DNA of 52,656 nucleotides from an uncultured Clostridia bacterium (lineage in GTDB: Bacteria; Bacillota; Clostridia; Oscillospirales; Ruminococcaceae), in assembly GCA_947625155.1 (NCBI GenBank), contig CANQNG010000011.1:1-52656 (forward strand), written 5' to 3'. This document shows, piece by piece, positions 1 through 52,656 of this stretch. The translations under genes were made by a program, and so were the position numbers. The stretch's first letter is position 1. Every line of letters begins with the position of its first letter. The notes below the pieces were generated by a model. The model did no database searches and was not told where the DNA came from. It worked only from the letters and a program-made list of their open reading frames with translations.

Positions 1-1
1 T

Positions 2-76
2 CTGACACTCCTTTTCTCTTTTTTATTGATTATATCTCTTTGAGCCGGATGTGTCAAGTTTTATTATACACCATCA
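2..76 (-). repeat. Left copy of 75-bp inverted repeat, probable insertion-sequence end
   Basis: These 75 bases are the reverse complement of 52582-52656 with a single mismatch (C at 45 here against the base pairing with A at 52613). On the minus strand the repeat holds a perfect promoter, TTGACA at 57-52 and TATAAT at 34-29 with a 17-bp spacer, followed by an AAAAGGAG ribosome binding site, all reading out of the window. Homology between the copies stops abruptly on the inner side, as expected at the end of a mobile element. I infer the left end of an insertion sequence whose transposase lies outside. The family is not identified; the GTGTATAATAAAACTTGACACA-type end reminds me of IS256-like elements. 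Confidence 0.75.
29..57 (-). promoter_or_regulatory. Consensus outward-facing sigma-A promoter in left repeat
   Basis: TTGACA (57-52) and TATAAT (34-29) are separated by exactly 17 bases, a perfect vegetative promoter. It reads left, out of the window, and is followed by an AAAAGGAG Shine-Dalgarno. It probably drives the transposase of the element that begins here. Confidence 0.75.
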
Positions 77-152
77 TACACAGGCATTTCTTTTTTGGCT
101 GTGGCTCGGCAAAATTAGGTTTTTATCATAATTCTGTGTTAAAAGCGATTTA

Positions 153-182
153 TTTAAGATTTCTTTAAGATACATTTTATAT
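153..182 (+). promoter_or_regulatory. Paired TTTAAGAT repeats and putative promoter upstream of the VTC gene
   Basis: TTTAAGAT occurs at 153-160 and again at 164-171, an 11-bp period, i.e. one helical turn. That spacing is characteristic of OmpR/PhoB-family response-regulator sites. A weak promoter overlaps: TTAAGA at 154-159, 17 bases, TTATAT at 177-182. The regulator is unknown. Confidence 0.4.
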
Positions 183-222
183 ACTGTGAACATAAGATAT
201 GAAGTGAAAGGAAGCGTTCCCT

Positions 223-1038
223 ATGCCGATCAGCACCTTTATGCGCAAAGAGATCAAGTTCATGCTTTCCACGGAACAGTATGAAGCCCTGCTGCCGGAG
301 ATCCACCGCTATATGCAGCCCGATAAATTCTGCATCGGCGGCAAGGATTACGGCATCTACAACATTTATTATGACACCCCGGACGACTACCTCATCCGCA
401 CCTCTCTGGAAAAGCCAGCCTATAAGGAAAAGCTCCGCCTGCGCAGTTACAGCTCACCTGCCCAGCCAACGGACAAGGTGTTTCTGGAGATCAAGAAAAA
501 GGTCGAGGGCATCGTCACCAAGCGCCGTGTCACCATGACCCTTGCCGAAGCCGAGGATTACCTGCTCAGCCGCCGCAAGCCTGCCAATACGGACAAATAC
601 CTGCAAAAGCAGATCTTCGCCGAGCTGGATGTTTTCTTGAGCCATTTCCCCGTTGTCCCCAAGCAGTACATCAGCTACCAGCGTTCTGCCTTTTTTGGGA
701 AGGAGGATCCGGAATTCCGCCTCACCATTGACCGTCAGATCACCGAACGCCGCTACGACCTGAACTTGTCCCACCCCAACGGCGGCGCACAGATCATCGC
801 CCCCAACCAGCGGCTCATGGAAGTCAAGATCGCCGATGCCATGCCCCTCTGGCTGTCCCGCTGCCTTGCCGAGATGCAGATCTACAAGATCAGCTTCTCC
901 AAATACGGCGCAGCCTACGAGCGCTACATCCGGGCAAAGCTCTACAACGAGGGCTATTTCCGAAAGCCAGCCGCCCCGGCTATCACCCGTACCATCAACC
1001 CCCATTTTGCCAAGAAAGGAAAGATGCTCCATGTCTGA
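223..1038 (+). CDS. VTC-domain (polyphosphate polymerase-like) protein
   Basis: This 271-residue protein has the features of the VTC domain, whose founding member is the yeast vacuolar polyphosphate polymerase: a tunnel fold of basic strands. Visible motifs are FMRKEIKF at the N-terminus, YNIYYDT, EKLRLRSY, VFLEIKKK, VTKRR, a late LMEVKI and SKYGAAYERY. The alternating basic and acidic strand motifs are those that bind triphosphate and metal. The start at 223 follows GAAAGGAAG at 8 bases. It overlaps the DUF4956 gene by 8 bp, a pairing common in Clostridia. Such pairs often sit beside a CotH-family kinase, which is absent here. Bacterial members are poorly characterised, so polyphosphate synthesis is inference; the domain call is firm. 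Confidence 0.85.
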   Translation: MPISTFMRKEIKFMLSTEQYEALLPEIHRYMQPDKFCIGGKDYGIYNIYYDTPDDYLIRTSLEKPAYKEKLRLRSYSSPAQPTDKVFLEIKKKVEGIVTKRRVTMTLAEAEDYLLSRRKPANTDKYLQKQIFAELDVFLSHFPVVPKQYISYQRSAFFGKEDPEFRLTIDRQITERRYDLNLSHPNGGAQIIAPNQRLMEVKIADAMPLWLSRCLAEMQIYKISFSKYGAAYERYIRAKLYNEGYFRKPAAPAITRTINPHFAKKGKMLHV

Positions 1039-1741
1039 TCTCTTTAGTTCCATCTTCGAGCGGGATGCCGTCACCAGCCAGACCACCAACCTCGGTCTCG
1101 GCACGTTCCTGCTGTGTGTGCTGGTCTCCTTTGCCATCGGCATGGGTATCAGTATCGTCTATATGCTCACCCACAAAAAAGAGGGCTTTGCGCAGAGCTA
1201 TGCGATCACCCTCATCATGCTCCCGCCGATCGTGACCGTCCTGCTCATGCTGATCGATACCACTGCCGGAGGACTTGCCATTGCGGGCGTGTTCACGCTG
1301 ACGAGATTCCGTTCCATTGCCGCCGACCCGAAGGACGTGTGCTATGTGTTCCTGTCCATGGCGAGTGGTGTCATCTGCGGCAGAGGGTATCTTACTTATG
1401 CGATCCTGTTCTTCGTGATCATGGCAGCGGTCATGGTGGCATTGAGCCTGTTCAACTACGCTGCCCCGAGATCCAGTGAAATGACCCTGAAGATCTCCAT
1501 CCCCGAGAACCTCAACTACGACGGGCTGTTCGACCCGGTGCTGGATCGCTATACAGAAAGCTGGCGGCTGCGCCGTGTCAAAACTGTCAATTTTGGTTCG
1601 ATGTTTGACTGCATCTACAGCATCCAGCTCCCCCATAATGTAGACCAGAAGAAATTCATCGACGAACTGCGCACCCTCAACGGCAACATGACCGTCACCC
1701 TGACCCTGTTCCGCTATGACGACAGGATGTATGAAAAATAA
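1031..1741 (+). CDS. DUF4956 family membrane protein
   Basis: A 236-residue protein with about four hydrophobic membrane segments in its first 150 residues (TFLLCVLVSFAIGMGISIVY, ITLIMLPPIVTVLLML, YAILFFVIMAAVMVALSLF and a segment around LAIAGVFTLTRFRSIA) and a soluble C-terminal part of about 85 residues. The TRFRSIAADPKDV loop is typical of DUF4956. An open frame extends upstream to 836, but the ATG at 1031 follows AAAGGAAAG and leaves an 8-bp overlap with the VTC gene, so translation is probably coupled. The usual partners are VTC and CotH proteins; the function is unknown, and a membrane anchor or exporter partner for the VTC protein is only a guess. Confidence 0.85.
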   Translation: MSDLFSSIFERDAVTSQTTNLGLGTFLLCVLVSFAIGMGISIVYMLTHKKEGFAQSYAITLIMLPPIVTVLLMLIDTTAGGLAIAGVFTLTRFRSIAADPKDVCYVFLSMASGVICGRGYLTYAILFFVIMAAVMVALSLFNYAAPRSSEMTLKISIPENLNYDGLFDPVLDRYTESWRLRRVKTVNFGSMFDCIYSIQLPHNVDQKKFIDELRTLNGNMTVTLTLFRYDDRMYEK

Positions 1742-1873
1742 GCCCGCCGCCGGACAAAACGAGCCATTTTATTTGTGAATGAAATGTGTATTTGTTTCAA
1801 AAATAGCTCGTTTTACAAACGAAACACACTCTTTCAAAGAATTGCCAAACTTTTTTCTCAAAATCAGCGGGCT
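1741..1873 (+). other. Long-range inverted repeats after DUF4956 gene (possible 3' structure)
   Basis: AGCCCGC at 1741-1747 pairs perfectly with GCGGGCT at 1867-1873. Nested inside, AAAACGAGC at 1756-1764 pairs with GCTCGTTTT at 1806-1814 and, after one mismatch, continues for 5 A-T pairs. A transcript running out of the DUF4956 gene could fold this way. It lacks a T-run directly after a compact stem, so it is not an ordinary terminator. No protein gene is supported here. Confidence 0.35.
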
Positions 1874-1910
1874 CAAGATACAATAAGTCAGCATCCAATA
1901 CTATTATGTA

Positions 1911-1939
1911 TTGAATTCGTGACCGAAATCGAGTAAAAT
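1911..1939 (+). promoter_or_regulatory. Promoter of candidate non-coding RNA
   Basis: TTGAAT at 1911-1916, a 17-base spacer and TAAAAT at 1934-1939 form a good vegetative promoter. No start codon with a ribosome binding site follows. Downstream lie several perfect hairpins and then an intrinsic terminator at 2202-2233, so the promoter appears to serve an RNA gene. Confidence 0.55.
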
Positions 1940-1945
1940 AGGAAA

Positions 1946-2233
1946 AGCAGTAAATACGAAAGTGGCTCGTGCGTGGAAGCGTTCCACTGTCTCCCCTCTC
2001 AAATACAGTGGTCTGTTTCCGGCAGATCGGATCAGAAAAGCAGGATCTCGTGTTTACTGTAGAAAAGTTAAATTTTTTAACTCCAGCGCAACGGAAAAGA
2101 GATCTCTAGTGAAAAAATTTGACTTTTCCAAACGGCAGCTTGCAGTGCAGATGAACGGCAGTTCATATCAGGCTTGCCGGTCTTACCTTCCTCTTTATGA
2201 AAACATCCGGCTTAGGTCGGGTGTTTTTTGTTT
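1946..2233 (+). ncRNA. Candidate structured non-coding RNA, about 290 nt, unknown family
   Basis: The stretch has its own promoter and intrinsic terminator and no credible protein gene. Paired elements seen directly are: a 12-bp stem, CAGTAAATACGA (1948-1959) with TCGTGTTTACTG (2048-2059), one U-G pair; GTGGAA/TTCCAC closing a GCG loop (1973-1987); AGTTAAA/TTTAACT (2066-2082); GGAAAAG (2093-2099) with CTTTTCC (2123-2129); ATGAAC/GTTCAT with a GGCA loop (2151-2166), enclosed by CGGCA (2133-2137) and TGCCG (2175-2179); then the terminator. The alternative CCACTGT (1984-1990) with ACAGTGG (2005-2011) competes with the second hairpin. I do not recognise it as tmRNA, RNase P, SRP, a T-box or a cobalamin riboswitch; 6S RNA cannot be excluded. 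Confidence 0.55.
2202..2233 (+). terminator. Intrinsic terminator after candidate RNA gene
   Basis: AACATCCG (2202-2209) pairs with CGGGTGTT (2218-2225) around an 8-base loop, followed by TTTTTTGTTT. On the opposite strand the same hairpin is followed by TGTTTTC, so it may also serve weakly for the convergent minus-strand alkD operon, which ends at 2257. Confidence 0.7.
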
Positions 2234-2256
2234 GCATAAGCAAAAGCAGGCGCATC

Positions 2257-2946
2257 TCACGCCTGCTTCCGGTCTCGTTTCAGTGTCAGCAGATAGGCTT
2301 TCTGCTCCGGGGCGATACGGAAACTCTCACGGGCTTTCTGTATCGTCTTATTGTGTGTCCACGGAGAAAGGCGATTCTCCCGGAGAAACGGGAGCGCCGC
2401 ATCATACTGCATGATCAGCGCCTCGGCAAAGAACCACGCCTGCATCATGTTCACATAGTAGGCATCGCTCTGCACGGCGGCAGCTTCTTCCAAGTATGCC
2501 GCCCGGAAACGCTCGCCTAAAAAATGTGTCATCCGCATCCCCAGCCCGAACCGGATGACATATGTCTGCCCGGAGCGCAGCCATACCGGGATGCGCTCTT
2601 CGAGCAGCTCCGGGTGTTTCCGGAACAGCTTCGGGCGGAGCTGGTCGCAGGTCGCCCAGTTGTTCACATAGGGCAAAAATGCTTCCAGCGCCGGCATCAG
2701 TTCCTCTGCCGTTCTCATTTCGGAAAGCAGAAAGGCATGGAGCTGGTCTTCCTCAAAATACCGGTGCGGCAGTTCTTCCAGAAATGCCTGAAATGCGCCT
2801 GCCCTGTACAATTCTTTCGCAAGCGCCCGCAGTGTCGGTGTGCGGACACCGATAATGACCTCCCTCGGGATGCCGGGCAGTGTCCTCGCCTGTAATGTCC
2901 CAAAGGGCTCGTCCTGCAAGGCGAACAACTGTTCTTCTATCGTCAT
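2257..2946 (-). CDS. AlkD-like DNA alkylation repair protein
   Basis: The 229-residue product belongs to the AlkC/AlkD HEAT-like repeat DNA glycosylases, which excise N3- and N7-alkylated purines without flipping the base. The motif YVNNWATCDQL (about residues 93-103) carries the conserved Trp and Asp of the active-site cleft, and VNMMQAWFFAEAL supplies the second conserved aromatic region. Length is typical. It is the last gene of a minus-strand operon, 3 bp downstream of the exchanger gene. Its neighbours do not suggest a repair regulon, so it is probably constitutive. The family assignment is firm; substrate range is inferred from the family. Confidence 0.88.
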   Translation of the reverse strand: MTIEEQLFALQDEPFGTLQARTLPGIPREVIIGVRTPTLRALAKELYRAGAFQAFLEELPHRYFEEDQLHAFLLSEMRTAEELMPALEAFLPYVNNWATCDQLRPKLFRKHPELLEERIPVWLRSGQTYVIRFGLGMRMTHFLGERFRAAYLEEAAAVQSDAYYVNMMQAWFFAEALIMQYDAALPFLRENRLSPWTHNKTIQKARESFRIAPEQKAYLLTLKRDRKQA

Positions 2947-2949
2947 GGT

Positions 2950-3891
2950 TCACCTCATGCAGATGTAGACGACATAGGCAGCATACAGCGCTACCATGAT
3001 GCCGCCCTCCCAGCGGGTAAGGCGCTTGCTTGTCCAGCAGAACACCCACACCAACAGGCTGCATCCCAGCAGCACAGCAATATCGATGGCATTCTCCATG
3101 ATGAATGTGATCGGAGAAATGGCTGCCGCAATACCAAGCACCATCAGGATGTTGAAAATGTTGGAGCCAATGACATTGCCGAGCGCCATGTCCACTTCCT
3201 TTTTCCGGGCTGCAACGACAGAAGTCACCAGTTCCGGCAGACTCGTCCCGCAGGCAACGATCGTCAACCCGATGAGATTGTCCGAAAGCCCGAATGCCGC
3301 TGCGATCTCCGAAGCCGAAGCCACGACCAGCTTGCCGCCTATGATAATACCAGCCGCACCGCCGACGATACAGAGGATGCACTGCCACACAGGGAGTATC
3401 TTATGCGTTTCCTCGTTTGCGGACGCATTGCGGGCTTTCAGGGCAGACCGCACCATCCATAAAATGAACAGCGCAAAGAGCGCCACAAGGATGATGCCCT
3501 CCAGATGCCCTACCCGCATCCCCGTCCAGCCGAAGAGCAGCAGCAGCGCAGCCACCCCGACCGAAAGCGGGTACTCTTTTAATAAGGTGGACTTCTGCAC
3601 GACGAGCGGACAGAACAGCGCACACGCCCCGCATACGACCATCAGGTTGAACAGGTTAGAACCGACCGCATTGGCAACGGCAAGCGCATTCTTACCGGCA
3701 AGGGAGGCGCTCACACTGACGGAGCATTCCGGCAAGGACGTACCCATGGCAACGATCGTCAGCCCAATGATCATTGAAGGGACTTTCAAGCGTTTGGCAA
3801 CGCTGGAGCTGCCGTCCACAAAGAAGTCAGCCCCCTTGACCAGCAGTACGAATCCCACGACCAGCAGAACGACTTGCAGCAGTATGTTCAT
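2950..3891 (-). CDS. Calcium/sodium antiporter, CaCA family (YrbG-like)
   Basis: A 313-residue inner-membrane protein with about ten hydrophobic helices and the two inverted alpha-repeats of the CaCA superfamily: GTSLPECSVSVSASLAGK followed by NAVGSNLFNL in the first half, and GTSLPELVTSVVAARK followed by NVIGSNIFNI in the second. The Glu in each GTSLPE and the Asn/Ser in GSN.FN are the ion-binding positions. It presumably exchanges Ca2+ (or another cation) for Na+ or H+. It lies 12 bp downstream of the pyridoxamine kinase gene and 3 bp before alkD, so it is the middle gene of the operon. Ion specificity cannot be read from sequence. Confidence 0.92.
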   Translation of the reverse strand: MNILLQVVLLVVGFVLLVKGADFFVDGSSSVAKRLKVPSMIIGLTIVAMGTSLPECSVSVSASLAGKNALAVANAVGSNLFNLMVVCGACALFCPLVVQKSTLLKEYPLSVGVAALLLLFGWTGMRVGHLEGIILVALFALFILWMVRSALKARNASANEETHKILPVWQCILCIVGGAAGIIIGGKLVVASASEIAAAFGLSDNLIGLTIVACGTSLPELVTSVVAARKKEVDMALGNVIGSNIFNILMVLGIAAAISPITFIMENAIDIAVLLGCSLLVWVFCWTSKRLTRWEGGIMVALYAAYVVYICMR

Positions 3892-3903
3892 GGCGTTCCT
3901 CCG

Positions 3904-4740
3904 TTACTTTTGGAGCATATCCAGCAGCTCCGGGATGGCAGTCTCAAATTTCACGCCGTACCAGTGGTCTGCATCGCCCTGTGTTTTCTCGATGCACAGC
4001 ACCGTATAATCCGCAGCGGTCTTTGCCGCTTCAAATGCCGTGAAGCCCCGCAAATATGCGCCCACAAAGGCAGAGGCGTACACATCGCCCGTACCGTGGC
4101 AGCCCTTGGAAATTTTCCGGTGTTCATAGTACTGCACGCCTGTCTCATCGGCGACCACAACGCCCGTTCTGCCCGGTTGATAGCCGATACCGGTCAGAAT
4201 GACGGTCTTTGCGCCCGCAGCGGCAAGCTTGTCCAGAATTTCGGAGATATATGCCTCATCGTATTCTTCCCGGTAGGGCATGTCCGTGAGGAGGCATGCC
4301 TCCGTCAGGTTCGGGAGAATGACATCTGCCCCGAAGCACAGGGGTTTCATGGCATTGGCATATGTCATGTCGAATGCGCCGTAAAGCACACCGTTGTCCG
4401 CCATAGCGGGGTCAACGAAGGTCTTGGCATCCTTTTTGCGCAGTGTGTCAAAAATGTCCTGCACATAGCCGATCTGCTCCGTGCTGCCGAGATAGCCAGT
4501 GTATATGCCGTCGAACAGGATGCCCTCCTTGCGCCAGTGTGCTGCAATGGCAGGCATATCGGCGGTCAGGTCACGGACAGTGAACCCCGTAAAGCCTGCT
4601 GTATGGGTAGAAAGCACCGCCGACGGCAGGATGCAGGTCTCCGCACCGCAGGCGGACAGAATGGGGAGTGCTACCGTCAGAGAGCACTGCCCGACACAGG
4701 AAATATCCTGAATGGTCAACAATTTTGGGTAATCCATCAT
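3904..4740 (-). CDS. pdxY: Pyridoxamine kinase (PdxY-type, ribokinase fold)
   Basis: This 278-residue protein phosphorylates pyridoxal or pyridoxamine in B6 salvage. Motifs include LLTIQDISCVGQCSLTVALP at the N-terminus, the substrate region YTGYLGS, VILPNLTEACLLT, and the C-terminal KGCHGTGDVYASAFVG with the catalytic Asp and the GTGD anion hole typical of PfkB/ribokinase enzymes. An open frame begins with TTG at 4764, but the tandem ATGs at 4740 and 4737 lie 5 and 8 bases after AAGGAGG, so I place the start there. It is the first gene of the operon, with a consensus promoter at 4804-4776. Confidence 0.9.
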   Translation of the reverse strand: MMDYPKLLTIQDISCVGQCSLTVALPILSACGAETCILPSAVLSTHTAGFTGFTVRDLTADMPAIAAHWRKEGILFDGIYTGYLGSTEQIGYVQDIFDTLRKKDAKTFVDPAMADNGVLYGAFDMTYANAMKPLCFGADVILPNLTEACLLTDMPYREEYDEAYISEILDKLAAAGAKTVILTGIGYQPGRTGVVVADETGVQYYEHRKISKGCHGTGDVYASAFVGAYLRGFTAFEAAKTAADYTVLCIEKTQGDADHWYGVKFETAIPELLDMLQK

Positions 4741-4775
4741 ACATTCCTCCTTAAAATATGGCAAAAGCCATTTGT

Positions 4776-4804
4776 ATTATACCACATTTTTCTGGCTAAG
4801 TCAA
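4776..4804 (-). promoter_or_regulatory. Promoter of pdxY-exchanger-alkD operon
   Basis: On the minus strand TTGACT (4804-4799), a 17-base spacer and TATAAT (4781-4776) form a near-perfect vegetative promoter about 36 bases upstream of the pdxY start. Confidence 0.8.
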
Positions 4805-4886
4805 TCATTTTGCAAGAAATTCCTTTCCGTATAGATCCGGTATTTTCGGTGATACTATAGACATTACCGAGAAAGGAGCGAATACC

Positions 4887-5078
4887 ATGAACGAAAGACC
4901 CTATCCTCTTTGCCCCGAAGAAGAAGAAACGCCCCCGCCGGAGGAAACATTGTTCACCGCTGCCGGCACAGAGATGACCGGGCTGATCCCTGCCGGGCGA
5001 CCGGACAAAGACGGACGTGACAGCTATCAGGACGTGCTGCCATGGCTGCCTCCGTTCGCCGAGCCGCAGCAGATCTGA
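4887..5078 (+). CDS. Small acidic proline-rich protein, unknown function
   Basis: A 63-residue reading frame starts with ATG 9 bases after AGAAAGGAG. The product begins [20 protein letters not shown] and is rich in Glu and Pro with no membrane segment or recognisable domain. A strong intrinsic terminator follows at 5105-5151, which makes this a complete single-gene unit and argues that the frame is real. No -35/-10 pair is convincing upstream, though ATACTAT near 4851-4857 could be a -10. I do not recognise a family. It could be a small regulatory or spore-associated protein, but nothing in the sequence shows that. Confidence 0.6.
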
Positions 5079-5104
5079 CGGCAAGGCACAGTGACAGGAG
5101 CGGG

Positions 5105-5151
5105 AAGCAAGAACAGCATCTGCGGTCTGCCGGATGCGTTCTTGCTTCTTT
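5105..5151 (+). terminator. Intrinsic terminator after small acidic protein gene
   Basis: AAGCAAGAAC (5105-5114) pairs with GTTCTTGCTT (5138-5147), with GCATC/GATGC continuing the stem inside, followed by CTTTT. It isolates the small gene from the rplU promoter. Confidence 0.75.
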
Positions 5152-5194
5152 TGCGCTCTCTGCGCCTGCCTGCGAAAAAAATTTGAAAAAACAC

Positions 5195-5223
5195 TTGACA
5201 AATCCCCTGAAATATGGTAAAAT
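5195..5223 (+). promoter_or_regulatory. Promoter of rplU-prp-rpmA
   Basis: TTGACA at 5195-5200, a 17-base spacer, and TAAAAT at 5218-5223. The transcript would begin near 5230 and carry a leader of about 80 nt before rplU. Confidence 0.85.
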
Positions 5224-5229
5224 AAAAAA

Positions 5230-5308
5230 GCCGCATGTGCCGGGCTCTTACAAGTGCATCTGGATGCCGCCCGATACAGCGAGTTCAACGAAAAGGCAGG
5301 TGCCGAAA
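5230..5308 (+). promoter_or_regulatory. Leader of rplU mRNA, possible L21 autoregulatory element
   Basis: About 80 nt lie between the promoter and rplU. CGGGC in the first part can pair with GCCCG near 5270, enclosing GCATC/GATGC, and the 3' end GGCAGGTGCC overlaps the ribosome binding site. Structured L21 leaders are known in Firmicutes. I see a fold compatible with one, but have not matched the consensus, so the call is inference. Confidence 0.4.
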
Positions 5309-5620
5309 ATGTATGCAGTGATCGAAACAGGCGGTAAGCAGGTGCGTGTGCAGGAGGGTGACATCGTGTTCATCGAAAAGCTCGATGCCGAAGCAGGAGC
5401 CGCCGTGACCTTTGACAAGGTCGTAGCCGTTGGCACGGAAGAAGGTATCAAGGTGGGTGTCCCCTATGTGGAGGGCGCAGCCGTTACCGCTAAGGTGCTC
5501 AAGAACGGCAAGGGCAAGAAGATCACCGTCTTTACCTACAAGCCCAAGAAGGGTCAGAAGCGTAAGATGGGTCACAGACAGCCCTACACACAGGTACAGA
5601 TCGGATCCATTCAGGCATAA
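5309..5620 (+). CDS. rplU: 50S ribosomal protein L21
   Basis: The 103-residue product begins [18 protein letters not shown], the universal L21 signature, and ends with a basic [19 protein letters not shown] tail that contacts 23S rRNA. Length matches the family. A longer open frame runs from 5042, but it crosses the promoter and has no ribosome binding site; the ATG at 5309 follows AGGTG at 6 bases. It is the first gene of the conserved rplU-prp-rpmA unit, separated from prp by one base, so translation is probably coupled. Confidence 0.97.
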
Positions 5621-5621
5621 C

Positions 5622-5936
5622 ATGATCCGGGCTGTTTTTCAGCAAAACAACGGCAAGCTCTGCGGGTTCTCCGTGAGTGGACATGCAGGGTATGCAGATG
5701 CGGGAGCAGACATCGTCTGTGCGGCGGTCTCATCCGCTGTGCAGCTTGCGGCTAACCTCATTACCGAAAATTTCGGGGAGACAGCCGATGTGCGGGCTGA
5801 GGACAACACGATCGCCTGTACTTTGCCACAGCAAGCCGGGAACGGCGTGCTTGTGCTGGAGGGGCTGCTTGCGCATTTACAGTGCGTTTCGGAGGAATTT
5901 CCGGGGACGCTCCAGATCTCAGTTTCGGAGGTGTAA
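5622..5936 (+). CDS. prp: Ribosomal-processing cysteine protease Prp
   Basis: Prp (104 residues, formerly YsxB/DUF464) removes the N-terminal extension of ribosomal protein L27 in Firmicutes and relatives. The catalytic His and Cys are visible in [20 protein letters not shown] (His about 22, Cys about 34). The start at 5622 lies directly after the rplU stop, between rplU and rpmA as in other Firmicutes. The adjacent L27 here carries exactly the substrate motif that Prp cuts, so the pair is functionally consistent. Confidence 0.95.
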
Positions 5937-5940
5937 TATC

Positions 5941-6219
5941 ATGCTTAAGATCAGTATGCAGTTCTTTGCCCATAAAAAAGGTATGGGCTCTACGAAGAAC
6001 GGACGTGATTCCGAATCCAAGCGCCTCGGTGTGAAGCGTGCGGACGGACAGAAAGTGACTGCCGGCAGCATCCTTGTGCGCCAGCGGGGTACACATATCC
6101 ATCCCGGTATCGGCGTAGGCAAGGGCTCTGACGATACGCTGTTTGCAATGGTAGACGGCAGAGTCAGATTTGAGCGCTGGGGACGTGACCGTAAGCGTGT
6201 CAGTGTTTACACTGACTAA
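5941..6219 (+). CDS. rpmA: 50S ribosomal protein L27 with cleavable N-terminal extension
   Basis: The 92-residue L27 precursor begins [17 protein letters not shown]. The nine residues up to the Phe-Phe pair form the extension that Prp removes, leaving AHKKG at the new N-terminus, which reaches toward the peptidyl-transferase centre. The core [19 protein letters not shown] and [11 protein letters not shown] is canonical. One small departure is Met in HKKGMGS where Gly is usual. The start at 5941 follows GGAGGTG at 8 bases, 4 bp after the prp stop. A hairpin with a short T-run follows. Confidence 0.97.
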
Positions 6220-6227
6220 TGAATGAC

Positions 6228-6266
6228 AGATCCCGGGCTTTTTCTGAAGCTTGGGATCTCGTTTTC
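6228..6266 (+). terminator. Hairpin with T-run between rpmA and obg
   Basis: AGATCCC (6228-6234) pairs with GGGATCT (6253-6259), with inner GCTT/AAGC pairs, followed by CGTTTTC. It may end most rplU operon transcripts or attenuate read-through into obg. Confidence 0.5.
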
Positions 6267-6291
6267 ACAATGCAAAAGGGAGGTGCAGACT

Positions 6292-7557
6292 ATGTTTGTC
6301 GATAAGGCGAAGATCTGTATCAAAGCCGGTGACGGCGGAGATGGCGCAGTTTCCTTTCACAGGGAAAAATATGTGGCAGCCGGCGGTCCTGACGGCGGAG
6401 ACGGCGGCAGGGGCGGCGATGTGATCTTTGTGGCTGACAACAGCATGTCCTCCCTGCTCGACTTCCGCTACAAGCGGAAATTCATCGCCCCAAACGGCGA
6501 AAACGGTGCAGGAAAGCGCTGCACCGGAAGAAGCGCCCAGCCGCTTGTCATCAAAGTGCCAAGGGGCACGCTCATCCGGGAAGCGCAGTCCGGCAGGATC
6601 ATGGCGGATATTTCCGACGATGCGCCTCATGTACTGGCGCAGGGCGGCAGAGGGGGCAAAGGTAACCAGCATTTTGCCACATCCACAAGACAGATACCCC
6701 GCTTCGCCAAGCCCGGTCTGCCGGGGGAGTCGTTCGAGGTGACACTGGAGCTGAAACTCCTTGCCGATGTGGGACTGGTGGGCTTTCCGAGCGTGGGCAA
6801 GTCCAGCCTGATCTCCGTGGTCAGCGCTGCCCGCCCGAAGATCGCAGACTACCATTTCACGACATTAACGCCCGTGCTCGGCGTGGTGAAGCTGAACGAG
6901 GAGCGTTCGTTCGTCATGGCGGACATCCCCGGACTGATCGAGGGCGCAAGTGAGGGCGTGGGCTTAGGGCATGAGTTCCTGCGCCATGTGGAACGGTGCA
7001 GGCTGATCGTACACGTGCTGGACGTGTCCGGCATCGAGGGGCGTGACCCGAAAGAGGACCTTCGCATCATCGACCGGGAGCTTGCCAATTTCAGCGAAGC
7101 ACTCGCCCAATGCCCCCAAATCGTTGCTGCCAACAAATGCGACCTTGCCACGGAAGAACAGATCGCATCGCTGCGGACGTATATCGAGGGGCAGGGACTG
7201 CCGTTCTTTCCTGTTTCCGCCGCAACTACGGAGGGGACAAAGGCTTTGATACAGGCGATCGGGGAAAAGCTCGCCGGACTGCCGCCTGTCAGGGTCTACG
7301 AACCAGAACCCATTCCCGTGGCACTGCCGGAAAACGGACAGAAGTTCGAGGCAGAAAAGGCGGATGGCATCTACTACGTGGAAGCACCATGGCTGGAGGG
7401 CATCCTGCGGACAGTGAACATGGAGGACTACTCCTCGCTGCAATATTTCCAGCGTGTGCTGCGTTCCAGCGGCATCATCGACAAGCTGGAGGAAATGGGC
7501 GTACAGGAGGGCGACACGGTCAATGTCTGCGGCTTTGCATTTGATTATGTCAGGTAA
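6292..7557 (+). CDS. obg: GTPase Obg/CgtA
   Basis: This 421-residue protein is the ribosome-assembly and stringent-response GTPase Obg. It has the glycine-rich N-terminal Obg fold (residues 1 to about 158, GDGGDGAVSFHREKYV, GGPDGGDGGRGGDV), the G domain with GFPSVGKSS from about residue 164, DIPGLIEGA near 210 and NKCD near 281, and a C-terminal OCT domain of about 75 residues. The start at 6292 follows AAAAGGGAGG at 7 bases; an open frame from 6223 lacks a signal. It sits right after rpmA, as in many Firmicutes, and its stop abuts the mini-RNase III gene. Confidence 0.97.
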   Translation: MFVDKAKICIKAGDGGDGAVSFHREKYVAAGGPDGGDGGRGGDVIFVADNSMSSLLDFRYKRKFIAPNGENGAGKRCTGRSAQPLVIKVPRGTLIREAQSGRIMADISDDAPHVLAQGGRGGKGNQHFATSTRQIPRFAKPGLPGESFEVTLELKLLADVGLVGFPSVGKSSLISVVSAARPKIADYHFTTLTPVLGVVKLNEERSFVMADIPGLIEGASEGVGLGHEFLRHVERCRLIVHVLDVSGIEGRDPKEDLRIIDRELANFSEALAQCPQIVAANKCDLATEEQIASLRTYIEGQGLPFFPVSAATTEGTKALIQAIGEKLAGLPPVRVYEPEPIPVALPENGQKFEAEKADGIYYVEAPWLEGILRTVNMEDYSSLQYFQRVLRSSGIIDKLEEMGVQEGDTVNVCGFAFDYVR

Positions 7558-7558
7558 G

Positions 7559-7954
7559 ATGACAGAGGCAGAAGCACAGCAGTACAGCCCGCTGACGCTG
7601 GCATTTCTGGGCGACAGTGTGTATGAAGTGCTGGTGCGGTCTGCTCTCACAGAACAAGCCAATATGCCTGTGCAAAAGCTGCACAGTGAAAAGATACAGT
7701 TTGTCTGCGCCGGATTTCAGGCAAGAGCTGCGGAACGGCTCGAACTGACAGAAGCGGAACAGGCGATCTACAGACGGGGGCGAAATGCCTCTGTCCATCC
7801 CCCGAAAAGTGCCGGACTGGCAGATTACCGGAAAGCGACCGGTCTGGAAGCTGTGTTCGGGTATCTGCATCTGATCGGCAATACGCAGCGCATCGAAGAA
7901 CTCTTTGCGGCGGTGTGGGGGATGAGAGACGAACTGATCTCCAAAACAAAATGA
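7559..7954 (+). CDS. mrnC: Mini-ribonuclease 3 (Mini-III)
   Basis: The 131-residue product is an RNase III catalytic domain without the double-stranded RNA-binding domain, used in Firmicutes to mature 23S rRNA. The signature FLGDSVYEVLVR carries the catalytic Asp, with RRGRNAS and an Glu-containing C-terminal helix (RIEELFAAVW) supplying the rest. The ATG at 7559 lies one base after the obg stop; an alternative in-frame ATG at 7547 would overlap obg. Neither has a strong ribosome binding site, so it probably depends on coupled translation from obg. Confidence 0.93.
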   Translation: MTEAEAQQYSPLTLAFLGDSVYEVLVRSALTEQANMPVQKLHSEKIQFVCAGFQARAAERLELTEAEQAIYRRGRNASVHPPKSAGLADYRKATGLEAVFGYLHLIGNTQRIEELFAAVWGMRDELISKTK

Positions 7955-7967
7955 AAGGAGACTGTGT

Positions 7968-8711
7968 ATGTCCGGACATTCCAAGTGGAATAATATCAAA
8001 CGCCGAAAGGAAGCGACCGATGCGGTCAAGGCGAAGATCTTCACCAAGATCGGCAGGGAGATGATCGTCTGCATCAAGGAGGGCGGTCCTGACCCGAACA
8101 ATAACGCCCGCCTGCGTGATCTCATCGCTAAGGCAAGGTCCAACAATGTCCCGAATGATAACATCGACCGCCTCATCAAGAAAGCTTCCGGCGAGGGCAG
8201 CAAGAACAACTTCGAGTCCATGGTCTATGAGGGCTACGGACCGAGCGGTGTCGCTGTCATTGTCGAATGCCTGACCGATAACAAGAATCGGACAGCAGGC
8301 GATGTACGGCACTATTTCGATAAATTCGGGGGTAATTTGGGTACCACCGGCTGCGTGTCCTTCCAGTTCACGGACAAGGGCATCGTGGTCGTGGAGAATA
8401 CCGGCATCGACGAGGATCAGGCAATGGAGGACTGCTTTGACTGCGGGGGAGATGACCTCACGGTCGAGGAGGATACGATCGTTATGGAGTGCGCACCCGC
8501 ACAGGTACATGCCATGCGGGAAGCCCTGACGGAAAAGGGGTACAACGTGCTTTCCGCCGAAGCGGAAAAGGTCCCTTCCAGCTATGTTTCTCTGGACGAT
8601 CCGGAGGATGTGAAAAAAATGCAGGAACTCCTCGATCATCTCGAGGAAAATGACGACGTTCAGAATGTTTACCACAACTGGGAAATGCCGGAGGACGGCG
8701 AATCATTTTAA
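7968..8711 (+). CDS. YebC/PmpR family protein
   Basis: The 247-residue protein opens MSGHSKWNNIKRRKEATDA, the hallmark of the YebC/PmpR/TACO1 family, and contains YEGYGPSGVAVIVECLTDN typical of its middle domain. Members were annotated as transcription regulators; more recent work on bacterial and mitochondrial members points to a role on the ribosome at difficult proline stretches. The acidic C-terminal domain (LDDPEDVKKMQELLDHLEEN) is complete. It follows GAAAGGAGA at 7 bases and sits 13 bp after the Mini-III gene within a translation-related cluster, which fits the translational role better. Confidence 0.93.
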   Translation: MSGHSKWNNIKRRKEATDAVKAKIFTKIGREMIVCIKEGGPDPNNNARLRDLIAKARSNNVPNDNIDRLIKKASGEGSKNNFESMVYEGYGPSGVAVIVECLTDNKNRTAGDVRHYFDKFGGNLGTTGCVSFQFTDKGIVVVENTGIDEDQAMEDCFDCGGDDLTVEEDTIVMECAPAQVHAMREALTEKGYNVLSAEAEKVPSSYVSLDDPEDVKKMQELLDHLEENDDVQNVYHNWEMPEDGESF

Positions 8712-8731
8712 TTTATAGGAGGCAGATCATT

Positions 8732-8974
8732 ATGCGCAGCACAGGAATTTTCAGACGTATGGATGCACTTGGCAGGATCGTCCTGCCCAAGGAGCTGAGG
8801 AAGAGTCTCGGCATTGAGGTCAATGACTATTTACAGATCTTTCTGGACGAGGATCAGATCGTTCTCCGCAAGAGCCATCTGAGCTGTATGGCTTGCGGTG
8901 AGACCGAAAATCTGACCGATTTCCACAACAAGAAGATCTGCCGGAAGTGCATGGAGGAGCTGCGGAATCTGTAA
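8732..8974 (+). CDS. AbrB-like DNA-binding protein with C-terminal zinc-ribbon-like motif
   Basis: An 80-residue regulator. Residues 1-48 form a SpoVT/AbrB swapped-hairpin domain (STGIFRRMDALGRIVLPKEL, SLGIEVNDYLQIF), which dimerises and binds DNA. Residues 53-75 hold two CxxC pairs, CMACGETENLTDFHNKKICRKC, likely a small zinc site, seen in some clostridial AbrB-type proteins. It has a good TAGGAGG ribosome binding site and lies 20 bp after yebC and about 40 bp before the AAA ATPase gene, probably in one transcript. Target genes are unknown; transition-state or sporulation control is a guess from the family. Confidence 0.88.
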   Translation: MRSTGIFRRMDALGRIVLPKELRKSLGIEVNDYLQIFLDEDQIVLRKSHLSCMACGETENLTDFHNKKICRKCMEELRNL

Positions 8975-9013
8975 GCATCCCGCACAGCCGGCTGAGAATG
9001 GGAGATGAGCCGT

Positions 9014-10519
9014 ATGCGTAATACCCGGAACGACACGCTGCAATACATCTACACCCTCTGCAACCGCTATGAACAGCAGGGGATGCGTATCAAGGGCAGC
9101 CACATGTCCGTGCGTGACTATGCACAGTTTGCGATCATGAAATTCATGCTCTACCTTGCCGACAGCGACCGGAACATCCGGGATGCGGAGGTGGACATCA
9201 TCAACGATTGTCTGGGGTTTTCCCTGACAAGAGACTATGTGGTGCGCTTTGTGGAGGAGCATCGCATTTCGGGAGATGCGATCTTTGATACGATCCTCTC
9301 CCTGCTGACCGTGTTCATCAATGCAGACATCCAGAATGATGCGGCAGACGGGAGCACGTCGCTGATGCTGCTGGAATTCTTCGATGAACTGGGTCTGGAA
9401 TTCATCACCCATGACGGGAAATACGATGACCGTCAGACCAAGGCGATGGCTGTCCTCATGCTGCGGCTGAAAAACTACCGCTCTGCCTATCTGCGGAGCT
9501 GGAAAAAGCTCAAGCATGAGCGCATTGATCCCTTTGCCCCAATGATGAACGACCCGGAGCTTCGCATGGAGACACCTGCCAGCGCACCTCCAGCGCCTGC
9601 GGCTGACAGTTCGTCCGGTGAGCAGACGGCAGACCCCATCCCCAAGCTGAAACAGGAAGAGCCGACAGAAAAGCCGGAAGAAGCACCGGAAGAAGATCTC
9701 GAAGCGCTTCTGGAAAACCTCAACAGTCTGACCGGGCTTTCCCGTGTCAAGGAGGATCTCACCAGTCTCATCAACCTGCTGAAGGTACATAAGATGCGTG
9801 CTGACAGGGGACTGCCGCAGGCTTCGGTATCGCTGCACATGATCTTTTCGGGCAACCCCGGCACGGGCAAAACGACCGTTGCCCGGCTGCTCAGTAAGAT
9901 CTACAAGCAGCTCGGCGTACTCAGCAAGGGGCATCTGGTGGAGGTAGACCGTTCCGGGCTGGTCAGCGGCTATGTCGGACAGACGGCGATCAAGACCAAA
10001 AAAGTCATTGACAGCGCCATCGGCGGTTTGCTGTTCATTGACGAGGCGTATGCCCTGACTGCTAATACCGGTTCCAACGACTTCGGTACGGAGGCAGTCA
10101 ACACGCTCCTGAAAGCCATGGAGGACAACCGGGAAGATCTGGTCGTCATCTGCGCCGGGTATACAGACCTGATGGAGCAGTTTCTGGACTCCAATCCGGG
10201 GCTGCGTTCCCGTTTCAACAAGCAGATCCTCTTTGAGGACTATACCGCTGAAGAGCTGGTGGATATTTTCATGGGCATCTGCGAAAAGTCTTTCTTTGAG
10301 CTGACGGATGAGGCAAGGGCAGTTGTCGATCAGTTCTTCGCCGACCGGGTATCCCGCAAGACAGAATTGCCGGGCTTTGCCAACGGCAGAGATGCACGCA
10401 ATTATTTTGAAAAAACGCTGACTTATCAGGCAAACCGCCTTGCAACGATGGTTTCTGTCACGGACAAGGATCTGGTGACGATCACCAAAGAAGATGTGGA
10501 AAAGGTGGAACTGTTCTGA
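9014..10519 (+). CDS. TerB-like domain plus CbxX/SpoVK-type AAA ATPase
   Basis: A 501-residue protein in three parts. Residues about 25-165 resemble a TerB/tellurite-resistance-like helical domain (YAQFAIMKFMLYLADSD, then a paired acidic region). Residues about 180-225 are a low-complexity Pro/Glu linker. Residues about 235-501 form an AAA domain of the CbxX/CfqX/SpoVK type with Walker A GNPGTGKTT from 280, SGYVGQTA pore-like loop, Walker B LLFIDEAYA (Asp-Glu 343-344), and sensor/arginine region NPGLRSRFNK. The first ATG (9005) directly abuts GGAG; the ATG at 9014, 9 bases downstream, is the better start. SpoVK-like proteins act in spore development, but the partner here is unknown. Confidence 0.85.
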   Translation: MRNTRNDTLQYIYTLCNRYEQQGMRIKGSHMSVRDYAQFAIMKFMLYLADSDRNIRDAEVDIINDCLGFSLTRDYVVRFVEEHRISGDAIFDTILSLLTVFINADIQNDAADGSTSLMLLEFFDELGLEFITHDGKYDDRQTKAMAVLMLRLKNYRSAYLRSWKKLKHERIDPFAPMMNDPELRMETPASAPPAPAADSSSGEQTADPIPKLKQEEPTEKPEEAPEEDLEALLENLNSLTGLSRVKEDLTSLINLLKVHKMRADRGLPQASVSLHMIFSGNPGTGKTTVARLLSKIYKQLGVLSKGHLVEVDRSGLVSGYVGQTAIKTKKVIDSAIGGLLFIDEAYALTANTGSNDFGTEAVNTLLKAMEDNREDLVVICAGYTDLMEQFLDSNPGLRSRFNKQILFEDYTAEELVDIFMGICEKSFFELTDEARAVVDQFFADRVSRKTELPGFANGRDARNYFEKTLTYQANRLATMVSVTDKDLVTITKEDVEKVELF

Positions 10520-10534
10520 CCACGGAGGTACGAT

Positions 10535-11005
10535 ATGGTAGTCATTGAAATGGAAAACGGCAAGGAGATCGAGATCGAGCTGTATCCCGATATTGCGCCG
10601 ATCTCCTGCGAGAATTTTGAGAAGCTCGTCAGACAGGGCTTCTATGACGGACTGACCTTTCACCGGGTCATTGAGGGCTTCATGATCCAAGGCGGCTGCC
10701 CGAACGGTACAGGCACAGGCGGTCCCGGCTGGACGATCAAGGGAGAATTTGCTGCCAACGGTGTGCAGAATGATCTGAAACACACCCGTGGTGTGCTTTC
10801 TATGGCAAGGGCAGCGCAGCCGGACTCTGCCGGTTCGCAGTTCTTCATCATGCATCAGGATGCGCCCTATCTGGACGGGCAGTATGCGGCTTTCGGGAAG
10901 GTGATCTCCGGCATGGACGTGGTCGATGCTATCGCTGCGACCCCCACGGACTATAACGACAAGCCCAAGACACCGCAGGTCATGAAACGGGTCTGCATCA
11001 AGTAG
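10535..11005 (+). CDS. Cyclophilin-type peptidyl-prolyl cis-trans isomerase
   Basis: A 156-residue single-domain cyclophilin without signal peptide, so cytoplasmic. Motifs are [19 protein letters not shown] with the active-site Arg, [17 protein letters not shown], and [20 protein letters not shown]. It catalyses prolyl bond isomerisation during folding. The start follows CACGGAGG at 6 bases, 15 bp after the AAA ATPase gene; the next gene starts 22 bp after it, so these probably share a transcript. Confidence 0.95.
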
Positions 11006-11027
11006 TACTGCCACGGGAGGGGATGCT

Positions 11028-11804
11028 GTGAAAGCACTGCAAAAAGTGAAGCTGATCGGCAGCATCGTGGTCGTTGCCGGACTGGGCGTTTCCCTGCTGG
11101 GGAACTTTCTCCAGTACCGGGACAGGAAGAAAAGCGATGCCGCTGTGGAAGCAGCACTGATACAGATCGAGGAGGACAGACAGAAAGAGGAGGAGGCAGA
11201 AAAGGTGACCGAACCACTGCTCCTCGCAAGGGAAACGCTGGAGGAGCTAATTAGCTCCGCAAGTGATCTTGTCTCACTTAAATATTACTATACCAATGTT
11301 GCGACCCTGACGAATTACAAGGAGCTGTTCGGCAACAAGGTACCGTTCACAACAGATGAGATCCTGTTTACATACGAGGGAACGGTTTGTGCAGGCATTG
11401 ACCTCTCTGCGGTGCAGTTTGAGATCGACAACGAGAAGAAGCGTGTCAGCATTGCGCTGCCGGCGGCAAACATCATTTCCCATGAGCTGGATACGTCCAG
11501 CTTCGAGTATTACAATGTCAAAAATTCTGTTTTCACGTCGATCTCTCCCGAGGAACTGACTGTTAAGGTCGATGCGCTGAAAGCCGAGCAGGAGGCAGAA
11601 CTACAGGACGGCGACTTCTATACGGAGGTCACAGAAAATGCACAGACCGTCATTGAGGAGCTGCTGACGAATGCGGCTGTGACTGAGGGGTATTCGTTCC
11701 GCTTTTCCTCTGCCGAGCCGGAAACCGAAACAGAAACGGAAACAGTACCTGACGTGACCGAGCCGACAGAGACTGTTCCGGGATCCGAAACCAAACAGGC
11801 ATAA
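11028..11804 (+). CDS. DUF4230 membrane-anchored protein
   Basis: A 258-residue protein with one N-terminal membrane segment (LIGSIVVVAGLGVSLLGNFL), a coiled-coil-like Glu/Lys stretch, and a DUF4230 domain at about residues 80-215 (LVSLKYYYTNVATLTNYKE, FTYEGTVCAGIDLSAVQFEI, VSIALPAANIISHELD). The tail is a Glu/Thr/Pro repeat region. The start is GTG at 11028, 6 bases after GGGAGGGG; the ATG five bases earlier is in another frame. A bidirectional terminator follows. The domain is common in clostridial cell-surface proteins; its function is unknown. Confidence 0.8.
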   Translation: MKALQKVKLIGSIVVVAGLGVSLLGNFLQYRDRKKSDAAVEAALIQIEEDRQKEEEAEKVTEPLLLARETLEELISSASDLVSLKYYYTNVATLTNYKELFGNKVPFTTDEILFTYEGTVCAGIDLSAVQFEIDNEKKRVSIALPAANIISHELDTSSFEYYNVKNSVFTSISPEELTVKVDALKAEQEAELQDGDFYTEVTENAQTVIEELLTNAAVTEGYSFRFSSAEPETETETETVPDVTEPTETVPGSETKQA

Positions 11805-11807
11805 ACT

Positions 11808-11842
11808 AAGAGGGCACTTTTTGCAAAGTGCCCTCTTTTTTA
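11808..11842. terminator. Bidirectional intrinsic terminator
   Basis: AAGAGGGCACTTT (11808-11820) and AAAGTGCCCTCTT (11825-11837) form a 13-bp perfect stem with T-runs on both strands. It ends the plus-strand operon and the convergent lipoprotein gene, whose stop codon overlaps it. Confidence 0.9.
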
Positions 11843-12442
11843 TGTAGTCGCCTCTGTGCATTCGGTGGGGACAGCTTCGGGGAGTGTCTCCGTCGGGGGC
11901 GCTGTCGACTCCGTGGGAAGTGTTGTGCTTTCCTCTGTAAAGCTGTCAAACGTGACAACAACGCCGTATGCCGGGAACAGGAACGACAGCGGAACGCCCT
12001 CATCCGAGCATGTCAGGGTATATTCTCCGACCTCCAGTTCTCCCTCGCAGATGACATTGCCCTCTTCCGTGTGTCCGTTCAGCTCCGGTTCGAGTGCCAT
12101 GCCGTCTACCACTTCCATCAGGCTGCCCAGCTCCGTGCGGAGCGCCTGCGCCGACTGCGGAACGGAAAATTCCAGACCCTTGTAAGAGGCTTTCACCTCA
12201 TCATCCAGAAAATCCAGCTGCACCCCCGCAAGCTGCTTCGGCTCACTGAACAGGACGCTCCATGCGTTCATGCCCATGCGTGTCAAAGTGGCTTTCGTTT
12301 CGGTATCGGCATTCGTGACCGTTACATCCGCCGAAAATCCGCCAGCCATGCGGTTGGCAGTCTTGCCGGGCAGGCTCTGCACTGTGCAGCCCGCACACAG
12401 CAGCAATGCCGTCATGCCAAGTCCTGCAAAAATACGTTTCAT
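11840..12442 (-). CDS. Putative lipoprotein, unknown function
   Basis: A 200-residue protein with a lipoprotein signal, MKRIFAGLGMTALLLCAGC, the Cys at 19 being the lipidation site. The body (about residues 30-165) is a beta-rich domain I do not recognise (FSADVTVTNADTETKATLTR, CEGELEVGEYTLTCSDEG); it resembles the LolA/LppX-like outer-layer lipid-binding folds only in general pattern. The last 35 residues are Thr/Pro/Glu-rich, as in the neighbouring lipoproteins, suggesting a cell-wall-spanning tail. The start follows GAGGTGAG. It lies 56 bp downstream of nnr on the same strand. Confidence 0.75.
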   Translation of the reverse strand: MKRIFAGLGMTALLLCAGCTVQSLPGKTANRMAGGFSADVTVTNADTETKATLTRMGMNAWSVLFSEPKQLAGVQLDFLDDEVKASYKGLEFSVPQSAQALRTELGSLMEVVDGMALEPELNGHTEEGNVICEGELEVGEYTLTCSDEGVPLSFLFPAYGVVVTFDSFTEESTTLPTESTAPPTETLPEAVPTECTEATT

Positions 12443-12498
12443 ACACTCACCTCAGTATCATTTCGGTTGGCATTCCTGTATTTTTGCAGACCCGGATC

Positions 12499-13989
12499 TT
12501 ATAGCACTTCCGGAAGGGCTGCCAGCAGATCCTGCGGGAGCATGTAAAGCTCATCGAGGTCCTTGGCACAGTGATCTCCCGCTGCCGCATGGAGCGTCAC
12601 TGCCGTACAAGCGGCTTCGTACAGCGGCATTCCCTGTGCGGCAAGGGCTGCGAGCATCCCAGCAAGCACATCGCCGCTGCCGGCTCTTGCCATGCCTGCA
12701 TTCCCAAGGCGGCAGACCGCCATTCGTTTGCCATCCGTGACGACCGTGCCAGCCCCTTTCAGCACGACTACAGCGCCCGTCTGCGCTGCCAGTTTCTTTG
12801 CCGTGCCGGGGCGGTCACGCTGCACCTCTGCCGTGGAGATGCCCAGCAGCCTTGCCGCTTCCGCCGGGTGCGGCGTGAGTACAGTTCGTCCTTCCGGTAT
12901 CCATTCTATGCAAGTACCCATGCCATTCAGACCATCCGCATCCAGAATTACCGGACAGGTGCTTTCTTTCAGCAGGAATTCCGTGAGCTGCTTTGTCTCC
13001 TCCGTCACACCAAGCCCACAGCCGAGGAGCAGCGCCTGCTTGCCCTGCAATGCTTCTGTAAGGGCTGCCTTGTTTGCCTCAAACTGCAGGAAACCTTGTG
13101 CATCCACGGCAAGCGGCAGGCACATGACTTCCGGCAGGCGGCTGCACACGGCTGCCACGACCGGTTCAGCAGAGGCACAGGTCGCCAGCCCCACGCCCAT
13201 GCGCATCGCACCGCCAGCGGAAAGCACAGCAGCGCCCCGCATCCGTACCGAACCCGTAACAGAAAGCAAATGCCCGTTCATGTGCTTGTGCGCATCCGGG
13301 CGGCGGACAGGGAGCAGAGCACGTGCAGCAGCAAGTTTCAGGTCGTCGGCAGGGGCAGTTTCGAGCGAATCGAATGCCGAAGCCGGGATGCCGATGTCCG
13401 CTTTGACGATCTCACCGCAATACTCCAACAGCGGATACTGTGTCATGCCGAGCTTGACCGCCCCGAACGTTACCGTCAGCTCTGCCGGGAATGTACCGGG
13501 GCAGACTGCACCCGTATCGGCATTGCCGCCGCTCGGAATATCGCAGGCAACGTGGATCTTTCCCTGTGTCTTAGCAAGGAGCGCTGCAAGATGCTCATCC
13601 AGTGTTCCCTTGAAGCCTGTGCCGAACAAGCCATCGACCACAATATCCGGCTCACCGAACAGGAAATCATACGCCTCCCCATAGATCGGGATGCCCTCTG
13701 CCTTTGCCTGCTCATAGGCTGCACGGGCAGCGGGTGTACCGGGGTTGCCATTTGGGGCAAGTATCTCCGGCTTCCAGCCGGCTTTCTTGAGAAAGACCGC
13801 AGCAGCATAGCAGTCGCCGCCGTTGTTTCCCTTTCCGGCAAGGAACAGGACGATCTTCTTGTCCGGGTAGCGCATCGCAATCGTCTCCGCCAGCGCATGT
13901 CCTGCCCGCTGCATCATTTCCGCATAGGAAACACCACCCTGATCTGTAAGTGCCTCCAGTAAGTGCATTTGTTCGGTAGTGGTAAACAT
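12499..13989 (-). CDS. nnr: Bifunctional NAD(P)H-hydrate epimerase/dehydratase
   Basis: This 496-residue fusion repairs hydrated NAD(P)H. The N-terminal YjeF_N epimerase domain (1 to about 215) shows LAGKGNNGGDCYAAAVFLKK and VDGLFGTGFKG; the C-terminal ribokinase-like ADP/ATP-dependent dehydratase domain (about 225-496) shows LTPHPAEAARLLG and NAGMARAGSGDVLAGMLAAL. Both active-site regions are intact. The start at 13989 follows GGGAGGATAACGTT. It is 20 bp downstream of a lipoprotein gene on the same strand. Confidence 0.96.
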   Translation of the reverse strand: MFTTTEQMHLLEALTDQGGVSYAEMMQRAGHALAETIAMRYPDKKIVLFLAGKGNNGGDCYAAAVFLKKAGWKPEILAPNGNPGTPAARAAYEQAKAEGIPIYGEAYDFLFGEPDIVVDGLFGTGFKGTLDEHLAALLAKTQGKIHVACDIPSGGNADTGAVCPGTFPAELTVTFGAVKLGMTQYPLLEYCGEIVKADIGIPASAFDSLETAPADDLKLAAARALLPVRRPDAHKHMNGHLLSVTGSVRMRGAAVLSAGGAMRMGVGLATCASAEPVVAAVCSRLPEVMCLPLAVDAQGFLQFEANKAALTEALQGKQALLLGCGLGVTEETKQLTEFLLKESTCPVILDADGLNGMGTCIEWIPEGRTVLTPHPAEAARLLGISTAEVQRDRPGTAKKLAAQTGAVVVLKGAGTVVTDGKRMAVCRLGNAGMARAGSGDVLAGMLAALAAQGMPLYEAACTAVTLHAAAGDHCAKDLDELYMLPQDLLAALPEVL

Positions 13990-14009
13990 AACGTTATCCT
14001 CCCTTTATT

Positions 14010-14807
14010 TCACGGCAAGACTGCCGCAATATTCTCCTCTGTGAGGGGCAGGCATTCCGGTGTCAAGGTTTCTGCGCCCTCTGCCCATGTATCGTGCCAT
14101 GCCGTGTACTCCGTCACGTCCGAAGGCAGGTCTGAGCCGATGTAATAGACCGTGCCGCTGCTGCTGGTGTCTGCTTCTTCCGGGTATTCGTCCTCATTGT
14201 CCTCAGCTGCAAGGGCTGCACGGGAAAGGGCATTGACATAGGCTGCACAGCGGTAGCCGTCCACGTCCGCCTCATACTCCCACAGCGTGTATGGCACAAA
14301 TGCTCCGGTATAGTCCCCGGCTTCATCCGCTTCCGTGGCAACACCGCCTGTAAACCAGCTCACCTCGGCATTCGCTTTCAGTTCCGCTTTCAGGAAACCA
14401 TCTGCATCCGTACCGTAGAGCAGTTCCTGACAGGTATCCGCACTGTGCAGCCGGAGCAACAGTTCCGGTTTGCCGTCCCCGTCCATATCCGTGACCGCAA
14501 AGGTGGTCTCCTCCGGCTTGCCCAGTTCCACTTCCTTGCCGTCCGGCAGCACATTGTCCGTCAGCAATGTTGTCAGGAGCGCCCGGTACTGCACGGCATC
14601 TTCCGGCGGTTCTGTCGGTGCGGCAGGCGCATCCGGTGTGGTAAAACGGTCCTGCCCGGCTGCGGTCGGCGTTTCAGACGGAGAAGAAGTCTCCGCTTCG
14701 GTCACGGGGGCAGTCTCTGTGGGGGGCTGGGTATCTGCCGGCACGGTCTCCCGGCTGCATCCGGTCAGGCACAGGAGCAATGCTGCTGCAAGATACGGGC
14801 GTTTCAT
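14010..14807 (-). CDS. Putative lipoprotein with calcium-binding-like repeat
   Basis: A 265-residue protein with the lipobox LLCLTGC (Cys 17), then a Pro/Thr/Glu-rich spacer to about residue 70. The globular part contains FAVTDMDGDGKPELLLRLHS, the DxDGDGxxELL signature of FG-GAP/VCBS-like or single EF-hand-like calcium loops that is common in clostridial surface proteins. The ATG overlaps the stop of the upstream membrane-protein gene by 4 bp (ATGA), so the two are translationally coupled. The function is unknown; an extracellular, wall-attached location is likely. Confidence 0.75.
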   Translation of the reverse strand: MKRPYLAAALLLCLTGCSRETVPADTQPPTETAPVTEAETSSPSETPTAAGQDRFTTPDAPAAPTEPPEDAVQYRALLTTLLTDNVLPDGKEVELGKPEETTFAVTDMDGDGKPELLLRLHSADTCQELLYGTDADGFLKAELKANAEVSWFTGGVATEADEAGDYTGAFVPYTLWEYEADVDGYRCAAYVNALSRAALAAEDNEDEYPEEADTSSSGTVYYIGSDLPSDVTEYTAWHDTWAEGAETLTPECLPLTEENIAAVLP

Positions 14808-15337
14808 GTCGCCTGCTCCCGGAGACTGCGCTTCAGTTCACGGGGCAGAAAGCTCTCCAGCACGCCCCGGAAATGGGCATCCGGGGAAAAATACAGGCAG
14901 CACTTTCCGTGTTCCGGGTGAGTAAATTCCGCATAGTACTCCTCGCCCTCACCCTCTGTCATCAGGGAGAGACCCATGGCGGAGAAAGTCGTCATTTCCT
15001 CATCGGATGCCGGGCAGACACCTGCTTTCCCGTAGGCAGTGAAGCTGCTGACCTCGACCGAGAGCATCTTTTTGCGCTTGTCTTGTCCGAGGATCTTGTC
15101 AATATCGAGACTGCCGTTGGTGCAGGCATATTCATACTCGACCTGCGTGTGCTTCATCAGGTAATATGCCCCCCAGACCGCACACACCGGCAGAATGATC
15201 GCCAGCCCGAAACCCATGAACAGCAATAAAAGAGATACCGCCGTGATCAGAATGGTGATCACAACGATGCTGACCCGGCGGATGTCGTCGCTGGTGGTGT
15301 TGTATTTTTTCACGAGCTGCTCTGCGAATTGATCCAT
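14804..15337 (-). CDS. Two-helix membrane protein, DUF6106-like
   Basis: The 177-residue protein begins MDQFAEQLVKKYNTTSDD, has two adjacent membrane segments (about residues 20-60, VSIVVITILITAVSLLLLFM and LAIILPVCAVWGAYYLM), then a cytoplasmic domain with VEYEYACTNGSLDIDKILGQ, which I associate with DUF6106. The open frame extends to 15448, but the ATG at 15337 follows GGAGGCTTTTCC. Downstream the coupled lipoprotein gene overlaps by 4 bp. Function unknown. Confidence 0.75.
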   Translation of the reverse strand: MDQFAEQLVKKYNTTSDDIRRVSIVVITILITAVSLLLLFMGFGLAIILPVCAVWGAYYLMKHTQVEYEYACTNGSLDIDKILGQDKRKKMLSVEVSSFTAYGKAGVCPASDEEMTTFSAMGLSLMTEGEGEEYYAEFTHPEHGKCCLYFSPDAHFRGVLESFLPRELKRSLREQAT

Positions 15338-15412
15338 GGAAAAGCCTCCGTTTTCAAAATATTCCGGCACAATATACAAAATGATCCCGCCATTCCAAGC
15401 ACAGATCTGACC

Positions 15413-15440
15413 GTGCGGAGCAAACGCCGCTGCTCCGCAC
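15413..15440. other. 10-bp inverted repeat upstream of the membrane-protein gene
   Basis: GTGCGGAGCA (15413-15422) and TGCTCCGCAC (15431-15440) form a perfect stem with an 8-base loop directly after the GGDEF gene stop. There is no T-run on either strand, so it may stabilise the 3' end of the araC-GGDEF mRNA rather than terminate. Confidence 0.5.
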
Positions 15441-15447
15441 TTCGTCA

Positions 15448-16755
15448 TTATTTAGAAAAGATCCAGACCGTTTCATGCTGCTCTTCTGACTGTTGGTCAG
15501 TCTCTAAGACCCGCAGATCCATGAAAGAACCGTCTGCCTTTTTATAGGACAGCACCAAAACATCCTCTTTTTTCAGCGCTTTGGAAAGATTTTCATAATC
15601 CGTAAATTCCTGAAAGATGCTGTGATATTCCTCCGAGACGTATTTTTCCATGTAACTGTGCAGTGCCCGGCTGTAGCAGAAATCTGTTTTTTCCAGAATT
15701 TCCATAAAATACTGAGGAATATAGATATACCGCAAGGTATCCCGCTTCATATCCACGAAATACACGGCAGCATACTTGGTAGCGATCAGCCGCAGGAAAT
15801 ACTCCGCATCGTGCTTTTCGAGCAGCATTCGCTCCAGCTCTGCGTTCATGATACGCCTGCGGCGCTGTCCGCCGCCCTGCTTGTAGAAATTTTCCTTGTC
15901 CTGACGCATCGCAAGCTCTGCCGCCCCAACGACCTGATAGACGGCAGTCGTATTTTCGGCACTCTCAATGCCGGCGGAGATCATGTAGCCATCCTCTGCC
16001 AGCACCTGCCGCAGCTTTGCTGTGAGCTGCTCCGTGCTGCTCTTGGAAAGCGTCTGACTGAGCATCACAAATTCATCACCGCCGATACGGTAATTCCTTT
16101 CCTCCGGGAAAAAGCGTTTCATGGCATCTGCCACACTACACAGCATGTCATCCCCCTTCTTGTGCCCGAGGTGGTTGTTCATCTCGTGCAGTCCATTCAG
16201 ATCGACATACAGACAGGTGAGTCTGCCCTTTTCGTTTTCCCGGAGCTTCTCCAGATCCTCATTGAACTGATGGCGGTTGTAGAGCAAAGTGAGTGCATCC
16301 CGGTAGCAGTTCTCGACCAGCTCCTGCCGTTCCTCATGGAGCATGCGCACATCCGTGTCAGTCTCACGCCAACTGAACACGGCATAGGGATGCTCGGGGG
16401 TGCAGTCTGCCGAAGAGATGATGGCAAATGTGACCCACATACCGCTGCCGTCATTGGTTTTCCGCTTGTAGGTCTGCACAATGCGCCGTTCACCGGAAAA
16501 AACCCGCTTCTGCACATACTTGGCATCCGAAAAACGCAGATACTCCTCCGAATACGAGGAAATAATAATGCCGTCCTCCACCTGCTGCCGGATAAAGGCA
16601 TAGATGTTGTCTGCGTTGGCGTAGCTGTCATCGTGCATCATGGGATCCAGCTTCAGAAATTCAAAATTTCCCGTCATCAGATCGACCCGAGCCAGCTTCA
16701 GGTAATCGCCAAGCAGCACGTTTGCAATAAATTCGCTGTGACTGTCTGTATACAT
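15448..16755 (-). CDS. Diguanylate cyclase with flanking PAS-like sensor regions
   Basis: A 435-residue GGDEF protein that would make cyclic di-GMP. Residues 1 to about 145 look PAS-like (FEFLKLDPMMHDDSYANADN, RRIVQTYKRKTNDGSGMWVT), the GGDEF domain spans about 150-300 (YRDALTLLYNRHQFNED, LYVDLNGLHEMNNHLGHKKG, YRIGGDEF with GGDEF at 225-229), and a second PAS-like region follows to the C-terminus. The active-site motif is intact. There are no membrane segments, so it is cytosolic. Its ATG overlaps the stop of the araC gene by one base (TAATG), so the two are co-translated and probably work in one pathway. Confidence 0.88.
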   Translation of the reverse strand: MYTDSHSEFIANVLLGDYLKLARVDLMTGNFEFLKLDPMMHDDSYANADNIYAFIRQQVEDGIIISSYSEEYLRFSDAKYVQKRVFSGERRIVQTYKRKTNDGSGMWVTFAIISSADCTPEHPYAVFSWRETDTDVRMLHEERQELVENCYRDALTLLYNRHQFNEDLEKLRENEKGRLTCLYVDLNGLHEMNNHLGHKKGDDMLCSVADAMKRFFPEERNYRIGGDEFVMLSQTLSKSSTEQLTAKLRQVLAEDGYMISAGIESAENTTAVYQVVGAAELAMRQDKENFYKQGGGQRRRRIMNAELERMLLEKHDAEYFLRLIATKYAAVYFVDMKRDTLRYIYIPQYFMEILEKTDFCYSRALHSYMEKYVSEEYHSIFQEFTDYENLSKALKKEDVLVLSYKKADGSFMDLRVLETDQQSEEQHETVWIFSK

Positions 16756-17525
16756 TATCCGATCGCCTCTTTGTGTGTCTCTTGATCCCGGAAGTCCGGT
16801 ATCTGGAACTGCTTTCTGTATGCCTTGGGTGTGACACCTTGGTATTTCTTGAATATTTTGATAAAGTAACTCTGCGAACTGAAACCGAGCAAATTACTGA
16901 TCTCCAGATCAGAATACTCGGAATACCGCAGGAGATTGGCAGCATATTCTGCTTTGCGGGCATTGACGAAGTCGCTGAAATTCGTTCCTGTCTCTGCCTT
17001 GAACAGACGAGAGAGGTAGGCAGAGCTAAGACCGAGCTGCGCTGCTGCGACTTCCAGTGACAGCTTATTGTGCAGGTGATCGCTGATAAAGTCGATGACC
17101 TTGACGATGGGCTTGGAATAGCAGCCGTTGTTGCGGACATGGCGCATATGGAGCGTATAGTCCTCCAGCATATCCTTGTGGATGGCATGTACCTGTTCCA
17201 CCGATCTCGCCTCATCGGCGAGGTTGATATAGTAATCGCTCAGCCCATAGGACTTTTCGGGTGTCATGCCGCCCTTGACGCAGAAACGTGCGATCATGGC
17301 AGCGGAGATCACAAAATGATACCGGATGTTGTGGAGCGGATCCTTGCTGAGAATGCCATACCCTTCACCGCAAAGGGGCGTTGAAAGCATCCGGACGCTC
17401 TCAATATCTCCGGCACAGATGCTTTCATAGAAAGCGATCTCCCGGTCAAAGGAGATGTGTTCAAAATTCATCTCCCGCTGTGAGAACAGATATTCTGCCA
17501 TATGCTTTTCATGTTCTTCTTTCAT
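16755..17525 (-). CDS. AraC-family transcriptional regulator
   Basis: A 256-residue regulator whose last 100 residues hold the two helix-turn-helix motifs of the AraC family (LSLEVAAAQLGLSSAYLSRL and DLEISNLLGFSSQSYFIKIF, followed by GVTPKAYRKQF). The N-terminal 150 residues (SICAGDIESVRMLSTPLCGEG, ARFCVKGGMTPEKSYGLSDY) are a helical domain seen in clostridial AraC proteins, not a sugar-binding cupin. The frame opens at 17552, but ATG 17525 follows GGGGGAA at 7 bases. It is coupled to the downstream GGDEF gene and lies immediately 3' of the GH9-dockerin-GH16 gene, which makes that enzyme a candidate target; this is inference from position. Confidence 0.9.
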   Translation of the reverse strand: MKEEHEKHMAEYLFSQREMNFEHISFDREIAFYESICAGDIESVRMLSTPLCGEGYGILSKDPLHNIRYHFVISAAMIARFCVKGGMTPEKSYGLSDYYINLADEARSVEQVHAIHKDMLEDYTLHMRHVRNNGCYSKPIVKVIDFISDHLHNKLSLEVAAAQLGLSSAYLSRLFKAETGTNFSDFVNARKAEYAANLLRYSEYSDLEISNLLGFSSQSYFIKIFKKYQGVTPKAYRKQFQIPDFRDQETHKEAIG

Positions 17526-17559
17526 GGATAGTTTCCCCCGGTCAAAATTCATTTATTTT

Positions 17560-17588
17560 ATTATATCACATCTGATCCGATCCTGCAA
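17560..17588 (-). promoter_or_regulatory. Promoter of araC-GGDEF operon
   Basis: TTGCAG (17588-17583), a 17-base spacer and TATAAT (17565-17560) on the minus strand, about 35 bases before the araC start. Confidence 0.8.
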
Positions 17589-17616
17589 GAGTTTTTTTGT
17601 AAATTATTTTTGTTGG

Positions 17617-17659
17617 TGAAAAAACAGACAAGCAGAGGACAAATGTCTCTGCTTGTCTG
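17617..17659 (-). terminator. Intrinsic terminator after GH9-dockerin-GH16 gene
   Basis: CAGACAAGCAGAG and CTCTGCTTGTCTG (17625-17637 with 17647-17659) form a 13-bp stem. On the minus strand it is followed by TTTTTTC, so it ends the enzyme transcript and separates it from the araC promoter. Confidence 0.9.
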
Positions 17660-17701
17660 CATTATGATAGAAAGAAGGGAAAAGCAAATGTACCGGATGC
17701 C

Positions 17702-20700
17702 TTACTGTGCATCATAAGTTACCCACTGATAATGAGCTGTCAGAGGTGTATTGCCGTTGAACGGCTTGAGCCATTCATCCACACCAGTACCGGGCCATGT
17801 GTTCATCATGATCTTGCCGGGGGTAGAAGGAATGTTGTCGTTCGCTGTATGGACTGCCTTGCCGTCTACATACCATGTGATATGGTCAGGTGCCCACTCA
17901 AAGCCGTAGGTATGGTATCCTTCAGCAGCATCAAAGCCGAGGTCATACATGTATTCATGGTCGCCCACACCGTTGATGTAGTAATTGAACTGTACCTTTG
18001 TGGTATCCTTGCCGAGGACCTCGATGTCGATCTCATCCCACGGGTTATCGTCGGTCGGACCTGTGTAGGTAAAGAACGAGGAAACAACACCGTCATTCTT
18101 GATCGCCTGCATGGATGTCTCATAATAACCGTAGCTGTAAAAATCATTTGTTCTGTACTCTGCACCGGAATAGTGGTACTGCCCGGTCGGGTCTTTGTCG
18201 ATGGAAAGACTCAGACAGCCGTTGTTGAGGGAAGTATTCTGTGCATACCAGCCGCAGTCAAAAGGATCGCCGTTCGTCCAGCCGTCAGAGGCAATAAACA
18301 TACTCGTCGAACCGGTGCGGAAGTCTGCGATACTGTCAGCGCTGGCATTCATCGGCGTACCATAGTCCTTGATGCCGCTGGGTGTGTCCTGCGGACCGCT
18401 GACGGGTGCATCGGTAGGCTGTTCGGTGGGTGCATCTGTGGGAGCTTCCATAGGTGGTTCTGTGGGATACGTCTCCGGCACATCCACGACAGGCAGCTCA
18501 TCGATCACATCAATGACATAGCACAGAATGTTCAGGGCATCTGTAGGTGTCAGCTTACCGTCCAGATCCACATCGGCATTGATCTCACCTTGGGGCGTGA
18601 TATCATCTGCGATGTTGAGCAAGCTCCGGTTCAGGACAACGACATCTTGCAGTCTGACAACGCCGTCTGCATTCACATCACCGTACAGGGGCTTACCAGA
18701 AGGCTGCTCCGTTTCTGTCGGCTGCTGTGCTTCTGTTGTGGGGTCGTCATTCGGGGTGGTCTCGGTCGGTTCGATGGTCTCCGCTGCATCCGCATTCGTG
18801 AGGGTGAGCAGGTAAGTCAGCGGAGAGTTCCAGTAAATGGTGATCTCATTGGTGGAGTAGCTCTCGGAATTGTCCACATAGCACAGCGCCGGAGCAAGCC
18901 CGTTGCAGTAAGCTTTAGCAGCGCTGTCCTCCAGTGCGGAGTTGACACCGCCGACGAGCATGCCCTTCATGGCAGTATTCTGTGCCATGGACGGACGGTG
19001 GTGCGGTGTCTGCGGCGAGACCGTACCATAGCCAGTCACAAAGCAAGTGCCTACCGGATTCGAGCCGAGCAGATAGTCGATCTGCTTCTGCGCGCCGGTC
19101 ATGTATTTTTCCTCACCCGTGAGCTGATAAGCAAGCCCCATGATGATACCGGTGTTGGCAATGGTCATATTGCTGCCCCATGCGTACTTGATAGCAGCTA
19201 CCCCGTAGGGAGACTCATTCGCCCAGCCGACAAATTTGTCAGCCTGTGTGATCACAGCAGACTTTGCATTGGTGTAAGCGGAGGAAGATGTATCCGCGCC
19301 GGGCATCGTCAGGATAGCGATATTGCCGTAATCGCCGACCGTTGCCCAGTCCAGACCTTCCTGTAAACGCATGCCCTCCAGAGCCGTCTTGTACTTGTCA
19401 GAACCGGTCGCACGCCAGAGCTGTGCGGCAGCCCAGTAGCGCTCATCCACGTCCGTCTTGTCACCGTATTCACCGGTCACGATGTCCTCTGGATTGGTGT
19501 AGCCGATATAACCGTTCTGTTCGAGGAAGCCCCATGCCTTTTCGGCAGCATCGAGGCACTTCTGTGCATAGGCAGCATCCACATCCTTGTAAACTTCGGC
19601 AGCAAGTGCCATAGAAGCTGCAAAGTCTGCCGTTGCCGTCGTGGAGATCGGCATCACGATCAGCGGTTCTGTCTCCATCTGCGGCATGACGTAGCCCGGG
19701 AAACTCTCGCAGGTCACCTTGTGGTAAACACCGCCGGAGGAAGCCTGCATTTTCAGCATCCAGTCCAGCTCATACTTCACTTCGTCAAGGATATCAGCCG
19801 TACCGTTGCCGCTTTCGGGAATACCCAGCTTGTCAGAATACATCGTGGGGTCTGTGAGGTAAGCATACATCAGGTCAGCCACAGCCTTTGCGCCCGCAAC
19901 AACATAACGTCCGTAGTCGCCGGCATCGTGCCAGCCGCCGCTGACTTCGATCTGTTCATTGGTATGGTAAATGGTCGCCATTGTTGCATGACAAGCCGGG
20001 TGTCCGAAAGTACTATCCTTGACCTCTGTACCGCAGCGCTGGAGATAGAGCATTTTCACGGAATCATCCAGCAAATTGCCATACGGCGCATCTCCGATCT
20101 CAAAAGTGTACGAATCATCCATGCCGTCAGCCGTGATGTAATACTTGCCGGGCGTGGTGACCTCCGAGAAATCACCGATGCGGTCCGTCTCACCGGCAGA
20201 GGAATTTGCTTTCTCATCGGAAAGTGTCCCTGTGTAGACCGCCTGCTTGGTGTCGGCATTGACAACAGAGAACGAACCCGCATTGGCATTGCGGAATACA
20301 GCCGTTTTCTGACTGTCTGTCCTGTAGCCGACCTGATTTGTTAGAATGTTAGGCTGATAGGGTCTTGTGGCACTGTAGTCCACCTTGCTGTCATCGACCA
20401 GTTCGAGCTTTGCATTGTCAACATAGATCGTATGCTCCGGCAGGTCGGCAGGATCAGCCTCTTCCAGACCGCAGTTAAAGCAGAGCTTCGCCATGATGTC
20501 AGTCTCTTCCTCCATGGTGAACTCCTGTACGATCGTCTGCGGCGTTGTGGTGACATCGATCCCTTGCCAAGTATACGCCTGATAGGTACCGCCGTTCTCT
20601 TGGATCATGCACTCCACATATCTGTTTGTGGAAGCAGAAATATCGTATGTCAGGCGATACACACCATTCTGGTACAGCGGGATAATGTCATAATACAACT

Positions 20701-20947
20701 GCACGGAATAGGTCTTTGTACCTCTGTTTGCGACAGTGAGTGCCAGTTTTCCGTCCTGTACGCCAAGTGTGCCGCTGCCGCCGCTTTCCTTGTACATGCC
20801 CCATGTCTCAAGACCGCTGTCAAAGGATGAACTGAACACCGTCCCCGGTGCGGCGGACACGGAGAACTGTGCCGCCGGAACAGAAGTTGCCAACAGTGCG
20901 AAAGCGGCAATACCTGCTGCCAGCTTTCTGAAAGAATTCTTTTTCAT
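17702..20947 (-). CDS. Cellulosomal GH9-dockerin-GH16 beta-glucanase
   Basis: A 1081-residue secreted enzyme. In order: signal peptide (1 to about 32, ending VSAA); a CBM4/9-like module (about 35-185); a CelD-type Ig-like domain (about 195-290); a GH9 catalytic domain (about 295-735) with [10 protein letters not shown] at 337-346 (Asp 341 and 344) and catalytic Glu 701 in STNEITIYW; a Thr/Glu/Pro linker; a type I dockerin (about 753-818) with two calcium loops, DVNADGVV and DVDLDGKL; a second Pro/Thr linker; and a GH16 domain (about 860-1081) with DEIDIE at 971-976. GH9 cleaves cellulose, GH16 mixed-linkage glucan or lichenan. The dockerin would plug it into a cohesin scaffold. The ribosome binding site is GAGGGGAAAAGT. 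Confidence 0.95.
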
Positions 20948-21023
20948 ACTTTTCCCCTCTCGATCATAAAATTTGAAACGAACTTGCAGTATCGGTCAGC
21001 GCATACCGGATACTGTTAGGTCT

Positions 21024-21052
21024 ATTATATCATATCCCGGCAGAGGATCCTA
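21024..21052 (-). promoter_or_regulatory. Putative promoter of GH9-dockerin-GH16 gene
   Basis: A perfect TATAAT lies at 21029-21024 on the minus strand, but the base run 17 bp upstream (TAGGAT, 21052-21047) hardly resembles TTGACA. A good -10 with a poor -35 suggests activator dependence. The leader to the start codon is about 70 nt. Confidence 0.5.
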
Positions 21053-21101
21053 CGATCTTTTTGATAATAATAGCAATATTTTGACACAAATTGCAGACAG
21101 A

Positions 21102-22052
21102 TCAAAGATTTTTCAGCAGTTCGTCCCGCACACCGTCCAGCCGTTTGTCGGAAATGCCGAAATCCATTTCCTTGTAGCTCCATGCGCATCTGCCGATGCC
21201 GCAGGTCTCAAAGGCAGTGTGGATCGCTCTGTACCAAGCCAGTGTGTCCTCCGGGCTGACCCGGTCGATCACACCGTATTCCCCACAGTAGAGCACTGCA
21301 CCGTGACGGGCAGCCTTTTCCATTGCCGAAGCAAACAGCTTCTCAAAATATGCCGGTGTCACGCCGCTTTCCGCAAAGGACATGCGTTCCGCCGGGTCGA
21401 TCGCCGCTGTCCAGTAAGCGCCCTGATGCGTAAATTTCAGCGGTTCGTAGCAGTGGATATTGTAGGCCACTTTGTCATCATACGGCGCATCCAGGTCTTT
21501 CAGGGCAGCAGGGCTGTTGTTCCAGTAGCTGCCGACAAGCACAAGCGTTTCCGGTGCGTATTTCCGCAGCCGTTCCATGCAGACAGGAACGAGCTTGTTC
21601 CATACATCGAGATAGGCAGCATCGGTGATCTCATTGAGCAGCTCAAAGGCGACCGCTTTGTGCATGTGTCCGTACCGATCCGCCAGTACTTCCCAGAGCT
21701 GACAGAAACGCTCCTGCAAGGCTGCACTCTCAAAGAAGCCCTCCTCCCGTTCGCCGCTGTCAAAGGAAAATCCGGCAGTCTTGTGCAGATCAAGCACAAC
21801 ATGCAGTCCGTGTTTCTGACAAAGTGCGAGCGCCCTGTCAATGCGGGCAAGTCCGTCCTCTTTCATCGTGCCGTCTGCCTCCTGAACGACATTGTAGTCG
21901 AATGGCAGACGGACATGATCTGCCCCCCAGGAAGCGATCTTCGCAATGTCCTCCTCCGTGATGAACGTGTCCAGACGTTCCTCACTGTAGTCGCATTGGG
22001 AGAACCATCCTCCCAGATCGATACCCTTGTAAAATCCACGCTGTTTCAGCAT
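21102..22052 (-). CDS. GH5-family glycoside hydrolase without signal peptide
   Basis: A 316-residue (beta/alpha)8 enzyme of the cellulase GH5 clan. It begins MLKQRGFYKGIDLGGWFSQ; HVRLPFDYNVV and LHVVLDLHKTAGFSF are typical strand motifs, FELLNEITDA holds the acid/base Glu 141, and LYCGEYGV holds the nucleophile Glu 258. No signal peptide is present from the ATG at 22052, which follows GGAGGGATCGCT, so it likely acts on imported oligosaccharides in the cytosol. An open frame runs on to 22349, but that part crosses a hairpin-rich repeat and lacks a start signal. The gene lies upstream of the large GH9 gene on the same strand, with 154 bp between. Confidence 0.9.
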   Translation of the reverse strand: MLKQRGFYKGIDLGGWFSQCDYSEERLDTFITEEDIAKIASWGADHVRLPFDYNVVQEADGTMKEDGLARIDRALALCQKHGLHVVLDLHKTAGFSFDSGEREEGFFESAALQERFCQLWEVLADRYGHMHKAVAFELLNEITDAAYLDVWNKLVPVCMERLRKYAPETLVLVGSYWNNSPAALKDLDAPYDDKVAYNIHCYEPLKFTHQGAYWTAAIDPAERMSFAESGVTPAYFEKLFASAMEKAARHGAVLYCGEYGVIDRVSPEDTLAWYRAIHTAFETCGIGRCAWSYKEMDFGISDKRLDGVRDELLKNL

Positions 22053-22203
22053 AGCGATCCCTCCTCTGCCGCTCTGCGGCGTTCTTTGAGAACAGTATAT
22101 CATTTTTTGCGGACATCGTATACCATTATTTTGCAGATCATAGCAGACTTTTGCGTAAAAAAACAGTTTCGGGAACATTTTGCGGTGCGTATGTTGTTTT
22201 GGG

Positions 22204-22509
22204 ACTGCATCCGGGCAGGGGAGTGGATAAATTGCGGTCATTATGTGCATCCACGCTGCTCCGCCCAAGGGCGGAGCGGATAGTGCAAATAAGAGGGAAG
22301 AAGGGGGCACTTTTTTTGCCAAAAGTGCCCCCTCGTCCAAAAACAGCATCCATGCTGTTTTTGGACTTCACCCCCTGAGAATGGCGAAGTATAGAAGTGT
22401 TTCGCCGGCAGCGTGACGCTGCACCCGTCCTGCCTCCCAATGCCGCCTTACGGCGGCAAAGGTCGGAACACTTTCAAAAACTCCCTGTTTATCCACTGCA
22501 TCCGGGCAG
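22204..22509. repeat. Hairpin-array element between 15-bp direct repeats
   Basis: ACTGCATCCGGGCAG stands at both 22204-22218 and 22495-22509. Just inside, AGTGGATAAA (22222-22231) is inverted as TTTATCCACT (22488-22497). Between them lie six perfect hairpins: GCTCCGCCC/GGGCGGAGC (22258-22277); GGGGGCAC plus T-run with AAAAGTGCCCCC (22303-22332); a 14-15 bp stem GTCCAAAAACAGCA/TGCTGTTTTTGGAC (22335-22366); GGCGAA/TTCGCC (22384-22406); GCAGCG/CGCTGC (22408-22422); TGCCGCC/GGCGGCA (22441-22458). The flanking repeat pattern looks like a small non-autonomous mobile element or an interspersed intergenic repeat. The second and third hairpins could also act as terminators. There is no credible protein gene. 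Confidence 0.6.
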
Positions 22510-22516
22510 AAAGATG

Positions 22517-22545
22517 TTGACATTTTCCATGATCTTTGGTATAAT
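22517..22545 (+). promoter_or_regulatory. Promoter of FecCD-type transporter operon
   Basis: TTGACA (22517-22522), 17 bases and TATAAT (22540-22545): a perfect vegetative promoter, about 55 bases upstream of the permease start. Confidence 0.88.
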
Positions 22546-22559
22546 ACTTTGTGAAGTAT
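22544..22559 (+). promoter_or_regulatory. Palindrome overlapping transcription start, putative operator
   Basis: ATACTT-TGTG-AAGTAT is a perfect 6-bp inverted repeat that starts inside the -10 box and covers the expected start point. A perfect promoter with a palindrome there suits a metal- or cofactor-sensing repressor. The regulator is not identified. Confidence 0.45.
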
Positions 22560-22607
22560 GACGGGTAAATGTCGAAAATAAATACAGAGATGCGTGGTGG
22601 AGCTGAT

Positions 22608-23633
22608 ATGCGGGAATGCGGTCACAGAAGAACAATGCGCTATGGATGGTCGTTTGGCTTGCTGGCAGGGCTGGTCGTGCTGCTGGCGTTCCTGAACCTG
22701 TGCTCGGGGAGCAGCAGCCTGACGCTCCGGGAAGTATGCGCTGTACTGGCAGGCAACAGCACAGATGAAACTGCCGTGCATATCCTGATGCTGATACGGC
22801 TCCCCCGGATGCTGGCGGCATTGCTCTTAGGCGGGTCGCTTTCGGTGGCAGGTTTCCAGCTCCAGTGCTTTTTCGGAAATCCGATCGCCGGACCGTTCGT
22901 GCTGGGGATCTCCTCCGGCGCAAAGCTGACGGTCGCACTGGCTTTGGTCTATGCGCTGCAAGGGGGCTTTCTGCTCCATGCGGGAGGGCTGGTGGCAGCC
23001 TCCTTTGTGGGTTCTCTGCTGTCGATGGGCTTTATCCTGCTGCTCTCCGGAAAGCTGCGGAACACATCTCTGCTGATCGTCGGCGGCATCATGATCGGCT
23101 ATATCTGTTCGGCAGTGACAGATCTTGTCGTCACCTTTGCAGACGATGCCAATATCGTTGATCTCCACAACTGGTCCATGGGTTCGTTTTCCGGGACAGA
23201 CTGGGGCGATGTGCGGGCAATGAGCCTGACAGCAGGTGCGGCGCTGGCGCTGTCTTTCTGTCTGGCAAAGCCCATGGATGCCTACCGTCTCGGGGAAGCC
23301 TATGCCCGCAACATGGGTGTTAATATCCGGCGCTTTCGGGTGGAGCTGATCTTGTTGTCCAGTGTTCTGTCCGCTTGCGTGACGGCATTTGCAGGACCGG
23401 TCTCCTTTGTGGGGGTCGCCGTGCCGCATCTGGTCAAGGGCTTATTAGGGACGGCGAGACCGCTGGTGGTGCTGCCGGCTTGCTTTCTTGGCGGGGCAGC
23501 TTTCTGTCTGCTGTGCGACCTGCTTGCCCGGATGCTGTTCGCACCGGTGGAGCTGAGTATCAGCACGGTCACTGCCGTATTCGGCGCACCGGTCGTCATC
23601 TGCATGATGCTGCAAAGGAGGAAGCACGGATGA
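22608..23633 (+). CDS. FecCD/BtuC-type ABC transporter permease
   Basis: A 341-residue integral membrane protein with about ten hydrophobic helices. VHILMLIRLPRMLAALLLGG and FFGNPIAGPFVLGISSGAKL are the classic FecCD motifs, and ITAFAGPVSFVGVAVPHLVK-like sequence (CVTAFAGPVSFVGVAVPHL) is the coupling-helix region. The family imports siderophores, haem or corrinoids. The ATG at 22608 follows GGTGGAG at 4-5 bases; an upstream in-frame ATG at 22569 lacks a signal. Its stop overlaps the ATPase start by 4 bp. No substrate-binding protein is encoded next to it, so the substrate is open; a corrinoid is plausible given the cobalamin operon in the window. Confidence 0.93.
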   Translation: MRECGHRRTMRYGWSFGLLAGLVVLLAFLNLCSGSSSLTLREVCAVLAGNSTDETAVHILMLIRLPRMLAALLLGGSLSVAGFQLQCFFGNPIAGPFVLGISSGAKLTVALALVYALQGGFLLHAGGLVAASFVGSLLSMGFILLLSGKLRNTSLLIVGGIMIGYICSAVTDLVVTFADDANIVDLHNWSMGSFSGTDWGDVRAMSLTAGAALALSFCLAKPMDAYRLGEAYARNMGVNIRRFRVELILLSSVLSACVTAFAGPVSFVGVAVPHLVKGLLGTARPLVVLPACFLGGAAFCLLCDLLARMLFAPVELSISTVTAVFGAPVVICMMLQRRKHG

Positions 23634-24721
23634 TCCTGCGGACAGAAGACCTGACAGTCGGTTACGGGAAGACCGCAGTGGTGAACGGGCTGTCTGTTAC
23701 TGTGCAGCCGGGGGAGATCCTCACGCTGATCGGTGCGAACGGGGCAGGGAAATCTACTGTCCTCAAGACCCTTGCTGCCCAACTGAGACCGCTTGCGGGC
23801 ACAGTGTATCTGGACAAGGAAGAACTCTCCGGCATCCCGGAGACTGCACTTGCCCGGCAGGTCGCGCTGCTGCTGACCGACCGCATCGACCCGGAGCGCA
23901 TGACCTGTGCGGATGTCGTCGCTTCCGGGCGGTATCCGTATACGGGGCGGCTGGGCATTCTGTCCGGAGAGGACTGGCGCATCGTGTACCGTGCTATGGA
24001 TGCGGTGCGGATCCGGGCGCTTGCCGACCGGAGCTTTCATGAGATCAGCGACGGACAGCGGCAGCGTGTCATGCTGGCAAGGGCAGTCAGTCAGCAGCCG
24101 GAGATCCTGCTGCTGGATGAGCCGACTTCTTATCTGGACATACGCCACAAGCTGGAACTGCTGACCTACATCCGGCAGCTTGCCGGAGAGCAGGGGCTTG
24201 CGGTGGTGATGTCACTGCATGAACTCGATCTGGCGGAACGGGTCTCGGACAGGATCTTGTGCATCAAAGACGGAAAGCCTGACCGTCTTGGCACGCCGGA
24301 GGAAATTTTCAAGGACGGCTATATCCGGGCACTGTACGGCTTGGAGAAAGGGACATTCCATGCGCTGTTCGGTGCGCCGGAGCTGCCTGCTGTCCGGGGC
24401 ATGCCGGAGGTGTTCGTCATTGGCGGCGGGGGTGCAGGTATTCCGGTCTATCGGCGGTTGCAGCGGCAGGGGATCCCCTTTGCGACAGGGGTGCTGCAGG
24501 AAAATGATGTGGACTACCCGGTCGCAGCTGCACTGGCGGCAGAACTGATCGCAGAAAAGCCCTTTGAACTTATTTCCCCGGAAACGTTTGACAGGGCGCT
24601 GCAAGTGATCCGGGCATGCCGGGCAGTGATCTGCTGCTGCAAGACATTCGGGGCAATGAACGAGGGCAACCGCCGCCTGAAACAAGAGGCAGAAAAGGCA
24701 GGACTGCTGCACGGTCATTGA
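23630..24721 (+). CDS. ABC transporter ATPase (FepC/BtuD type) with extra C-terminal domain
   Basis: A 363-residue protein. Residues 1 to about 245 form a complete ATPase: Walker A GANGAGKST near 37, signature EISDGQRQRVML, Walker B EILLLDEPTSYLD, and the H-loop MSLHELD. The remaining about 110 residues are an extra domain starting EVFVIGGGGAGIPVYRRLQR, with a glycine-rich turn like a Rossmann nucleotide site, then QENDVDYPVAAALAAEL and a Cys-rich ICCCKTFG. I have seen such tails on clostridial FepC/BtuD-like ATPases but know no tested function. It overlaps the permease by 4 bp and has an AAAGGAGG site. It ends 7 bp inside the convergent carboxypeptidase gene. Confidence 0.9.
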   Translation: MILRTEDLTVGYGKTAVVNGLSVTVQPGEILTLIGANGAGKSTVLKTLAAQLRPLAGTVYLDKEELSGIPETALARQVALLLTDRIDPERMTCADVVASGRYPYTGRLGILSGEDWRIVYRAMDAVRIRALADRSFHEISDGQRQRVMLARAVSQQPEILLLDEPTSYLDIRHKLELLTYIRQLAGEQGLAVVMSLHELDLAERVSDRILCIKDGKPDRLGTPEEIFKDGYIRALYGLEKGTFHALFGAPELPAVRGMPEVFVIGGGGAGIPVYRRLQRQGIPFATGVLQENDVDYPVAAALAAELIAEKPFELISPETFDRALQVIRACRAVICCCKTFGAMNEGNRRLKQEAEKAGLLHGH

Positions 24722-25398
24722 GCGGCAAGGTACTCTTCGAGCGTGAGATGCGACTGCATGATCTCAGCGGCAGCTTCTTTGCCGACATAGCGGTAGTGCC
24801 ACGGCTCATAGTCAATGCCCGTGATGTCCGTCTTGTCCGCCGGATAGCGCAGAATGAAGCCGAAATCGGCAGCATTTTCTGCCAGCCATGCATAGACTTC
24901 CTCATTGGCAGAACGGGTCTTGTCGGCGTTGATGTCCGCTGCAAGCCCCAGTTCATGTTCGCTGGTACCCGGCTCGGCGACCCAGTCACGGGCAAGCTGT
25001 TCGGCTTCTGTCTGTGAATAGCCCTCCGCCAAAAATGCACTGATCTTTTCCTGCAGCATCGCTTCCTGTGCTTCGTGGGTGCGGTAGCCCTCTCCCACAA
25101 CAGGATAAATGCCTTCGCTGCGGGCTTCGTCAAACATCGCCTGCAAGTCCGGGTAGATACGGGCATCCACCTGTACGCCGTTGGACAGGGTCACAAGTTC
25201 GCTCTCCCAGTCCGCCGGGATCGGATGGTCGGCATTGACGAGGGTGAGCGCCCAGTCACCCGGCTCGGTGGGGGCGGTCTCGGGGGCGGCGGTGGGAACG
25301 CTGCGCTCCTCCGGCAGCCGTCCGGGGGCGATACAGGCGGCAGCGCCTGACAAGAGGATGAGTATCAGACAGAGCAGCATTATTTTCGGGTGTTTCAT
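24715..25398 (-). CDS. VanY-like D-alanyl-D-alanine carboxypeptidase (M15B)
   Basis: A 227-residue extracellular metallopeptidase that trims the terminal D-Ala from peptidoglycan stems. It has an N-terminal hydrophobic signal (MLLCLILILLSGAAAC, possibly a lipoprotein with Cys 22), and the M15 zinc-site motifs EGYRTHEAQEAM, TSEHELGLAADIN (His and Asp ligands) and EPWHYRYVG (third ligand and general base). It follows GAAAGGAAG and lies downstream of a VanRS-like system on the same strand, as vanY does in van clusters, but an intrinsic-terminator-like hairpin separates them. No vanHAX-type ligase genes are in the window, so this is probably cell-wall maintenance. Confidence 0.92.
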   Translation of the reverse strand: MKHPKIMLLCLILILLSGAAACIAPGRLPEERSVPTAAPETAPTEPGDWALTLVNADHPIPADWESELVTLSNGVQVDARIYPDLQAMFDEARSEGIYPVVGEGYRTHEAQEAMLQEKISAFLAEGYSQTEAEQLARDWVAEPGTSEHELGLAADINADKTRSANEEVYAWLAENAADFGFILRYPADKTDITGIDYEPWHYRYVGKEAAAEIMQSHLTLEEYLAAQ

Positions 25399-25417
25399 AA
25401 GTATGACTTCCTTTCAG

Positions 25418-25458
25418 AAAAATTCCCTGCTGTAGCCATTCTACCACAGCAGGGAATT
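25418..25458 (-). terminator. Terminator-like hairpin between kinase and vanY-like genes
   Basis: AATTCCCTGCTGT (25421-25433) pairs with ACAGCAGGGAATT (25446-25458), 13 bp, followed on the minus strand by TTTTTC and, about 10 bases later, by the ribosome binding site of the carboxypeptidase gene. There is no clear promoter after it, so it may attenuate read-through from the kinase gene. Confidence 0.7.
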
Positions 25459-25485
25459 ATTTGTCTGCGTTTTTTCTTCGGAATA

Positions 25486-26628
25486 TCATACGATATTCTG
25501 ACATTTTACCGGCAAGCGGAGCGTCAGCGTGATCTGCTCATCCCGGCTCTCTGCTTTCAGGATGCCGCCGTGGGCTTCTGCAAGCTGTCTGGCAATGGCA
25601 AGCCCCAGCCCTGCGCCGCCGGTGCGGCTGCCCCTTGCGGCATCCGCCCGGAAGAACTGCTCGAACAGCCGCTGGAGCTGTGCCGGGGGGATGGTCTTTC
25701 CCCGGTTGCAGACGGTCAGGCAGACAGTCTCCGCCGTTTCCCGGAGCGTGACGGTAATGACGGTATCCGGGTAGCTGTAACTTACCGCATTGCGCAGCAG
25801 ATTGTCTAAAATGCGTTCTAACTTGTCCGTATCGCAGCAGATCTGTACTTCCGGCGCAAGGTCGGCGCAGATACGCAGGTGCTTCTCCCGCAGCAGCGGT
25901 CCGAATTCGGAGACGATCTGTTGCAGCATCCGTGTCAGATCGACCGTTTCTGTCTGCAATTCGATGTGGGAAAGGTCAAAGCGGGTGATCTCAAATAATT
26001 CAGCGATCAGCGTTTCAAGCCGTTCGGCTTTCCGCAGGGCGGTCTTTGTAAATCTGCTTCGCTGTGCCGGGGGGAGATCATCCTCATCCTGCAGCAGGGA
26101 AAGATAGCCGATCACGCTCGTCAGGGGCGTTTTCAGGTCGTGGGCAAGGTAGGCGACAAGCTCGTTTTTTCGCTGCGTTTCGGCAAGGAGCGACTGTATA
26201 TCCGCTTCCCGGGAGCGGCGGATCTCGGAAATTTTCAGGAACAGCTCCGCATATTCCTCCGGCACGTCTGCCGGAAAAGGGGCATCTGTCAGCGCATAAT
26301 GTTCGAGGTAATTGGCAATGCGCCTGACTGTCTGCCGGGTGCGGCGGCGCTGCAAAAAACTGTGGAGCGCAAGGCAGACCGGCGCTGCTGCAACGGTGAA
26401 CAGCACGGCTGCCGTGACAAAATACTGTTTCAGTGCAGCCCAGTTGAACCTGTGGGTGATGTAGGCTTTTCCGTCTGCATCAACATAGGTGCTCTCATAG
26501 GAAAAATTCCTGTCCAGCCACTCTGCCACAAGACCCATGGACAGCAGGTCTGTCAGTTTCAGCAGCAGAAGCGCCAACATGCCGCAGACAAGTGCGGTCA
26601 AAGCATATTTCCAGTAGTTACGTGCCAA
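25486..26628 (-). CDS. VanS-like sensor histidine kinase
   Basis: A 380-residue membrane kinase. Two transmembrane segments (about residues 8-30 and 70-92) flank a short extracellular loop of about 40 residues. A HAMP-like linker leads to the H-box YLAHDLKTPLTSVIGYLSLL, the sequence typical of VanS. The N-box ILDNLLRNAVSYSYPDT and the G-box GGAGLGLAIARQLAEAHGG follow. Frame continues upstream to 26805 inside the regulator gene with no proper start; the best start is TTG at 26628, 11 bp before the regulator's stop and after GGGTGGG, which keeps the first helix whole. The short sensor loop suggests envelope stress or direct drug sensing, which is inference. Confidence 0.92.
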   Translation of the reverse strand: MARNYWKYALTALVCGMLALLLLKLTDLLSMGLVAEWLDRNFSYESTYVDADGKAYITHRFNWAALKQYFVTAAVLFTVAAAPVCLALHSFLQRRRTRQTVRRIANYLEHYALTDAPFPADVPEEYAELFLKISEIRRSREADIQSLLAETQRKNELVAYLAHDLKTPLTSVIGYLSLLQDEDDLPPAQRSRFTKTALRKAERLETLIAELFEITRFDLSHIELQTETVDLTRMLQQIVSEFGPLLREKHLRICADLAPEVQICCDTDKLERILDNLLRNAVSYSYPDTVITVTLRETAETVCLTVCNRGKTIPPAQLQRLFEQFFRADAARGSRTGGAGLGLAIARQLAEAHGGILKAESRDEQITLTLRLPVKCQNIV

Positions 26629-27304
26629 TGGTATAGCCCACCCCCCAGACGGTCTTGATGAACTTCGGCTTGCGGGGCTGTTCGCCCATTTTTTCACGCA
26701 GGCGGGCGATGTGTGCCATGACCGTGTTGTTACTGTCGAGGAATTTCTCGCCCCAGACAGCCTCAAACAATTCCTCCGAGGAGACGACTTGTCCGTGCCG
26801 TTCACAGAGATACCAGAGAATGGAAAATTCTATGGGCGTGAGGGCAAGCGCTTTCCCGAACAATTCGCAGCGGTGTGTCTCCCGGCAGATATACAGTCCG
26901 CCTTCTTCGTAGGCAGCCCGCTGGCAGCCCGTGTTATAGCTGCTGCACCGCCGGAGCTGTGTCCTGACACGGGCAAGGACTTCGAGGGGGTTGAAAGGCT
27001 TGGTGATATAATCATCTGCCCCGACTGTCAGCCCGGTGATCTTGTCCGTGTCTGCTGTTCTTGCGGTCAGCATGATGACCGGGAACAGCCAGCGTTCCCG
27101 TATCTTCCGGCAAAGCGTGAACCCGTCCGTATCCGGCAGCATGATGTCGAGCAGAACGAGCCCGATGTGTTCCCGTTCCAGCACGGCAAGCGCCTGTGCG
27201 GCAGTTTCAGCCCGGCGCACGGGGTAGCCGGCATTTTCCAGATAGAGTGCGAGCAGGTCGGCGATCTCCGGCTCGTCCTCGATCACTAAGATCATTTCTT
27301 GCAA
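26618..27304 (-). CDS. VanR-like OmpR-family response regulator
   Basis: A 228-residue regulator: receiver domain (1 to about 118) with VIEDEPEIADLLALYL, phospho-acceptor Asp in LVLLDIMLPDTDGF, LTARTADTDKI and the Lys in ITKPFNP; winged-helix DNA-binding domain (about 130-228) with LTPIEFSILWYLCERHGQVV and a terminal KFIKTVWGVGYTIGT. The likely start is TTG at 27304, 7 bases after GGAAGG; an ATG three codons later is too far from the site. It overlaps the kinase gene and is divergent from the PBP gene, whose expression it may control. The promoter is at 27356-27328. Confidence 0.93.
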   Translation of the reverse strand: MQEMILVIEDEPEIADLLALYLENAGYPVRRAETAAQALAVLEREHIGLVLLDIMLPDTDGFTLCRKIRERWLFPVIMLTARTADTDKITGLTVGADDYITKPFNPLEVLARVRTQLRRCSSYNTGCQRAAYEEGGLYICRETHRCELFGKALALTPIEFSILWYLCERHGQVVSSEELFEAVWGEKFLDSNNTVMAHIARLREKMGEQPRKPKFIKTVWGVGYTIGT

Positions 27305-27327
27305 GCGGCATCCTTCCTTTCAGGAAC

Positions 27328-27356
27328 AGTATAGCACATCCTCTGCCGGAATGCAA
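27328..27356 (-). promoter_or_regulatory. Promoter of VanRS-like operon, with flanking inverted repeat
   Basis: TTGCAT (27356-27351), 17 bases and TATACT (27333-27328) on the minus strand. TTCAGGAAC (27319-27327) just downstream is inverted as GTTCCTGAA at 27386-27394 upstream, and the pair brackets the promoter in the region shared with the divergent PBP gene. Confidence 0.75.
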
Positions 27357-27453
27357 TAAAGATCTGTTTAATTTTTGGAAGCACCGTTCCTGAATTTCTC
27401 AGGGATGATCCCCGCACTGCCGGAGATACTGACGGAAGAAAGGGGAAATGAAA

Positions 27454-28764
27454 ATGAAGCAGATCTTGGTCATACTGGCAGGGACGGCGGCAGTGCTTGC
27501 CATGCTCTGGGCTTCGGGCAGGGGAGATCAGCAAGGACCTCCTCCGCCGGAACTGACCGAAACCACTGCCCCGCCCACCGCAACAGAACCTGCCACGGAA
27601 GAAAGCACTGCCCCTCTTCTGGTAAGCCGGGGTGATATTGCCGGAGCGGACGGGACGGTCATCCTGACAGGGGCAGACCGGGCGTATCAGGGGGACACTG
27701 CCGGGGCATTTGGGAATGTGTTTGGCGGGGAAACGGCTCTCGACAGCCGTCTGGTGGCTTACTCGGAAACGGCGAACGCCACATTCTCCGATGCCGGGGA
27801 CGGGAGCTGCACCGGGCAGACTGTCCGGACGACATTCTGTGTGCCGCTCCAGACAGCTATCTGGCAATATCTGGATACGCAGGGGATCGAGGGTTCTGTC
27901 ACAGTCATCCGGGAGGACGGCGCAGTGGAGGTGCTCGTGAGCCGGGGCGGAGAGGGGCATTATGCGCTCACACCTGCCACGCCGGGGAGCGTATTCAAGA
28001 TCCTGTCTGCCATGGTTTCGGAGCATTATTTTCCGGGACGTGTCTATAGCGACCCCGGCAGTGCGGACGGCATCCATGACTGGGACTACGAAAAACACCC
28101 GGAGCATTATCCTCGTGAAACGGACATCCGTTCAGCGCTCGTCAACAGCAGCAATCTGTACTTCGGGGAGGTCTTTTCGGAGGCTGGTGCAGAGAAAATC
28201 ATGACATATCTCGACAGCGCTTTTCTCTACAGCCGTGCTTGGGAAACAGACCTTGGCACGCTGCAAAATTCCATTGACGTATCCTCGAATGCCAATTTGC
28301 TGCGTGCAGGCTTCGGGCAGCGGGAGACGGTGACACCCGTCTACCTTGCCCTGTGCGGAAATGCCCTGCTGACCGGAAAGCTGATGCAGCCCTATGTGAC
28401 ACTGTGTACAGCGGACTGCGTGACAGGTGAGGTGCTGCAAACGCTCGGCAAGCCACAGACCCTTGCTGGACCCGGAACAGCAAGCACTGGGATCCTAGAG
28501 GGGCTTTCCGGCGTTGCTGCTGATCTTGGGCTGACCTATCCGGCGGAAAATACTGCCCTGTATGCCAAAACGGGGACGGCAGAAATTTCCGATGATGGTT
28601 CGGTGGAGGATATTCACTATATTCTGGTGATCGTCAAAGGGGAGAACACAAGAACGGTCGTCATGCAGATACGCAACAGTGTGTCCGCTTTCGGGCATGA
28701 ATATGCTTCGGGGGACAAGGTATTTATGCAGGATATTTTACAAATTCTTGCGGAAAATGTGTAA
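27454..28764 (+). CDS. Small penicillin-binding transpeptidase
   Basis: A 436-residue PBP with one N-terminal membrane anchor (ILVILAGTAAVLAMLWASG) and a Pro/Thr/Glu stem to about residue 55. The transpeptidase domain has all three motifs: SVFK at 179-182 (nucleophile Ser), SSN at 232-234 and KTG at 372-374. It lacks the long PBP-dimerisation domain of FtsI or PBP2, so it is a compact form. The ATG at 27448 is only 2 bases from AGGGG, whereas ATG 27454 is 8 bases away and is preferred. It is divergent from the VanRS-like genes, with a vanY-like gene downstream of them, suggesting a cell-wall remodelling module. The substrate is D-Ala-D-Ala stem peptides by family. Confidence 0.92.
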   Translation: MKQILVILAGTAAVLAMLWASGRGDQQGPPPPELTETTAPPTATEPATEESTAPLLVSRGDIAGADGTVILTGADRAYQGDTAGAFGNVFGGETALDSRLVAYSETANATFSDAGDGSCTGQTVRTTFCVPLQTAIWQYLDTQGIEGSVTVIREDGAVEVLVSRGGEGHYALTPATPGSVFKILSAMVSEHYFPGRVYSDPGSADGIHDWDYEKHPEHYPRETDIRSALVNSSNLYFGEVFSEAGAEKIMTYLDSAFLYSRAWETDLGTLQNSIDVSSNANLLRAGFGQRETVTPVYLALCGNALLTGKLMQPYVTLCTADCVTGEVLQTLGKPQTLAGPGTASTGILEGLSGVAADLGLTYPAENTALYAKTGTAEISDDGSVEDIHYILVIVKGENTRTVVMQIRNSVSAFGHEYASGDKVFMQDILQILAENV

Positions 28765-28770
28765 CTGTCC

Positions 28771-28803
28771 CCCTCTCCGGAAAAGAGGGAAAAAATTTTT
28801 TTA
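28771..28803 (+). terminator. Intrinsic terminator after PBP gene
   Basis: CCCTCT (28771-28776) pairs with AGAGGG (28784-28789), followed by six A and seven T. The stem is short but the T-run is strong. Confidence 0.6.
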
Positions 28804-28834
28804 TCAAATGCAGTAAAAAATTCAGAAAAACCTA

Positions 28835-28863
28835 TTGACAAACGGTTAGGTTTGTGCTATAAT
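28835..28863 (+). promoter_or_regulatory. Promoter of trp operon
   Basis: TTGACA (28835-28840), 17 bases and TATAAT (28858-28863), a perfect vegetative promoter. AAACCTA (28828-28834) is inverted as TAGGTTT (28847-28853), bracketing the -35 box. Confidence 0.92.
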
Positions 28864-28869
28864 GATATT

Positions 28870-29156
28870 ATTCAATAGGTAAGATCCTGTGAGCAAAGGT
28901 AAGTAGTCCGCAATACAGTATCCAGAGAGCCGGCGGTTGGTGTAAGTCCGGTATACATGCTGTGTGATGAATGGATTTGTGAGGAGCAGGGAGAAAGGCT
29001 GTGCCGAGTAACCCGTGCCGCATTCCCGGCGTTATCGGGGTAGGATATGTTAGTATCCGTAAAGAGGAGCATTCCGGCTGCTTTTGCCGTTTGCTCGAAT
29101 CAGGGTGGCACCACGAGTCGATCGTCCCTATTTTGGGGAGGGATCGGCTTTTTTTA
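28870..29156 (+). promoter_or_regulatory. T-box riboswitch, tryptophan specifier
   Basis: The roughly 285-nt leader is a tRNA-sensing T-box. Stem I has an AGAGAG segment and the apical GGTGTAAG; the 3' side of its specifier loop reads GAATGGATTTGTGAGG, with TGG (28972-28974) as the Trp specifier. The T-box motif AGGGTGGCACCACG is at 29102-29115, which pairs with the uncharged tRNA 3' end in the antiterminator. The competing terminator follows: AGTCGATC..CCCT pairs with AGGGATCGGCT at 29139-29149, then seven T. Uncharged tRNA-Trp would permit read-through into trpE. A tRNA-Trp gene lies at 51116 in the same window. Confidence 0.95.
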
Positions 29157-29178
29157 TTGCAAAAAAGGAGGATGAAGT

Positions 29179-30639
29179 ATGCTGTTCCCAACACTTGAGG
29201 AAGTGCAGCAGCTCGCTGCACAGTACAGCACCATACCGGTGTTCTATCGGTTCCCGGCTGATCATCTGACACCGATCAGCCTGTTTGCAGCGCTTTCGGA
29301 GGGGGAGGAGAATGCCTTCCTGCTGGAGAGCGTCAATGACGGCACGCAGTGGGATCGGTATTCCTTTATCGGATTTCATCCGGAGCAGGAGATCTGCGCA
29401 TCCGGCAAGCGTTTCTCCGTCCGGGAAAACGGCAGCATCACGGACCATGACTGTGATATACTGTTCGATACCCTGTGTGAGCTGCTTGCGAAGCGCACCT
29501 CTCCGAAAATAGAGGATATGCCATATTTTACAGGCGGTCTGATCGGGTATTTTGCGTATGATGCCGTGCGCTACACGGAGAAAAAGCTCACAGACATACC
29601 GCAGGATGACATCGGCATGCCGGATGTGCATTTGTTCGGCTATGAAGAACTAGTCGCCTATGACCACCTGAGCAGCGATGCCATTGTGATCCTAAATATC
29701 CATGCGGACGGCGATATCCCGGCACAGTATGCGGCTGCTGAGGCATCTGCACAGGAACTTGCCGCAAAGCTGCATGGGCAGATCGCACCGCCCAAGACAG
29801 GCACGGCTGACCTGAAAGTCGGCTCGAACCTGACTAAGGAAGCATATGAGAACATGGTGAAGAAAGCCAAAGAGTACATCCGGGCAGGGGATATTTTTCA
29901 GGTGGTGCTGTCACAGCGGTTCGAGGTGGATGATCCGCCGAACAGCTTCGAGGTGTACCGCAGGCTGCGTGCGACCGATCCGTCGCCGTATCTGTATTAT
30001 TTCAAGACAAAGGATTACCAGATCGCAGGCGCTTCTCCGGAGCTGCTGGTCAAGGTCACGGACGGCATTGCAGCGACCCGCCCGATCGCAGGCACACGCC
30101 CCCGTGGCAAGGACCGTGTGCAGGACAAGGCACTGGAAGTCTCGCTCCTTGCCGATGCCAAGGAAAAGGCAGAACATACCATGCTTGTCGATCTCGGGCG
30201 CAATGATCTGGGGCGGGTGTGCGAATACGGAACAGTCGAAGTCACCGATCTGATGCGTGTGGAACGCTATTCCAAGGTCATGCACCTTGTGTCCGATGTG
30301 CATGGAACGCTCTGTGCGGACAAAACGCCCCTCGATGCGCTCCGTTCCGTACTCCCGGCAGGAACGCTTTCCGGTGCGCCGAAAGTGCGTGCCATGGAGA
30401 TCATTGACGAGCTGGAAAACCGCAAGCGTGGACTGTACGGCGGCACGGTCGGGTATTTCGGGTACAACGGCGATATGAACACCTGCATTGCCATCCGTAC
30501 GGTGCTTTACAAGAACGGCAAGGCTTATGTGCAGGCAGGGGCAGGCATTGTGGCAGATTCCGACCCCGAAAAGGAATTTGCCGAAACGACGCATAAGGCA
30601 GCAGCCTTGCTCAATGCATTGAAGGAGGCAGGGACATGA
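29179..30639 (+). CDS. trpE: Anthranilate synthase component I
   Basis: The 486-residue TrpE converts chorismate and ammonia to anthranilate, the first step of tryptophan synthesis. ENAFLLESVNDG near residue 50 contains the LLES motif used for tryptophan feedback. Catalytic-domain motifs include AGDIFQVVLSQRF, ATRPIAGTRPRG, LVDLGRNDLGRV and TLSGAPKVRAMEII. The start follows AAAAAAGGAGG at 7 bases, 23 bp after the T-box terminator. Its stop overlaps trpGD by 4 bp (ATGA), ensuring matched amounts of the two subunits. Confidence 0.97.
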   Translation: MLFPTLEEVQQLAAQYSTIPVFYRFPADHLTPISLFAALSEGEENAFLLESVNDGTQWDRYSFIGFHPEQEICASGKRFSVRENGSITDHDCDILFDTLCELLAKRTSPKIEDMPYFTGGLIGYFAYDAVRYTEKKLTDIPQDDIGMPDVHLFGYEELVAYDHLSSDAIVILNIHADGDIPAQYAAAEASAQELAAKLHGQIAPPKTGTADLKVGSNLTKEAYENMVKKAKEYIRAGDIFQVVLSQRFEVDDPPNSFEVYRRLRATDPSPYLYYFKTKDYQIAGASPELLVKVTDGIAATRPIAGTRPRGKDRVQDKALEVSLLADAKEKAEHTMLVDLGRNDLGRVCEYGTVEVTDLMRVERYSKVMHLVSDVHGTLCADKTPLDALRSVLPAGTLSGAPKVRAMEIIDELENRKRGLYGGTVGYFGYNGDMNTCIAIRTVLYKNGKAYVQAGAGIVADSDPEKEFAETTHKAAALLNALKEAGT

Positions 30640-32255
30640 TACTGGTCATTGACAATTACGATTCCTTTACCTACAATCTGGTGCAGGAGATCGGCGAGCT
30701 GTATCCGGATATTCTGGTAAAGCGCAATGATGCCATTACCATTGCAGAGATCGAAGCCCTGCACCCGCAGGCGATCGTGATCTCACCCGGACCGGGCTAT
30801 CCGGCATCCGCAGGGATCTCCATTGAGGTGGTAAAGACGTTCAGCGGCAGGATCCCGCTGCTCGGGGTCTGTCTCGGACACCAGTCCATCGTGGAAGCTT
30901 TCGGCGGGAAGATCATTCCTGCACACCAGCTGATGCACGGCAAGTCCAGCAGCATCAAAATGGAGGAGGATCACCCGCTGTTCCGAGGGGTCTCCTGTCC
31001 CTTCACTGCCGGGCGGTATCATTCGCTGATCGCCGATGAACATTCGCTACCGGGATGCCTGAAGGTCATTGCGCTCGATGAGGGCGGACAGATCATGGGC
31101 GTTTCACATACATCACATAAAACATATGGTCTGCAGTTCCACCCGGAATCTGTTCTGACCGGAGAGGGGAAGATGATCTTGAAGAATTTCATGACAGATG
31201 CAGGGCTGCTGCCCGCAGGATCGGAGGAAAAGCCGGTCGATCTCAAGCCTATCTACAGCAAGCTCATTGACGGGCAGGATCTCACGATGCAGGAAGCCGA
31301 AGAGACCATGGACATGCTGATGAGCGGCAAGGCTTCGGAGCTGCAGATCGCCTCCGTACTGGTCGCACTTGCGACGAAGGGCGAGACACCAGAGGAAATT
31401 GCCGGATTCGCCAAGGGCATGCGTGCCAAAGCAGCGCTCGTGCCGGATGCTGCCGACACGATCGACATTGTGGGTACGGGCGGTGACAAGGCGTTCACGT
31501 TCAACATCTCCACCACTTCCGCTTTCGTGGCAGCCGCAGCCGGTGCAAAGGTAGCCAAGCACGGCAACCGTTCTGTTTCGAGCAAGAGCGGTGCAGCCGA
31601 TGTGCTGGAAGCGCTCGGTGTGAAGATCGCTACCAAGCCGGAACAGGCAAAAGCCTGCATCGACAAGGTGGGCATTTCGTTCCTGTTTGCGCAGAGCTAT
31701 CATGCAAGTATGCGTTTTGTAGGACCTGTCCGTGGAAAGCTCGGTGTGCGCACGGTGTTCAATGTCCTCGGACCGCTCACCAACCCGGCAAGGGCAGACT
31801 ATATCGTTCTGGGCGTATATGCCAAGGAATTGACGGAGGTCATGGCAAATGTGCTGATGCAGGTCGGCATAAAGCGGGCAATGGTCGTATTTGGCAATGA
31901 CGTGATGGACGAGATCTCTGTCTCCGCACCGACAACGGTCACGGAAGTCAAGGACGGCAAGCTCTCCACCTATGAGATCAAGCCGGAAGAATTCGGGCTG
32001 CAAACCTATCCGAGATCTGAGATCGTCGGCGGCACACCGCAGGAAAATGCAAAGATCACCCGTGGCATTCTGGACGGCAGTATCACGGGGGCAAAGCGGG
32101 ATATCATACTGCTGAATGCAGGTGCGGCACTCTATACTTACGGGGTGACGGATTCCCTCAAGGCTGGTGTGCAGCTTGCAGCGGAGACGATCGATTCCGG
32201 CAAGGCACTTGCGAAACTGGACGAATTCGTGCAGTTCACCAACGAGCTGGAGTAA
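30636..32255 (+). CDS. trpGD: TrpG-TrpD fusion: glutamine amidotransferase and anthranilate phosphoribosyltransferase
   Basis: A 539-residue fusion. Residues 1 to about 195 are the class I glutaminase TrpG, which feeds ammonia to TrpE: oxyanion region SPGPGYPASAG, nucleophile Cys in LGVCLGHQS, and His in LQFHPES. Residues about 205-539 are TrpD, which adds phosphoribose to anthranilate: DIVGTGGDKAFTFNIST, KHGNRSVSSKSGAADVLE, and a complete C-terminal half (NPARADYIVLGVY). The same fusion is well known in enterobacteria and occurs in some Clostridia. No frameshift or internal start with a ribosome site is seen at the junction. Confidence 0.96.
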   Translation: MILVIDNYDSFTYNLVQEIGELYPDILVKRNDAITIAEIEALHPQAIVISPGPGYPASAGISIEVVKTFSGRIPLLGVCLGHQSIVEAFGGKIIPAHQLMHGKSSSIKMEEDHPLFRGVSCPFTAGRYHSLIADEHSLPGCLKVIALDEGGQIMGVSHTSHKTYGLQFHPESVLTGEGKMILKNFMTDAGLLPAGSEEKPVDLKPIYSKLIDGQDLTMQEAEETMDMLMSGKASELQIASVLVALATKGETPEEIAGFAKGMRAKAALVPDAADTIDIVGTGGDKAFTFNISTTSAFVAAAAGAKVAKHGNRSVSSKSGAADVLEALGVKIATKPEQAKACIDKVGISFLFAQSYHASMRFVGPVRGKLGVRTVFNVLGPLTNPARADYIVLGVYAKELTEVMANVLMQVGIKRAMVVFGNDVMDEISVSAPTTVTEVKDGKLSTYEIKPEEFGLQTYPRSEIVGGTPQENAKITRGILDGSITGAKRDIILLNAGAALYTYGVTDSLKAGVQLAAETIDSGKALAKLDEFVQFTNELE

Positions 32256-32258
32256 GCC

Positions 32259-33038
32259 ATGATCTTAGATGACATCTGTGAAAAGCGCAGGGAGCAGCTT
32301 GCGGCGGAGCTGAAACGCTGCTCCCGTTCGGATATGCGCAGGCTTGCGGAAACAGCACCGCAGAAGTCCGGCTTTATTGTGGCGCTCCGGAAGCCCGGTC
32401 TTTCCTGCATCTGTGAGGTGAAAAAGGCATCGCCCTCTAAGGGGCTGATCCGACCGGATCTTCGCCCGGTGGAGCTGGCAAGGGACTATGAAGCCGCCGG
32501 GGCGGACTGCATTTCCTGCCTGACAGAGGCGCATTATTTTCAGGGGAGCAGCACGTATCTGCGGGAGATCGCAGAACATGTGAGCATTCCCGTGCTGCGG
32601 AAAGATTTTATCTTGGACGAATACCAGATCTACGAGGCAAAGGCGATCGGGGCATCTGCTGTCCTGCTGATCGCGGCAATGCTGGAATTCGGGGAGTTGA
32701 AAGCCTTTTTTGAACTGGCACATTCCCTCGGGCTGGATTGTCTCATGGAAGTGCATACTCCGGCAGAAATGGAGACTGTGCAGCAGCTTTCCCCGCAGCT
32801 CATCGGCGTGAATAATCGTGACCTGAAGACCTTCGAGGTGCATTTGTCGCATACGGCAGAACTTGCCGGCATGCGGCAGGCGGGACAGCTCTTGGTCTCC
32901 GAAAGCGGTATCCGGAACAATGCCGATATGCACACCGTACAGGCAAACGGAGCGGATGCTGTGCTTATCGGCGAAACGCTCATGCGCAGTGACAATATTG
33001 CTGCAACGCTCCATGCACTCCGGGAGGGGACGGCATGA
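32259..33038 (+). CDS. trpC: Indole-3-glycerol phosphate synthase
   Basis: A 259-residue TIM barrel that closes the indole ring. The catalytic Lys and Glu appear in CICEVKKASPSKG and VLRKDFILDEYQIYEAKA, and GVNNRDLKTFEVH and VSESGIRNNAD are the phosphate-binding loops. It starts 3 bp after the trpGD stop, with GGAG as ribosome site, and overlaps trpF by 4 bp (ATGA). Unlike the E. coli protein it is not fused to TrpF. Length is normal for a monofunctional TrpC. Confidence 0.97.
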   Translation: MILDDICEKRREQLAAELKRCSRSDMRRLAETAPQKSGFIVALRKPGLSCICEVKKASPSKGLIRPDLRPVELARDYEAAGADCISCLTEAHYFQGSSTYLREIAEHVSIPVLRKDFILDEYQIYEAKAIGASAVLLIAAMLEFGELKAFFELAHSLGLDCLMEVHTPAEMETVQQLSPQLIGVNNRDLKTFEVHLSHTAELAGMRQAGQLLVSESGIRNNADMHTVQANGADAVLIGETLMRSDNIAATLHALREGTA

Positions 33039-33646
33039 AGCTCAAGATCTGCGGCATCCGCAGAACGGAAGATGTGCAGTACCTGAACGCATACGAGCCG
33101 GATCTTGCAGGGTTCATCTGTTCCCAGCCGTTCTGGCGGTATGTATCGCCGGAGCAGATGGCACAGCTGACACAGCAGCTTGATGGGGCGATCCTGCGTG
33201 TGGGGGTCTTTGTTGACCCGACGATCGAGGAGATCACCCGCTATGCGGAATGGCTCCATGTCATCCAGCTGCACGGAAACGAGACCCCGGCGCTGATCGC
33301 CGAGATCCGGAAGCGCTGGGACGTGGAGATCTGGAAAGCTGCCCGTGTCCGGACAGCAGAGGACATCCAGCGTGCAGAAGCACTGCCGGTCGATAAGCTC
33401 GTGCTGGACAGCTTTTCCCCTGTTTCCCACGGCGGGACGGGAACGGTCGCAGACTGGGCACTGATCGCTGAAAACCGTCCGGAGAAGCCGTTCCTGCTGG
33501 CAGGCGGCATTTCTGCCGAAAATGCGGCAGAAGCCGCAAGGCTCCGTCCGTGGGGGCTGGATGCTTCGAGCAGTGTGGAGACGGACAGATGCAAGGATAC
33601 GGACAAGATCAGAACACTTGTGGCACGGGTGCGTGCGCTATCATAG
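33035..33646 (+). CDS. trpF: Phosphoribosylanthranilate isomerase
   Basis: A 203-residue TIM barrel that performs the Amadori rearrangement. [10 protein letters not shown] carries the catalytic Cys near residue 5, and [18 protein letters not shown] the catalytic Asp near 128 and the phosphate loop. [14 protein letters not shown] is the second phosphate loop. The start overlaps trpC by 4 bp after GGGAGGGG. The typical sequence LDxxxxxxGGTG is intact. Confidence 0.96.
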
Positions 33647-33660
33647 AAAGGAAGGATCGT

Positions 33661-34848
33661 ATGGAAAAAATCGGTAGATTCGGCGATTTCGGCGGACAGT
33701 ATGTGCCGGAGACCGTGATGAATGCCGTTTCGGAATTGCAGGAGGCATACGAGCGTTACCGAAATGACCCCCAATTTTTGGCAGAGCTCCGGGAGCTGTA
33801 CCGGAATTATGCCTTTCGTCCGTCGCTGATGTACTACGCCCGGAAAATGACGGAAGATCTCGGCGGTGCGAAGATCTACATCAAGCGTGAGGACATGAAC
33901 CACACCGGTTCGCACAAGATCAACAACGCCCTCGGGCAGGTGCTGCTTGCCAAGTACATGGGCAAAAAGCGTATCATTGCCGAGACTGGTGCAGGACAGC
34001 ACGGTGTGGCAACAGCGACCATCTGCGCCTATTTTGACATGGAGTGCGAGGTCTACATGGGGCGTGAGGACATGGAGCGGCAGGCGCTCAATGTCTACCG
34101 CATGGAGCTGCTCGGCGCAAAGGTGACGGGTGTGGATTCCGGCACGGCGACCCTGAAAGATGCGATCAATGAAGCGATGCGGGACTGGGCGACCAATATC
34201 GAAACGACGTTCTACTGTATCGGTTCGGTCATGGGACCGCATCCGTATCCGACCATGGTGCGGGACTTCCAGAAGATCATCGGCGAGGAAGCCAAGGCAC
34301 AGCTCATGGAAAAGGAAGGCAAGCTCCCCGACTGCGTGGTCGCCTGTGTCGGCGGCGGCTCGAATGCGATGGGCATTTTCTATGATTTCATTCCGGACAA
34401 GTCCGTGCGCCTTGTGGGTGCGGAGGCTGCCGGACGGGGCATTGACACCGATCAGCACGCTGCCACGATCAGCAGGGGCGAAAAGGGTATTTTCCACGGC
34501 ATGAAGTCTGTATTCCTCCAGAATGAGGAGGGGCAGATCGCGCCGGTGTTCTCCATTTCGGCAGGGTTGGATTATCCGGGTATCGGTCCGGAACACGCCT
34601 ATCTGCACGAGACCGGCAGGGCGGATTATGTGGCGATCACGGACGAGGAGGCAGTACAGGCGTTCGAGTATCTCTCCAAGACAGAGGGCATCATCCCGGC
34701 TGTGGAATCGGCACATGCTGTTGCTGCTGCCCGCAAGATCGCCCCGACCATGCGTCCCGACCAGATCCTGCTCATCAATCTGTCCGGCAGAGGGGACAAG
34801 GATGTGCAGCAGATCGCAAGATACAGAGGAGTGAACATCGATGGCTAA
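33661..34848 (+). CDS. trpB: Tryptophan synthase beta chain
   Basis: The 395-residue PLP enzyme that joins indole and serine. It begins [20 protein letters not shown]; the PLP-binding Lys is in [14 protein letters not shown], the glycine-rich phosphate loop is [12 protein letters not shown], and [13 protein letters not shown] is the indole channel Glu region. An open frame extends upstream to 33550 inside trpF, but the ATG at 33661 follows AAAGGAAGG and gives the normal length. It overlaps trpA by 8 bp. Confidence 0.98.
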
Positions 34849-35632
34849 CCGTTTGGATACAAAATTTGAGGAACTGAAACAGACCGGGAAGAAAGCACTT
34901 GTGACCTATATCGTGGCAGGGGACGGCGGCTATGCATTGACGGAAGAAGCCATTCTTGCCATGGAACAGGCAGGTGTGGACATCATCGAGATCGGTGTGC
35001 CGTTCTCCGACCCGATCGCAGAGGGTACGATCATCCAGCAGGCGAGCCAGCGGGCTTTGCAGGGCGGCACAACGCTGAAAGGTGTCTTTGAGATGGTCGA
35101 ACGCCTGCGGAACAAGACCGATATGCCGCTGCTGCTGATGCTGTATGCCAATTCGATCTACCGCACAGGTACGGACAAATTCTTTGACCGGTGCAGGGAA
35201 ACGGGCATTGACGGCGTGATCGTTCCCGATCTGCCTTTTGAGGAACATGACGAATTCAAGGAAGCCAGCGAGCGCAATGGGGTGTACAACATCAGCCTTG
35301 TGACCCCGACCAGCCACGGGCGCATTGCCAAGATCGCTGCGGCTGCCAAGGGCTTTCTGTATTGCGTTTCGTCTACGGGCGTGACGGGGATGCGTGACAC
35401 ATTCAGCACGAATTTCGAGGAATTTTTCGGCGAGATCAAAAGATCCGCCCGGATACCCTGCTTTGTGGGCTTTGGTATCCGAAGCGGAGCAGCTGCCAAG
35501 ACCATGGGCAGCTATTGTGACGGTGTCATTGTCGGCAGCGCTGTCGTCAGCCGGGTCGGTGAATTCGGGGACAAGGCAGTGCCGGAGATCACTGCATTCT
35601 GCCAAGAACTGCGGCAGGGGCTGGATAGCTAA
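34841..35632 (+). CDS. trpA: Tryptophan synthase alpha chain
   Basis: A 263-residue TIM barrel that cleaves indole-glycerol phosphate and passes indole to TrpB. The catalytic Glu is in [15 protein letters not shown] and the Asp in [22 protein letters not shown] and [11 protein letters not shown] form the phosphate site. The ribosome site AGAGGAG lies inside trpB. This is the last trp gene, and its TAA overlaps the TAG of the convergent cbiC gene. There is no room for a terminator, so the two operons end tail to tail. Confidence 0.97.
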
Positions 35633-36249
35633 AGGCTGTACAGCAAAGCATTACAGATGGCGGCGGCAACGGTGCTGCCGCCTTTTCTGCCCCTTGCCAC
35701 GATACAGGGAACGCCCGATCTTTCGAGCATTTCCTTGGACTGCACGACATTCACAAAGCCTACCGGAACGCCGATGACAAGCGCCGGGCGAAATTTTCCG
35801 GCTTCCATCAGCTCACAGAGCCGGATCAGGGCAGTCGGTGCATTTCCGGCTGCAAAAATGACCGGGCGGTCTATACCGGCAGCCTTGTCCACCGATGCGG
35901 CAGCACGGGTCGTGCCGTTTTTCTGGGCTGCGGCGGCAACGTCTGCATCCGCCATGAAGCAGAGCGCTTCACAGTTGTGGCGGGCAAGGGCAGTCTGGTT
36001 GATGCCGGCTTTCGCCATGTTGGTGTCGGTGACGATGACAGCGCCTGCCCGAAGCGTTTCCTTGGCGATGGCAATGGCATTTTCTGAAAAATACAGCTGA
36101 TCGGCATAGGAAAAGTCTGCCGTCGCATGGATGACACGCATCACGACCGGGCGCTGCTCGTCCGGTATCTGTTTGTTGCCCAGTTCCTCGGTGATGATCG
36201 CAAAGCTCCGGCGCTCGATCTCCTGCGGAGCAAGGTGTTCGATGTTCAT
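35629..36249 (-). CDS. cbiC: Cobalt-precorrin-8 methylmutase
   Basis: A 206-residue CbiC that moves the methyl group from C11 to C12 to give cobyrinic acid. The catalytic His 41 is in VMRVIHATADFSY; IVTDTNMAKAGI and NAPTALIRLCELM are family motifs, and the C-terminus VARGRKGGSTVAAAICNALL is complete. The start follows GAGGAGGGCGT and overlaps cbiP by 4 bp. It is the last gene of the cobalamin operon. Confidence 0.96.
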   Translation of the reverse strand: MNIEHLAPQEIERRSFAIITEELGNKQIPDEQRPVVMRVIHATADFSYADQLYFSENAIAIAKETLRAGAVIVTDTNMAKAGINQTALARHNCEALCFMADADVAAAAQKNGTTRAAASVDKAAGIDRPVIFAAGNAPTALIRLCELMEAGKFRPALVIGVPVGFVNVVQSKEMLERSGVPCIVARGRKGGSTVAAAICNALLYSL

Positions 36250-37706
36250 ACGCCCTCCTCTAGGATATGGTAAATGGTTGACAGATCTATGGCTTCCCGC
36301 ACACTGGCAGCAAGCAGGTCAAACTGCTGTTCCCGGTATGCCTCCCGGCTGATACCGGGGGAGAAGGGGAGCTGTTTTTGTTGGCAAAGTGCCTGCATCA
36401 GGCGGCTGCTGACCTCTGCCTGATCAAAAATGCCATGCACATAGCAGCCTGCCACATTTCCGGAAAATGCACCGCCGCAGCTTGTCAGGGGGGGCGAAGC
36501 CGAGACTGTCTTGCCGTGATGGATCTCGTAGCCTTGAAATCCCGCACCGCTGAGACAGCCGAACGATCCGGATATTTCGTGAAATGTGCCGGAGATCTGC
36601 CGTAATTCCTTTTCTTTGCCGAGAACTGTTTCACAGGGCAGCAGTCCCAGTCCGGCGATACTGCCGCCGCCCTCTGTGCCGTCTGGGTCGGTGATTCGTT
36701 TTCCCAGCATCTGGAAACCGCCGCAAATGCCAAACACCGGTCTCCCGGATGCGGCGTATTGCAAGATGACGGCAGAAAGTCCGCTGTCGTGCAGCCATTG
36801 CATATCGGCAATGGTATGTTTCGTACCGGGCAGGAGGAGCAGATCCGGGTCGCCGAATTGCTGCACACCGGAGATATACCGGACAGAAACGTCTGGATAT
36901 TGCGAAAAAACGTCAAAGTCCGTGAAATTTGACATACGGGGCAGCCGGATGACGGCAATATCGATGCCGCCGCCGGACTGCACGGCAAGGTCAGCAGTGC
37001 TGTCCTCTTCCTCAAGCTGACAGGCAAGACAGGGAATGACCCCTAAAACGGGCAGCCCGCTTTTCTCCTCCAGAATGTTCACCCCGTCCGCAAACAGGGA
37101 AACATCGCCCCGGAATTTGTTGACGAGCAGCCCTTTCACAAGCGCCTGTTCCGTCTGTTCCAATAGCGAGAGCGTTCCGAGCAATTGCGCAAACACACCG
37201 CCCCGGTCAATATCTCCGGTCAGCAGTACCGGCGCACGGATGGCTTGTGCAAGACCCATATTCACAATGTCATCCTTGCGCAGGTTCAGTTCCGCCGGGC
37301 TGCCTGCTCCCTCAATGACGAGGATGTCATATTGCGCCGCAAGGGTTTGATAGCTCTCCAGAATGACCGGCAGGAGGGACTTTCTGTACCGGAAATAGGG
37401 GCGTGCTTCCATATTGCCAAGCGGCTTGCCGTTCACGATCACTTGTGAGCCGGTATTGTTCAGGGGCTTGAGCAGGACGGGGTTCATCAGCGCAGAGGGG
37501 GCGATCCCTGCCGCCTGTGCCTGCATCGCCTGCGCCCTGCCGATCTCCAGCCCCTCCGCCGTAACAAAGGAGTTGAGAGCCATATTCTGTGCTTTGAACG
37601 GGGCGACCCGGTAGCCGTCCTGCCGGAAAATACGGCACAGTGCCGCTGTCAGAAGGCTTTTGCCCACACCGGACATGGTGCCCTGTATCATGACGGATCT
37701 AGCCAA
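36246..37706 (-). CDS. cbiP: Cobyric acid synthase
   Basis: This 486-residue ATP-dependent glutamine amidotransferase adds four amide groups to the corrin periphery. The N-terminal dethiobiotin-synthetase-like domain shows QGTMSGVGKSLLTAALCRIF and AQNMALNSFVTAEGLEIGRA; the C-terminal class I glutaminase shows LLLPGTKHTIADMQWL and catalytic Cys in VFGICGGFQMLG. The likely start is TTG at 37706, 7 bases after GGAGGG; the first ATG, 15 bases later, is too far from it and would trim the beta strand. It overlaps cobD by 8 bp. Confidence 0.95.
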   Translation of the reverse strand: MARSVMIQGTMSGVGKSLLTAALCRIFRQDGYRVAPFKAQNMALNSFVTAEGLEIGRAQAMQAQAAGIAPSALMNPVLLKPLNNTGSQVIVNGKPLGNMEARPYFRYRKSLLPVILESYQTLAAQYDILVIEGAGSPAELNLRKDDIVNMGLAQAIRAPVLLTGDIDRGGVFAQLLGTLSLLEQTEQALVKGLLVNKFRGDVSLFADGVNILEEKSGLPVLGVIPCLACQLEEEDSTADLAVQSGGGIDIAVIRLPRMSNFTDFDVFSQYPDVSVRYISGVQQFGDPDLLLLPGTKHTIADMQWLHDSGLSAVILQYAASGRPVFGICGGFQMLGKRITDPDGTEGGGSIAGLGLLPCETVLGKEKELRQISGTFHEISGSFGCLSGAGFQGYEIHHGKTVSASPPLTSCGGAFSGNVAGCYVHGIFDQAEVSSRLMQALCQQKQLPFSPGISREAYREQQFDLLAASVREAIDLSTIYHILEEGV

Positions 37707-38739
37707 AAATAGCCCTCCTTACCGATTGGATCAGATATTCGTTTTCCGGATGTGTCCGCACGGCGATGCGGTAATACCGCTCGTCCAGTCCGTGAAAATT
37801 AGCACAGGAACGGATGAGGATCCCGTCTTGCAGCAATGCTTCCGCCAGTCCCGGCTCGTGCCGGAACAGCAGGAAATTGCTGTCCGAGGGAAAAACGTGC
37901 AGCCCCATATTTTGCAGAGCGTGAGACAGATAGGCACGTTCACACCGGATGAGTTTTTGTGCCTGCCGGAGATACCCGGTATCTTTCAGGGCGGCAATGC
38001 CTGCTGCCTGTGCAGGCGCAGAAACGCTCCAGTATTGCCCTTGCCTCTGGATCTTTTCGGCAAGCTCCGGTGTGCCGCAAAGGGCATAGCCTAGGCGCAG
38101 CCCCGGTATGGCATGGGATTTGGTAAATGCTTTCAGGAGAATGCAGCTGCGCCGGAGCAGGGGATAGAGCTGTTTTCCGCCGCCTTCCGTAAGATCCAGA
38201 AAGCACCCGTCCAGAAGCAGGAGCGTGCCGTTTTGCTCACAGCGCCGGATGATGCGGGACAGCAGTTCGGTATCAGGCATTTGTCCGGTCGGGTTGTTAG
38301 GCGTACACAGGACAGCGAACGGCACGGAGGCGGAGAGCCTGTCAAGATAGGCAGGCGGCAGCCGGAAATCTTCGCTTTCGAGCAGTGAGAAGCGGAGGAT
38401 CTTGCAGCCGTTTTCGGTCAATGCCTTTTCGTACTCCCCGAAAGTCGGGTCACAGAGGAGCGCCGTGCTGTAGGAAAAAGCCGCCGCTATGCGGTAGATC
38501 AGGTCGTCTGCTCCGTTCCCGCAGACGATTTGGGAAACGGGAAATGCCTCGTGGTCTGCGATCGCCTTTCGCAGTGCCGTGCAGTCCGGGTCGGGATAAT
38601 GCTCCCAAAGGGGGACGCTGGCGAGAACTGCCTTCCGAACGGCGGGCGGCATGCCGAGGGGAGAGATATTTGCCGAAAAGTCGAACTTGACCGCCCGGTC
38701 AAACACATTTCCTCCGTGTACTTGATCCAGAACTGTCAT
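37699..38739 (-). CDS. cobD: L-threonine-O-3-phosphate decarboxylase
   Basis: A 346-residue PLP enzyme of the histidinol-phosphate aminotransferase fold, which makes (R)-1-aminopropan-2-ol phosphate for the nucleotide loop. It begins with HGGNVFDRAVKFDFSANISP, typical of CobD; CTPNNPTGQMPD binds PLP, and the Schiff-base Lys lies in LLKAFTKSHAIPGLRLGYAL. Family context (between cbiB and cbiP) favours CobD over HisC. It overlaps both neighbours by 4 and 8 bp. Confidence 0.93.
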   Translation of the reverse strand: MTVLDQVHGGNVFDRAVKFDFSANISPLGMPPAVRKAVLASVPLWEHYPDPDCTALRKAIADHEAFPVSQIVCGNGADDLIYRIAAAFSYSTALLCDPTFGEYEKALTENGCKILRFSLLESEDFRLPPAYLDRLSASVPFAVLCTPNNPTGQMPDTELLSRIIRRCEQNGTLLLLDGCFLDLTEGGGKQLYPLLRRSCILLKAFTKSHAIPGLRLGYALCGTPELAEKIQRQGQYWSVSAPAQAAGIAALKDTGYLRQAQKLIRCERAYLSHALQNMGLHVFPSDSNFLLFRHEPGLAEALLQDGILIRSCANFHGLDERYYRIAVRTHPENEYLIQSVRRAIFG

Positions 38740-39677
38740 AGCAGAACACCTCGCAGGAGCAGAGAGAGCAGCAGTGTCAGAAAAGCCGTCACATACAGCA
38801 GGCGGTCAGCCCGCCGGATGTCCTCCGCCTCCGGGGGACGGTCGTTGTCGCCGATATAGGGCTTTCTGTGCAGCTCACCGAAATAATACGCATCGCCTGC
38901 CAGCTGGAGATGCAGTGCGCCGGCGCAGACGGATTCGGTCTGTGCGGAATTGGGGCTTGGGTGTTTCCGGCGGTCACGTCTCCAGATCTGCCATGCCTTT
39001 TTGCCGTCCAGCCCACAGAGGGCGGCAGCAAGGATCATGACAAGTGCAGTCAGCCTTGCGGGGATGTAGTTCAGCACGTCATCCAGTTTTGCCGGAAAAA
39101 AGCCGATCTCCGCATAGGCTGCATTCCGGTAGCCAAGCATGGAATCCATGGTGTTTACCGCCTTATACAGAAAGCCGCCCGCAGCGCCGCCCAGTGCCAT
39201 GTAGAGCAGGGGAGCGGTCACGCCGTCGGAGGTGTTTTCGGCAACGGTCTCGACCGCAGCACGGATGATCCCGGCTTCGTTCAGGCATTCCGTGTCCCGT
39301 CCGACGATCATGGAAACAGCTTGCCTTGCGGCTTCTGTGTCGTGACGGACGAGCGCCCTGTATACTTTCCTACTTTCGTCCCGCAGACATCTGGCTGCCA
39401 GCAGATAATAGCAGAAAACGCTCTCCACCGTGATGCCCAGAATGCTATGGATGCGGTAACTCAGCCATAGGATGCCCGCAGGGATCCCGGTTGAAAGCAG
39501 CATGACCAACAATGCCAGTACACCGCCGCCAAGCCGCAGATGCCGGAAATGTGCCCGGACAAAGCCTTCCAGCGCTGAGATCAGCTTGCCGATCAGCCGC
39601 ACCGGGTGCGGCATCCGGTATGGGTCGCCCAAGAGACGATCCAGCAGAGCGCCGAACAGAATGGGAAGCAGTTTCAT
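38736..39677 (-). CDS. cbiB: Adenosylcobinamide-phosphate synthase (CbiB)
   Basis: A 313-residue membrane protein that joins the aminopropanol arm to adenosylcobyric acid. Family motifs are LLDRLLGDPYRMPHPVRLIG at the N-terminus, SMIVGRDTECLNEAGIIRAA, VETVAENTSDGVTAPLLYMA and KAVNTMDSMLGYRN. Four or five membrane helices are visible. The ribosome site is GGAGGTACT. It overlaps cobC upstream and cobD downstream by 4 bp each. Confidence 0.95.
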   Translation of the reverse strand: MKLLPILFGALLDRLLGDPYRMPHPVRLIGKLISALEGFVRAHFRHLRLGGGVLALLVMLLSTGIPAGILWLSYRIHSILGITVESVFCYYLLAARCLRDESRKVYRALVRHDTEAARQAVSMIVGRDTECLNEAGIIRAAVETVAENTSDGVTAPLLYMALGGAAGGFLYKAVNTMDSMLGYRNAAYAEIGFFPAKLDDVLNYIPARLTALVMILAAALCGLDGKKAWQIWRRDRRKHPSPNSAQTESVCAGALHLQLAGDAYYFGELHRKPYIGDNDRPPEAEDIRRADRLLYVTAFLTLLLSLLLRGVLL

Positions 39678-40228
39678 AGTACCTCCAGAATGTGCAGGGA
39701 GCTATTCTCCCATTCCGTCAGAAAGCCATGACCGCAGGGGATCTGATAGTCATAGTATCCGCCGCCGGCATAGTGGGAAAGAATTGCCATGATCGTTCCT
39801 CCGTGTACGATAAAGGCGATGGTGCTGTCGGCAGTGACGGATGCCATGCAGGCTGCAAAGGCGGCTGCACAGCGCTCCCGGAAGGCTGCCGGATGTTCGC
39901 CGTCCGGGAAGGGGAGCGTTCCGCCGGAATCCACCCATGCCTGATATGCCGCATCTGCCGCAAGTTCCCGGTAATGTTTCCCCTCGAACCGCCCGAAATC
40001 ACATTCCCGGAGATCGTCTGCGACCGCAAAGGCTTTCCCCGGGAACAGCAGTTCAGCCGACTGTCTGCACCGGAGCAGGGGACTGACAAAAAGCTGTCCG
40101 CATGGCGGTACAGTCAGCTGCTTTAGGGCTTCGATGCCTGCCGCACAGAGGGGCTCGTCTGTCGTGCCGATATAACGCTTTTCAAGATTGCCCTGTGTCA
40201 GACCATGCCGCAGAAACAGCAGCTTCAT
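39674..40228 (-). CDS. cobC: Histidine phosphatase, probable alpha-ribazole phosphatase
   Basis: A 184-residue phosphoglycerate-mutase-like phosphatase. LFLRHGLTQGN holds the nucleophile His, ECDFGRFEGKHYREL the family motif, and IAFIVHGGTIMAIL the second His. Within this operon it most likely removes the phosphate from alpha-ribazole or adenosylcobalamin 5'-phosphate. The frame continues upstream into the neighbouring gene, but the ATG at 40228 follows GGGGGAATTGCC and overlaps the previous stop by 4 bp. Specificity rests on context. Confidence 0.85.
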   Translation of the reverse strand: MKLLFLRHGLTQGNLEKRYIGTTDEPLCAAGIEALKQLTVPPCGQLFVSPLLRCRQSAELLFPGKAFAVADDLRECDFGRFEGKHYRELAADAAYQAWVDSGGTLPFPDGEHPAAFRERCAAAFAACMASVTADSTIAFIVHGGTIMAILSHYAGGGYYDYQIPCGHGFLTEWENSSLHILEVL

Positions 40229-40617
40229 GGCAATTCCCCCTTGAGCACGGTCGGGATGCCGCAGAACAGCCGTATCACGGTACTTGCGTTTTCGGCGAGC
40301 AGACAGCCGCACCGTCCGACCGTTTCCCGCCAGAGACGTTCCTCCGCTGTCATAGGGATGATGCCGCACCCGATCTCATCCATCAGGATAATGCGGTCCG
40401 GATCTTGGCGGAGCAGCATTTTTGTCCATTCCAGCACATCCGTTCCTGCATGCAGGAGCTGCCGGATGAGAAGCTGATAACGGAAGATGCCCTTTGCGCA
40501 GAGTGCCTCTTCCGGTCGGCAGCTTGCACCGTCAAGGAGTGCCGTTTCTGCGATGCCAAAGCGAGAAGCGGCAAACTTTCGTTTTCCCTGATAAGCACCG
40601 CCGATGATCAAAACCAT
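40225..40617 (-). CDS. Short CobU-like protein
   Basis: A 130-residue protein related to CobU but about 40 residues shorter. It starts MVLIIGGAYQGKRKFA, a P-loop variant (GGAYQGK), and keeps the family motif IILMDEIGCGIIPMTAEERL and the terminal FCGIPTVLKG. The middle of CobU, with its guanylylation-linked His and ATP-binding strand, is much reduced. A full CobU is encoded two genes upstream. It may be a diverged partner, a subfunctional kinase, or a regulatory paralogue. It starts 16 bp after cobS and overlaps cobC. Confidence 0.75.
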   Translation of the reverse strand: MVLIIGGAYQGKRKFAASRFGIAETALLDGASCRPEEALCAKGIFRYQLLIRQLLHAGTDVLEWTKMLLRQDPDRIILMDEIGCGIIPMTAEERLWRETVGRCGCLLAENASTVIRLFCGIPTVLKGELP

Positions 40618-40633
40618 GAGATCCCCGTCCTTT

Positions 40634-41377
40634 CTATTGGATAAAACAGCAAAATGTCTGCATCAGCAATTCACAGAGCTGTAAAAACCAGCCTGCCGTG
40701 TCGCCGGTCACACCGCCGAAATTTCGGTAGGCATCCGCCCGATACAGCAGGCAGAGCAGCCCCGCAAGCGGCAGACACAGCAGCGACAGCGGCATCACAC
40801 AATACAGCCCCACAGCCGTGCCGAGCAGCAGCACGATCAGCATGGCAGCCGAAATACGCTTGTCGGCAGGCTGTACGAAACTGTGCAGGCTGCCCTGTCC
40901 GGCACTCCGGAAATACAGGGAAGTCAGAGCACTCAGGATGCGGGAGAGGACAAAGCCGAACCCGGCAGCCGCTGCCTGCCGGAGTGAAACAATTTCACTG
41001 AATACAGCCATTTGCAGCACCAGATATAAGCCGACATAGATCACGCCGAACGCCCCGATATGCGGGTCGTGCAGGATCGCAAGGCGCTTTGGCTGGTCGG
41101 CACAGGCACGTTTGGCATCGACGACATCCGCATAGCCGTCCAGATGGATACCGCCTGTCACAAGCAGCGGCAGGGACACTGCCCCCCCTGCGAACAGGAG
41201 CTGCCCGCAGCCTGTTTTTGTGCAGAACAGCCGCCACAGCACAAGCAGCCCGCCGATCACTGCCCCGATCAGGGGAAAGCATGCCAGCGCATAGCGTCGG
41301 TTTTCGGGTCTCCATTCTACTTGCGGCACAGGGATGCGGGAGTACATCAGGAACGCACTCAACAGTGATCTCAACAA
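40634..41377 (-). CDS. cobS: Adenosylcobinamide-GDP ribazoletransferase (cobalamin synthase)
   Basis: A 247-residue membrane enzyme that joins adenosylcobinamide-GDP and alpha-ribazole, the last assembly step. GGIHLDGYADVVDA is the conserved Asp-rich motif, followed by ILHDPHIGAFGVIYVGLYLV, with six or more membrane helices. No suitable ATG is present at the N-terminus; the likely start is TTG at 41377 after AAGGGGGTG, overlapping the cobU stop by 7 bases. The later ATG at about residue 12 (MYSRIP) would remove the first helix part. Confidence 0.9.
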   Translation of the reverse strand: MLRSLLSAFLMYSRIPVPQVEWRPENRRYALACFPLIGAVIGGLLVLWRLFCTKTGCGQLLFAGGAVSLPLLVTGGIHLDGYADVVDAKRACADQPKRLAILHDPHIGAFGVIYVGLYLVLQMAVFSEIVSLRQAAAAGFGFVLSRILSALTSLYFRSAGQGSLHSFVQPADKRISAAMLIVLLLGTAVGLYCVMPLSLLCLPLAGLLCLLYRADAYRNFGGVTGDTAGWFLQLCELLMQTFCCFIQ

Positions 41378-41886
41378 GGGAACACCCCCTTGTGTACGAC
41401 CGGGATGCCATAGACGCATTCGATCACCGTATCTGCCATGGCAGCGGCAAATTGATGGATATGCCCCATGCTGCGGAGATAATGGCAGGTTTCCGGCGGG
41501 TAGTCTGTACCGCCGCTGCTGATCTCCGGGCTGACGATCACTAAGACTTCCGCAAGGGAGCGCAGGTGTTCCAGCCCTGCCGGAATGGTCTGTTCCGGGC
41601 AGCCGCTGCCGCCGAACAGTTCGTTGGCGCAGAGATTTCCCAGACATTCGAGCAGAATGCCGCACCCCTCCGGCACGGCAAGCCCTGCCAGATCGGTATA
41701 CCGTTCCACGGTCTGAAAGCCCTTTCCGGCACGCTGCTGCTTGTGGCGGGCAATGATCTTTTCTGCTTCAGCACCGTCGGGCTGCATGGTCGCAATGTAA
41801 AGCTTCGTGCCGGGGAAGCCGGACAGAATGGTTTCGGCAAGGCGGGATTTCCCGCATTTTGAGCCGCCTGTGATGAATGTTGTCAC
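41371..41886 (-). CDS. cobU: Adenosylcobinamide kinase/adenosylcobinamide-phosphate guanylyltransferase
   Basis: A 171-residue CobU that activates adenosylcobinamide with ATP and GTP. MTTFITGGSKCGKSRLAE holds the P-loop, RHKQQRAGKGFQTVE includes the guanylylated His region, and ECLGNLCANELF and CVYGIPVVHKG are family motifs. The normally conserved NEVGxGIVP-type segment here reads SPEISSGGTDYP, a departure, whereas the short paralogue at 40225 keeps DEIGCGIIP. It overlaps cobT by 4 bp. Confidence 0.93.
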   Translation of the reverse strand: MTTFITGGSKCGKSRLAETILSGFPGTKLYIATMQPDGAEAEKIIARHKQQRAGKGFQTVERYTDLAGLAVPEGCGILLECLGNLCANELFGGSGCPEQTIPAGLEHLRSLAEVLVIVSPEISSGGTDYPPETCHYLRSMGHIHQFAAAMADTVIECVYGIPVVHKGVFPC

Positions 41887-42932
41887 TTGTATCCCACATA
41901 CCTTTCCATGGGCAGATCATCGAATCTATGTGCGTTCCGGTACAGTGCCAGCGCCCCGTCCAGCAGGGGAAGCAGCATGACAGCGCCTGTGCCTTCGCCC
42001 AGCCGCATTCCTGCATACAGGACGGGCTGCAAGCCGATCAGCCTTAGCAGACCTGTCCCGGCAGGTTCGCCGGATGCGTGGCTTGCCAGCAGATAGTCCC
42101 GGCAGAGGGGCTGCATCCGGTAAGCGATCGCTGCCGCTGCTGCCGAGATCACACCGTCCACGACGACCGGGATCCGGTAATATGCCCCTCCGAGAAATAT
42201 ACCCGTCATTCCTGCAATTTCAAATCCGCCCAGTGCAGACAGCAGGGAAAGCGGTGTGTGCAGCTGCTCCCGGTTTGCGGCGATCGCCTGACGGATGACG
42301 GCGATCTTCCGGGTAAGCTGTTCTGCCGGAAGTCCTGCGCCCCTGCCTGTCACCAAAGCCGGGTCACAGTCCAGCAGTACTGCCGCAAGGGCGCTTGCGC
42401 TGGTGGTGTTGCCGATGCCCATTTCTCCGGTCAGGACGAGCTGACAGCCCTGTACTTTCAGGTCACGCACAAGATCCATGCCTGTCCGGATGCAATGGAC
42501 TGCCTGTTCCTCTGTCATTGCCATGCCTGTGGTGAAGTCCTGCGTCCCGTAGGCGATCTTCCGGTCCAGAAGTCCGGGGCAGGAAAGATCTTGGCTGATA
42601 CCCATATCCACTGCCAGCACCTGTGCGCCGAATGTATCGGCAAGGGCATTGATGTTGGATGTGCCGGAGGCAATGGCTTGCGCACAGATCGCTGTGACCT
42701 CACTGCCGCACTGACTGACACCCTCCCGGACAACGCCGTGATCGGCGCAGAGTACGACTACGGTACGCTGTGAGATCGTCAAGTCTGCCGTTCCCTGTAT
42801 GCCGGCAAGCTGCTGTATCATGTCCTCAAAGCGACCAAGACTGCCGAGGGGTTTGGCAATGGCATCCCACTGCTGTTTTGCCTGTAACAGGGCGGTTTTA
42901 TCGATTGGCTGAATGTTCCGGATGCGTTCCAT
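41883..42932 (-). CDS. cobT: Nicotinate-nucleotide:dimethylbenzimidazole phosphoribosyltransferase
   Basis: A 349-residue CobT that makes alpha-ribazole phosphate from the lower-ligand base and nicotinate mononucleotide. KPLGSLGRFEDMIQQLAGIQ, VVLCADHGVVREGVSQ, TGEMGIGNTTSASAL and GTGAVMLLPLLDGALALY are all present. The frame reaches back to 43121 within cbiA, but the ATG at 42932 follows GGAGGAACA and gives normal length, overlapping cbiA by 35 bp. No dedicated base-synthesis genes (bza) are nearby, so the lower ligand is not evident. Confidence 0.95.
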   Translation of the reverse strand: MERIRNIQPIDKTALLQAKQQWDAIAKPLGSLGRFEDMIQQLAGIQGTADLTISQRTVVVLCADHGVVREGVSQCGSEVTAICAQAIASGTSNINALADTFGAQVLAVDMGISQDLSCPGLLDRKIAYGTQDFTTGMAMTEEQAVHCIRTGMDLVRDLKVQGCQLVLTGEMGIGNTTSASALAAVLLDCDPALVTGRGAGLPAEQLTRKIAVIRQAIAANREQLHTPLSLLSALGGFEIAGMTGIFLGGAYYRIPVVVDGVISAAAAAIAYRMQPLCRDYLLASHASGEPAGTGLLRLIGLQPVLYAGMRLGEGTGAVMLLPLLDGALALYRNAHRFDDLPMERYVGYK

Positions 42933-44259
42933 GTGTTCCTCCGTATGCTGCACAGGTCTGCACGAACCGCACTGCCGCCTGTGGATGTGCGTAGAGATAC
43001 AGATGCGGAAAACCTGCATATATGCGTTCTGTGCAGTGGATGCAGTGCCATGTCCTGCCGTCTTTTTTTTCTGCCGTGAAGCCGTTTCCGCAATTTGTGC
43101 TGTCCCAGTAATGAAATTCATGCGCCCGCAGTGTCTCGCCCTTTCGGCAGAGAATATTGTCCCGGCGGGCGGTCAGTGTCAGATAGCCGAAGCGCTGGAG
43201 CCGTTCCGTCCGGAAACCGCTCCCGGGGAGGAAGCCGACCATCGGGTATTGCGTTCCGGCTTCATCGGAGAGTGTTTCCTGCAAATACAGAAAGCCGCCG
43301 CACTCGGCGATGACGGGCATGCCGTCATGCAGCTTTTCCGCTATGGCTTGGCGCATTGGTTTGTTTCCGGAAAGCTGCTGTGCGTACAGTTCCGGATAGC
43401 CGCCCGGCAGAAGCAGTCCGTCCGCTTCCGGAAACTGTCTGTCGCTGAGGGGGGAAAAAAACCGCAGTACACAGCCAAGCTGTTCGAGCAGCCGCAGATC
43501 TTCCGCATACAGAAAGCAGAACGCTTTGTCCCTTGCCACGGCAATGACCGGATGCTGTGAAAAACAGGGGAGTTCCGGCGGCTGATGCGGGGGCAGGGGC
43601 GCATCTGTCAGTTTCAGGAGTGCATCAAGCCGGAGATGCTGTTCCGCAAGTCCGGCGAGGACAGCGATCTGTGCTTGCAGATCCTGTATCTCGGGTGCGG
43701 TCACAAGTCCGAGGTGACGGCTTGGCAGGGATATGTCTGTTTTGGGGAGAAAGCCGAAGTATGCCGTTCCGAGTGCCTTACAAATTGCCTGCATCTGCGG
43801 GGCAAGGCGTTCCGGGAGACGGTTGAAAATGCATCCGGCAATGCGGTTCGGTGTCCGGTAATGCAGAAAGCCGTACAGGACTGCCCCGATGGACTCCGTT
43901 CCCATGCCTTTGCAGTCGATCACAAGCACGGCGGGCGTTTCTGTGCGTTCCGAAAGAGTATGGGCAGAGCCCTCACCGCCGTCATAGGATCCCATGACCC
44001 CCTCCATGACCATCACATCGCAGCTTGATCCGGTCTCGGAAAGCAGTGTGCAGAGGGTGTTCGTGTCACAGAAGAAGCCGTCTGCATTGCAGGTCTGCAC
44101 CCCGAACACTGCCCGGTGGAACATGGGGTCGATATAGTCCGGACCGCATTTGCAGGCGGCGGGATGCAGCCCCCGCTCCACGAGTGCGGCAAGGACGGCG
44201 CAGGTGACAGTCGTTTTGCCGCAGCCGCTGCCTGTTCCGGTAAACAGGAACCGTTTCAT
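42898..44259 (-). CDS. cbiA: Cobyrinate a,c-diamide synthase
   Basis: A 453-residue glutamine- and ATP-dependent enzyme that amidates the a and c carboxylates. FLFTGTGSGCGKTTVTCAVL is the P-loop; GVMGSYDG and the C-terminal glutaminase with catalytic Cys in VIAECGGFLYLQE are intact. ALRAHEFHYWDS near the C-terminus is the catalytic His motif. The start overlaps the cbiET stop by 4 bp. Confidence 0.96.
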   Translation of the reverse strand: MKRFLFTGTGSGCGKTTVTCAVLAALVERGLHPAACKCGPDYIDPMFHRAVFGVQTCNADGFFCDTNTLCTLLSETGSSCDVMVMEGVMGSYDGGEGSAHTLSERTETPAVLVIDCKGMGTESIGAVLYGFLHYRTPNRIAGCIFNRLPERLAPQMQAICKALGTAYFGFLPKTDISLPSRHLGLVTAPEIQDLQAQIAVLAGLAEQHLRLDALLKLTDAPLPPHQPPELPCFSQHPVIAVARDKAFCFLYAEDLRLLEQLGCVLRFFSPLSDRQFPEADGLLLPGGYPELYAQQLSGNKPMRQAIAEKLHDGMPVIAECGGFLYLQETLSDEAGTQYPMVGFLPGSGFRTERLQRFGYLTLTARRDNILCRKGETLRAHEFHYWDSTNCGNGFTAEKKDGRTWHCIHCTERIYAGFPHLYLYAHPQAAVRFVQTCAAYGGTHGTHPEHSANR

Positions 44260-45428
44260 ATCGGTATCCCCCGGATGAGGAAAACGGGATCATTTGCCTG
44301 AAACAGGGTATGCCCGCCCGCTTTTCGGGTGCGGGTGACGGCAAGCTGTGTGACCGTACACGTTCTGCCGGAGGCTTCGAGCAGCGGTGTCGCTGTTCCG
44401 AGCGTTTCCAGAGAGACGGCTGTCATCACGATGGGGATGTCCCGGCTGACGGCTTGCAGGATCTCCGCTAATTTTCCGCCGCTGCCGCCGATGAACAGCT
44501 TATCCGGTGCCGGCAGATCCGGCGGCAGACATCCCGGGAAACTGCCGGGGATAACGGTGATATTGTCACAGCCGAATTTTCTGGCATTCTGCCGTGTGAT
44601 CGAGACTGCTTCCGGTTTGCCGTCGAAGGCAAAGACCTGCCGGCACTGAAATGCCGCTTCCACGGAGACAGAGCCTGTCCCGCAGCCGATGTCGTAGCAG
44701 ATCTCAGTCTCCGCAAGGCGCAGTGCGGAAAGAATGGCACAGCGTGTTTCGGCTTTTGTCATGGGGACGGTATTGCGGATGAAAGCATCATCCGGGATGC
44801 CGACCGGATGAAAAAGACAGGCATCCGGGTTTTCTGTGATGAGGACGGAAAGCGTTTCACGGGGAAGGGCGGTATAGATTTCAGCCGTTCCGGTCAGGAT
44901 GCGTTCTTCCGGGTAGCCGAGCCTTTCACCGACCGAAACTTTGACAGAATTAAGCCCATAGGTACACAGGATCCTGCACACCTCCGCAGCGGAAAGGCTG
45001 CCGCCGAGCAGAAAGCAGCATTTCCGGTGTTTCCGGACATGAATGGCAATGCTGTCGTCCATGCCGTGCAGGCTGACAAAATGCATATCCTCCCACGAAA
45101 TGCCCAGTTTGGCGCAGAGATAGACGGGAGAGGCAATGCCGGAGATGCTGTGTACCTCGTGTCCCGTAAGTGCTTTCCGGAGCTTTGCTGCGCCGCTGTA
45201 GAAGCCGCAGTCGCCGGAAAGCAGCACCGCCGCACAGCATGCAGCGGAATTATGTAGAAAATTGGCGATCTTCTCTGCTTCCCAGCATGCGAGGAGAAAT
45301 TTGCCGCTGTTCTCATAGGGGGCAAGCATTCGCTGTGCGCCGATGAGAATATCCGCTTCGGCAATGGCTTCTGCTGCCTGTGCGGTCAGTGTTCCCGGCA
45401 CGCCTGTGCCGATCAGGTATACTTTCAT
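44256..45428 (-). CDS. cbiET: Fused CbiE-CbiT: precorrin-6Y methyltransferase and decarboxylase
   Basis: A 390-residue fusion. Residues 1 to about 200 are CbiE, a tetrapyrrole methylase-fold C5-methyltransferase (YLIGTGVPGTLTAQAAEAI, VLLSGDCGFYSGAAKL). Residues about 210-390 are CbiT, a class I SAM methyltransferase for C15 methylation and decarboxylation, with MTKAETRCAILSALRL and SAM motif CYDIGCGTGSVSVEAA. The frame extends to 45518, but the ATG at 45428 follows GGAGGGCAGTTC. Both halves are complete. It overlaps cbiJ and cbiA by 4 bp each. Confidence 0.95.
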   Translation of the reverse strand: MKVYLIGTGVPGTLTAQAAEAIAEADILIGAQRMLAPYENSGKFLLACWEAEKIANFLHNSAACCAAVLLSGDCGFYSGAAKLRKALTGHEVHSISGIASPVYLCAKLGISWEDMHFVSLHGMDDSIAIHVRKHRKCCFLLGGSLSAAEVCRILCTYGLNSVKVSVGERLGYPEERILTGTAEIYTALPRETLSVLITENPDACLFHPVGIPDDAFIRNTVPMTKAETRCAILSALRLAETEICYDIGCGTGSVSVEAAFQCRQVFAFDGKPEAVSITRQNARKFGCDNITVIPGSFPGCLPPDLPAPDKLFIGGSGGKLAEILQAVSRDIPIVMTAVSLETLGTATPLLEASGRTCTVTQLAVTRTRKAGGHTLFQANDPVFLIRGIPI

Positions 45429-46144
45429 GAACTGCCCTCCGTTAAGATCTTCTCGATCTCTTCCAATGTCCAGCCGATCTCCGGCTTTCGCACCAGTGTG
45501 ATGAGCTGTATGCCGCAAATTCTGGCTGCCTGTACCTTTTCGGCATAGCCGCCTGCCGCACCGCTTTCCTTGGTGAGGAGTATTGCGGCATTTGACTGCT
45601 GGATGTGTGCAATGTTATCCGTTACGGAAAAGCGCCCCTGTCCCGTGAGGATGTGCGTTTCGGGGAGAAACGGCAGGACATTCGGCTTTGCGGATGGCAG
45701 TACCCGCACCCAGAGCCGTTCCCGGAAGTCTGTTAGTGCCGGGACGGCGCTGCTCCCGAGCGTGCTCAGGATGTTGCCGGGGCTTTTTTTTAGCAGGGGC
45801 AGCAGTGCTTCCATGCCGGAAACACATGTCCCGGAAACCGTTTCCTGCTCTCGCACGAGCCGATAGCAGGGAATGTGCGCCGCCGTACAGGCAAGGCGGA
45901 TGTTCCGGGTCGCTTCTGCTGCGTAGGGGTGGGTCGCATCTACGACCATGCGCCATGAGTTCCCGGTGAGCAGAGCCGTCATTTCCGCTGCGTTCAGCCG
46001 TCCGACCAGTACCCGGCATTTGCCGAGCAGGCTGCGCCCAGTCTCCGTGGCAACGCTTGTTACCGCAGGAATGCCGTGGGAGAAACAGAATTCCGCCAGC
46101 AGCCGCCCCTCTGTCGTTCCCCCGAAGATCAGCACCTCAGACAC
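45425..46144 (-). CDS. cbiJ: Cobalt-precorrin-6A reductase
   Basis: A 239-residue NAD(P)H-dependent reductase. It starts SEVLIFGGTTEGRLLAEFCF, the family nucleotide-binding signature; VVDATHPYAAEATRNIRLAC and LLTKESGAAGGYAEKVQAA are conserved. It overlaps cbiH by 8 bp and cbiET by 4 bp. Confidence 0.95.
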   Translation of the reverse strand: MSEVLIFGGTTEGRLLAEFCFSHGIPAVTSVATETGRSLLGKCRVLVGRLNAAEMTALLTGNSWRMVVDATHPYAAEATRNIRLACTAAHIPCYRLVREQETVSGTCVSGMEALLPLLKKSPGNILSTLGSSAVPALTDFRERLWVRVLPSAKPNVLPFLPETHILTGQGRFSVTDNIAHIQQSNAAILLTKESGAAGGYAEKVQAARICGIQLITLVRKPEIGWTLEEIEKILTEGSS

Positions 46145-46859
46145 GGTAACCCCTCGGTGTGATCATATGTCCGCCGGTGAGGACCGTTTCGGAATTGCCG
46201 ATAAAAACTGTCGTGTGCATATCTGCCTGAAATTCTGCCAGTTCGGATAGTGTGAGCGTGCCGTGTGTTTCCTCTGCCTGTCCGATGTGACGGACGTAGC
46301 CGCAGACGGTCTCCGGCGGGCGGCAGGTGAGCAGGATCTGGCAGGCTTTGCGCAGGTGCTGTGTCCTGCCCTTGGATGCCGGATTGTAGAGGACGACCAC
46401 GAAATCGCCCTCTGCTGCACAGCACAGACGTTTTTCGATAGTCTCCCACGGGGTGAGCAGATCGGAAAGGCTGATGACTGCCATATCATGCGTGAGGGGA
46501 GCACCAAGCACCGCACCGCCGCTGAATGCCGCTGTCACGCCCGGAATGACTTCCGGCTGTACGTCCGGGAATTTTCCGCTGAGCGTCAGTGTGAGTCCTG
46601 CCATTCCGTACAGTTCCGGGTCGCCGCTGCATACGAGGGATACTGTCTGGTTCTGTGCTTCGGTCAGGGCAAGCAGTACCCGTTCCTGCTCTTTGCCCAT
46701 GGGGGAGGGGATATATTTCTTTTCGGGTAAAAATGTCTGTACTTGCGTGATATAGTGCTGATACCCGATGATCACATCGCTTGCGGATAGTGCCTTGGCG
46801 GCTGCTCCGGTCAGGCTGTCCTGTCTGCCGCTGCCGATGCCGATAATGTAGAGTTTCAT
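46137..46859 (-). CDS. cbiH: Cobalt-precorrin-3B C17-methyltransferase
   Basis: A 240-residue tetrapyrrole methylase that methylates C17 with ring contraction. The first motif is IIGIGSGRQDSLTGAAAKAL, then VSLVCSGDPELYGMAGLTL, VIPGVTAAFSGGAVLGAPLT, HDMAVISLSDLLTPWETIEK and VVLYNPASKGRTQHL, all characteristic of CbiH/CobJ. It overlaps cbiG by 4 bp. Confidence 0.96.
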   Translation of the reverse strand: MKLYIIGIGSGRQDSLTGAAAKALSASDVIIGYQHYITQVQTFLPEKKYIPSPMGKEQERVLLALTEAQNQTVSLVCSGDPELYGMAGLTLTLSGKFPDVQPEVIPGVTAAFSGGAVLGAPLTHDMAVISLSDLLTPWETIEKRLCCAAEGDFVVVLYNPASKGRTQHLRKACQILLTCRPPETVCGYVRHIGQAEETHGTLTLSELAEFQADMHTTVFIGNSETVLTGGHMITPRGYRV

Positions 46860-47896
46860 GGCTTCTGTCTCCTTGCAAAATCAATTTTGACAGGCTTTTC
46901 GGCGGCGGCAACGGTCACGCCGTTTCCTGCAAATTTGGGAAGGACGATACGTCCGCCGCCGCTGCAAAGTACGGCACTGCGTTCGCAGACATTGTCCACC
47001 CCGACGGTGGAAAGCACGAAGTCCGACCCGGTGAACTGTCCCTTTTGTGCCGTCAGCGAACCGACCGTGCAGGCACAAAGCGGCAGCTTTGCCCGCTGAC
47101 AGAATTCTACCAGACCGGGGTCGTTGGCTTTCCGGTCGATCGTTGCGGCGGCGCAGACCCGTTCGGGGGCAATGCCTGCATGGGCAAGCCCTCTTGCGAC
47201 CTGACGGGCAATGACGGCGGCGGAGATGCCCCGTTTACAGCCCAGTCCGAGCACGATGTTGGCAGGAACGAGCGTCAGCGTGACGGGAAAGGGTTTTTTG
47301 GTGGTATCGGTGGTGATGCAGATACCTGTCCGGCAGTTCTCAAAGGTACTTAATCCGGCAGGGATATTTTCACACGGGAAGTCCGTATACAGTCCGATCG
47401 TTTCTCCGTCTAAGGCAGCTGAGGCGACTGCTTTTGCGGCACGGGTGTCGAGCAGCAGCAGGTCATTGGCGGCGGCGAAGGTGTCCGGTGAGAATACACC
47501 TGCCGCATCGGTGGCTGTGGTAATGACCGGAACGGCATCCATGCGCTCTGCAATGGCTTGTGCCAGTGTATTGGCGCCGCCGATATGCCCGGAAAGAATG
47601 GGAATGACAAATGCACCGCTGTCATTCATGACAAGCACTGCCGGGTCGGTGAGTTTGGAGCGCAGGAACGGTGCGATCGCACGCACGGCGATCCCACAGG
47701 CACAGATGAAGATCAGGGCATCATATTGCCGGAACAGGGAAGCTGTTAGTGTGCCGATCTCTTCAAAAGCTTCTGCCTGTTCGTCTATGTGTTTGTGGAA
47801 ACAAAACCGTTTGCAGCTGTGCTCCGGCAGGTGGGAGACAAGTGCCTGTGAAATATGTCTGCCCTGTCTGGTGACGGAAATAACGGCGATATTCAT
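46856..47896 (-). CDS. cbiG: Cobalt-precorrin 5A hydrolase
   Basis: A 346-residue CbiG that opens the delta-lactone and releases acetaldehyde. IFICACGIAVRAIAPFLRSK and ILSGHIGGANTLAQAIAE belong to the N-terminal domain; the C-terminal domain shows IVLGLGCKRGISAAVI, AAATIDRKANDPGLVEFC and STVGVDNVCERSAVL. Length and domains are complete. It overlaps cbiF and cbiH by 4 bp. Confidence 0.96.
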   Translation of the reverse strand: MNIAVISVTRQGRHISQALVSHLPEHSCKRFCFHKHIDEQAEAFEEIGTLTASLFRQYDALIFICACGIAVRAIAPFLRSKLTDPAVLVMNDSGAFVIPILSGHIGGANTLAQAIAERMDAVPVITTATDAAGVFSPDTFAAANDLLLLDTRAAKAVASAALDGETIGLYTDFPCENIPAGLSTFENCRTGICITTDTTKKPFPVTLTLVPANIVLGLGCKRGISAAVIARQVARGLAHAGIAPERVCAAATIDRKANDPGLVEFCQRAKLPLCACTVGSLTAQKGQFTGSDFVLSTVGVDNVCERSAVLCSGGGRIVLPKFAGNGVTVAAAEKPVKIDFARRQKP

Positions 47897-48648
47897 TCGA
47901 TCCCCTCCCGGTAGCCAGTGGTGAAATGTGCATCATAGAGTTTGGAAACAGCGGCTGCATCCCCTAAAAATTTCCCGACCGTGATGAGGGCAGTCTTGGT
48001 GATGCCGTGTGCTGCCGCAGTTTCAGCAAGCGTGGAAACGGTGCAGCGGTGTACCTGTTCATCCGCCCAGCTTACCTTGTAGACGATGGCTGCCGGGGCA
48101 TCGGGGGGGTAGCCGCCTGCCTGTAACCGCTCGGAAAGGCTTTTGAGCATCCCGGCACTCAGGAAAATGACCATGGTCGCTCCGTGGGCGGCAAGCGCTT
48201 CGATGCGTTCGGGTTCGGGGACGGGCGTGCGCCCTTCCATGCGGGTGAGAATGACCGTCTGGGAGATCTCCGGCGGCGTGTATTCGGTCTTTAAGGCAGC
48301 CGCAGCGCCGCAGAATGCGCTGACACCCGGACACACATCATAGGCAATGCCAAGCCTGTCCAGTGCATCGGTCTGTTCACGCAGGGCGCTGTAAAGGCTC
48401 AGATCGCCGGTTTGCAGGCGGACGGTGGTTTTTCCGGCAGCTTCGGCGGCTTCGATGACGGAAATGATCTGCTCCAGTGTCATATGTGCGCTGTTGTGCA
48501 GTTCGCAGCCGGGTGCGGTAAGGCGGAGCAATTCCGGGTCGATGAGAGAACCGGCATAGATGACGACATCCGCTTCTCCCAGAAATTTCTGCCCTCTGAC
48601 TGTGATCAGATCGACTGCGCCGCAGCCTGCACCTACAAAATGTACCAT
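47893..48648 (-). CDS. cbiF: Cobalt-precorrin-4 C11-methyltransferase
   Basis: A 251-residue tetrapyrrole methylase acting at C11. The N-terminal VHFVGAGCGAVDLITVRG is a variant of the family GAGPGDPELIT motif with Cys and Ala replacing Pro and Asp. YAGSLIDPELL, VRLQTGDLSLYSALREQ, VCPGVSAFCGAAAALKTEYT and VILTRMEGRTPVPEPE are typical of CbiF/CobM. It starts 1 base after the cbiD stop with GGAGG as ribosome site. Confidence 0.95.
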   Translation of the reverse strand: MVHFVGAGCGAVDLITVRGQKFLGEADVVIYAGSLIDPELLRLTAPGCELHNSAHMTLEQIISVIEAAEAAGKTTVRLQTGDLSLYSALREQTDALDRLGIAYDVCPGVSAFCGAAAALKTEYTPPEISQTVILTRMEGRTPVPEPERIEALAAHGATMVIFLSAGMLKSLSERLQAGGYPPDAPAAIVYKVSWADEQVHRCTVSTLAETAAAHGITKTALITVGKFLGDAAAVSKLYDAHFTTGYREGIE

Positions 48649-48649
48649 A

Positions 48650-49768
48650 CTATGCCTCCGAAAGCTGTGTCAGCAGTTTGTCTGCTGCGGGTGTTTGGTA
48701 AAGGAGTTCCTGCTGAAAGGAAAAGATGATTGCGCCCGTTTCTGCCGCACCTTTCACACGGGCATTCAGGTGAAAGGCGATGCGCTCCGTGAGTACCTCC
48801 ATGACGGGGGCAAGGCAGCCGGCTTCTGCCAATACGGCGAGGGCAGCATCTGTTGTGGGGCAGTCGAGAATGCGGCGCAGAACTGCTGGGTCTGCACCTG
48901 CCCGTAGTCCACAGGCGGCAAGGGTCTCCATTCTGCCATCCGCATCGGCGGAATGCGTCCGGAAAATGCCTGCCCCCACTTTGACCAGCTTGCCAATATG
49001 TCCGACCAGCAGAATGCCCTTGAATCCGAGGAAAATGCCTATATCCAGTGCTTCACCGATAAAATTGCTGCACTTGACGGCACGGCTTTCCGGGACGGGC
49101 AGGCTTTGGCGGATGAACTGCGCTCCGTAATTGCCCGGTGTGAGGAGCAGTATCGCATGCCCCTCTGCCCGCTGTACGGAAGCTTCCGCACGGATGGTGG
49201 AGAGCAGGGCGGCGCTGCTCATCGGGAGCACCTTTCCGGTCGTGCCGAGGATGGAAATGCCGCCTTCGATGCCGAGTCGGGGATTGTAGGTCTTTCGGGC
49301 AAGTGCTGCACCGCCCGGCACGAAAATTTCTGCCCGGAAACCGCCTGTTCTGCCGTGCAGCACTTCCCGGAGCGCATTCGAGATCATTTGGCGGGGGACG
49401 GAATTGATGGCGGCTGCCCCGACAGGCTGGTCAAGTCCGGGACGGGTGACGACACCGACACCCTCGCCACCAGTGATCTCGATACCGGACGGCATGGGGC
49501 TGACCCGTGCGCAGACGGCAATGCCGTTTGTCACATCGGGGTCGTCGCCGCCGTCCTTGATGACGGTGCCGATACAGGCAGAGCCGGATCTTTCTGTCCG
49601 GACGGGAAGTGTCCGCAATTCTCCGCCGGGCAGTGTGACCGAAACTTCCGTGATTGCCTGTCCGGTCGTGAGCAGGATCGCTGCTGCCTTTGCGGCTGCT
49701 GCGGCGCAAGTGCCTGTCGTATCGCCGCAGCGGAGCTTTTGGGTGCCGTGGTAAATAAATTCCTGCAT
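48650..49768 (-). CDS. cbiD: Cobalt-precorrin-5B C1-methyltransferase
   Basis: A 372-residue CbiD, the C1-methyltransferase unique to the anaerobic route. The N-terminal LRCGDTTGTCAAAAAKAAA and VIKDGGDDPDVTNGIAV are diagnostic, as are GVGVVTRPGLDQPVGAAAIN and ILLVGHIGKLVKVGAGIFRT. The frame is open back to 50116 within cbiL, but the ATG at 49768 lies one base after the cbiL stop and after a GGAG site. Confidence 0.96.
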   Translation of the reverse strand: MQEFIYHGTQKLRCGDTTGTCAAAAAKAAAILLTTGQAITEVSVTLPGGELRTLPVRTERSGSACIGTVIKDGGDDPDVTNGIAVCARVSPMPSGIEITGGEGVGVVTRPGLDQPVGAAAINSVPRQMISNALREVLHGRTGGFRAEIFVPGGAALARKTYNPRLGIEGGISILGTTGKVLPMSSAALLSTIRAEASVQRAEGHAILLLTPGNYGAQFIRQSLPVPESRAVKCSNFIGEALDIGIFLGFKGILLVGHIGKLVKVGAGIFRTHSADADGRMETLAACGLRAGADPAVLRRILDCPTTDAALAVLAEAGCLAPVMEVLTERIAFHLNARVKGAAETGAIIFSFQQELLYQTPAADKLLTQLSEA

Positions 49769-49769
49769 A

Positions 49770-50432
49770 TCAGCGCTCCGGGATGCAGACGATCGTGAAA
49801 TAGCCGCAGTCTGCCGGGCATTCCTCAGAAAGCGGGAAAAGCCGTTCGCCGTCCATGCCGCAGTTTTCCACTGCGTAGGCAGTCCCAGCAAGTCCTGCAT
49901 GGGAGAGCAAAGCCTGTATTTTTTCGAGATGCCTGCCGCATTTGAGGATGACCTTACTGCCGGGCAGGGAAAGCTGTTCCGGGAGGGCATCGCTGTAAGG
50001 GAGGATATGCAGGCACTGCGTACCGCTGACGAGGGGCAGACCGGCTTTTGCGGCGGCTGCACAGAAACTGGGCACACCGGCGGAGCATTCCACGGGAAAG
50101 CCCTGCTGGCGGACAAGGGCAGCTACGGGCGGAAAAGAGGCGTACAGGGAAATATCGCCTAAACAGAGAAAGGCTGCATCCGTTTGTTGCAGGGCTTCAC
50201 AAAGCTTGTCTGCTGCTGCCTGATGTGCTGCTGACAGATCATCGGTGTGCATGGGAAAATGCAGGGGGAGAAGCTGCTTGTGGTCAAGCAAGTCTGCTTT
50301 ACGGGCGATGGCGAAGGCTGTCCCGTTTTCAGGGGCGGCAAGGACAGGGCAGTGCTGTATCTGTTCGACAGCTTGCAGGGTGAGTAGTTTCGGGTCGCCG
50401 GGTCCCATGCTGACCCCGTACAGCGTACCCAT
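49770..50432 (-). CDS. cbiL: Precorrin-2/cobalt-factor II C20-methyltransferase
   Basis: A 220-residue tetrapyrrole methylase acting at C20, the first corrin-specific methylation here. LYGVSMGPGDPKLLTLQAVE is the SAM-site motif; AFLCLGDISLYASF, VECSAGVPSFCAAAAKAGLP and VILKCGRHLEKI follow. The ATG overlaps the stop of kptA by one base (TGATG), after GGAGG, so the two are translationally coupled. Confidence 0.95.
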   Translation of the reverse strand: MGTLYGVSMGPGDPKLLTLQAVEQIQHCPVLAAPENGTAFAIARKADLLDHKQLLPLHFPMHTDDLSAAHQAAADKLCEALQQTDAAFLCLGDISLYASFPPVAALVRQQGFPVECSAGVPSFCAAAAKAGLPLVSGTQCLHILPYSDALPEQLSLPGSKVILKCGRHLEKIQALLSHAGLAGTAYAVENCGMDGERLFPLSEECPADCGYFTIVCIPER

Positions 50433-50974
50433 CAGACATCCTCCAGAAATGCCGGCGGAACGGCTTTGGTGAGCCAGACACCGTTGACGGACAGGAAAAA
50501 GGCGTACCCTTGCCGGTGCATTTCTCCGGCTGCGACACGGAAAATATGAGGCTTCCCGTGACGTGTGCCGACTTTTCGGGCGGTCTCGATATCCTGAGAA
50601 AGATGGACATACAGGCGGCTCTGGGGGAGCAGTCCTTCCTGCCGGATAGAGGCTACGCTCTTTTCGGCAGTGCCGTGGAAAAGGATCTCCGGCGGCGTGC
50701 TTGCCTGCAACTCCACATCGACCGGAACGGAATGCCCCTGATTTGCCCGGATGCGGGTCTTGTCGGCGTTGAAACTGTAGCGCTGCTTGCTGTCGGTGCG
50801 GACAATTTCTTCTAAGATTTCCATATTAATGGTATGTTTTCCGGTGTGATCGATGCCTTCGATCAGTGCCTGCGTATCTGCCCAGCCATGTTCGTCAAGG
50901 CTGATCCCGATGGTTTCGGGCTTGTGGCGGAGGATCAGGGCGATGAAAATGCTCAGTTGTTTCAGATGCTCCAT
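50432..50974 (-). CDS. kptA: RNA 2'-phosphotransferase, KptA/Tpt1 family
   Basis: A 180-residue enzyme that moves an internal RNA 2'-phosphate to NAD+, giving ADP-ribose 1'',2''-cyclic phosphate and nicotinamide. FIALILRHKPETIGISLDEHG, EILFHGTAEKSVASIRQEGL and RKVGTRHGKPHIFRV contain the conserved Arg and His residues and NAD site. In eukaryotes it finishes tRNA splicing; its bacterial role is unknown. The frame opens with a GTG that overlaps the ribosome site; ATG 50974, 8 bases after GGAGG, is preferred. It is the first gene of the cobalamin operon and overlaps cbiL by one base, an unexpected partnership. Confidence 0.92.
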   Translation of the reverse strand: MEHLKQLSIFIALILRHKPETIGISLDEHGWADTQALIEGIDHTGKHTINMEILEEIVRTDSKQRYSFNADKTRIRANQGHSVPVDVELQASTPPEILFHGTAEKSVASIRQEGLLPQSRLYVHLSQDIETARKVGTRHGKPHIFRVAAGEMHRQGYAFFLSVNGVWLTKAVPPAFLEDV

Positions 50975-50992
50975 TTTTTTCACCTCCTATAT

Positions 50993-51022
50993 AGTATAGC
51001 ACATAGGGGCGGGTCTCGTCAA
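50993..51022 (-). promoter_or_regulatory. Promoter of kptA-cobalamin operon
   Basis: TTGACG (51022-51017), an 18-base spacer and TATACT (50998-50993) on the minus strand. The start codon is only about 19 bases beyond the -10 box, so the 5' leader is about a dozen bases, too short for a cobalamin riboswitch. Confidence 0.7.
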
Positions 51023-51071
51023 CCAAAAATGCAGTCCTGAAAAATTTTTTTCAAAAAAATTGAAAAAACCC

Positions 51072-51100
51072 TTGACAAATGCCAAGGAGTGTGCTATAAT
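51072..51100 (+). promoter_or_regulatory. Promoter of tRNA-Trp
   Basis: TTGACA (51072-51077), 17 bases, and TATAAT (51095-51100), a perfect promoter 16 bases before the tRNA. It is divergent from the kptA promoter with about 50 bp between the -35 boxes. Confidence 0.92.
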
Positions 51101-51115
51101 AATAAAGTCGTCAAT

Positions 51116-51191
51116 AGGGGTATAGCTCAGTTGGTAGAGCAGCGGTCTCCAAAACCGCGTGTCGAGGGTTCAAATCCTTCTGCCCCTGCCA
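51116..51191 (+). tRNA. trnW: tRNA-Trp (anticodon CCA)
   Basis: The 76-nt sequence folds into a complete cloverleaf. The acceptor arm pairs AGGGGTA with TGCCCCT, the D stem GCTC with GAGC, the anticodon stem GCGGT with ACCGC around CTCCAAA (anticodon CCA), and the T stem GAGGG with CCTTC around TTCAAAT (one G-T pair). The discriminator is G and the CCA end is encoded. It reads UGG, the codon also sensed by the T-box upstream of trpE. An integrase gene follows 3'. Confidence 0.97.
51169..51191 (+). other. Putative integration site (3' end of tRNA-Trp)
   Basis: Tyrosine integrases next to a tRNA usually recombine within the T arm and acceptor 3' half. The 3' end of this tRNA is therefore the likely att core. 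The partner repeat would lie to the right of the window and cannot be seen. Confidence 0.35.
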
Positions 51192-51203
51192 TATTGGATA
51201 AGG

Positions 51204-51239
51204 AGAAAATGCTGAGATCTCGGTGTTTTCTTCTTTTTG
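51204..51239 (+). terminator. Terminator after tRNA-Trp
   Basis: AGAAAATGC (51204-51212) pairs with GTGTTTTCT (51223-51231), including two G-T pairs, around TGAGATCTCG, followed by TCTTTTTG. Confidence 0.65.
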
Positions 51240-51276
51240 TTTTCTGACAAGATCGGTGTTGTCCTTTGTTTGTCCT

Positions 51277-52476
51277 TTATTTTGGAATGTTGCCTTGCTT
51301 GCCCAAGATACAGCTTGCAACGCTGTCCATTGCTCTCACCTGTGCTTCCTGAAAAGAATGCACATAAATGTTCAAAGTCGTTGTTGCACTGCTATGCCCT
51401 AAACAACCTTGCACTGTTTTTACGTCAACACCGTTGTTGATAAGAATAGAGGCATTGAAATGCCGGAAACTGTGAATGTTCACAAAACGCATACCTGTCC
51501 TCTCGCAGAAACGCTCGAAGAATTTATACGGCTGACGCATTCCCATAGGTGAACCGTCTGTTTTCGTGAACAGCCTGTCGCACTCTATCCATTTCGTACC
51601 GATCTTTGCCTTGTAGTCGTTCTGCCAGTCCTGAAACGCTTTCGGCTTCTGCATCACTTCGGGCGGCAGTTTGATGAAGCGGACACCACTCTCCGTTTTC
51701 GGGGTATCTGTATATATACCTTTTTCTTTGGTGTATTCGGACGTTCTGACAACGCTGAGAAGATGATTCTCCCGATCAATGTCTTTCCATTCCAAACCGA
51801 GCAATTCACCACGGCGAAGTCCTGTAAAGGCTGCCAGAGTAAAGAAGATCGTGTATTTGTAGTTGGCTTCGGTCTCTTTCTCAAACAATTCAAGCATCTG
51901 CTGAACCTCGTCCAGTGAATAGACCTCACGCTCTTTTGCCTTTTTGGAAGGCAAAACAACATTCTTGCAGGGATTGCCGGACAGGACTTGCATTTTTACA
52001 GCATAGTCAAATATCGAGGAAATGAACGATATGTAGTTTCTGACCGTTTTCGGAGCATATGGCGGAAGTTCTTTTCCCTTGCTGTCATAACGCTTCTCAC
52101 CCGCAAGGTCAACAATGAATGTCTGTATCGTGCGTGTTGTGATTTTATCCATACGGAGATGATCGAGAGCCTTGTAGACTTTCTTTTCACAGTTATGATA
52201 ACAGCGTACAGTCTGGATCTTGAGCTTTGTTTCCGCATACTGCCTGAACCATTCCTCAGCAAATTCCTGAAACTTGATCGCTTTGCTCTGAAAACCATTA
52301 TTGCAGGCTTCCTCAAACAATACTGTCTGACGGTTCAGCTCTTTCTTGATCTGTTTAGGTGTCATTCCTTTTTCAGGAGTCCATGTCTTATTCTTAATGA
52401 CCTGATCTCCCGATATGTCGTAGCCACGGGAAACTCTGATTTGATAGGAGTTTCCTCTTTTTCTTATTGTAGCCAT
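51277..52476 (-). CDS. Tyrosine recombinase (phage/conjugative-element integrase)
   Basis: A 399-residue integrase. Residues 1 to about 60 resemble an arm-binding domain (RKRGNSYQIRVSRGYDISGD), about 65-175 the SAM-like core-binding domain, and about 190-385 the catalytic domain with Arg 221 in FTGLRRGELLG, Lys in TPKTESGVR, HSFRHF near 335, LGHSSATTTLNIY with His near 361, and nucleophile Tyr 371. All key residues are present. It starts after AAAGAAAGGGAA, with a promoter at 52559-52531. It reads toward tRNA-Trp, whose 3' end it follows by 85 bp. Its A/T-richer codons differ from the GC-rich neighbours, in line with transfer. Confidence 0.95.
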   Translation of the reverse strand: MATIRKRGNSYQIRVSRGYDISGDQVIKNKTWTPEKGMTPKQIKKELNRQTVLFEEACNNGFQSKAIKFQEFAEEWFRQYAETKLKIQTVRCYHNCEKKVYKALDHLRMDKITTRTIQTFIVDLAGEKRYDSKGKELPPYAPKTVRNYISFISSIFDYAVKMQVLSGNPCKNVVLPSKKAKEREVYSLDEVQQMLELFEKETEANYKYTIFFTLAAFTGLRRGELLGLEWKDIDRENHLLSVVRTSEYTKEKGIYTDTPKTESGVRFIKLPPEVMQKPKAFQDWQNDYKAKIGTKWIECDRLFTKTDGSPMGMRQPYKFFERFCERTGMRFVNIHSFRHFNASILINNGVDVKTVQGCLGHSSATTTLNIYVHSFQEAQVRAMDSVASCILGKQGNIPK

Positions 52477-52530
52477 AAATCGTTCCCTTTCTTTACGATA
52501 TAGATTTTATGGCATACTCCTGTTACTCTA

Positions 52531-52559
52531 ATCATAGCGCACATTTGCCCGTATGTCAA
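52531..52559 (-). promoter_or_regulatory. Promoter of integrase gene
   Basis: TTGACA (52559-52554), 17 bases, TATGAT (52536-52531) on the minus strand, followed by a leader of about 45 bases to the integrase start. Confidence 0.8.
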
Positions 52560-52581
52560 GTGTTTTTTCTATCTTTTTCGG

Positions 52582-52656
52582 TGATGGTGTATAATAAAAC
52601 TTGACACATCCGACTCAAAGAGATATAATCAATAAAAAAGAGAAAAGGAGTGTCAG
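52582..52656 (+). repeat. Right copy of 75-bp inverted repeat, probable insertion-sequence end
   Basis: This copy is 74/75 identical to the reverse complement of 2-76. It contains TTGACA (52601-52606), 17 bases and TATAAT (52624-52629), then AAAAGGAG at 52643-52650, all pointing out of the window. It begins 23 bp from the -35 box of the integrase promoter. I read it as the 5' end of a second copy of the same insertion sequence, here sitting inside or beside the integrase-bearing element. Confidence 0.75.
52601..52629 (+). promoter_or_regulatory. Consensus outward-facing promoter in right repeat
   Basis: TTGACA-17-TATAAT, a perfect promoter reading to the right out of the window, followed by an AAAAGGAG ribosome site 13-20 bases beyond the -10 box. 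Likely transposase promoter. Confidence 0.75.

Follow-up and report, generated by a model that had tools for sequence, protein, structure and literature searches.

A genus-specific structured RNA of Clostridia with an invariant loop complementary to cellulase ribosome-binding sites, a candidate post-transcriptional regulator

C-rich base-pairing small RNAs (sRNAs) are known as a kind. In PMC9217828, RNAIII of S. aureus is described as pairing UCCC seeds with G-rich Shine-Dalgarno sequences, by which translation is blocked, and for RsaE the blocking of ribosome-binding sites by a UCCC seed is proposed; the B. subtilis sRNA RoxS, according to PMC5419742, activates by blocking mRNA decay. The RNA described here resembles these three, as PMC9217828 presents them, in having UCCC or UCCCC seeds that pair, or in our RNA are predicted to pair, with a G-rich Shine-Dalgarno sequence. 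It differs from them in its length of about 285 nt, its conserved bulged hairpins, an invariant loop of 9 nt, its predicted cellulase targets and its occurrence in one genus only, and its family is without a match in Rfam 15. As a large structured RNA gene in Clostridia it is comparable to the raiA/ModT RNA (RF03072), for which eight paired regions and two pseudoknots are given in PMC11706538, whereas our RNA is a row of four hairpin units in a consensus drawn without a pseudoknot search. RF03072 had 0 matches in 38 genomes of the genus, the control genomes being silent too, and did not match the RNA locus (standard and permissive scans) or seven homologue loci. The 6S RNA is likewise a structured RNA gene without a reading frame, but it occupies a separate locus in the same genome: the one match to RF00013 lies at G000:C6:110987-111198, not at the RNA locus, and 6S RNA was rejected as the identity of our RNA. 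Bacteroides, the host of the sRNA GibS, belongs to a different phylum from our bacterium. GibS and other Bacteroides polysaccharide sRNAs are like our RNA in a role, putative in our case, in the control of glycan use in gut bacteria. Searches of open-licence PMC papers brought up no sRNA regulator of cellulases.

The window analysed here is a stretch of 52,656 nucleotides from an uncultured Clostridia bacterium, whose own genome is G000 in the set of 38 genus genomes. The RNA gene looks real: a preliminary description had placed it at 1946-2233, which is correct within a few bases, and the observation is confirmed by fold stability, conservation in the genus and covariation. Its parts are the following.

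1878..1939, + strand: promoter region with an A/T-rich upstream element, the -35, a spacer with AAAT and the -10 (scan and conservation)
1911-1916, + strand: -35 element TTGAAT
1934-1939, + strand: -10 element TAAAAT, 17 nt after the -35
1945..2229, + strand: structured RNA gene of about 285 nt (predicted transcript ends)
1947..2060, + strand: 5' domain, long-range stem P1 enclosing hairpin P2 (fold and covariation)
1993..2001, + strand: invariant C-rich apical loop of P2, CCCCUCUCA, proposed as the seed (alignment and unpaired probability)
2062..2128, + strand: long hairpin H2 with a conserved bulge on its 5' side (alignment and covariation)
2133..2180, + strand: hairpin H3 (alignment)
2183..2202, + strand: near-invariant, pyrimidine-rich linker UUACCUUCCUCUUUAUGAAA, overlapping the 5' end of the terminator stem
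2199..2229, + strand: intrinsic terminator, its stem paired in homologues

The RNA strand folds with -94.7 kcal/mol (z = -4.17), and 0 of 200 shuffles were as stable; the reverse strand gave z = -1.37. The four units of the consensus are the 5' domain (P1 and P2), H2, H3, and the linker with the terminator. Across the alignment of the 3' part, pairing holds in 93.2% of cells, and 21 of 49 pairs (97 cells) have changed on both sides, compared with 12.0 pairs and 31.4 cells in shuffles; slid registers yielded at most 20 such cells. The 12-bp long-range stem noted earlier is found in the predicted fold as P1, with 12-13 bp; its outer ACAG/CUGU is conserved, and its inner pairs 14-136, 15-135 and 16-134 (A1 numbering) show changes of both partners in 10, 7 and 7 of 28 members. 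At least five perfect hairpins, this stem among them, had been described, and P1, its inner hairpin, a 17-bp hairpin, a third one and the terminator are indeed predicted, but some of them are bulged. The stem of H2 has both sides changed in 11 of its 20 pairs, and its bulge reads UUUAGCGCAG in many members and CCAGCGCA in the window. H3 contains the near-invariant stretch CAGCUUGCAGUGCAGAUG at 2136-2153, and the linker reaches a mean unpaired probability of 0.81 versus 0.36 overall. The exact linker occurs in four of the five genus members within 297 family genomes, in none of these genomes outside the genus and in none of the viral contigs searched. At this locus, conservation concerns promoter, loop, H3, linker and terminator. 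In L214, a divergent member from genome G006, the loop, H3, the terminator and most of the linker are retained; the H2 hairpin is shortened and lacks the conserved bulge.

That the RNA forms a new or unassigned family, which the well-known large RNAs do not fit, is supported by clear covariation among the genus homologues and by the Rfam 15 search. At the gathering threshold no family matched the RNA locus, the window's sole match being a tRNA at 51116, and none matched the seven homologue loci; all matches of a permissive scan were far under their gathering scores. On these grounds a known Rfam family was rejected. The term orphan, used for the gene in the preliminary description, is apt as regards Rfam but less so as regards function, as the sequence suggests one, namely pairing with the ribosome-binding sites of cellulases. 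A plasmid match was sought for the RNA and none was obtained. The statement that no open frame with a ribosome site exists needs some qualification: reading frames do cross the region, e.g., GTG 1962..2414, but none is common to all 28 RNA members, and for this reason a protein-coding gene was rejected. The longest contained ORF varies among the 28: in six of them a frame opens at the second base of the RNA alignment (ATG; GTG in one), and for the other 22 no such start was listed.

The promoter TTGAAT-17-TAAAAT, as proposed previously, was listed by the promoter scan, whose three promoter-like sites versus 0.9 +/- 0.9 in shuffles are weak evidence alone; across 28 genus members, however, the ATTG of the -35, the AAAT between the two boxes and the G just ahead of the -10 vary neither in sequence nor in spacing. 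The invariance of TAAAAT itself in this alignment is by construction, because it served as the anchor. Upstream of the -35, the A/T-rich element at 1878-1911 is conserved at fixed spacing in the genus and represents a possible UP element or regulator site. The conservation of the promoter, together with the fixed position of this element, suggests that transcription is regulated or strong. Used as a mark of a regulon, the promoter pattern gave 0-8 sites per genome, most with one mismatch. The terminator, announced as canonical, shows a stem with 99.7% of cells paired in 26 homologues, but is absent from the list of a simple terminator scan; pairing between its A and U tracts is the probable cause. 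A promoter and a terminator of its own, as read from sequence and conservation, point to an independent RNA gene.

Blastn detected the RNA locus in 29 of the 38 genus genomes, and a covariance model, built from 26 sequences of the 3' part only and matching 2058-2228 in the window, detected it in 30 of 38 (E<1e-15). All 12 high-quality genus genomes have the RNA, and the eight genomes without a match are 57-88% complete; one genus match comes from record CANRFM010000002.1, an uncultured Clostridia bin. Outside the genus no convincing homologue was revealed by blastn against 197 family genomes or by the covariance model against 297 family and 394 order genomes, draws that include a few genus members. 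Non-genus matches were short or weak and mostly terminator-like: nineteen of the loci matched by the model, scanned for five conserved motifs, displayed isolated single motifs in five, and none of six stretches inspected by eye was convincing. Distant relatives may be missed, because the model covers only the 3' part and the filters were strict. Among the family and order genomes sampled, the RNA therefore appears to be genus-specific.

The neighbouring genes, previously called independent on both sides, are separate genes, but some recur across the genus. VTC and/or DUF4956 genes adjoin the RNA in 11 of 30 loci (1.5-kb flanks, some of them cut), and genes classified by eye as ribbon-helix-helix-like and ClpB-like are seen in 16 and 13 of 29 loci, respectively, the former downstream where inspected. 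Just 3' of the DUF4956 gene in the window, an inverted repeat at 1756-1814 with a sub-threshold microRNA match is perhaps the terminator of that gene.

The loop of P2, CCCCUCUCA, is identical in all 28 aligned members, one more locus being cut by a contig end, and its unpaired probability is 0.99 on average and 0.81 at minimum. In 29 members, including the divergent L214, it is carried by a stem of variable sequence with a mean of 8.3 uninterrupted pairs, as opposed to 3.7 with shuffled flanks; at least five pairs are formed in 26 of the 29 members and in 25% of the shuffles. A fixed loop on a changing stem is what a base-pairing sRNA looks like, and the loop has the properties expected of an accessible, conserved C-rich seed.

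The octamer complementary to this loop is GAGAGGGG. GH9 genes were collected by their Pfam model, ignoring start sites, which resulted in 293 matches in 37 of 38 genomes, and the best-scoring 131 of these, the window gene included, entered the start test; they comprise 30 matches listed with their loci, the first 100 of 120 listed without, and the window gene. As two start-codon pickers had mis-called some starts, an octamer was counted if it stood 4-14 nt upstream of any in-frame ATG up to the sixth. Within the best 131 of 293 matches, it precedes the start in 21 of 28 genes of the group GH9-A and in 10 of 14 of GH9-B (CBM4-GH9), both groups of secreted cellulases, as well as in two of 15 of GH9-C and 0 of 74 other GH9 genes, the groups being defined by our own signatures after the start sites had been seen. 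All 27 remaining permutations of the octamer were absent from the 131 GH9 starts, and the octamer itself was found before 0 of 333 background ORFs (400 kb from five genus genomes, with all ATGs in an ORF's first half taken into account), of which 47 are preceded by AGGAGG. A Fisher test gave 3e-20 on genes related by descent, a value overstating independence because orthologues share ancestry; that about six gene families have the same element is the better argument.

In the cellulase genes the sites lie 6-13 nt before the ATG, over the Shine-Dalgarno position, and GAGAGGGG, which contains GAGG, may serve partly as an ordinary Shine-Dalgarno sequence. The GH9-A site is present in 20 of 23 RNA-positive versus one of five RNA-negative genomes (p = 0.008), a difference that may reflect one clade. 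There are exceptions: G006 has the RNA with the same loop, but its GH9-A site reads GAAAGGAG, and in other genomes with the RNA the octamer is missing at the counted position, before GH9-A in G005 and G037 and before GH9-B in G023, G034 and G035. Apart from these exceptions, complementarity to the Shine-Dalgarno regions of a coherent set of putative targets exceeded the control. For the linker, the complement (k=9) was found at six of 131 GH9 starts, with nine of 300 shuffles as high; since it is not clearly enriched there, the linker need not be a seed, and together with the H2 bulge and H3 it may bind protein.

A search for the full loop complement, TGAGAGGGG, at 2-14 nt before ATG in the 38 genus genomes returned 108 matches versus as many as 64 for the reversed pattern, which weakens the case for specific targets. 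None was in the window's genome, because the octamers there are preceded by C or A and not by T. After subtraction of four overlapping duplicates and the RNA's own antisense, 103 loci remained, giving 105 site rows as two sites were read twice; an ORF of 60 aa or more follows in 69 of the 105 and is missing in the other 36. By a home-made signal-peptide rule 43 of the 69 ORFs look secreted, a rule to be regarded as permissive because 108 of the 333 background ORFs passed a variant of it in which each of the first four ATGs could serve as the start. Forty of the 69, many picked for their cellulase-like look, were scanned with Pfam, and 28 of them revealed a plant-cell-wall domain: 21 GH9 and/or CBM4, two GH48, two GH5, one GH16 with dockerin and two CE2, one of the latter with a dockerin match. 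The 12 without such a domain include three ABC-transport auxiliary proteins and five without any match. In four genomes, proteins that resemble one another have a TGAGAGGGG start site (L263, L264, L265 and L325, with ABC_transp_aux in three of the four) and represent a possible non-cellulase target. In the incomplete genomes G015 and G031, full 9-nt sites are present and the RNA was not found.

In the window's genome, the octamer stands at both a GH9-A gene (G000:C5) and a GH9-B gene, the latter in the window itself.

17702..20947, - strand: predicted target, a CBM4-CelD_N-GH9-dockerin-GH16 enzyme of 1081 aa (Pfam domains)
20954..20961, - strand: GAGAGGGG, the predicted target site, located 6 nt ahead of the start codon of this GH9 gene

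For the P2 region, duplexes with these starts are predicted at -23.5 kcal/mol (GH9-A) and -20.9 kcal/mol (GH9-B of the window). The window gene belongs to a cellulase cluster at 16755-22349 on the - strand, composed of an AraC-type regulator, the CBM4-GH9-dockerin-GH16 enzyme and a GH5 cellulase.

By computation, the gene is conserved and structured, its invariant loop is accessible, and the complement of the loop is concentrated at cellulase starts. That the RNA is expressed, that it pairs with mRNAs in living cells and represses their translation instead of activating it, and that it answers to a trigger are inferences beyond this. We regard it as probable that the RNA is a genus-specific, independently transcribed sRNA acting in trans, whose loop pairs with the ribosome-binding sites of cellulases and probably blocks translation. 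Transcribed from its own promoter, the RNA of about 285 nt would act by base-pairing, its 5' hairpin presenting the single-stranded invariant loop, which would pair, over a core of 8-9 bp, with ribosome-binding sites of the GAGAGGGG type in genes for secreted plant-cell-wall enzymes. The main targets would be the GH9-A and GH9-B groups, joined in some species by GH48, GH5, GH16-dockerin and CE2 genes, and pairing over the Shine-Dalgarno region would most likely block 30S binding, leading to less cellulase synthesis. A more far-reaching version, in which the RNA is a master post-transcriptional regulator, with the loop and the GH9, GH48, GH5, GH16 and CE2 sites kept complementary and the composition of cellulases or cellulosomes set at translation, seems to us evenly balanced between right and wrong.

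The direction of the effect may be read otherwise, as sequence alone cannot give it and B. subtilis RoxS, which blocks mRNA decay (PMC5419742), provides a precedent for activation; that our RNA activates its targets or protects their mRNAs is nevertheless doubtful, given sites that cover the Shine-Dalgarno position, the usual geometry for blocking initiation. A structured RNA with a protein as its main partner, bound at the H2 and H3 bulges and the linker, would make the pairing with cellulase mRNAs secondary or incidental. H3 and the linker show roughly the same degree of conservation as the loop and are largely retained in L214, and the lack of a clear enrichment of the linker complement at GH9 starts agrees with such a role, but the presence of the loop complement at two cellulase groups, when it stands at none of 74 further GH9 genes and none of 333 background ORFs, would be left unexplained, and we consider this reading unlikely.

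The octamer could also serve some other factor as a cis element, or be a ribosome-binding site of a special kind, and match the loop by coincidence, as would suit the full sites in G015 and G031, where the RNA was not detected, the inheritance of sites by orthologues, and G006 with its loop and without the GH9-A site. Against this, the match falls on the one invariant and always exposed loop of the RNA, several families (GH9-A, GH9-B, GH48, GH5, GH16 and CE2) share the site, and the GH9-A site follows the RNA across genomes (p = 0.008, one clade being possible), so that coincidence is in our view distinctly improbable. A cis-acting leader or attenuator of the downstream gene, to which the ribbon-helix-helix-like family flanking 16 of 29 loci, often followed by the ClpB-like gene (13), might point, was rejected because the downstream gene is not constant, other loci lacking that family, and is convergent in the window; with a terminator stem that pairs in 26 of 26 aligned members, this explanation is barely credible.

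Discussions of how gut Clostridia control their cellulases and cellulosomes usually centre on transcription. To this, a conserved sRNA with a readable seed and coherent cellulase targets would add a layer of translational control, for which the 9-nt loop would give a simple experimental handle. It would also mean that the function of an orphan structured RNA could be read from genomes alone. If the more far-reaching version above is true, one RNA governs the breakdown of plant fibre post-transcriptionally across a genus of gut bacteria.
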